DNA of 26,520 bases, taken from IMG/VR virus record IMGVR_UViG_3300042560_001542, positions 1 through 26,520 of that record; one strand, written 5' to 3'. Origin of the DNA: a virus. Positions 1-26,520 of the stretch are shown piece by piece (the stretch's first letter is position 1; each line of letters begins with the position of its first letter). Made by a program: the position numbers and the translations under genes. The notes under the pieces were generated by a model. That model had not been told where the DNA came from and made no database searches. It was given only the letters and a program-made list of their open reading frames with translations.

Positions 1-2
1 CT

Positions 3-362
3 CGACATATCACCGCCGATGTCAATCACTGGAAGACCGTCTTACACCAGCGGCTTCAGCAACCCGAAGGCGAGCCGGGCGCGATGATGCTGTTCAAAGC
101 ATCGCCGATGCGTCACCGAATGCTTGCCGATCATCTTTGCAGCGAGCAAGCGATCGAAACGGCTGGTCGAGGTCGAACGCTTGTTGAGTGGCAACTATTG
201 ACAGGCCGCGACAATCACTTTCTCGACTGCTTGGTGATGTGTCTTGTGGCGGCTTCGGTCGTTGGCGTTCGCACGCAAGCCGATCCGCAACCAGTCTTGC
301 AGCGACCGCGCAAGAGCCTCCAGCAGATGCGGGAAGAAGCTTTGAACCGTCGCCGAGAGTAG
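3..362 (+). CDS. Phage terminase large subunit, GpA family (C-terminal fragment)
   Basis: This is the C-terminal ~119 residues of a packaging ATPase/nuclease; the rest lies upstream of the window. The frame is open from position 3. It shows the GpA-family tail pattern: VNHWKT, then EGEPGAMMLF, HRMLADHLCSE, GRGRTLVEW and DNHFLDCLVMCLVAAS, ending in a basic tail. In lambda-type phages this protein cuts concatemeric DNA and drives it into the prohead through the portal. The order terminase, gpW-like gene, portal that follows matches lambda and supports the call. The ATPase motifs cannot be checked because they lie outside the window. Confidence 0.85.
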   Translation, partial: RHITADVNHWKTVLHQRLQQPEGEPGAMMLFKASPMRHRMLADHLCSEQAIETAGRGRTLVEWQLLTGRDNHFLDCLVMCLVAASVVGVRTQADPQPVLQRPRKSLQQMREEALNRRRE

Positions 363-433
363 GCACTAGACAAGTCGAGTAGAATGAACGCTACAGCCGA
401 AACGTAGCAACATTCTTACAGCGAGTCTAAAAA

Positions 434-658
434 GTGCCAAACGCCGACGGAAGCTTAACACCGGGCGAAATCGCAGAAGCAGCCAGCAAACCGCAATCGG
501 TAAGCGTTGATGGCACTTCGGCGACTAGAGCGAGCACGCAAGAGCTTATCGAAGCCGATCGCCACCGAGCCGCCAACGCCGGAGCTGCGACGCCGTGGCG
601 CGGGCTTATCTTCGCAAAGATTCGCAAAGGTTCCGCCGTCAACGGAGATCGCGGCTGA
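434..658 (+). CDS. Small gpW-like head-tail joining protein (putative)
   Basis: The product has 74 residues, starts at GTG and sits between terminase and portal, exactly where lambda gpW (68 residues) lies. The helical segment GEIAEAAS, the QELIEADRHRA stretch and the C-terminal GLIFAKIRKGSAV resemble the small proteins commonly found at this site, such as those containing an IEADRY-type motif. By analogy it would help join head and tail, or act in the connector. No strong Shine-Dalgarno is visible before the GTG. Its TGA overlaps the portal ATG (TGATG), which implies coupled translation. The assignment rests more on position and size than on sequence. Confidence 0.6.
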   Translation: MPNADGSLTPGEIAEAASKPQSVSVDGTSATRASTQELIEADRHRAANAGAATPWRGLIFAKIRKGSAVNGDRG

Positions 659-2412
659 TGCCAATCGTTGACCAGTTCGGCAAACCGATTCAGCAAGCAA
701 CCAAGCAAGCGGAAGCACTCCGCAAGATGCGAGCCGACTCCCGCGCCGAGCTTTCCGCCGCTTACGATGCCGCACAGACGACCGGAGAAAACCAAAAGCA
801 CTGGCGATATGCTGACGACCTTTCCGCTTCCGCTGCTAATAGTCTGACGATCCGCAAAACGCTCCGGCAGCGAGCACGTTACGAATGCCTAGAAGCCAAC
901 TCATTTGGAAACGGCATCGTCAACACGCTAGCCAATGACACTGTTAGCACGGGGCCGAGGCTGCAAGTTCAGCTTCCAGACCGCGATGCGGCTAGAGAGA
1001 TTGAACGACAGTTTTACCGCTGGATGAAGTCGATCAACTTAACTCGCAAACTTCGAACCGCACGCCTCGCCAAGTGCGTCGATGGCGAAGCCTTTCTTCT
1101 TCGCGTCAACAATCCGGTGATTCGCAATTCCGTACAGCTCGACGTTCAGCTTGTTGAAGCCGATCAGATTTCCACGCCAGGTTGGATTGAAGGACGACCG
1201 GGCGCAGTCGATGGGATTATCTTCGACCGCTATAACAATCCGACGATCTACCACGTTTTGAAGCAGCATCCCGGTGACACTTGGGTCATAAACTCGTTCG
1301 AAAAAGAAGACGTCTTCGAACAGGACATGATTCACGTCTTCAATCGCGTTCGACCCGGACAGGTTCGCGGCATTCCGGAGGTTACACCGGCACTTCCGCT
1401 TTTCGCGATGCTGCGCCGCTACACGCTCGCTACGATTCTTGCCGCCGAAACCGCTGCCGACTTTGCCGCCGTGATTGAAACGACTGCGAACACCTATGAC
1501 TCTACAGGTCAAGCCGTTGATACGTCGGTGGCTCCTTTCGATCACGTCCAAATCGATCGAGGAATGATGACATCGCTTCCCTACGGCTGGAAGATGTCGC
1601 AGTTCCGGCCAGAGCAACCAACGACCACTTACGAGAGTTTTCGCAATGCGATCCTGATGGAGATCGCTCGCTGCTTAGGAATGCCAACCAACAAGGCTCG
1701 CGGAGATTCTTCGCAGTACAACTATTCTTCCGCAAGACTCGATCATCAGCTTTACTATCACCAGATCGAAATTGAACGCAATGAATGGGAAACCGCTTGC
1801 CTCGACAAGATTTTCTCTTGGTGGCTCGATGAAGCTTTACTAATCGATGGCTACCTACCAGCAATCGATGCGATCGAAGAAATCCCGCACCAGTGGACAT
1901 GGCCACCAGCAAAATCCGCCAATCCGGTTGACGACGCAAGCGCCGCGATCAGTTTGATTAACAACGGCTTGATGACGGAAGAAAAGTATTTTGCGGAAAA
2001 CAACATCGACGGCGAAGCACACTACCGCGAATTGATGGAGCAATTCAATCGCCGCAAAGCTCTGGGAATGCTTTCGCAAGAGCAAGTTATGGTTCTTCAG
2101 ATGCAGGAAGCCGCGAAAGCGAAAGCCGCCGATCAGGCCGCACAGGCGAAGCAGGAAGCCGGGCAAGTGCAAGCCGAGCAAAACTCCGCATCCGGCGAGT
2201 TTATGGGTCTATCGCGCCTTCAGTGGAATCGCAATCGCAAAGCGATCATGGACATTTTGACCGAGTACGCTTCACAGAAGATGACTCGCACGATGGCAAC
2301 CGTGATGCTTTCCGGTCTTGGTTTGTCGCCCGATAACGTCGCTGCATTGCTTGACGACGCTTCGGATGGCAGTGTTGACTCGGTTCCAAAGGAGGATACT
2401 GCAAGTGGCTAA
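658..2412 (+). CDS. Phage portal protein, lambda gpB family
   Basis: The product has 584 residues and would form the dodecameric DNA channel at the head vertex. The N-terminal region (about 45-115) has the family pattern HWRYADDLSASAAN, IRKTLRQRARYE, NGIVNTLANDTV. Further on are QDMIHVFNRVRPGQVRGIPEVTP and IARCLGMPTNKARGDSSQYNYSSARL, typical of lambda-type portals (Phage_portal_2). The C-terminal third is rich in Ala, Gln and Lys (about residues 475-515) and probably coiled, as in the family. The frame is open upstream to an ATG-less region, but ATG 658 is chosen because it overlaps the upstream stop and begins MPIVDQFG. An AAGGAGG near the end of the gene serves the next gene. Confidence 0.92.
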   Translation: MPIVDQFGKPIQQATKQAEALRKMRADSRAELSAAYDAAQTTGENQKHWRYADDLSASAANSLTIRKTLRQRARYECLEANSFGNGIVNTLANDTVSTGPRLQVQLPDRDAAREIERQFYRWMKSINLTRKLRTARLAKCVDGEAFLLRVNNPVIRNSVQLDVQLVEADQISTPGWIEGRPGAVDGIIFDRYNNPTIYHVLKQHPGDTWVINSFEKEDVFEQDMIHVFNRVRPGQVRGIPEVTPALPLFAMLRRYTLATILAAETAADFAAVIETTANTYDSTGQAVDTSVAPFDHVQIDRGMMTSLPYGWKMSQFRPEQPTTTYESFRNAILMEIARCLGMPTNKARGDSSQYNYSSARLDHQLYYHQIEIERNEWETACLDKIFSWWLDEALLIDGYLPAIDAIEEIPHQWTWPPAKSANPVDDASAAISLINNGLMTEEKYFAENNIDGEAHYRELMEQFNRRKALGMLSQEQVMVLQMQEAAKAKAADQAAQAKQEAGQVQAEQNSASGEFMGLSRLQWNRNRKAIMDILTEYASQKMTRTMATVMLSGLGLSPDNVAALLDDASDGSVDSVPKEDTASG

Positions 2413-2818
2413 CCTCTCGCAAACAGCCGCAAACGTCGCTGTCGGTGCTTTGGACGCACGAATTGCAATTTTCACCGCTGGCGAATCGATCACTCAAGGG
2501 ATGCCGGTTTATCTTAGTTCGACCGATGGCAAATACTACCAGTGCGATTCGAACGACGGCGCAGCAAAGGCCGAAGCAAAGGGAATCGCTTTAACCGCTG
2601 CCGCAACTAGCGGATTTTTCGTTCTAGGCAGCAAAGGTAAAATCAATCTCGGTGCAACGCTAACAGTCGGCGAAGTCTATGTAGTCAGCCGCACGAAAGG
2701 CGCAATCTGTCCAATCGGCGATCTAACAAGTGCGGACTATGTAACGATCCTTGGAATCGCAACGACAACGGCTCTGCTTGAACTCAACGTCCAAATCAGC
2801 GGAGTTCTGAAGCCGTAA
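2405..2818 (+). CDS. Putative capsid decoration/cement-like protein upstream of the capsid gene
   Basis: The product has 137 residues. The GTG start at 2405 is chosen because AAAGGAGG lies about ten bases upstream; it overlaps the end of the portal gene. The sequence is small, Gly/Ala/Thr-rich and beta-predicted, with an internal GESITQGMPVYLSS segment and LGATLTVGEVYVVSRTKG. This matches the general style of DUF2190-like or gpD-position capsid accessory proteins. Lambda gpD lies in the same position, before the capsid gene. Its TAA overlaps the ATG of the protease/capsid fusion (TAATG). The role is inferred from size, composition and position. Confidence 0.55.
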   Translation: MANLSQTAANVAVGALDARIAIFTAGESITQGMPVYLSSTDGKYYQCDSNDGAAKAEAKGIALTAAATSGFFVLGSKGKINLGATLTVGEVYVVSRTKGAICPIGDLTSADYVTILGIATTTALLELNVQISGVLKP

Positions 2819-5352
2819 TGTTGCACGCACAGAAAAAGCTACAAGCCGCTTTAGATGACATCGACTTTTCGCCTCCACAAGGCGTTCGCGAAGAAGCCAA
2901 GCGTGGTTTGGATTGGCGACGCGAATACAACCGAGGCGGAACAGAAGTCGGAGTTGCAAGAGCACGCGATTTGAGCAACGGCAAAAACATCTCGCCGGAA
3001 ACCGCGAAACGGATGAAAGCCTACTTCGATCGCCATGAAGTTGACAAGCAAGGCGAAGGATTCTCGCCGGGCGAGAAAGGCTTTCCAAGTGCGGGGAGAA
3101 TCGCATGGGCTTTATGGGGCGGAGATCCAGGTCAAGCATGGGCCAACAAACTAGTGCGACAGATTGAGGCGCAAATGACCGCAAGCAAAGATAACACTGT
3201 TCGCTTCAATGCAACTGGATCGGTTGAGCTTCAAGCCGAGGCCGGAGCAACGCCGCGTTTTGTGCTTCACGCTTATAGCGGCGGCGTGATGAATCCGAAA
3301 CTGGCGATCCGCTGGAGTGGGCCGGTTGTCGTCGATCTTGGCGGAATGCAGATCCGATCCGAAGCCTTGCCAGTTCATCGCGATCACGACACGTCGCGTC
3401 CCGTTGGACACACGACCGAAATCAATAACGACGGCACGCAACTTGAAGCAACTGGTGTTTTCTCAATTCAGAACGCCGATTCACAAGAGTTGATTCAATC
3501 AGGAAAAGCTGGATTCCCGTGGAAAGCTTCAGTCGGTCTTTCGATCAATGACTATAAGACAACTAACGAGGGTCAAACGGTGGCAGTGAACGGTCGTCAA
3601 TTTGACGGGCCGATCCTTGTCGTAACCGCTTCGACGCTTGAAGAAATTTCGTTTGTTTCCGTCGCGGGAGATCCCGAAACCGCAACGGAAGTTTTAGCCA
3701 AAAAGTCGGGGTATGTGGAGGCACAACAGATGCCAACTTTTGAAGAATGGATGAGCTCGTTGGGCCTCGATCCAGCGAGTGTATCCGAAGACCTAAAGAT
3801 GATTTTGCAGAAGCAGTACGCCGAGGTTATGGAGGAAATGGTTCCTCCGGTGGCGGATGCTGAAATGTCCGAAGAAGTGAAAGCGATGGAAGATAAACCT
3901 GTTGCAACCGCTTCCTCCGAAGCAATCGACCTTCGCGCTCAGCTCGCAAGCGAAACGCAGAAAGCCGCCGAAATCCGTTCTTTGTGCGCGAAGTTCGGAA
4001 ACCCCTCGATTTCGATCAAAGGCAAGACCGTAGATGTCGCAGCGCACGCGATTCTAAACGGCTGGACTCAGGAGAAGACCGAGTTGACTATTCGCAAGCA
4101 AAAAGACCTTGAAGCTTCCCGCGAAGCTCGTCCAAGCGGGCCAGCGATCCACAGCAAGAGCAGCAGCCAGACTACGATGGCCAGCCTCCAAGCCGCAATG
4201 CTGATTCGTGGCGGTGCAGATGTTGAATCGAACAAGTGGCAGCAACGCCGCTTCCGCGACGCTTGCAAGGTTGATTGGCTTCGCGCCTCAATCAACAGCG
4301 ATCAGAAGCAAGCAATCTTGGAAGATGCTCACCGCTTCCGCAATTCGTCGCTGCTGGAATTGACCGCTCACGCTTTGCGTGTTTCCGGTCAGGAAGTTCC
4401 GGTTGATCGAACCGACTTGCTTCAAGCAGCTTTCTCGACTTCTTCGGTCGCAAACCTTTACGGTGCAACCATCGGCGCACGAGTGCTAGAAGGCTACAAC
4501 GAGATCCGCGACTTCACCGACGGGTGGACGACCGAATCGGAGAATCCCGACATGGAAAACCACAACCGAATCCGCATGACCGCAAGCAACAATCTTGCCT
4601 ACTTGCCGATCGGTGGCGAAGCCGCTCACGCTTACCGAAGCCTAGCAACGGAAGCAACCCGCGTCGAACGATTCGCACGTCAGATGGAAATCGATGAAGC
4701 CGACTTGCTTGGCGACAATTTCCAAAAGCTTGCTGACACTCCGAGAGATTTCGGTTTAGCCGCTGGCCGCATCCGACCTGATTTGGCAGCAAACATCTTG
4801 CTCGCCAATGCAAACCTTTCCGCAACCGGACGTGCTCTGTTTAACACGACCGACGGAAACCGATTCGGGTCCTCTGCACTAGCACGAGCAACCTTGTCCG
4901 CCGCGATCGCAGCAATGGCGAAGTTCAAAGATGGTGATGCCTCGATTGGCCTCGCCGCTTCGCATATTGTTGTTCCGCCGGACTTGGCTGATACTGCGAT
5001 TCAGCTAACGCAGTCACAAAACAACGTGACGACTTCGGCGAACGATGGTCAGATCAACCCGCTATCGCGCTACGGAATTGTGACGGTCAGCGAACCACGA
5101 CTTGCAAACGGTGTTGTCGATCCAGTTGCAGGAACGAGCCGCAGCGGTTCAACCACGACTTGGTACTTGGTCAGCCGCGAAGCACGAACGATCGAATTCG
5201 TTTACCTTCAAGGCGCAGGCCGCGCACCAGTGGTTCGCACCTCGCAGCTGGTCAACGGTCGCTTCGGTATCAACATCGACGTACGCCACTACGTTGGAGC
5301 CAAAGCATTGGATTGGCGAGGATTGGTTTACAACCAGTCGGCTAGCTTGTAA
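2818..5352 (+). CDS. Prohead protease / scaffold / major capsid protein fusion
   Basis: The product has 844 residues with at least four parts. Residues 1-119 form a separate domain with motifs GVREEAKRGLDWRR, GGTEVGVARARDLSNG, and PSAGRIAWALWGGDPG, seen in phage structural polyproteins. Residues ~145-295 form a prohead protease-like domain with LPVHRDHD (His187/His190), WKASVGLSI (Ser238) and LEEISFVSVAGDP. Residues ~305-450 are charged and helical, as expected for a scaffold (delta) region. Residues ~450-844 form an HK97-fold-type capsid domain. NCBI-style 'prohead protease/major capsid protein fusion' proteins have this plan. In-frame ATGs at 3175 and 3730 carry good Shine-Dalgarno sequences, so separate shorter products are likely. 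The mature capsid needs proteolytic release of the C-terminal part. Confidence 0.88.
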   Translation: MLHAQKKLQAALDDIDFSPPQGVREEAKRGLDWRREYNRGGTEVGVARARDLSNGKNISPETAKRMKAYFDRHEVDKQGEGFSPGEKGFPSAGRIAWALWGGDPGQAWANKLVRQIEAQMTASKDNTVRFNATGSVELQAEAGATPRFVLHAYSGGVMNPKLAIRWSGPVVVDLGGMQIRSEALPVHRDHDTSRPVGHTTEINNDGTQLEATGVFSIQNADSQELIQSGKAGFPWKASVGLSINDYKTTNEGQTVAVNGRQFDGPILVVTASTLEEISFVSVAGDPETATEVLAKKSGYVEAQQMPTFEEWMSSLGLDPASVSEDLKMILQKQYAEVMEEMVPPVADAEMSEEVKAMEDKPVATASSEAIDLRAQLASETQKAAEIRSLCAKFGNPSISIKGKTVDVAAHAILNGWTQEKTELTIRKQKDLEASREARPSGPAIHSKSSSQTTMASLQAAMLIRGGADVESNKWQQRRFRDACKVDWLRASINSDQKQAILEDAHRFRNSSLLELTAHALRVSGQEVPVDRTDLLQAAFSTSSVANLYGATIGARVLEGYNEIRDFTDGWTTESENPDMENHNRIRMTASNNLAYLPIGGEAAHAYRSLATEATRVERFARQMEIDEADLLGDNFQKLADTPRDFGLAAGRIRPDLAANILLANANLSATGRALFNTTDGNRFGSSALARATLSAAIAAMAKFKDGDASIGLAASHIVVPPDLADTAIQLTQSQNNVTTSANDGQINPLSRYGIVTVSEPRLANGVVDPVAGTSRSGSTTTWYLVSREARTIEFVYLQGAGRAPVVRTSQLVNGRFGINIDVRHYVGAKALDWRGLVYNQSASL
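3166..3177 (+). promoter_or_regulatory. Second internal Shine-Dalgarno and in-frame ATG (possible protease start)
   Basis: GAGG at 3166-3169 lies five bases before the in-frame ATG 3175 (Met120, MTASKDN). It sits just after the N-terminal RIAWALWGGDPG domain and before the protease domain. It could let the protease be made without that domain. The motif is short, so chance occurrence is possible. Confidence 0.35.
3717..3732 (+). promoter_or_regulatory. Internal Shine-Dalgarno and in-frame ATG inside the protease/capsid fusion
   Basis: GGAGG at 3717-3721 lies eight bases before ATG 3730. That ATG is in frame with the fusion gene and encodes Met305 of MPTFEEWMSS. It falls at the protease/scaffold boundary, so initiation here would make a 540-residue scaffold-capsid protein without protease. 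The arrangement resembles lambda C/Nu3, where the scaffold starts in frame inside the protease gene. Confidence 0.55.
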
Positions 5353-5361
5353 GCGAAGAAA

Positions 5362-5420
5362 AGCAAAACGCCGGTCAGGGAGGTTCGCTTTCCTTATCCT
5401 GTCTGGCCGGTTGTTTTGCT
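5362..5420 (+). terminator. Long hairpin after the capsid gene (terminator or mRNA-processing stem)
   Basis: AGCAAAACG-CCGGTCAGG at 5362-5379 pairs with 5402-5420 (reading TCTGGCCGG-TTGTTTTGCT). The stem is about 18 bp with one bulged T and a few G-U pairs, and the loop is about 22 bases. It lies ten bases after the capsid stop and ends before the Shine-Dalgarno of the next gene. It has only a GTTTTGCT right flank rather than a clean T-run. It may be a partial terminator or a 3' stabiliser that keeps capsid mRNA abundant relative to downstream genes. Confidence 0.6.
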
Positions 5421-5443
5421 GATAACCAAAAGGAAAGTTCAGC

Positions 5444-5641
5444 ATGAAGATTCGATTGTTAAAAGATGTTTCAGTAGGTCAGGATGACTACAAGCAAGGA
5501 GCGATCCTCGACAACCTCGATCCCGGAGTTATTGAATCGCTGCTTGGCGTCGGATGGGCCGAACGAGTTGAAGAAGTTAAATCAAAAAAAGATAAAGAGG
5601 TAAATCAGAATGGGTGCTCAACTGTTTCATCCCGCCACTGA
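5444..5641 (+). CDS. Small hypothetical head/neck-region protein
   Basis: The product has 65 residues beginning MKIRLLKDVSVGQDDYKQGAIL, followed by LDPGVIESLLGVGWAERVEEV and a Lys-rich tail. The pattern of a small beta strand, Y..G, then helix and GWAE is seen in many short phage head-region proteins that report the edge of a ligand-like module, but no function is established. Shine-Dalgarno AAAGGAAAG precedes the ATG. Its 3' end overlaps the next gene by 32 bases in another frame. It lies where lambda FI lies. Confidence 0.6.
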   Translation: MKIRLLKDVSVGQDDYKQGAILDNLDPGVIESLLGVGWAERVEEVKSKKDKEVNQNGCSTVSSRH

Positions 5642-5975
5642 GCGGGAATTCACTGCGTCCGCTAATTTGAACAGCGGCGACATTATCCTATCGGCTGACG
5701 GAAAGGCCGTTGTCGTTACCGAGCTATCGGGCGTCGCAAACGGTCGCGTCGGTCGCGGTGAAATCGCTGGAGTGTACGACGTGGATGCCGTTAGCGGCGA
5801 CACTTACGCCGTCGGCGTCTTGGTCTACTTGACCGAATCAACGCAGGTTGCCGCAACAAGCGCCGGTTCCGGCAAGATCCTCATCGGTGTTTGTGCTTAC
5901 GCAAAGACAGCCGGTCAGCTTGTCGTCAAAGTTGATCTCAACGGTACTCGCACTTCGAGCGACGACTTCTCTTAG
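5610..5975 (+). CDS. DUF2190-like capsid accessory (decoration) protein
   Basis: The product has 121 residues. It starts MGAQLFHPATEREFTASANLNSG and continues with SGDTYAVGVLVYLTES and AGSGKILIGVCAYAKTAGQLVVKVDLNG. The alternation 'value is set at start-up, then GVCAYAKTAG' and the terminal VDLNG resemble DUF2190-family proteins, which are linked to capsid decoration in several phages. AAAGAGG lies nine bases before the ATG. It is the second small beta-rich protein flanking the capsid gene; the other is at 2405. The exact structural role is inferred. Confidence 0.65.
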   Translation: MGAQLFHPATEREFTASANLNSGDIILSADGKAVVVTELSGVANGRVGRGEIAGVYDVDAVSGDTYAVGVLVYLTESTQVAATSAGSGKILIGVCAYAKTAGQLVVKVDLNGTRTSSDDFS

Positions 5976-6002
5976 TGATTGACGGTTTTGGAGATTTAAG
6001 CG

Positions 6003-6359
6003 ATGGCTGACGTACTTGGAACCGGAGTTGACTGGCTTCTCGGTACGTTGGCTGCGCACGTTTCCCGAACCGTGATTTACCGCAGAGGCAGCAGCAGCGC
6101 GAGCATTAGCGTCACGCTTGGACAATCCGAATGGGAAAACATGCAAGCCGATGGAAGTACCATTCGCTTTGTGACGCGCGATTACATCTACTCACAACCA
6201 ACGCTAACGAACTTTGGTTTGCCGCAGCGAGGCGATGAGATCGTTGATTCCGATGGCGTTTACCAAGTGCTTCCGACGGGAGCGATGCAAGCTTCTCGGT
6301 ATCTCGATACTCGGCAAAAAGGACTTCGGATTCACACGAAGAAGAAGGACGCCGCATGA
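6003..6359 (+). CDS. Head-tail connector/stopper-like protein
   Basis: The product has 118 residues beginning MADVLGTGVDWLLGTLAAHVSRTVIYRRG. Later stretches are RFVTRDYIYSQPTLTNFGLPQRGDEIVDSDGVYQV. This layout, with an N-terminal helix and a small barrel-like core containing PQRGD.I...G..Y.V, is seen in phage head-completion proteins of the gpFII/stopper position. It lies between the head genes and the tail terminator-like gene, as lambda FII does. ATG 6003 lies 27 bases after the previous stop. Its stop overlaps the next ATG (ATGA). The function is based on motif style and gene order. Confidence 0.6.
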   Translation: MADVLGTGVDWLLGTLAAHVSRTVIYRRGSSSASISVTLGQSEWENMQADGSTIRFVTRDYIYSQPTLTNFGLPQRGDEIVDSDGVYQVLPTGAMQASRYLDTRQKGLRIHTKKKDAA

Positions 6360-6841
6360 CGAGCCGAGCGAGAGATTTGGTGAGCGAGATTGTAACCGAA
6401 CTTGAATCGCAAGCGACGCAAGAACGCTTCACGCTTGATCCTGTTGTTTTTAAGAAAAGTTACTCGCACGCTTACACGCTAGAAAGCTTAGAAATTTTTC
6501 CAACATGCTATGTCAGGTGCGCAACAAAAACGCAGGAACCAGCAGCACGCCAAGACATTTACCGCAGCGAGTATTCGATTCAGATCGAGATCGTTGCCAA
6601 GCTTAAAAACACAAACGAAATCAACGACGGCGGAACGGTTGAAGAACTTGAAACGCTTGTTGATTTTGCTGAACAAGTTGAACGCGCAATGAAGCAATTT
6701 TGCTACCAGAAAGCAGATTGCACACTTACGCGAATCGATAGCGATCCTCTGTACGAGGCCGACAACTTAGAAACGATGAACGTCTTTCGTGCCGTTCAAA
6801 GTTACACGTACTTTATTGTTGAACGAAACACCTTAGTTTAG
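6356..6841 (+). CDS. Tail terminator / tail completion-like protein (putative)
   Basis: The product has 161 residues and sits between the connector-like gene and the tail tube gene, where lambda Z/U proteins lie. It is a mixed alpha/beta protein: N-terminal helix MTSRARDLVSEIVTELES, a central strand SEYSIQIEIVAKLK, helix VEELETLVDFAEQVERAMKQF, and final strand FRAVQSYTYFIVERNTLV. This alternation matches the tail terminator fold in outline. No diagnostic motif is present. The start at ATG 6356 overlaps the preceding stop, which indicates coupled translation. Confidence 0.5.
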   Translation: MTSRARDLVSEIVTELESQATQERFTLDPVVFKKSYSHAYTLESLEIFPTCYVRCATKTQEPAARQDIYRSEYSIQIEIVAKLKNTNEINDGGTVEELETLVDFAEQVERAMKQFCYQKADCTLTRIDSDPLYEADNLETMNVFRAVQSYTYFIVERNTLV

Positions 6842-6853
6842 GAGCCTCGATAG

Positions 6854-7330
6854 ATGGCAAACGAAGCAATTGGAAAGGTTGGCAAGGATTGTAAGCTGTA
6901 TTACAGCGTCGCGTACAACTCGCCAACCTGGGTGATGATTAAACAAGCAATCAACGTCGATCTTCCAACGATCACTAAAGGCACGGTTGACGTGATGAGC
7001 CGCGAAAGCCTCTGGAAAGCCAAGGCCGGGACTCTCAAAGAGATTCAGCTCCAGTTCGGCTACCTTCACAATAACTCTGCTGACGCTGTTTACGCTGTTT
7101 TGCTTGATTCGTTTATTGCTGACACTGTTTTGACGTTCGCCGTCATGGATGGTGCGATCGCAACTGCCGGTTCTAGCGGCTGGCGTTTTCCAGGGATCGT
7201 CACAGCGTTTACGATGACGGAAGAACTAGAAGGCGTTCGCACGTTTTCTGTCACTGTTGATTACGCGCGAAAGCTTGATAACACTAGCACACTGATTGAG
7301 CCAGACTGGTACGAGATCAGCGGCAGCTAA
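6854..7330 (+). CDS. Major tail (tube) protein
   Basis: The product has 158 residues and lies directly before the tail chaperone genes, the usual place of the tail tube protein (lambda V). It begins MANEAIGKVGKDCKLYYSVAYNSPTWVMIKQA, has the beta-rich LKEIQLQFGY, and ends in GIVTAFTMTEELEGVRTFSVTVDYARKL. The pattern of a small N-terminal strand with a WVxxKxA segment, a KEIQLQ strand and a late 'EGVRTFSVTVDY' strand fits tube proteins of siphophages. GGAGCCTCGATAG supplies a weak Shine-Dalgarno. The subunit would polymerise as hexameric rings around the tape measure protein. Confidence 0.72.
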   Translation: MANEAIGKVGKDCKLYYSVAYNSPTWVMIKQAINVDLPTITKGTVDVMSRESLWKAKAGTLKEIQLQFGYLHNNSADAVYAVLLDSFIADTVLTFAVMDGAIATAGSSGWRFPGIVTAFTMTEELEGVRTFSVTVDYARKLDNTSTLIEPDWYEISGS

Positions 7331-7351
7331 TAAGGAAGGAAAAAGGAAAGC

Positions 7352-7759
7352 ATGAGATTCTGGAAAGACACAAAAGGCAGACAATGGGCCGTAGATTTCA
7401 CTGTTGCCGAAGTACGCAGGATTCAGAAAGAAACAGGCATCCACGTTGCGAAGATTATGGAAATCGAAGAAGTCGCCAAGCTAAAAGATGACGAGCTTTT
7501 ATTTTGCGATCTTCTCTGGTCGGTTCATAGGCCAGAAGCTGAACGGTTAGGATTAACCCGCGAAGACTTTGAAGGTGCTTTGAGCGGGCCTTGCATAATG
7601 GAAGCTTGCGACGCTGTTTTATTTGGAGCAACTGATTTTTTATCGGACAGCCGGAAGGGCGAGGTGTTCCGGCAACTTCTGACGAACTTCAACAACCTCC
7701 AAGCCGAGAAGATGAATCAAGTCGAAAAGGTCATCGAATTGTTACCGCAAGCGAAATAG
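7352..7759 (+). CDS. Tail assembly chaperone (lambda gpG-like)
   Basis: The product has 135 residues, begins MRFWKDTKGRQWAVDFTVAEVRRIQKETG and is largely helical. It lies between the tail tube and tape-measure genes, as gpG does. Shine-Dalgarno AAGGAAGGAAAAAGG precedes the ATG. A second open frame in -1 phase follows directly, which is the hallmark of the G/G-T pair. The zero-frame product ends at TAG 7757-7759 after QVEKVIELLPQAK. These chaperones bind the tape measure protein and load tube subunits. The family identification rests on position, helical content and the frameshift signature. Confidence 0.7.
   Translation: MRFWKDTKGRQWAVDFTVAEVRRIQKETGIHVAKIMEIEEVAKLKDDELLFCDLLWSVHRPEAERLGLTREDFEGALSGPCIMEACDAVLFGATDFLSDSRKGEVFRQLLTNFNNLQAEKMNQVEKVIELLPQAK
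7723..7729 (+). promoter_or_regulatory. Candidate -1 programmed frameshift site
   Basis: C GAA AAG lies in the zero frame of the gpG-like gene, about ten codons before its stop. The -1 frame is open from 7636 onwards, so the slip must occur between there and 7756. The AAG codon can re-pair as AAA, but the P-site GAA would re-pair poorly, so this is a weak heptamer. No better heptamer is obvious in the allowed interval. Confidence 0.4.
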
Positions 7760-8073
7760 ACCGAGAAATCCGCAGATGTGCCGGTTTCTTAGGTGTTGAT
7801 CCAGGCGGGTGGACGTTCGCGGAACTGCTCGATGCGGTTAAGGAACGAGTAGACTACGATTGGTGGCACACGGCAACCTTAGCCGCTGCCGCTGCGAACG
7901 GCGCACTAATGAGGCGAGATCGGCAAATGTGGTCAGCAAAAGACTTTCATCCAATGGTGCATCGAACCAAGCGAGGAATGACCGCTGCTGATCTTCACGC
8001 ACTCAAAGGCGTCGCAAGCCGAGTCACAACCGTCAAAGCGTCGGAGGTGGTTTGTGCCGAAAGTGAGCTTTGA
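7730..8073 (+). CDS. Frameshifted T-like extension of the tail assembly chaperone
   Basis: This -1-frame stretch is open from about 7636 to TGA 8071-8073 and has no start codon near its 5' end. The first in-frame ATG is deep inside the conserved part. It encodes GVDPGGWTFAELLDAVKERV, WWHTATLAAAAANGAL and FHPM, matching the W-T-F/L-x-E-L-L ... W-x-H-T-A ... A-N ... F-x-P pattern of lambda T-like chaperone segments. Fused to the upstream 7352 gene by a -1 slip it would make a protein of about 240 residues. The likely slip region is 7723-7729 (C GAA AAG); this heptamer is not the canonical form. Its 3' end overlaps the next gene by about 20 bases. Confidence 0.72.
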
Positions 8074-8749
8074 TTTTAATTTTGTGCTCAAAGATAAATC
8101 AAGATTCTTCGATCGGGCGCACGCTAAGTCGAAGCTGACGAAGCTTCAAATATCGGTTCTTGCTTCGGTAGGTGCATACACCAAAACAACCATGCAAAGA
8201 ACTTTGAAACGAGTCGGAAAGAAAGGCAATCCGTCGAAACCAGGCACGTCGCCGAAACATAGGATGCCAGGCAGTGCAGAAGGCTTGCGAAAGATTGAAT
8301 TCCGCTTGGGCAAGGACGATAAAAGCGTCAAGGTTGGTTCAGTTCACTTACCGCGAACTAGAAGAAAGCCGACGACGCCGGAACTACATGAGTTTGGAGG
8401 AATCGTCGGAACCGTTGAGTATCGATTAACGCCGACGAACGAAACTAAGTGGATGTTCGATCCTAAAAACGTGGCCGAGTATGCAGGCCTTCAGCGATCA
8501 ATCCGCAACTGGAAAGCTTACGAAAAGCGAAGCGCGGGAAATCACAACAAGAAGTTCGGAAAGAAGAATCCAAAAACAATTGATGACTTTGGCTTGAAGC
8601 TTGAGAAGCGACAAGCGATGTACCCGCAAAGACCTTTTTTAGCACCAGGATTGTCCAAGGCCGAAAAGAAGTTTCCAGAGATCGTACGCAGAGAGTTCTT
8701 GAAACACAAAACCGATTTGAAAAAGCTATTCTTCGATGACAACAGTTAA
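8054..8749 (+). CDS. HK97 gp10-like / minor tail protein Z-like protein
   Basis: The product has 231 residues and is basic. It contains TPELHEFGG near the middle and YPQRPFLAPGL near the end, the two motifs that mark HK97 gp10-like tail completion proteins. GTG 8054 is used, with GGAGGTGG just before it, and overlaps the T-like frame. The usual place of this family is before the tail tube gene; here it lies after the chaperone genes, which is unusual. Its stop region overlaps the tape-measure-like gene by 14 bases. It would act at the head-proximal end of the tail or in tail completion. Confidence 0.65.
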   Translation: MPKVSFDFNFVLKDKSRFFDRAHAKSKLTKLQISVLASVGAYTKTTMQRTLKRVGKKGNPSKPGTSPKHRMPGSAEGLRKIEFRLGKDDKSVKVGSVHLPRTRRKPTTPELHEFGGIVGTVEYRLTPTNETKWMFDPKNVAEYAGLQRSIRNWKAYEKRSAGNHNKKFGKKNPKTIDDFGLKLEKRQAMYPQRPFLAPGLSKAEKKFPEIVRREFLKHKTDLKKLFFDDNS

Positions 8750-9848
8750 CGCTGGTAACGCATTCGTAACAATCAGTATTCGCGAAGCTATGTCGGCTGG
8801 TCTTTCAGCCGCTAAAGCGAAGATGGCTTCGTTTGCTGATTACGCTGAAAAGTCGATGGGCAAAAAAGTCTCAAAAGCAATGTCCTTTGGCGATCTTGCT
8901 AAAGGCTTGGCTACCGGTGCAGTTCTTCATCATCTAACGCAAATCGCACTTGAGAATAAAAACATCGCAGCCGCAGCCGAAAGAGCTAATACAGCACTTC
9001 GATCGATGGTTCTCGATGTTACGGCTGATCTGGAAGGTGAGCTTATTTGGCTTCTCGAAACGGCTGGTTTCCTTATTAAGAAAATGGCGGACGGATTCAA
9101 GGCAATCATCGCAGTAGCAAAAGACTTCGGAAATATAATTCACGAAGGCGACCTCGGTTTCAAAAACTTCAACAAGGTTCTCGATAATCTCGATCGTCCG
9201 AGTAGTGGTGCGCGAACAAAGGAAATTGATAACACGAACAAAGCCGTCCAGCGATTGAAGACAACAACCAGAGAATTGACAGACATTCAAAAGCAGTACG
9301 ATGATGCTTGGATGAACGCAAGGGAGGCCGGAGCCGGTGCGATCGCAGATTTGCAGCGAGATTTAGATGTTTTGCGACGAGGTGAAACCTCCGTCAAAGC
9401 CGACGAGATTTACAAAGACAAGCTTGATGCGGAATTGAAACTGCTCGACGCTGAAAAGAAAGCACGAGGACAGGCCGGAGGGTTTACTAACGCAGATAAT
9501 GCCGCGATTCAAGCAGCAAGAGACAAGGCACAGGCGTTGCGAGATCAGTTCGTTTTTCTAACAGAGCAAAAAGCGAAGATTGAAGAAATTCGCAAGGCCG
9601 ATGAGGATGCCGCAAAAGCTAGGCAGGAAGCATTGCAACTGGAGATCGAAAAGAAAAAGGAACTCAATTCAAGAACCGCGATCGTCTCTGGCACCTCCTC
9701 CGCTTTCGCTATGGCCGCTGGTGGTGGAAACGTCCAATTTCAAACGCAAAAAGACTTGCTTAAAGAAGCCAAAGAATCAAAAGAGATTGCTAAGAAGAAT
9801 CTTGAACAACTTACACGAATCGCCGCTGGCGGGATGGTGTTTGGCTAA
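8736..9848 (+). CDS. Short tape measure-like protein
   Basis: The product has 370 residues and follows the tail chaperones, the tape measure position. Residues ~1-60 resemble tape measure N-termini (ISIREAMSAGLSAAKAKMASFADYAEKS). There is a hydrophobic stretch near 100-135 (LIWLLETAGFLIKKMADGFKAI). Long charged coiled coils follow, including RELTDIQKQYDDAW, DAELKLLDAEKKARGQ and EEIRKADEDAAKARQEALQLEIEKKKEL. The end is GGMVFG. Tape measure proteins set tail length; at roughly 0.15 nm per residue this one would give a tail near 55 nm, shorter than in typical siphophages. An accessory tail protein is an alternative reading. Confidence 0.6.
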   Translation: MTTVNAGNAFVTISIREAMSAGLSAAKAKMASFADYAEKSMGKKVSKAMSFGDLAKGLATGAVLHHLTQIALENKNIAAAAERANTALRSMVLDVTADLEGELIWLLETAGFLIKKMADGFKAIIAVAKDFGNIIHEGDLGFKNFNKVLDNLDRPSSGARTKEIDNTNKAVQRLKTTTRELTDIQKQYDDAWMNAREAGAGAIADLQRDLDVLRRGETSVKADEIYKDKLDAELKLLDAEKKARGQAGGFTNADNAAIQAARDKAQALRDQFVFLTEQKAKIEEIRKADEDAAKARQEALQLEIEKKKELNSRTAIVSGTSSAFAMAAGGGNVQFQTQKDLLKEAKESKEIAKKNLEQLTRIAAGGMVFG

Positions 9849-10666
9849 TGGAACTTATCGAAAGTTGGGAATCGCAAGATTTTAGTGTGCCGAGTAGTGG
9901 AGCGATTTCCGCTTCCAAGCTTTATTACGTCACCGGCACAAACTCGGCAACCGATGTCTATCACTTTTTAGGCGACGAGCTTCCAAGAGAATTCGGTGGT
10001 TTGCCTTTAACCTCCTTTGATGTCTCGCCGCTTGGGCCGCTGCTTTATTCGTGCAAAGCTTCCTATGGAATCACCGCAAGCAGCGGGAAGAATAGAACCA
10101 ACGTAGAACCACCACCGATTGAAGGAACGACGGGTGAGGCAAGCTACGCGATTAGCTTTTCGACAACCGGCGGGACGTTTCAAAGGCTTCATGCTGTTGC
10201 CGCAAATACAGCCTACGGCACTTCTCCACCAGCAATGTCCGACTACATCAATTACGATGGGCAGACAATTAACGGCGTCGATGTCGTCATTCCGCAATTG
10301 CAGCTTCAGATCCGCAAACGAAAGCCGGGCGCACAAATCACGCTACCCTATATCAACACGGTTGTCTCCCTAACCGGCACAACGAACAACGCGACCTTCC
10401 TAGGCTTCGCTGCTGGCGAGCTTCTTTTTCTTGGAGCGGAAGGTCAGCAAGTGTCCGATGGCGATACGGAAATTACTTTCAGCTTTTCCGCGCAGCCGAA
10501 CGTGGCAAGTGCAACCTACGCAGGCGTGACCGTGACCGACAAGAAAGGTCACGAATACGTCTGGAGCTACTTTAAGCCGAAGACCGCTGAGACGCCGACT
10601 TTGCTTGGCGTCTACAAATCCAAGATCTATAGCGATGGTAACTTTTCGCTTTTAGGAATCACCTAA
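9848..10666 (+). CDS. Putative distal tail protein
   Basis: The product has 272 residues and is largely beta-rich. It follows the tape measure-like gene (ATG overlaps its stop, TAATG), where distal tail or baseplate hub proteins are found. Segments include GDELPREFGGLPLTSFDVSPLGPLLYSC, GVDVVIPQLQLQIRKRKPG and LLFLGAEGQQVSDGDTEITFSFSAQPN. The 'LFLGAEG ... ITFSF' ending resembles uncharacterised tail proteins of related phages. No enzymatic motif is visible. The role as tail-tip structural protein is inferred from position and composition. Confidence 0.5.
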   Translation: MELIESWESQDFSVPSSGAISASKLYYVTGTNSATDVYHFLGDELPREFGGLPLTSFDVSPLGPLLYSCKASYGITASSGKNRTNVEPPPIEGTTGEASYAISFSTTGGTFQRLHAVAANTAYGTSPPAMSDYINYDGQTINGVDVVIPQLQLQIRKRKPGAQITLPYINTVVSLTGTTNNATFLGFAAGELLFLGAEGQQVSDGDTEITFSFSAQPNVASATYAGVTVTDKKGHEYVWSYFKPKTAETPTLLGVYKSKIYSDGNFSLLGIT

Positions 10667-10667
10667 A

Positions 10668-11039
10668 ATGAAGCAAGCTTTTCCCGGCGATCGGCTTCAG
10701 ATCAAAGCGGAAGACTGGAATCGCGTACGCCGAGTCTCTAACATTCCGTCAACTGGAATTACGGGAGGTGCTGGCCGTCGCGTTTATACCGAAATGGCGG
10801 TCGCCTATACTGACGCACCAGGCATCGCAGCTCGCAGCGGAACGACGCTTGGAAGCGGAACCGTGACGTTCTACGAAATCTCCGACGCTGGCGTTTTGTC
10901 GGCAACAACGGAAACCGATACTGCTTACAACATCACGCAATCCGCAGTCGTTGGAAATACTTACGTTGTGGTTGGCAGAGAGTTCCGCACAAACAAGTGG
11001 ATCGTCATCGTCGAAGATTGCGGCGCGGGTGGTAGCTAA
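10668..11039 (+). CDS. Small tail-tip protein of unknown function
   Basis: The product has 123 residues, beginning MKQAFPGDRLQIKAEDWNRVRRV and followed by a Gly-rich linker and a beta-rich C-terminal half ending EFRTNKWIVIVEDCGAGGS. The G-D-x-L-x-I-x-A-x-x-W-N start is reminiscent of short N-terminal attachment modules in tail fibre-region proteins. It is sandwiched between a tail protein and a Cys-rich protein with overlaps of zero to four bases, so it belongs to the same operon. Function is unknown. Confidence 0.55.
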   Translation: MKQAFPGDRLQIKAEDWNRVRRVSNIPSTGITGGAGRRVYTEMAVAYTDAPGIAARSGTTLGSGTVTFYEISDAGVLSATTETDTAYNITQSAVVGNTYVVVGREFRTNKWIVIVEDCGAGGS

Positions 11040-12136
11040 TGCCGAAGAAAAATAACCCAGGATGCAATTGCTGCGAAGGCGAAGATTGCGCGACGCGATG
11101 CTTGTATAAATGCACAGGCACACCGCCGTGTCCATTTCCTTGTGCAATTCAGATTGATACACCAACTCCGGATGTTGTAAGCAAATCAACCGGCGCAACT
11201 TGTCCAGAAGCGGATTGCGATGTTTCAGCGGAATGCTTTCAGTGTCGCATATTGTTTGATGGACTTTTCTTCCTAAATGCTGGTGTTGGTGCGTCGCAGA
11301 GAGAAGGATGGGACGGAAGCGGATTCACTGGGCCTAATTGCTCCGATCAGACGCAAGAATTCACGCCGAATTCGAATGATAACATGACTCGGTTTGCATG
11401 TTGGACATACAGTAACTATCTATGTCCCGAAGATACCTATCTTTGGGATTTTTCGCAGTGCGTTCCGGAATACAGCATTGTTTCGCCAAAAGTTACTGTC
11501 AATGTAACCTACTCTGCTGGATGCTCGACAACTGAAGTTCTGATTGAATACAAGGTTCGAAAATCATGTGATGAGGTTGCCATACCACCGAATCCTCCGA
11601 CAAGCCCAGAAACAACATACACGCATACTTTCCGAAGAACCAATCAGTGCAATTGCGATGAGATTCTCGGCGCATTAACTTACATTTCAACGTCTTCGGT
11701 CAACAATTCGCGAGGCGTCACAGTTCCCGATGTTTGCAATATGGATGCAGCGACGGTATCACTTGTTGGTAACGGTTCGGCTTGTGGTTGCGAGTGCTTA
11801 ACTTGTCTTGGTGTTGATAATGATTTGCTTTTGACTGTTACAGGTGGCGAATATCCAGGGACTTACTTGCTTACCAAAGACAGTGAAGTTTTCTTTTCTC
11901 CAGATGGAGCACCAGGTTACTCTCAGTGCATCTTTGGTTCTGCTGACTTTGGAAGTCCTGCAAAAAATTGGTTTGTCGTGATAGATTGTAGGGGTTGCGA
12001 GGTGCTCGATGTCCGATTGTTTTTGAGAGAATCACCCAGCGACCCAATCAAATATGCTGAATCATTGGCTGTAGCTTGTAGCGATCCGCTTACGTTAACG
12101 ACCTTAGTTGGCGATGGAACCTATGAAGTGTCCTAA
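11039..12136 (+). CDS. Cysteine-rich tail-region protein (29 Cys in 365 residues)
   Basis: The product has 365 residues, of which about 29 are cysteines (8%). The N-terminus is dense in Cys (CNCCEGEDC, then CLYKC, PPCPFPC). Later clusters are CFQC, CNC and CGCECLTC, and RGC lies near the end. No zinc-finger spacing repeats uniformly, and several clusters may form disulfides or metal sites. The rest is beta-rich. It starts with ATG overlapping the prior TAA (TAATG). A surface or tail-tip role with an oxidised, disulfide-stabilised fold is plausible; no enzymatic motif is seen. Confidence 0.6.
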   Translation: MPKKNNPGCNCCEGEDCATRCLYKCTGTPPCPFPCAIQIDTPTPDVVSKSTGATCPEADCDVSAECFQCRILFDGLFFLNAGVGASQREGWDGSGFTGPNCSDQTQEFTPNSNDNMTRFACWTYSNYLCPEDTYLWDFSQCVPEYSIVSPKVTVNVTYSAGCSTTEVLIEYKVRKSCDEVAIPPNPPTSPETTYTHTFRRTNQCNCDEILGALTYISTSSVNNSRGVTVPDVCNMDAATVSLVGNGSACGCECLTCLGVDNDLLLTVTGGEYPGTYLLTKDSEVFFSPDGAPGYSQCIFGSADFGSPAKNWFVVIDCRGCEVLDVRLFLRESPSDPIKYAESLAVACSDPLTLTTLVGDGTYEVS

Positions 12137-13340
12137 GTGTAAACACGAATTCATTAAGCCGCCTCGCATCTATCCGGTGTACTGCGCATGCGGTCGCAGA
12201 ATTGAAAACGAACTGGAAATGATTTCCGGCGACACTCAACCTTCCGACCGCTGCACGCATCAAGGCGATCTCTACGGAAAGATCGATTGTGGTTGCCAAG
12301 GTGATGTCTCGGTTTTTAAGTGCGCTAAACACGGTTTAGCAGCAAAGCAAAAACGAAAACCGGGTAATCATCAGATCATTACGCTAGATGGATCGAGAGA
12401 ACCGTGGAGTCCGGTTTACTGCGTGGGTTGTGATGACTTCCAGCTTAAAGGCAAAAGCGGAGAGACGATGATTCTTTCGACCGGAGATCCAACACGCTAC
12501 TGGCTCATGGAAGACTTGCTTGGTTTAGCAAAAGGACTCGCTTCCGAAATTGCGAAACAACACGAAATCTCAGCCGTTGCCGGTGTGCCTCGCTCCGGAA
12601 TGCTGGCCGCTTCGGCAATGGCAATCCATCTATCCGTGCCGCTTCTTGAAGCTTCGACACAAGGACTCCGCAGCCTAACGCACGGTAGACGCATCGAGAA
12701 CGTACCTCAAAAGGGCAGAACGATCGTTGTTGAAGATTCACTTAACACAGGCCGCAGGTTTAGCGAACTAAAGAGATCGCTAGGCGAGGAGCATATTTAC
12801 GCTTCAATCTTTTCGACGCCGAGATCCAAGCACCTAGCCGATTACGTTGGCTGCGAACTCCCGCTTCCGCACTGGTTTGACTGGTGGCTCTACGGTTCAA
12901 GAGCAATGCAGCAAATGCGAATCGGCATCGATTTCGACGGTATTCTTTGCGGTGACTGTCCGCGCGACACCGACGACGACGGTGAACGCTATTCCGCATG
13001 GATGCAAAACGTTCCCGCAATCCGTCACGTTTTTCCGCACGGCGTTCCGCTGATTATCACCGGACGACTTGAGAAGTACCGATCGCTAACGGAAAGTTGG
13101 CTTTCGCGGAATCGGCAGATTGCCAGCAAAATCATCTTTGGACACTGGCCGGACATTGCAGCTCGCCGAGGACAATCGATCGCAGCGTTCAAAGCACAAC
13201 AGATCGTGAATGAGCAGTGTTCGCACTTCATCGAAAGCGATCCGAGGCAAGCGAGAGAGATCGTCGAACGAACCGGGATTCCGGTGATTTGTCCGGAGCT
13301 TCGGCAGTGCTTGATGCCGAAAGCCTTGAGAAAAAGCTAG
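12123..13340 (+). CDS. Zinc-ribbon / phosphoribosyltransferase / HAD-like fusion protein
   Basis: The product has 405 residues from ATG 12123; TTG 12108 and ATG 12114 are in-frame alternatives, and all overlap the Cys-rich gene. Residues 3-23 form a zinc ribbon (CPKC...CAC). A second Cys/His cluster (Cys44, His46, Cys56, Cys58, Cys67, His70) is followed by Cys100/Cys103. Residues ~125-260 resemble a phosphoribosyltransferase with GVPRSGM and the PRPP-loop-like IVVEDSLNTGRR (201-212). Residues ~265-405 look like a HAD-type phosphohydrolase: GIDFDGIL (Asp270/Asp272), LIITGR (Thr313) and FIESDPRQ. Such a fusion could build or trim a nucleotide- or ribosyl-linked group. Its substrate and role in the tail operon are unknown. 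Confidence 0.7.
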   Translation: MKCPKCKHEFIKPPRIYPVYCACGRRIENELEMISGDTQPSDRCTHQGDLYGKIDCGCQGDVSVFKCAKHGLAAKQKRKPGNHQIITLDGSREPWSPVYCVGCDDFQLKGKSGETMILSTGDPTRYWLMEDLLGLAKGLASEIAKQHEISAVAGVPRSGMLAASAMAIHLSVPLLEASTQGLRSLTHGRRIENVPQKGRTIVVEDSLNTGRRFSELKRSLGEEHIYASIFSTPRSKHLADYVGCELPLPHWFDWWLYGSRAMQQMRIGIDFDGILCGDCPRDTDDDGERYSAWMQNVPAIRHVFPHGVPLIITGRLEKYRSLTESWLSRNRQIASKIIFGHWPDIAARRGQSIAAFKAQQIVNEQCSHFIESDPRQAREIVERTGIPVICPELRQCLMPKALRKS

Positions 13341-13385
13341 TAGACAAATAGCGTAAAATGATTGAACCAACAGAAAGGAAAGACG

Positions 13386-13595
13386 ATGAACGAGAAGTTA
13401 AAGAAAATTCTAACCGGGGCAGCGATCGCGATCCTTGGCGCAGTGGTGACCTATGCCGCAAACGTCGTCGTGCCGTTCTTAGAAAAAGACGGTGGAATGG
13501 CCGGGCCGATCATAGCCGCAGTCGTCGCGATCGCAATCAACGCCGCTCGAAAGTTCTTAGAGCAGCAGCCAAAGGACGGTGAAACCAATGGCTAG
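13386..13595 (+). CDS. Small two-helix membrane protein, holin-like (putative)
   Basis: The product has 69 residues. Two hydrophobic segments are visible: ILTGAAIAILGAVVTYAANV (about 8-27) and MAGPIIAAVVAIAINAA (about 38-54), with a charged break FLEKDGG between and a charged C-terminus. Short size, two transmembrane helices and the start of a small-gene cassette between tail genes and a peptidase fit a class II holin. GAAAGGAAAGACG precedes ATG 13386, which is preferred over an in-frame TTG further upstream. The stop overlaps the next start region. Confidence 0.55.
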   Translation: MNEKLKKILTGAAIAILGAVVTYAANVVVPFLEKDGGMAGPIIAAVVAIAINAARKFLEQQPKDGETNG

Positions 13596-13872
13596 AAAAC
13601 GACTTGGACTCTTTTATCGTCGTCGTGCTTATCAGGCAGCCAAGGAAGCCTACCTTGCTGGCGGTGACGAAACTGCGATGACAGCTAACGCAACTGCAGA
13701 AGTCGAAGGCTTGGGCCTGCCGCCGTGGCTAGTTGCAATCCTAGTTCAAATTGCGGTCGAACTGCTTCGCAAGTGGCTTGAGAAAAAGCTGTCGAGTCCT
13801 CCTGAATTCGATTTGTCTGACGACCGGGAATTCGACATCGACCACGACCTAGCGGAGGATGACTCGCTGTGA
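13588..13872 (+). CDS. Small basic-to-acidic membrane-associated protein
   Basis: The product has 94 residues. The N-terminus is basic (MARKRLGLFYRRRAYQ), a single hydrophobic stretch lies at LPPWLVAILVQIAVELL (about 46-62), and the C-terminus is very acidic (DLSDDREFDIDHDLAEDD). It overlaps the holin-like gene by eight bases and the following gene by four (GTGA). An in-frame GTG at 13579 is a possible alternative start. The position in a membrane-protein cassette suggests a role in lysis or membrane disruption, but no family is recognised. Confidence 0.5.
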   Translation: MARKRLGLFYRRRAYQAAKEAYLAGGDETAMTANATAEVEGLGLPPWLVAILVQIAVELLRKWLEKKLSSPPEFDLSDDREFDIDHDLAEDDSL

Positions 13873-14084
13873 GTGTTCAAGTCGTGCTTGGTGTTATCCT
13901 GATTGTCGTCGCAGTTCTTTGGTGCTTGTGGATTGCTTTGAGCAGCCGCAAACCGAAGACCGCGAACATCAGTGATATGCACGGCACGATTGTTTCGATG
14001 ATCGAAGCGGCACCCAACGCACGGGTGGCCGAACACCTTAAAGCGGCTGGGAAGGCTCTCTACGATGCGGAGACGAAGCTGTGA
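13869..14084 (+). CDS. Small membrane protein with N-terminal transmembrane helix
   Basis: The product has 71 residues, starts at GTG and overlaps the previous stop (GTGA). The N-terminus is VQVVLGVILIVVAVLWCLWIAL, a strong transmembrane helix, followed by a basic SSRKPK turn and an amphipathic helical C-terminus (MIEAAPNARVAEHLKAAGKALYDAE). This suits a membrane-anchored accessory protein in a lysis cassette, such as an antiholin or inner-membrane component. No family is recognised. Confidence 0.5.
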   Translation: MSVQVVLGVILIVVAVLWCLWIALSSRKPKTANISDMHGTIVSMIEAAPNARVAEHLKAAGKALYDAETKL

Positions 14085-14473
14085 ACTGGAAGTCGGTTAT
14101 ATTCCCGGTTCTACTTGCCATCGCTGGAGCGGGCCTCCTATTGAGCGGCAGTGGCATTGAGTTGCCGTCCTGGAGTTTCGTTGCGAAAGATCCATCTGCG
14201 TGGTTTGTCATTCTTGAGGAATCAGATTCGCGCGATTTAGACTTAGCAGTTCTCTTGCAAAACAAACCTTGGCGAGATTCACTCATTGAACGTCAAATCA
14301 ACTTCCGAGTTTACGATGACGATCAACCGGAGGCTGCAAGTTATGCAAAAGCAATCGACGAACGACCGGCCTATTTGTTTGTCTCGTTGACTGGCAAGGT
14401 TCTCAAAAAAGGCATTGCACCAAAGACCGCAAAGCAAGCGGACGCACTCATAGCTGAGGTAATCGGCAAATGA
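14081..14473 (+). CDS. Membrane-anchored thioredoxin-fold-like protein lacking CxxC
   Basis: The product has 130 residues, starts at GTG and overlaps the previous stop. Residues ~7-24 (IFPVLLAIAGAGLLLSGSGI) are a signal anchor. The rest reads like a thioredoxin-fold domain: AWFVILEESDSRD (strand plus turn), then INFRVYDDDQPEAASYAKAIDERPAYLFVSLTGKVLKKG, where 'ERPAYLFVSLTGKVL' resembles the cis-Pro strand-turn. The usual active-site CxxC is absent. The thioredoxin-fold reading is based only on the strand order and is tentative. Its stop overlaps the peptidase start. Confidence 0.5.
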   Translation: MNWKSVIFPVLLAIAGAGLLLSGSGIELPSWSFVAKDPSAWFVILEESDSRDLDLAVLLQNKPWRDSLIERQINFRVYDDDQPEAASYAKAIDERPAYLFVSLTGKVLKKGIAPKTAKQADALIAEVIGK

Positions 14474-15279
14474 GCATCGAAGAATTCGACGGCAACTTTT
14501 GCGGTCTTATCGTTCCTGACTCCAGGCCAGAAGTTTACGCACCTTATCGGGCAACGCAGAACGTCCTGAGCAAAGACCAGATTAAACAAGTCGTCGAGAA
14601 CCCAGATCGTTCGCCAGCACTTGCACGCTATGACCTCAATTGGACACGTTCGCAAGGCCGTCGCGGCTCTTGTGCGGGCTATGCCGCTTCAATGGCATTA
14701 GCACTATGCCGGTTCAATTCTGGCTTGCCATATGTTCCTCTGTCCGGTGAGTTCGTCTACGCACACTGCAACGGCGGACGCGATGCCGGAGCGCAACTGC
14801 TTTGCACGATGCAAAAAATTGAGCAAGTCGGAACCTGCCGACAAGACTTGGTTAAGCACGAATCTTATCTAAAGCGTGACATCAGCAAACAAGCCACGGA
14901 AGACGCAAGCAACTACAAAGCCTTCGAATGCTACCGAGTCGATGATGAAAGTGAACTTGCTTCCGGCTTGGCTCTTGGATTTGTTGGCGTCGTTGCGGTT
15001 GAAGCTTCACGCAATTGGCAGCGAGTCGATTCGAACGGAGTTTCTGGTTATAGCCAGGGTCGCGGCAACCATGCTGTTTGTTGCTGTGATGTTCGAATCC
15101 GACAAGGAAAGTTTGAATTCCAGATATGGAACTCATGGGGCAAGTCTTTCGGGGTCAATGGACTTGCTTGGAACACATGGGAAAATCATTTATCACAACC
15201 GAACCGCTACCATGCTTTTTATTTGATTCGTGCCGCTAGAGACATCAGCGGTCAAACTGCTCCGGAGATTAAGAAATGA
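14470..15279 (+). CDS. Papain-like (C1A) cysteine peptidase
   Basis: The product has 269 residues. It carries the catalytic Cys68 in RSQGRRGSCAGYAAS with Gln62 as the likely oxyanion residue, His201 in GNHAVCC and Asn221 in IWNSWG. This triad order and spacing is that of papain-family peptidases. No secretion signal or propeptide is obvious, so export would depend on the neighbouring membrane proteins. It lies amid small membrane genes, with ATGA overlaps on both sides, in the place of a phage endolysin. Phages rarely carry C1A enzymes. Hydrolysis of host surface protein during lysis, or structural processing, are possible roles. Confidence 0.8.
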   Translation: MSIEEFDGNFCGLIVPDSRPEVYAPYRATQNVLSKDQIKQVVENPDRSPALARYDLNWTRSQGRRGSCAGYAASMALALCRFNSGLPYVPLSGEFVYAHCNGGRDAGAQLLCTMQKIEQVGTCRQDLVKHESYLKRDISKQATEDASNYKAFECYRVDDESELASGLALGFVGVVAVEASRNWQRVDSNGVSGYSQGRGNHAVCCCDVRIRQGKFEFQIWNSWGKSFGVNGLAWNTWENHLSQPNRYHAFYLIRAARDISGQTAPEIKK

Positions 15280-15506
15280 AATTTCGAGTTCTGTCCATAT
15301 TGTGCCTGTTCATTGTTGGATCAACCGCAATTGCTTCGGACTGCAAGAACGGTCAGTGCCCGCTGGTACAAGTTCCAAAGGCGGTTGTTTCGCAGAGTGC
15401 TGCTGTCGCCTCCGAAGTTGCCTCGGCTCCCGTCAAAGCCGTTAAGCAGATGCGAGTCAAGCAGCCGGTGCGGGGACTTCTAAAGCGACTATTTCGAAAG
15501 GGTTAG
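15276..15506 (+). CDS. Small secreted protein with CKNGQC motif
   Basis: The product has 76 residues. A signal peptide is clear: MKFRVLSILCLFIVGSTAIA, likely cut before SDC. The mature part begins SDCKNGQCPLV, a motif common in small planctomycete secreted proteins, then an Ala/Val-rich middle and a basic C-terminus (RGLLKRLFRKG). It overlaps the peptidase gene (ATGA). A periplasmic or outer-surface lysis partner is conceivable, such as an outer spanin analogue, but there is no lipobox and the role is unproven. Confidence 0.55.
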   Translation: MKFRVLSILCLFIVGSTAIASDCKNGQCPLVQVPKAVVSQSAAVASEVASAPVKAVKQMRVKQPVRGLLKRLFRKG

Positions 15507-15509
15507 TCG

Positions 15510-15755
15510 ATGGAACTGATCGTTTCCCTTTGCGGATCGCTCGGCGTAACTGGAACGCTCGTTTGGTATTTGTACTGGACGACCACCAAAACGATTCCAG
15601 ACTTGACAGAAAAGCACGCGAATAGCATGGACAAGATTACCGACAAGTTTAGCGATACGCTTCGCGAAGAACGAGAGTTTCGCAGAAATGAATTTGCCGA
15701 CCTCAAAACATTTATTAAAGCCGAAGGGTGCAAGCACCAGGAGAACAAACAGTGA
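15510..15755 (+). CDS. Membrane-anchored coiled-coil protein, spanin/holin-like (putative)
   Basis: The product has 81 residues. An N-terminal transmembrane helix (LIVSLCGSLGVTGTLVWYLYW, about 3-23) is followed by a charged helix rich in coiled-coil heptads (TEKHANSMDKITDKFSDTLREEREFRRNEFADLKTFI). This topology, a single anchor followed by a long coiled coil, fits an inner-membrane spanin or a BhlA-like membrane protein. It closes the lysis-type cassette. The stop overlaps the next GTG. Identification is by topology only. Confidence 0.5.
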   Translation: MELIVSLCGSLGVTGTLVWYLYWTTTKTIPDLTEKHANSMDKITDKFSDTLREEREFRRNEFADLKTFIKAEGCKHQENKQ

Positions 15756-16051
15756 TTAACCTTACTCAACTTACGCAAGAACAACTCTGGGGTTTGCAGT
15801 TCGTTGTACTGCAAGCCAACGCACCTATTCAGGCAGCAAACGAAGCCCTGCCAGAAGGTGAAGAACCTAAGCCACTATTCACCGATGCAAGCTACGCTGA
15901 AATGATCTTCAAGTCAGCTTGCGATTCGTACTACCAGCAACTTGTTGAACACAAAAAGAAGTCTGCTTTGCAAATGTTTGATTCTTTAACGCCGGAACAA
16001 CAAGCGGCACTTGTTCAGCAACTTCAGATTCCAGACGTTTTACCTCAATAG
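15752..16051 (+). CDS. Small hypothetical protein preceding the tail fibre gene
   Basis: The product has 99 residues from GTG 15752, which overlaps the previous stop (GTGA) and has AGGAG nine bases upstream. It is mostly helical: LTQEQLWGLQFVVLQANAPIQAANEALPEGEEP, then DASYAEMIFKSACDSYYQQLVEHKK and LTPEQQAALVQQLQIP. Proteins of this form often sit beside fibre genes in phages, possibly as chaperone or adaptor, but no function is established. Confidence 0.5.
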   Translation: MINLTQLTQEQLWGLQFVVLQANAPIQAANEALPEGEEPKPLFTDASYAEMIFKSACDSYYQQLVEHKKKSALQMFDSLTPEQQAALVQQLQIPDVLPQ

Positions 16052-16061
16052 GTATTAAGCT

Positions 16062-17645
16062 ATGTCGCTTGGCGTTATCTCTCCGATCCGCAACAAAGGT
16101 CTGTACTCTGATTGGCTATCTGCTGCACCGCTGGCTACGTCGATGCTAACTATCGACACCAGCGGCAACGTAGGTAGCCAAGCTATTCCTGTTGCGGCAT
16201 GGGGGAGTATTACTGGAACGCTAAGCAGTCAAACCGATTTGCAGAATGCGTTAGATGCCAAGCTGTCGCTTTCGGGCGGGACGATGACGGGAAAAATTAC
16301 CGCGACTGCAACTGGTAGTAATTCTGGAGGCATAGGCAACGGCACTAATGGTATTGATTTTTTTAACGGGGTCATCATCTATAACAATTTTGGAAGCGTC
16401 GCGTATCCAGCTTATTTTTGCTATGGATCATCTATCTCAAAATTGAAGTTTAGTAAAGACACTCAACTACACTGGGATTCCAACACTGATCCGACTGCAA
16501 CTGGCAACAGTGGCGACTTGGCAATTCTTCGAGATGCCGCAGACACTTTAGCTCAACGCAGAGGCACCAACGCACAGCGTCTCAATCTCTACGGCACCTT
16601 CACCGATGCCAGCAATTACATCCGTCAATCACTCTCTTTTACCACCTACTCCTCCACCGTCCATGCACAGCTAGCAGCGGAAGGTGCAGGCACAGGAGCA
16701 GTTCGAATACCATTTGTTGTAACGCCAAGAGGTACAGGTTCGTTCATTCTTGGACCGATGCCCGATGGTACAGCAACAGGCGGGAATGCGAGGGGTAATT
16801 ATGCAGTCGATTTGCAAATGCAGCGTACATCGGCAACGCAAGTAGCTTCAGGCCCAAATTCACTCGCAGCAGGATATAGGGCTACTGCAAGCGGCCCCGA
16901 TCCAGGTTCATGTGCAATTGGAGATAATGTTGTAGCAAGTGGATCGCGTGCCGCAGCATTTAATCATAATACAACCGCTAGCGGAAGTTTTTCGTTTGCA
17001 TGTGGTCAACCCGCTACAGCAAGTGGTGAAAATTCGTTTGCTCGTGCAGGAACCGCTAGTGGATCAAATTCAGTAGCTTTTAGTGGAATTTCGGCAGGTC
17101 AATTTTCATTAACTGTCGGAAGTGGGGTGGAAACCACATCTACCGCCCATTACTCACAAGCGTTTGGTCTTTTGACTCGTGCTCAAAGAATGAATGAGCA
17201 AGTTGGTGGTTCACACTTTTTTACCTATGGTGGCGATGCTCAAAGAGTTACCCTTTCGCTTGCCAACAAAACGACTAACGCCACTCCAACACAATTGTAT
17301 CTTGACGGGCCGACAGGAACTACGCTTTTTAAGGTATCCGCTAACCCTCTCAATAACGGGAAGATATTTGTATTTAACATATTAGTGTTAGGTACTAAAT
17401 CAGATGGAACTGCTATCGCAATGTATCAACGCAGAGTGGTTGTCAAAAATGTCGGCGGAACAATTAGTCTTGCTGGTACGGTAGAAACAATTGGAACTGA
17501 CTATGAGGACAACGCATCTACTGATGTTGCCATAACAGCAGATGATGCAAACGATTCGCTAAAAATCGAAGTTACAGGAGTTGCTTCGGAAACTTGGCGA
17601 TGGATTGCTAGAGCAGATGGTGTAGAAGTGGCTTATGGAACTTAG
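16062..17645 (+). CDS. Tail fibre with YadA-type head repeats
   Basis: The product has 527 residues. The N-terminus contains a phage-fibre segment TDLQNALDAKLSLSGGTMTGKI. Residues ~265-365 carry a run of short repeats of the form A-x-A-x-G-x-x-S-x-A-x-G: SGPNSLAAGYRATASG, NVVASGSRAAAFNHNTTASGS, CGQPATASGENSFARAGTASGSNS. These match the head repeats of trimeric autotransporter adhesins such as YadA, which fold as left-handed beta-rolls and form trimers. The C-terminal ~150 residues form a beta-rich end domain (LFKVSANPLNNGKIFVFNI). It would be a host-binding fibre. Confidence 0.75.
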   Translation: MSLGVISPIRNKGLYSDWLSAAPLATSMLTIDTSGNVGSQAIPVAAWGSITGTLSSQTDLQNALDAKLSLSGGTMTGKITATATGSNSGGIGNGTNGIDFFNGVIIYNNFGSVAYPAYFCYGSSISKLKFSKDTQLHWDSNTDPTATGNSGDLAILRDAADTLAQRRGTNAQRLNLYGTFTDASNYIRQSLSFTTYSSTVHAQLAAEGAGTGAVRIPFVVTPRGTGSFILGPMPDGTATGGNARGNYAVDLQMQRTSATQVASGPNSLAAGYRATASGPDPGSCAIGDNVVASGSRAAAFNHNTTASGSFSFACGQPATASGENSFARAGTASGSNSVAFSGISAGQFSLTVGSGVETTSTAHYSQAFGLLTRAQRMNEQVGGSHFFTYGGDAQRVTLSLANKTTNATPTQLYLDGPTGTTLFKVSANPLNNGKIFVFNILVLGTKSDGTAIAMYQRRVVVKNVGGTISLAGTVETIGTDYEDNASTDVAITADDANDSLKIEVTGVASETWRWIARADGVEVAYGT

Positions 17646-17653
17646 GAGTTTTT

Positions 17654-17818
17654 ATGTCTGAACTTGTTTTGAAATTGTCGAAGGCCCAAGTCGAAGTTGT
17701 CTTAAAGTCTCTCAATCAAGTTTGTCAGGGTGTTGAAGCGGCAAGTGTTATCTTGCCAGTCTTCGCTGAAATCCAGAAGCAAACGAATGAGCAACTTGAA
17801 CCCAAGCAAGGTGAGTAA
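17654..17818 (+). CDS. Small helical protein between fibre genes (54 residues)
   Basis: ATG 17654 is preceded by TAGGAGTTTTT, a strong Shine-Dalgarno, and the frame runs to TAA 17816-17818. It encodes MSELVLKLSKAQVEVVLKSL and ends EQLEPKQGE. The peptide is amphipathic and helical with one Cys. It lies nine bases after the fibre stop and two before the next gene's GTG, so the tight spacing supports expression. A fibre-assembly chaperone or trimer-adaptor role is possible but not shown. Confidence 0.6.
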   Translation: MSELVLKLSKAQVEVVLKSLNQVCQGVEAASVILPVFAEIQKQTNEQLEPKQGE

Positions 17819-17820
17819 CC

Positions 17821-19056
17821 GTGGCAAACAAAACCGTTGTTTTCAACAATCAAGTTTACAGTGGCACGGCAGGACTAACGCTCTTGCTCATTTCACCGAC
17901 CGATGGAAGCATTGGCAATGGTAGCGGTGATACGTTGACTGCTGGAAGCAACGGTTTGTTTAGTTGTGTTGTCACCGAGAACATAACTGGCTGGTGGCAT
18001 GTCGTGGTAAAAAATGGGGCTACTGCAATTTTGGAAGGTGGACAGGTTTATTTTCAAAGTGATACGCTAGGTACATATCGCGTGGATGATGTTGCAACGT
18101 CCACACAAGTAGCCGCTGTTCAGGCCGATACCGATGATATTCAGACGCGCATTCCTGCAGCACTTGTTGGTGGTCGCATAGATGCCAGTGTAGGTGCAAT
18201 GGCAAGTGATGTACTCACAGCGGCAGCACTTGCAACCGATGCAGTTACGGAAATCGTCGCAGGCGTTTACAACGCACTACCGAGCGGCGGTTGGACGAAC
18301 GGATCATTTGGTGATCGGTTGTTAGTTGGAGTAAACAATAATCGAACAGTACAAGTCACAGTATCGAACCACATTGCGGCAGACATCCACTCGCTGCAAT
18401 CAGGTGTGATTTCGGAAGTTGATTTTGCGGATGGTGCAATCAGTGCAAGAGTGATCGCAGCGGATGCTATTGGATCAAGCGAACTTGCGGCGAGCGCGAT
18501 AACGGAGATACAGGCAGGGCTAGCTACAACAACGCAATTGACAACCGTGGAAGGCAAGATCGACACGATTGATGATTTTGTTGATGCCGAAGTTGCTGCG
18601 ATCAAAGCGAAGACAGATCAATTGAGCTTTACAGTCGCCAACCAAGTCGATGCAAATGCTTTAACGGGTGGTGGCGGTGGTGGTTCGATCGTTGTTACGC
18701 CGGTTGTCGCGCAGACTCCGGTGCGAGCCGTGGCAACGACGATCACGACCTACAAGGGCGATCGATCCGCGATTACCGTCGGCGTCTTTGATGCGTTAGA
18801 ACCAGTTGACTTGTCTGCACTTGGCGCGTTAGAAGTCTGCATTCAAACGAAAGCAGGAACGGATCTTCAATTGATTTCTGCTGCAAACATCACAATCAGC
18901 GGAACGGATAGCAATTACTTTTCGTTCTCACCAAACGCAACAGCCGTTGGAACGGTTGGACGGTTCATGTGGTCACTCCGCGTCGCGTCAAGCAGTTCTA
19001 AGCGGGTTATTACTTACGGTGCGTTCGTCGTTGAGGATGCCGCACTAGCGGATTAA
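17821..19056 (+). CDS. Second tail fibre-like protein
   Basis: The product has 411 residues. GTG 17821 follows the small gene by two bases. Residues ~1-85 are a beta-rich module (NNQVYSGTAGLTLLLISPTDGS, VTENITGWWHVVVKNG). A middle region alternates helical and coil segments with fibre-type phrases such as DTDDIQTRIPAALVGGRIDASVGAM and VEGKIDTIDDFVDAEVAAIKAKTDQL. A Gly-rich linker (TGGGGGGS) leads to a beta-rich C-terminal domain (TYKGDRSAITVGVF). The AVKAKTDxL-style coil is common in phage tail fibre and baseplate proteins. Receptor-binding or baseplate-adaptor functions are both possible. Confidence 0.65.
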   Translation: MANKTVVFNNQVYSGTAGLTLLLISPTDGSIGNGSGDTLTAGSNGLFSCVVTENITGWWHVVVKNGATAILEGGQVYFQSDTLGTYRVDDVATSTQVAAVQADTDDIQTRIPAALVGGRIDASVGAMASDVLTAAALATDAVTEIVAGVYNALPSGGWTNGSFGDRLLVGVNNNRTVQVTVSNHIAADIHSLQSGVISEVDFADGAISARVIAADAIGSSELAASAITEIQAGLATTTQLTTVEGKIDTIDDFVDAEVAAIKAKTDQLSFTVANQVDANALTGGGGGGSIVVTPVVAQTPVRAVATTITTYKGDRSAITVGVFDALEPVDLSALGALEVCIQTKAGTDLQLISAANITISGTDSNYFSFSPNATAVGTVGRFMWSLRVASSSSKRVITYGAFVVEDAALAD

Positions 19057-19058
19057 GT

Positions 19059-19616
19059 ATGAAGCGATCTGAAGCGGTTAAGCGGTGTTATCAGATTCCC
19101 GGAATGTGCTGGCCAGTGGAGCTTGGCGTATTGTGGGATCTGTTCAGCGGTACGACTCGGCACGTTGAAGTTGGGACGTACTGCGGAAGATCGCTTTTCG
19201 TAACCGCGATGACGGCGGCGGAAGGTGCTGAAATTATCTCCGTTGAACCGCTTATGCCGGTCGATCAAAACATCTGGCCCATGCCTTCTCCAGATTGGCA
19301 ACGTGCCTCGTTATACGCGACCTTAGACGCGATTAGGTATCATAGACCGGATCTTGTTGTGACGCATCTGGAGCGAACGTCGGTTGATGCGTGCCGAGAG
19401 TTTCACGGCGTCGCAACGAGCATCTACATCGACGGCGATCACAACTTCGCGGAAGTGCTTGCCGACATCGAAGGTTGGAAAACACGACTGGCCGACGGTG
19501 GCATCCTAGCCGGTCACGATTATTGGCCAACAGACCAAGGCGTGATTGAAGCGGTTCACGCCAGCGGCTTTGCTTTTGAAGTGATCGCGAATACAAGAAT
19601 CTTTCGACTGACCTAG
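19059..19616 (+). CDS. Class I SAM-dependent methyltransferase (Methyltransf_24-like)
   Basis: The product has 185 residues. The SAM-binding motif I is HVEVGTYCGRSLF (about 35-47), a typical acidic strand follows (AEIISVEPL), and IYIDGDHNFAEVLADIEGWKTRL with GGILAGHDY matches the Methyltransf_24 family signature. Such enzymes often methylate sugars or small molecules and cluster with glycan-modifying genes. ATG 19059 is two bases after the fibre stop. In a phage tail operon it might modify fibre glycans, a nucleotide or the host surface. The substrate is unknown. Confidence 0.75.
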   Translation: MKRSEAVKRCYQIPGMCWPVELGVLWDLFSGTTRHVEVGTYCGRSLFVTAMTAAEGAEIISVEPLMPVDQNIWPMPSPDWQRASLYATLDAIRYHRPDLVVTHLERTSVDACREFHGVATSIYIDGDHNFAEVLADIEGWKTRLADGGILAGHDYWPTDQGVIEAVHASGFAFEVIANTRIFRLT

Positions 19617-19648
19617 AAATTTGCAACGGTCGCGATTACGATTGTGGC

Positions 19649-19846
19649 ATGAAGAAAGAACAACTCTACAACACGACGACCGCAGCCGCTAAACTCGGCA
19701 TTTCTCCGATTACAGTTAGGACGTACGTTCGGCGCGGATTGATTATTCCATCTCTTATCGTCGGTTCGCTAAAGCTTTTTACCGATTCCGACTTGTCTCA
19801 ATTTGCGACTACTCGCAAACCCGTTGGCCGTCCCCGAAAGAAGTAG
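19649..19846 (+). CDS. Excisionase/MerR-type HTH DNA-binding protein with AT-hook-like tail
   Basis: The product has 65 residues. It carries the helix-turn-helix pattern TTTAAAKLGISPITVRTYVRRGLIIPSLIVGSLKLFTDSDLSQF, typical of HTH_17/excisionase-type domains, where a wing (GSLKLF) and a second helix follow. The end is VGRPRKK, an AT-hook-like GRP core. It could regulate transcription from the promoter just downstream or act in excision. It has no good Shine-Dalgarno. It lies at the border of late and early genes. Confidence 0.7.
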   Translation: MKKEQLYNTTTAAAKLGISPITVRTYVRRGLIIPSLIVGSLKLFTDSDLSQFATTRKPVGRPRKK

Positions 19847-19880
19847 CAAAATCTTTTTTTGGAAATTCTACTTTTCTCTA

Positions 19881-19910
19881 TTGCAATAATTGAATCGTTT
19901 ACGATATAGT
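19881..19910 (+). promoter_or_regulatory. Sigma70-like promoter for the early-type operon
   Basis: TTGCAA at 19881-19886 and TATAGT at 19905-19910 are separated by 18 bases. They match the -35 and -10 consensus at 4/6 and 5/6 positions. The region is AT-rich compared with its surroundings and sits between the HTH gene and the first early gene, whose ATG lies 48 bases downstream of the -10. Transcription would run into the small genes at 19958 onwards. Confidence 0.6.
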
Positions 19911-19921
19911 TAAAAGGGTCG

Positions 19922-19962
19922 AGACGAGAAACGAAACAAAATTGAGGAGTAAAGACAATGAC
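19922..19962 (+). repeat. Leader repeat copy 1 (5' leader plus ribosome-binding site)
   Basis: A 41-base segment reading AGACGAGAAAC, then AAACA, then AGGAGTAAAGAC and ATGAC. Aligned without gaps it matches 20247-20287 at 35 of 41 positions; most differences lie in a six-base spacer before AGGAG. It forms the end of the leader and the start of the gene at 19958. Confidence 0.75.
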
Positions 19963-20140
19963 CAGACAAGAAATCAAAAATTCAAAAATCGATGCAATCA
20001 GCACCCTGCAAGCAAAGTATATCCGATTTGCCAAGAACCTGAGCACTCCAGGCATCGACAAGGCCGCAGTTGAGAAGGTCTTGAGTCGCATTCGACGAGA
20101 CATTGCAAGCCTGGAAGCAGAATTGGCGGTAATTGGCTAG
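19958..20140 (+). CDS. Small coiled-coil protein (60 residues)
   Basis: The product has 60 residues, beginning MTRQEIKNSKIDAISTLQAKYIRFAKNLS and ending in an acidic/basic helix SRIRRDIASLEAELAVIG. Heptad-like hydrophobic spacing suggests a helical hairpin. GAGGAGTAAAGAC before ATG 19958 is a strong Shine-Dalgarno. It is the first gene after the early promoter, and its coding region is followed by a structured intergenic segment. No function is recognised. Confidence 0.6.
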   Translation: MTRQEIKNSKIDAISTLQAKYIRFAKNLSTPGIDKAAVEKVLSRIRRDIASLEAELAVIG

Positions 20141-20150
20141 ACAATCCACG

Positions 20151-20164
20151 CTGCCAACTGGCAG
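20151..20164 (+). other. Short hairpin in the structured intergenic region
   Basis: CTGCC pairs with GGCAG across a short AACT loop, ten bases after the stop at 20140. It lies upstream of the bulged terminator stem in the same gap. Together they could form a structured RNA 3' end or leader. Confidence 0.4.
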
Positions 20165-20193
20165 TGTCGGTGGCAACGGTGGGATAGAACCTG

Positions 20194-20245
20194 CCGCTCC
20201 TGCGCCCACCCCAGTCGAAAGACTTCAGTGCAGAGCGGTTTTTTT
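20194..20245 (+). terminator. Intrinsic terminator with internal GAAA-loop hairpin
   Basis: CCGCTC-C-TGC at 20194-20203 pairs with GCAGAGCGG at 20230-20238 (nine pairs with one bulged C), followed by seven T residues at 20239-20245. Inside the loop AGTC-GAAA-GACT at 20213-20224 forms a second small stem with a GAAA tetraloop. This is a Rho-independent terminator between the genes at 19958 and 20283. Confidence 0.75.
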
Positions 20246-20246
20246 A

Positions 20247-20287
20247 AGACGAGAAACAAAACACTTTTTAGGAGTAAAGACGATGAC
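20247..20287 (+). repeat. Leader repeat copy 2
   Basis: This 41-base segment matches copy 1 (19922-19962) at 35 of 41 positions. The shared cores are AGACGAGAAAC, AAACA and AGGAGTAAAGAC, and the start codon is at the same offset. It begins two bases after the terminator T-run, so terminator and leader form a unit. It serves the gene at 20283. Confidence 0.75.
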
Positions 20288-20516
20288 AACTGAAATCACT
20301 GAAGTCCGAGTGTACTGGGATAATCAAGATCGCAACAATGAAGGCTGGGCTTACAAAGCGAGCAACGGCGAGCGACTCGTTGCTTGCCAAGGCATCGAGG
20401 CTGACACGCTGTCAGCAGCGATTGAAGCGACTGTCTGGGAGTTGGATTTGCCGCTTACAGTCGATGACTTCGGGTGCAATGAGTTAGAAGCGGCCTGGGC
20501 TAAGATTGGGGACTAG
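20283..20516 (+). CDS. Small hypothetical protein of the early region (77 residues)
   Basis: The product has 77 residues: MTTEITEVRVYWDNQDRNNEGWAYKASNGERLVACQG and a C-terminal acidic helix region. ATG 20283 is chosen because TTAGGAGTAAAGAC lies just upstream. The frame is open further 5' only by running through the terminator and leader, so a longer start is unlikely. Small acidic phage proteins of this kind may be antagonists of host proteins, but no family is recognised. Confidence 0.6.
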   Translation: MTTEITEVRVYWDNQDRNNEGWAYKASNGERLVACQGIEADTLSAAIEATVWELDLPLTVDDFGCNELEAAWAKIGD

Positions 20517-20535
20517 TTTTTTGTTTTCGCCTTTT

Positions 20536-20561
20536 CGCCGGGTAGGCTCCGGCTTTTTTTT
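20536..20561 (+). terminator. Intrinsic terminator after the 20283 gene
   Basis: GCCGG at 20537-20541 pairs with CCGGC at 20549-20553 across a seven-base loop, followed by eight T residues (20554-20561). The right arm and T-run directly abut the next gene's ribosome-binding site (TTGGAG), so terminator and translation start are close. Confidence 0.75.
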
Positions 20562-20564
20562 CTT

Positions 20565-20582
20565 GGAGTAATAGACAATGAC
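20565..20582 (+). repeat. Leader repeat copy 3 (ribosome-binding core only)
   Basis: GGAGTAATAGACAATGAC matches the 3' half of copies 1 and 2 (GGAGTAAAGAC-ATGAC) with one inserted base. The upstream half (AGACGAGAAAC) is not present here. It precedes the gene at 20578. Confidence 0.6.
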
Positions 20583-20802
20583 GATTAAAGAAACACTTGC
20601 CGCTCTGAAGCTGTTAAAGAAGCATGTCGCATATACGCAGGTCAATCGATGTACGATGCAAAAAAGAGCGAAAGTTGTCTTGCGAAATTGCGTCACAGCA
20701 CACTTTTTGCGGGGCGGCAAAATGACGTTTTACTCGCTTGATGGTGTCAAGGATTACATCGAGTGCAACTTGGTAGAGCAAGAAGCAGGGGCTAACGCAT
20801 GA
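20578..20802 (+). CDS. Small hypothetical basic protein (74 residues)
   Basis: The product has 74 residues: MTIKETLAALKLLKKHVAYTQVNRC, then TMQKRAKVVLRNCVTAHFLRGGKMTFYSLDGVKDYI and an acidic end. The LRNCVTAHFLRGGKMTFYSLDGVKDYIE segment has a strand-turn-helix look. It is preceded by TTGGAGTAATAGAC and its TGA overlaps the next ATG. No function is recognised. Confidence 0.55.
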   Translation: MTIKETLAALKLLKKHVAYTQVNRCTMQKRAKVVLRNCVTAHFLRGGKMTFYSLDGVKDYIECNLVEQEAGANA

Positions 20803-20876
20803 TTTGGTTCTGGATTCTAGTCGTCATTTTCGGTATTGCATTTTCTCAGGAGTGGATACGAGCATGGAAAGCGTAA
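20799..20876 (+). CDS. 25-residue membrane microprotein
   Basis: ATG 20799 overlaps the previous TGA (ATGA) and the frame runs to TAA 20874-20876. The peptide is MIWFWILVVIFGIAF followed by SQEWIRAWKA, a single transmembrane helix with a short basic/Trp-rich tail. The coupled start favours translation. Its 3' end overlaps the CsrA-like gene start at 20864 in another frame. It may be a membrane regulator or a short lysis peptide; the call is uncertain because the frame is short. Confidence 0.45.
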   Translation: MIWFWILVVIFGIAFSQEWIRAWKA

Positions 20877-21064
20877 GCAAGCACGGACGTTTGATTCTCG
20901 GTTTTGGCCTCGATGAATCGGTGGAGGTTGGTGACTGTCTGGTAACGCTGATTTCAATCAAAGGTAATCGCGTTAAGCTGGCGTTTCAGGCTCCGGAGCA
21001 AGTCAAGATCACCAGAACGAACGCAAAGCGAAAGGAGCCGCGACGTGTACAAGAAGACCGGTAA
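20864..21064 (+). CDS. CsrA-like RNA-binding regulator
   Basis: The product has 66 residues from ATG 20864. It aligns with CsrA: LILGFGLDESVEVGDCLVTLISIKGNRVKLAFQAPEQVKITR corresponds to the LILTRxxGExxxIGDxVTVxVLxxKGNQVRxGxxAPxxVxxHR pattern. Arg51 takes the place of CsrA Arg44, the key RNA-contact residue, and GLDES-VEVGD fits GE-xxIGD. A seven-residue N-terminal extension is present, so the canonical ML.. start of beta-1 is changed. CsrA dimers bind GGA motifs near ribosome-binding sites and repress or activate translation. AGGAG lies 11 bases upstream and a second GGA lies between it and the ATG, which would suit autoregulation. Confidence 0.75.
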   Translation: MESVSKHGRLILGFGLDESVEVGDCLVTLISIKGNRVKLAFQAPEQVKITRTNAKRKEPRRVQEDR

Positions 21065-21290
21065 ATGCCTTTCGTGCAGCGTCGAGATTGGGCCTCATGC
21101 TGTTCGATGCAAAGGTTGTGCGACGCGCGAGCGTAACAGGCTCAAGCGAGCAAACCGAGAGAAACACGAAGTTGGTTACGTTGATCCGTGGCGATGTCCA
21201 GGCTGCGGCGCGAAGATCCGGACGGAAGTTTGCTTCGGCTGTCAGATTGAAAAAGAAAAACAGGAAAGGAAGTTAGTTCGTGGCATATAG
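21045..21290 (+). CDS. Zinc-ribbon protein of the early region
   Basis: The product has 81 residues from GTG 21045, with AAAGGAG before it. Four Cys pairs are visible: CLSC and CKGC in the first half, CPGC and CFGC in the second, so two zinc knuckles are likely. The rest is highly basic (RERNRLKRANREKHE). It overlaps the CsrA-like gene and the RecE-like gene. A DNA- or RNA-binding accessory of recombination is plausible. Confidence 0.65.
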   Translation: MYKKTGKCLSCSVEIGPHAVRCKGCATRERNRLKRANREKHEVGYVDPWRCPGCGAKIRTEVCFGCQIEKEKQERKLVRGI

Positions 21291-22059
21291 AGACATACCA
21301 GCTATATCACAATCGATGCTCAAAGACTTGCAAGCGAGTCCAAGGCTGTTTGAGGCCAAGCATATCTTGAAGACGCTGCAAAGCGAACCATCGCGATCGC
21401 AGGAACTCGGCACGGTGATTCACGCAGCGATTTTAGAGCCGCATCGGCTCGACAAGGTTTGCGTAACGCCTCCGGCAAGTGTGCTTGCAAGCAACGGACA
21501 CAGACGCGGAAAGGCTTACGAGGATTGGCGAGACGCGCAAACCGGAAAGATCATCTTGACGCAAGACGAGTTTGAAATGGCTCTCCGCGTATCCGCTTCC
21601 GCAGCTCGGCATCCGGTTGTAGCGACGCTGATTGAAAAAGGCTTGCACATCGAGAAGCCGATTCAATGGGTCGATCCGATCGCGAACATCGACTGCAAAG
21701 GCATTCCGGATCTTGTTACGGAACGGGAATATATCGTTGACGTTAAGACGTGCCAAAGCGTTAGCGAAATTGATACAGCGGTGGCGAAGTATTCCTATCA
21801 CTTGCAAGCGGCGTTCTATCTTACGGGGTGTTCGCTGCACTATGGCCAGCGATTCGGAAGCTTCGTTATAGTTGCCGTCGAAACGAATCCACCTTACAGG
21901 ATTCACACACGATTGCTCGACGACGCCGCGATCATTATCGGGCATCAAAAGATCGATGAATTGCTAGCCGACTACAAACGAAGGCGAGATGAGAACGATT
22001 GGAGTGAACCGGCGGAAAAAGAACTGGTAGCATTGTCGCTACCGAGATGGGCGAGTTAA
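21280..22059 (+). CDS. RecE-like PD-(D/E)XK exonuclease
   Basis: The product has 259 residues from GTG 21280. The N-terminal SQSMLKDLQASPRLFEAKH and ELGTVIHAAILEP (His48) are typical of the RecE/PDDEXK_1 group. Catalytic-type motifs are Asp144 in KGIPDLV and Asp154/Lys156 in YIVDVKT, followed by YHLQAAFYLTG with Gln175. Such enzymes resect double-stranded DNA 5' to 3' and hand 3' ssDNA to a RecT-like annealing protein, which is encoded two genes later. AAGGAAGTTAG lies before the GTG. Confidence 0.82.
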   Translation: MAYRDIPAISQSMLKDLQASPRLFEAKHILKTLQSEPSRSQELGTVIHAAILEPHRLDKVCVTPPASVLASNGHRRGKAYEDWRDAQTGKIILTQDEFEMALRVSASAARHPVVATLIEKGLHIEKPIQWVDPIANIDCKGIPDLVTEREYIVDVKTCQSVSEIDTAVAKYSYHLQAAFYLTGCSLHYGQRFGSFVIVAVETNPPYRIHTRLLDDAAIIIGHQKIDELLADYKRRRDENDWSEPAEKELVALSLPRWAS

Positions 22060-22065
22060 CTACTT

Positions 22066-22599
22066 ATGGTGTTTGTTCTTTGCAAAAACGGCAAAAATAC
22101 AGTCGGCATCGCAATGCTATGCCGTACGACGGACAATCAACTGTGCGTTTGGAACAGCGAAGATATAGCGGCGAGTTATGCGTCAAAGAAGGCTTTTGAT
22201 AATTGGAGAGTAAGGAAAGCTACGTCAGAGGATTTCGCGTTATTTGGTCGGGTGAAAAGTAATCGTCGCAATGCGACAAGACCATGTTACAAAATAATGG
22301 ATGAGCAAAAACAGATGAGTAAAAAATCTATATCTTCGGGTGCTTTAGTTGAAGTGTTTGAAAACTACGATGCTCGCAAGTTTGCGATCTCGTCCAAGGC
22401 AGAGCACGAAAAAGAATTTTTAGTCGAGGTCGCACAAGTGTTATCGTCGACGGGGTCACTAGATTGGAATACGCGACTGAAGGAGTTATTGCCGTTGGTC
22501 GTTGATATGTGCTGCAAATATCGTGGCTACAAAGCTGAAACTGTTTTTGAACGTCGCGAGCTTGTTGCTGGCGATTTAGAAATGCCGAAGTCCGCATAA
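22066..22599 (+). CDS. Hypothetical protein between RecE-like and RecT-like genes
   Basis: The product has 177 residues. Its N-terminal part (MVFVLCKNGKNTVGIAMLCRTTDNQLCVWNSED) is beta-rich. The middle is basic (RVKSNRRNATRPCYKI) and the C-terminal half is helical (MSKKSISSGALVEVFENYDARKF, then RLKELLPLVVDMCCKYRGYKAETVFE). No family is recognised. It lies between the nuclease and annealing genes, so it may be part of the recombination module. ATG 22066 has only weak Shine-Dalgarno. Confidence 0.5.
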   Translation: MVFVLCKNGKNTVGIAMLCRTTDNQLCVWNSEDIAASYASKKAFDNWRVRKATSEDFALFGRVKSNRRNATRPCYKIMDEQKQMSKKSISSGALVEVFENYDARKFAISSKAEHEKEFLVEVAQVLSSTGSLDWNTRLKELLPLVVDMCCKYRGYKAETVFERRELVAGDLEMPKSA

Positions 22600-22616
22600 C
22601 GAAAAGAAAGGTGTAT

Positions 22617-23426
22617 ATGTCAACAGAAATTGCAAAACAGAAAACATCCTTGACGATCCGCGATCACTTGCAGTCGGACGCGCTCAAGCAGCAACTATCC
22701 GACGCATTGCCGAAGCACTTGACGGCTGATCGCATGGCACGGGTCGCACTTACCGCACTTACGAAAACGCCGAAGCTCGCTCAATGCGACCAAGCATCTT
22801 TCTTTCAAGCACTTCTTAGTTGTTCCGCGATCGGCTTGGAACCGGACGGAAGACTGGCGCACTTAATTCCGTTTGCGAATAACAAAACTGGCAAGGTCGA
22901 TTGTCAATTGATTATCGATTACAAAGGCTTGGTGGAATTGGCCTACCGCTCCGGCGTCGTCAAATCAATTCACGCTGACGTAATTCGCGAAGGCGACATC
23001 TTTGAATTCAACCTTGGCTCCGTCAATCGTCATGTTCCTTGGGCTTGGCGTCCAGATCGAGCAGCGTACAAGCAAGGCGAGATCATTGGAGCTTATTGCG
23101 TTATTACGATGCAATCGGCGTGCAAGCATGAGGTGATGACCAGAGATGAAATCGACTCGATCCGCAAACGATCCAAGTCGGGTTCAAGCGGGCCGTGGGT
23201 TACGGACTTCGCGGAAATGGCCAAGAAGACGGTGTTTCGTCGAGCTTCAAAATGGATTCCGCTATCTTCCGAGATCCGCGACGCTTACGAACGCGATGAC
23301 GATTCACTCGTTGAAGCAACACCAACGCGAATCAGCGTGACGGAATTGCGAAGTGTGTTTGATGCGACGGACTCGGCAGAGGTAGCCGAACCTGTTATGG
23401 ATGGCGAAGTCGGCGGCAAACTGTGA
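22617..23426 (+). CDS. RecT-family single-strand annealing protein
   Basis: The product has 269 residues from ATG 22617 (GTG 22611 is an in-frame alternative). Family motifs are ALTALTKTPKLAQCDQASFFQALLSCSAIGLEPDGRLAHLIPF, QLIIDYKGLVELAYRSG, EIIGAYCVITM, and WVTDFAEMAKKTVFRRASKWIPLS near the end. RecT binds ssDNA and anneals complementary strands during homologous recombination. AAAGG lies just upstream. Pairing with the RecE-like nuclease indicates a phage recombination pathway. Confidence 0.9.
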   Translation: MSTEIAKQKTSLTIRDHLQSDALKQQLSDALPKHLTADRMARVALTALTKTPKLAQCDQASFFQALLSCSAIGLEPDGRLAHLIPFANNKTGKVDCQLIIDYKGLVELAYRSGVVKSIHADVIREGDIFEFNLGSVNRHVPWAWRPDRAAYKQGEIIGAYCVITMQSACKHEVMTRDEIDSIRKRSKSGSSGPWVTDFAEMAKKTVFRRASKWIPLSSEIRDAYERDDDSLVEATPTRISVTELRSVFDATDSAEVAEPVMDGEVGGKL

Positions 23427-23492
23427 GTGCCTGATGGGTCATAACATCTAACCACAGACTACGGGCAATACTCCGCTCGTCGCGGTTGTCCC

Positions 23493-23508
23493 GATGCGGT
23501 ATTCGGGG
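23493..23508 (+). other. Small hairpin upstream of the protease gene
   Basis: CCCGA and TCGGG pair across the bases between them in the 111-base gap after RecT (a five-base stem near 23490-23510). A short run of T residues follows (CTTTACTTTTATT), but it is not uniform, so termination is uncertain. The rest of the gap shows no other gene. Confidence 0.35.
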
Positions 23509-23537
23509 CGCTTTACTTTTATTGAAAGGATACAAGC

Positions 23538-24143
23538 ATGAAAGCATGGATTTTGATCGCGGTAAGTTTCGTTGTCGGATGCCTTGCACAAGCAGCACTT
23601 GCACAAGAAAAGGTGAAGTTGAGCTACAAATCGGATACGGTTCTGCCGATAACCTTCAAAGGCTGCGAAGGCGTGGAGTCGCAAGGAAGCTGCACGGTGA
23701 TTGAGCGTTCGCTGGTGCTAACAGCGGCGCACGTTGTTGGAGGCTCGCTAGCGGAAATCAAGTTTCGTGCGGAAGTCGTTCGCGGCAAAGTGATCGCTCT
23801 TGATCTGTTTCACGACCGATCCTTGGTGCGGCTCGAAAAGGAACTTGACGTTGTACCGAGAAAGTTTCGACCGACTGATTTGAGTGAAGGTGAGGCGATC
23901 TACGCAATCGGTTACGGTCGAGGATTTGGCTACACGCCGGGCCGAGCTGCTAGCGGCAAGCTACGAGGCCGAAGCGTACCGGGTGACTCCGGCGGATTGA
24001 TTGCGGATTCAAAAGGTGAGATTGTGGGGATTGTTCAGGGGTATGCTTCAGATGGAGAGTTATACGGACATGGGCGAAAATCGATTCTTGAATGGGTGCA
24101 GGAAAACAAAGGCAATGATCCAATCGACCTCGGAAACAAGTGA
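23538..24143 (+). CDS. Secreted trypsin-like serine protease
   Basis: The product has 201 residues. MKAWILIAVSFVVGCLAQAALA is a signal peptide (cleavage near ALA/QE). The catalytic triad is visible: His65 in LVLTAAHVVGG, Asp93 in FHDRSLVRLE, and Ser151 in VPGDSGGLI. It therefore resembles trypsin_2/HtrA-type proteases but lacks a PDZ domain. AAAGGATACAAGC lies before the ATG, in a gap of 111 bases from RecT. Secreted proteases are unusual among phage early genes; host surface modification or processing are possible. The 3' end overlaps the acetyltransferase gene. Confidence 0.8.
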   Translation: MKAWILIAVSFVVGCLAQAALAQEKVKLSYKSDTVLPITFKGCEGVESQGSCTVIERSLVLTAAHVVGGSLAEIKFRAEVVRGKVIALDLFHDRSLVRLEKELDVVPRKFRPTDLSEGEAIYAIGYGRGFGYTPGRAASGKLRGRSVPGDSGGLIADSKGEIVGIVQGYASDGELYGHGRKSILEWVQENKGNDPIDLGNK

Positions 24144-24615
24144 GATTGAAGTGCCGATCGAAATACGCTTCATGCACAGGATGGACTTGGCGACGGTTGG
24201 ACAGATCGAGGAGCTTTGCTTCGCCGATCCGTGGCTACCCGAAGTCATTGCTTGGTCGATTGCAAGGCAAGAAGCGTCCGGACTCGTTGCGACGATCGAA
24301 AACATTGTGGTGGGTTACGCGATTTACAAGCTTGAAGGCGGACAAGACGACGCGCATATCTGGCTACAGCGTCTAGCAGTGCATCCACGGATGCGACGTT
24401 GTGGCATCGGAGAGATGTTACTGGATGCGATTGAAGATCGATTGACGATTGTGCGAAGGCGGCTCGTGCTGCCGGTGCGGGAAAGCAATCTCGATGCTCA
24501 ACTGTTTCTCAAGACGCAACTCGTCGAGTGTCGAGAGATTAAAGAGGATTACTTCGCGGACGGTGAAGCGGCGTACATGTTTGAACTTTCCTACGAACCA
24601 GAGGACTTTAGGTGA
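24115..24615 (+). CDS. GNAT-family N-acetyltransferase (RimI-like)
   Basis: The product has 166 residues from ATG 24115; GTG 24151 is an in-frame alternative eight bases after the protease stop. The core is LQRLAVHPRMRRCGIGEMLLDAIED, a motif A with R-R-x-G-I-G for acetyl-CoA binding, followed by LVLPVRESNLDAQLFLKTQLVE (motif B region). GNAT enzymes acetylate amine groups, RimI the N-terminal residue of a ribosomal protein. In a phage it could modify a host or phage protein, or inactivate an inhibitor. It is encoded just before unknown acidic proteins. Confidence 0.75.
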   Translation: MIQSTSETSEIEVPIEIRFMHRMDLATVGQIEELCFADPWLPEVIAWSIARQEASGLVATIENIVVGYAIYKLEGGQDDAHIWLQRLAVHPRMRRCGIGEMLLDAIEDRLTIVRRRLVLPVRESNLDAQLFLKTQLVECREIKEDYFADGEAAYMFELSYEPEDFR

Positions 24616-24620
24616 TAGCT

Positions 24621-24920
24621 ATGTCGAAAGTGGAAGTGCAATTAAAAGTTCCGATGCTGCTGACGATTTTGGTTGACCGATCAGACGCAGCTTGGATGTT
24701 TCGAGACCAGCTTGCGGAAGTCGTTGACGCTTTATTGAGCCAGGCTTCAACAGAAGAACTAAAAGAGATTGCAACGTCGATCGAGATCACCGGCGGGCAC
24801 GAAATCAATGTCGAGTACCGAGTCGACCCATACCTCGACAACACGCCGGAAGATGAGCTGGAGTTTGTGTTTGTTGAAGATGACATGTTCCCTTTCGACG
24901 GAGTGCGCGACGATGAGTAA
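24621..24920 (+). CDS. Small acidic hypothetical protein (99 residues)
   Basis: The product has 99 residues: MSKVEVQLKVPMLLTILVDRSDAAWMFRDQLAEVVDALLSQAS and a very acidic C-terminus (DNTPEDELEFVFVEDDMFPFDGVRDDE). TAGGTG precedes ATG 24621, which is preferred over GTG 24612. Acidic, DNA-mimic-like proteins are frequent among phage host-takeover genes, but this is only a compositional hint. It overlaps the next gene by eight bases. Confidence 0.5.
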   Translation: MSKVEVQLKVPMLLTILVDRSDAAWMFRDQLAEVVDALLSQASTEELKEIATSIEITGGHEINVEYRVDPYLDNTPEDELEFVFVEDDMFPFDGVRDDE

Positions 24921-25119
24921 TAAACAACAGCAACTTGAATCCGATTTACGTTCCGCACTGTTTCGCTATCGCAACCTATCGACTGCTGCCGACTTTCGTT
25001 TTGGGCAGAGGCCGGTGATGACGGCGAAGATGGAACAGGAGCAAGTTTATCTTGCTTTGCTGGAGGTGCAGCGGTTAGAGGCAGAACTAGAACGGTTAGA
25101 TAAGGAGCAAGCAAAGTGA
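24913..25119 (+). CDS. Small coiled-coil hypothetical protein (68 residues)
   Basis: The product has 68 residues: MSNKQQQLESDLRSALFRYRNLSTAADFRFG, then EQEQVYLALLEVQRLEAELERLDKEQ, a clear amphipathic coiled coil. It starts at ATG 24913, overlapping the preceding stop by eight bases, and its stop overlaps the GTG of the next gene. It is probably an oligomeric accessory protein. No function is recognised. Confidence 0.5.
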   Translation: MSNKQQQLESDLRSALFRYRNLSTAADFRFGQRPVMTAKMEQEQVYLALLEVQRLEAELERLDKEQAK

Positions 25120-25625
25120 ATTCATTCGCAGGATTTTGGCGAGATGGTGCGGTAGTGAAGCCAGAGGAAAAACACTGGAGTTGCTGCAAGTGCATATTTG
25201 CAATCCAAAAAGATGATAATTCGCTAGATATTTGCCTTCACAATTTTGATGAATGGGAAACTGTCCACTGGCTCGACACAACAACGCCTACGGAGTTGTC
25301 ACCGCAAGAAGCGTTTGAGTTGTGCAAATTGTTACACCCTACGCTCACGTCAATTCAAAGAGTAGGCGAAAGTGGCTTTGGCCTCAACACTTATGAATGT
25401 GGTGCTCAAGTTAACTGGGGCAACACCACCGAGTATCCACCGAAGCAACGCTGGCGAATGCCAACGGATGCGGATAAGGGGAAGCAGTGTCGAGTTAGCA
25501 ATGACAACGACTGCTTTGTCATGGAAAGAACTTTTATTGCAACATTTAACGATGCTTACATTGTTGCAAATAGTGAGCACAAAATTAGCTGCTGGAATTA
25601 CTGTGAGGTGCGAAGTGAAACTTGA
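25116..25625 (+). CDS. Hypothetical protein (169 residues)
   Basis: The product has 169 residues from GTG 25116 with TAAGGAG before it. It contains WSCCKCIFAIQK and a run of Cys residues spread through the protein (at least eight), plus PTELSPQEAFELCKLL. It looks soluble, alpha/beta, and may bind metal at the CCKC site. No family is recognised. Confidence 0.5.
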   Translation: MNSFAGFWRDGAVVKPEEKHWSCCKCIFAIQKDDNSLDICLHNFDEWETVHWLDTTTPTELSPQEAFELCKLLHPTLTSIQRVGESGFGLNTYECGAQVNWGNTTEYPPKQRWRMPTDADKGKQCRVSNDNDCFVMERTFIATFNDAYIVANSEHKISCWNYCEVRSET

Positions 25626-26127
25626 GGTTGGCAAGAAGTATCGCATTTCAGGCAGCGACAAGCCTTCGGAAGTTGTTGCCATTGATGGCAATGGTGTTGC
25701 TTGGGGACTGGTCGATGGCGTGATGCGTCATTTGTTTGTTAGTGTTATGTCCGAATGGCACGACAAACCCGACCCCGGCGAGGATTGGCGTTTGCTGCAT
25801 CCTGACGAAGATGTGGAGGAAGGTGATCAATTCTTAAACGGCAACCGATGGGAAAAATCTATTAACTTTCGGAGGCACAAAAAGCAAGGCGTGGGGTTTG
25901 CCTATCGTCGTCGCATCGCTCCGCAGTATGTTCCGTACACCTGGGACGATAGAGAGGAGCTGAGAGACCGCTGGTTCAAACAAAAAGGCGATGTGCCTTA
26001 CGAACGAAAGGTCTGCAATATCGAAGTCGAAAAATCGGAATTGTTTATTGATGGTTGGGAAGCAAAAGAGTTTTTACAAAAGTGTGTTTGGCTAGACGGT
26101 TCGCCATGCGGAAAGAAGGTGGTGTGA
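25615..26127 (+). CDS. Hypothetical protein (170 residues)
   Basis: The product has 170 residues from GTG 25615, with GAGGTG five bases upstream, in another frame from the previous gene (11-base overlap). It begins MKLEVGKKYRISGSDKPSEVVAIDG, resembling a small beta-barrel start, followed by VEEGDQFLNGNRWEKSINFRRH and RRRIAPQYVPYTWDDREELRDRW. The start and the L-x-x-D-E-D-V-E-E-G-D phrase occur in many small phage proteins of unknown role. Its stop overlaps the SNase-like gene. Confidence 0.5.
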   Translation: MKLEVGKKYRISGSDKPSEVVAIDGNGVAWGLVDGVMRHLFVSVMSEWHDKPDPGEDWRLLHPDEDVEEGDQFLNGNRWEKSINFRRHKKQGVGFAYRRRIAPQYVPYTWDDREELRDRWFKQKGDVPYERKVCNIEVEKSELFIDGWEAKEFLQKCVWLDGSPCGKKVV

Positions 26128-26459
26128 TGTACGAATATCTAGCCCGAGTCGTCAGGGTCATCGACGGCGATACGATCGAAGTTGAAATTGATCTTGGTTT
26201 TAAAATCAAGCATACGACAATTTTGCGTCTTAGCGGAATCAACGCACCGGAGCTGCGAACACCGGAAGGCGTAGCAGCGAAAGCGTGGCTTGTTCAGCGC
26301 ATTGAAGGCAAGAGTGTCGCGGTTAGGACGATGAAGGATAAGAAAGAGAAGTACGGGAGATACCTCGCACTGGTCGAGTATCACGATGAGAAGTACGACA
26401 ACCAGTGGTTGTGTGTGAACAGCGTTATGGTTGTGGAAGGAATGGCGGTGAAGATGTGA
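26127..26459 (+). CDS. Staphylococcal nuclease (SNase)-like protein
   Basis: The product has 110 residues from ATG 26127, overlapping the prior stop. It shows the thermonuclease pattern VRVIDGDTIEVEI (Asp13), LRLSGINAPELRTP (Arg34, Asn39, Glu42) and EKYGRYLA (Arg78). The catalytic Arg/Glu/Arg set is intact; the D40 position of SNase is Asn, as seen in several phage-type homologues. It would cut DNA or RNA at 5' positions with calcium. It has no signal peptide, so it would act in the cytoplasm. Its stop overlaps the next GTG. Confidence 0.78.
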   Translation: MYEYLARVVRVIDGDTIEVEIDLGFKIKHTTILRLSGINAPELRTPEGVAAKAWLVQRIEGKSVAVRTMKDKKEKYGRYLALVEYHDEKYDNQWLCVNSVMVVEGMAVKM

Positions 26460-26520
26460 ACCAGAAAAAATTCAAAGATCGACACCACAAGGCTCCAAGA
26501 TGGTTCGTGCGTAGAATTCA
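26456..26520 (+). CDS. Partial hypothetical gene at window edge
   Basis: GTG 26456 overlaps the SNase-like stop (GTGA) and the frame stays open to the end of the window. It encodes NQKKFKDRHHKAPRWFVRR, a very basic N-terminus. The rest is missing. The coupled start supports a real gene but its family cannot be known. Confidence 0.45.
   Translation, partial: MNQKKFKDRHHKAPRWFVRRI

Follow-up and report, generated by a model that had tools for sequence, protein, structure and literature searches.

A conserved phage gene cassette around a papain-family peptidase as a candidate host-lysis module

Double-stranded DNA phages are generally thought to require a peptidoglycan hydrolase for exit from the host. 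The window analysed here, a stretch of 26,520 nucleotides that forms a 26.5-kb piece of a tailed-phage genome, contains no such enzyme recognisable in Pfam or PHROG scans, in agreement with an earlier note made from the sequence alone. Gene order runs from portal, protease-capsid fusion and tail genes through a cassette of seven small genes (13386-15755) to fibre-like genes and DNA metabolism. In the fusion (2818-5349) the major capsid protein is joined to a head-maturation protease (PHROG 4523 and 133). Directly upstream of the cassette, 12108-13340 encodes a 410-aa protein that has a zinc ribbon and weakly matches phosphoribosyltransferases; in the phage G016 described below, a distantly related protein sits after the tail genes. 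A second protease of the window, a trypsin-like peptidase (PF13365, E 4.4e-12), is encoded at 23538-24140 amid recombination genes.

Table 1. Genes of the cassette, in window coordinates.
Gene	Position	Strand	Product and features
gene 1	13386..13595	+	69-aa, two-helix, holin-like, charged C-tail
gene 2	13588..13872	+	94-aa, one helix between basic N-terminus and acidic tail; start ATG 13588
gene 3	13869..14084	+	71-aa membrane protein, one helix
gene 4	14081..14473	+	130-aa thioredoxin fold, membrane-anchored, without CxxC
gene 5	14470..15279	+	269-aa C1A papain-family peptidase; Gln62 Cys68 His201 Asn221; without signal peptide
gene 6	15276..15506	+	76-aa predicted secreted peptide, CxxGxC motif, basic C-terminus
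gene 7	15510..15755	+	81-aa, charged coiled coil after a single N-terminal helix

The seven open reading frames were confirmed exactly where the earlier note had placed them (Table 1). Its description of small genes that overlap or abut holds, with successive overlaps of 8, 4, 4, 4 and 4 bases and a 3-base gap at the last junction. Compared with a relative of ∼91% identity (G001), dN/dS was below 1 for all seven genes and at most 0.11 for five of them (0.05, 0.11, 0.31, 0.05, 0.09, 0.53 and 0.01 for genes 1 to 7, the gene 5 value covering its first 210 codons). We therefore regard the frames as real genes and not as chance. The protein types assigned in the note were likewise recovered by membrane-segment predictions, by a thioredoxin-fold model of gene 4 and by C1A matches of gene 5. 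None of the fetched loci contained a relative of gene 8 (15752-16051), which lies outside the module.

By profile and fold match the gene 5 product is a C1A papain-family peptidase. The profile of its group gave 1.6e-12 against xylellain (3ois) and 8.7e-09 against cathepsin K, and 3ois was also the best match of the structure model by both Foldseek and VIA (Z 12.6, 194 residues, 3.6 A), the model itself being of modest quality (pLDDT 55). Against PF00112 gene 5 scored 19.1 bits, under the 20.7 cut-off; the peptidases of the more distant loci L041, L050 and L051 lie above it, and the profiles of two other peptidase groups likewise match C1A. None of the tested peptidases matched CHAP or NlpC/P60 in Pfam, which returned PF00112 and unrelated weak matches, and neither family occurred among the VIA-align and Foldseek matches listed, where C1A enzymes were present. 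No wall-binding domain was recognised in the three peptidase groups. Gln, Cys and His were retained in all 12 peptidases compared and Asn in 10; a change of the catalytic Asn to Gly (NSWG to GS[SW]G) was seen in the peptidases of L030, L035 and L032, with Gln, Cys and His retained where sequence is available.

Immediately upstream, the gene 4 product has one predicted N-terminal membrane segment and an AlphaFold2 (AF2) model of pLDDT 77, for which thioredoxins were the best Foldseek matches. No CxxC active site was present in gene 4 across four aligned cassettes. The model and the alignment support a membrane-anchored, redox-dead thioredoxin fold. The gene carries an internal Shine–Dalgarno-like GAGGT, and its overlap with gene 5 is the 4-base ATGA. 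In the distant group around L041, a CxxC protein lies immediately upstream of the peptidase: the product of L041:5766-6095 is membrane-anchored, contains a CAPC motif (Thioredoxin_2, E 0.011) and overlaps the peptidase start. Besides this protein, cassettes of that group hold a second thioredoxin-like gene without CxxC.

The first three genes encode small proteins with predicted membrane segments. Gene 1 has two (residues 14-32 and 36-54), and its holin matches are weak: PHROG holin family 608 was matched at E 0.0056 by one of eight gene 1 members, while the match to Pfam Holin_LLH (E 0.09) scored 13.6 bits where 24.9 are required. By hhalign, gene 1 and its counterpart in the distant cassettes are homologous with 98% probability. 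In one further locus (L040:4441-5180), a gene 1-like two-helix protein is directly preceded by a protein of 174 aa which resembles NlpC/YiiX by eye, with no Pfam or PDB support. Gene 2 has one predicted segment (42-60) and gave no match in the family search; its relatives by tblastn are in L030, L035 and L024, and it may possibly be a second holin or an anti-holin. Gene 3 has one N-terminal segment (5-23) and aligns with the protein in the same position of three other cassettes.

Downstream of the peptidase, gene 6 has one N-terminal hydrophobic, signal-like segment and is conserved across five cassettes. Inspection of the alignment revealed no lipobox in the gene 6 sequences, and gene 6 thus differs from the outer-membrane lipoprotein with lipobox that defines a two-component spanin. 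Gene 7, with one predicted N-terminal membrane segment, encodes nearly identical proteins in the window and G001 (dN 0.005), although dS is 0.78. In G002 and L032 its position is taken by a protein that is laid out similarly but is apparently unrelated.

The earlier note had suggested a search for syntenic cassettes, and these exist. Cassette order is kept in five other records with peptidases 51-95% identical, among them G002 (51%), L030 (58%) and L035 (53%); L032 holds a partial cassette from the peptidase onward (56%). Downstream of the module, L032 has fibre genes and then HNH, TerS, TerL and portal, a differing packaging arrangement which indicates that the module does not depend on a single virion type. 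A second group (L041-L044) was reached by the gene 1 search, and L045-L053 through the L041-L044 peptidase. These further phages carry divergent modules whose peptidases are 23-31% identical. What they share is a C1 peptidase, an upstream one-helix protein that overlaps it by ∼4 bases and is often thioredoxin-like (a fold judged by eye in the distant cassettes), and small membrane proteins. Near and distant peptidases are homologous by profile (hhalign 97%), whereas genes 2, 3 and 4 of the two sets show no significant profile similarity and correspond by place and layout. The start of the peptidase gene overlaps the stop of the upstream gene by ∼4 bases in 11 of 11 loci checked, and in L051 and L052 a secreted Cys-rich, Arg-tailed peptide follows the peptidase. 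Fibre genes adjoin the module in the window, L030, L032, L035, L047-L050 and G016. No DNA relatives were found among named phages, and the one protein match there was to the huge phage LR756511, in which a secreted protein, its C-terminal domain thioredoxin-like by eye, is followed by a C1 peptidase.

An endolysin encoded elsewhere in the genome would have undone the earlier proposal, and we looked for one in two genomes more complete than the window. G001 (IMGVR_UViG_3300044626_000467; 37,095 bases) has contig ends that correspond to window positions 15098 and 15115, within the peptidase gene. Because these ends are 16 bases apart, we take G001 to be an effectively complete, circularly permuted genome of ∼37.1 kb. 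It adds the region missing from the window, with a thermonuclease, ParB-methyltransferases, a primase-polymerase, an AAA helicase, RusA and the large terminase. No peptidoglycan hydrolase was found among 40 of its proteins searched against Pfam (E≤0.005); its other proteins were assigned by PHROGs or Pfam through their window homologues or are cassette members, and no hydrolase was recognised inside the cassette by Pfam or PHROG. The second genome, G016, is a near-complete 40.5-kb siphovirus-like phage unrelated to G001, with different head and tail genes, in which a divergent module sits between DNA-metabolism genes and fibres/HNH; again no peptidoglycan hydrolase was found among the 36 further proteins scanned. 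The 25 of 40 families listed for G002 included no endolysin, and Amidase_2 and Phage_lysozyme were absent from all 16 module-bearing records. Since many proteins of the phage's genome have no known function, an unrecognised endolysin is possible.

From the holin-like anatomy, the leaderless hydrolase, the late-gene position and the lack of any alternative found, we infer a role in lysis. The best reading, which we hold with about even confidence, is that the cassette is a host-lysis (envelope-exit) module in which a C1A peptidase replaces the peptidoglycan-cutting endolysin. A new kit for bursting the host is probable, because the gene order is kept in phages that differ greatly from one another, including two without a recognisable wall-cutting enzyme. 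In the mechanism we propose, gene 1 would act as the holin and gene 2 or 3 would supply a second holin or an anti-holin; these small membrane proteins would open the inner membrane late in infection. The leaderless peptidase would then enter the periplasm and cleave a peptide bond on which the cohesion of the envelope depends. Its one-helix, often thioredoxin-fold partner, co-translated through the conserved overlap, may anchor, chaperone or restrain it, while the products of gene 6 (secreted Cys/Arg peptide) and gene 7 (helix plus coil) may act on the outer layers in a spanin-like manner. This full scheme, with lysis by a protease and not by a peptidoglycan hydrolase, holin-like delivery and control by a co-translated, membrane-anchored thioredoxin-fold partner, is offered tentatively; we found it undescribed in the literature searched.

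Several observations favour a lysis module over other functions. The peptidase has no predicted hydrophobic signal sequence, as would be the case for a holin-dependent endolysin, and synteny persists despite divergent peptidases, together with the invariant Gln, Cys and His and the constant overlap. Two apparently unrelated protein types fill the gene 7 position. Lysis genes of lambdoid phages lie between replication or DNA-metabolism genes and packaging-side genes, the place that the module occupies in L032 and G016. Against these points stand the weak holin matches, the Asn to Gly exchanges, the lack of profile similarity of distant genes 2, 3 and 4, the many proteins of no known function among which an endolysin could hide, and the fact that C1A enzymes cleave proteins; we know of no C1A enzyme that serves as an endolysin. 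This last property would also suit an envelope-remodelling or exclusion module that cuts a host surface or receptor protein and blocks superinfection or defence, leaving lysis to a separate, unrecognised enzyme. A set of several one-helix proteins with a secreted peptide is as reminiscent of exclusion or moron cassettes as of lysis genes, and G001 still has proteins without assignment. However, such a module would need a further lysis system of unrecognised kind in at least two unrelated phages, and the conservation of the whole set, the late-gene neighbourhood and the low dN/dS exceed what is expected of morons, so that we consider exclusion unlikely.

The adjoining fibre genes, and the frequency of lytic enzymes in phage virions, could instead indicate a virion-associated protease for entry or for tail or fibre maturation. 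We think this improbable: the partner genes encode small membrane or secreted proteins, unlike virion genes, and the module is retained across phages whose head and tail genes differ. Equally improbable in our estimate is that lysis is conventional in substance, the papain-fold enzyme cutting the peptidoglycan peptide as CHAP or NlpC/P60 enzymes do, with novelty confined to the family. Papain-fold enzymes often act as endolysins (PMC10318531), the phage pseudomurein endoisopeptidases PeiW and PeiP (C71) lyse methanogens through isopeptide-bond cleavage (PMC4592898), and DAP-type peptidoglycan is present in planctomycetes (PMC4432640). Nevertheless, all three peptidase groups match C1A and not CHAP or NlpC, and they bear no recognised wall-binding domain.

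The host also bears on the lysis-module reading. The earlier note had argued that planctomycete walls hold little peptidoglycan and that a protease might therefore suffice. Scans of host genome contigs gave no provirus or relative in cultured or binned hosts and hence no sign of a planctomycete host, and planctomycetes possess a lysozyme-sensitive peptidoglycan sacculus (PMC4432640), which contradicts the premise and, for planctomycete-type hosts, counts against a module that dispenses with a peptidoglycan hydrolase. On both grounds that rationale is weak. A literature search for planctomycete phages or C1 endolysins found nothing on point.

Should the lysis-module reading be correct, a protease would be able to replace the peptidoglycan hydrolase in phage exit, and the module would inform on what holds the envelopes of these hosts together. 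It recurs in unrelated phages, with at least one effectively complete genome free of a recognisable hydrolase. Lysis genes in phages annotated without any could then be sought by a signature, a C1A peptidase gene that overlaps the gene of a one-helix protein, often with a thioredoxin fold.

Among known enzymes, bacterial C1A peptidases such as xylellain (3ois) are the closest by profile and fold and have the same Gln/Cys/His/Asn residues, but xylellain is a cellular enzyme outside phage cassettes and ∼24% identical to the gene 5 product. CHAP and NlpC/P60 endolysins share the papain-like superfamily fold and a phage lysis role, which for gene 5 would be by inference, whereas the peptidases tested here match neither family. 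PeiW and PeiP resemble gene 5 as phage papain-fold cysteine peptidases directed at a peptide-type bond, lysis by the present peptidase again being putative. They belong to C71 and not C1A and carry wall-binding repeats, which were not recognised here, and to our knowledge no seven-gene cassette of the present kind accompanies them. With regard to organization, the closest comparison is the lambdoid holin-endolysin-spanin cassette. In contrast to it, the present hydrolase is a C1A peptidase accompanied by a thioredoxin-fold membrane partner and a Cys/Arg peptide that is predicted to be secreted, and none of the proteins was recognised as a spanin lipoprotein. Because it lacks a recognised peptidoglycan hydrolase, we regard the cassette as one that would work like a lysis cassette and not as a standard member. 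It nevertheless shares with the lambdoid arrangement a small holin-like protein, a leaderless hydrolase, small membrane or secreted proteins, translational overlaps and, in two lineages, a position between replication and packaging genes.
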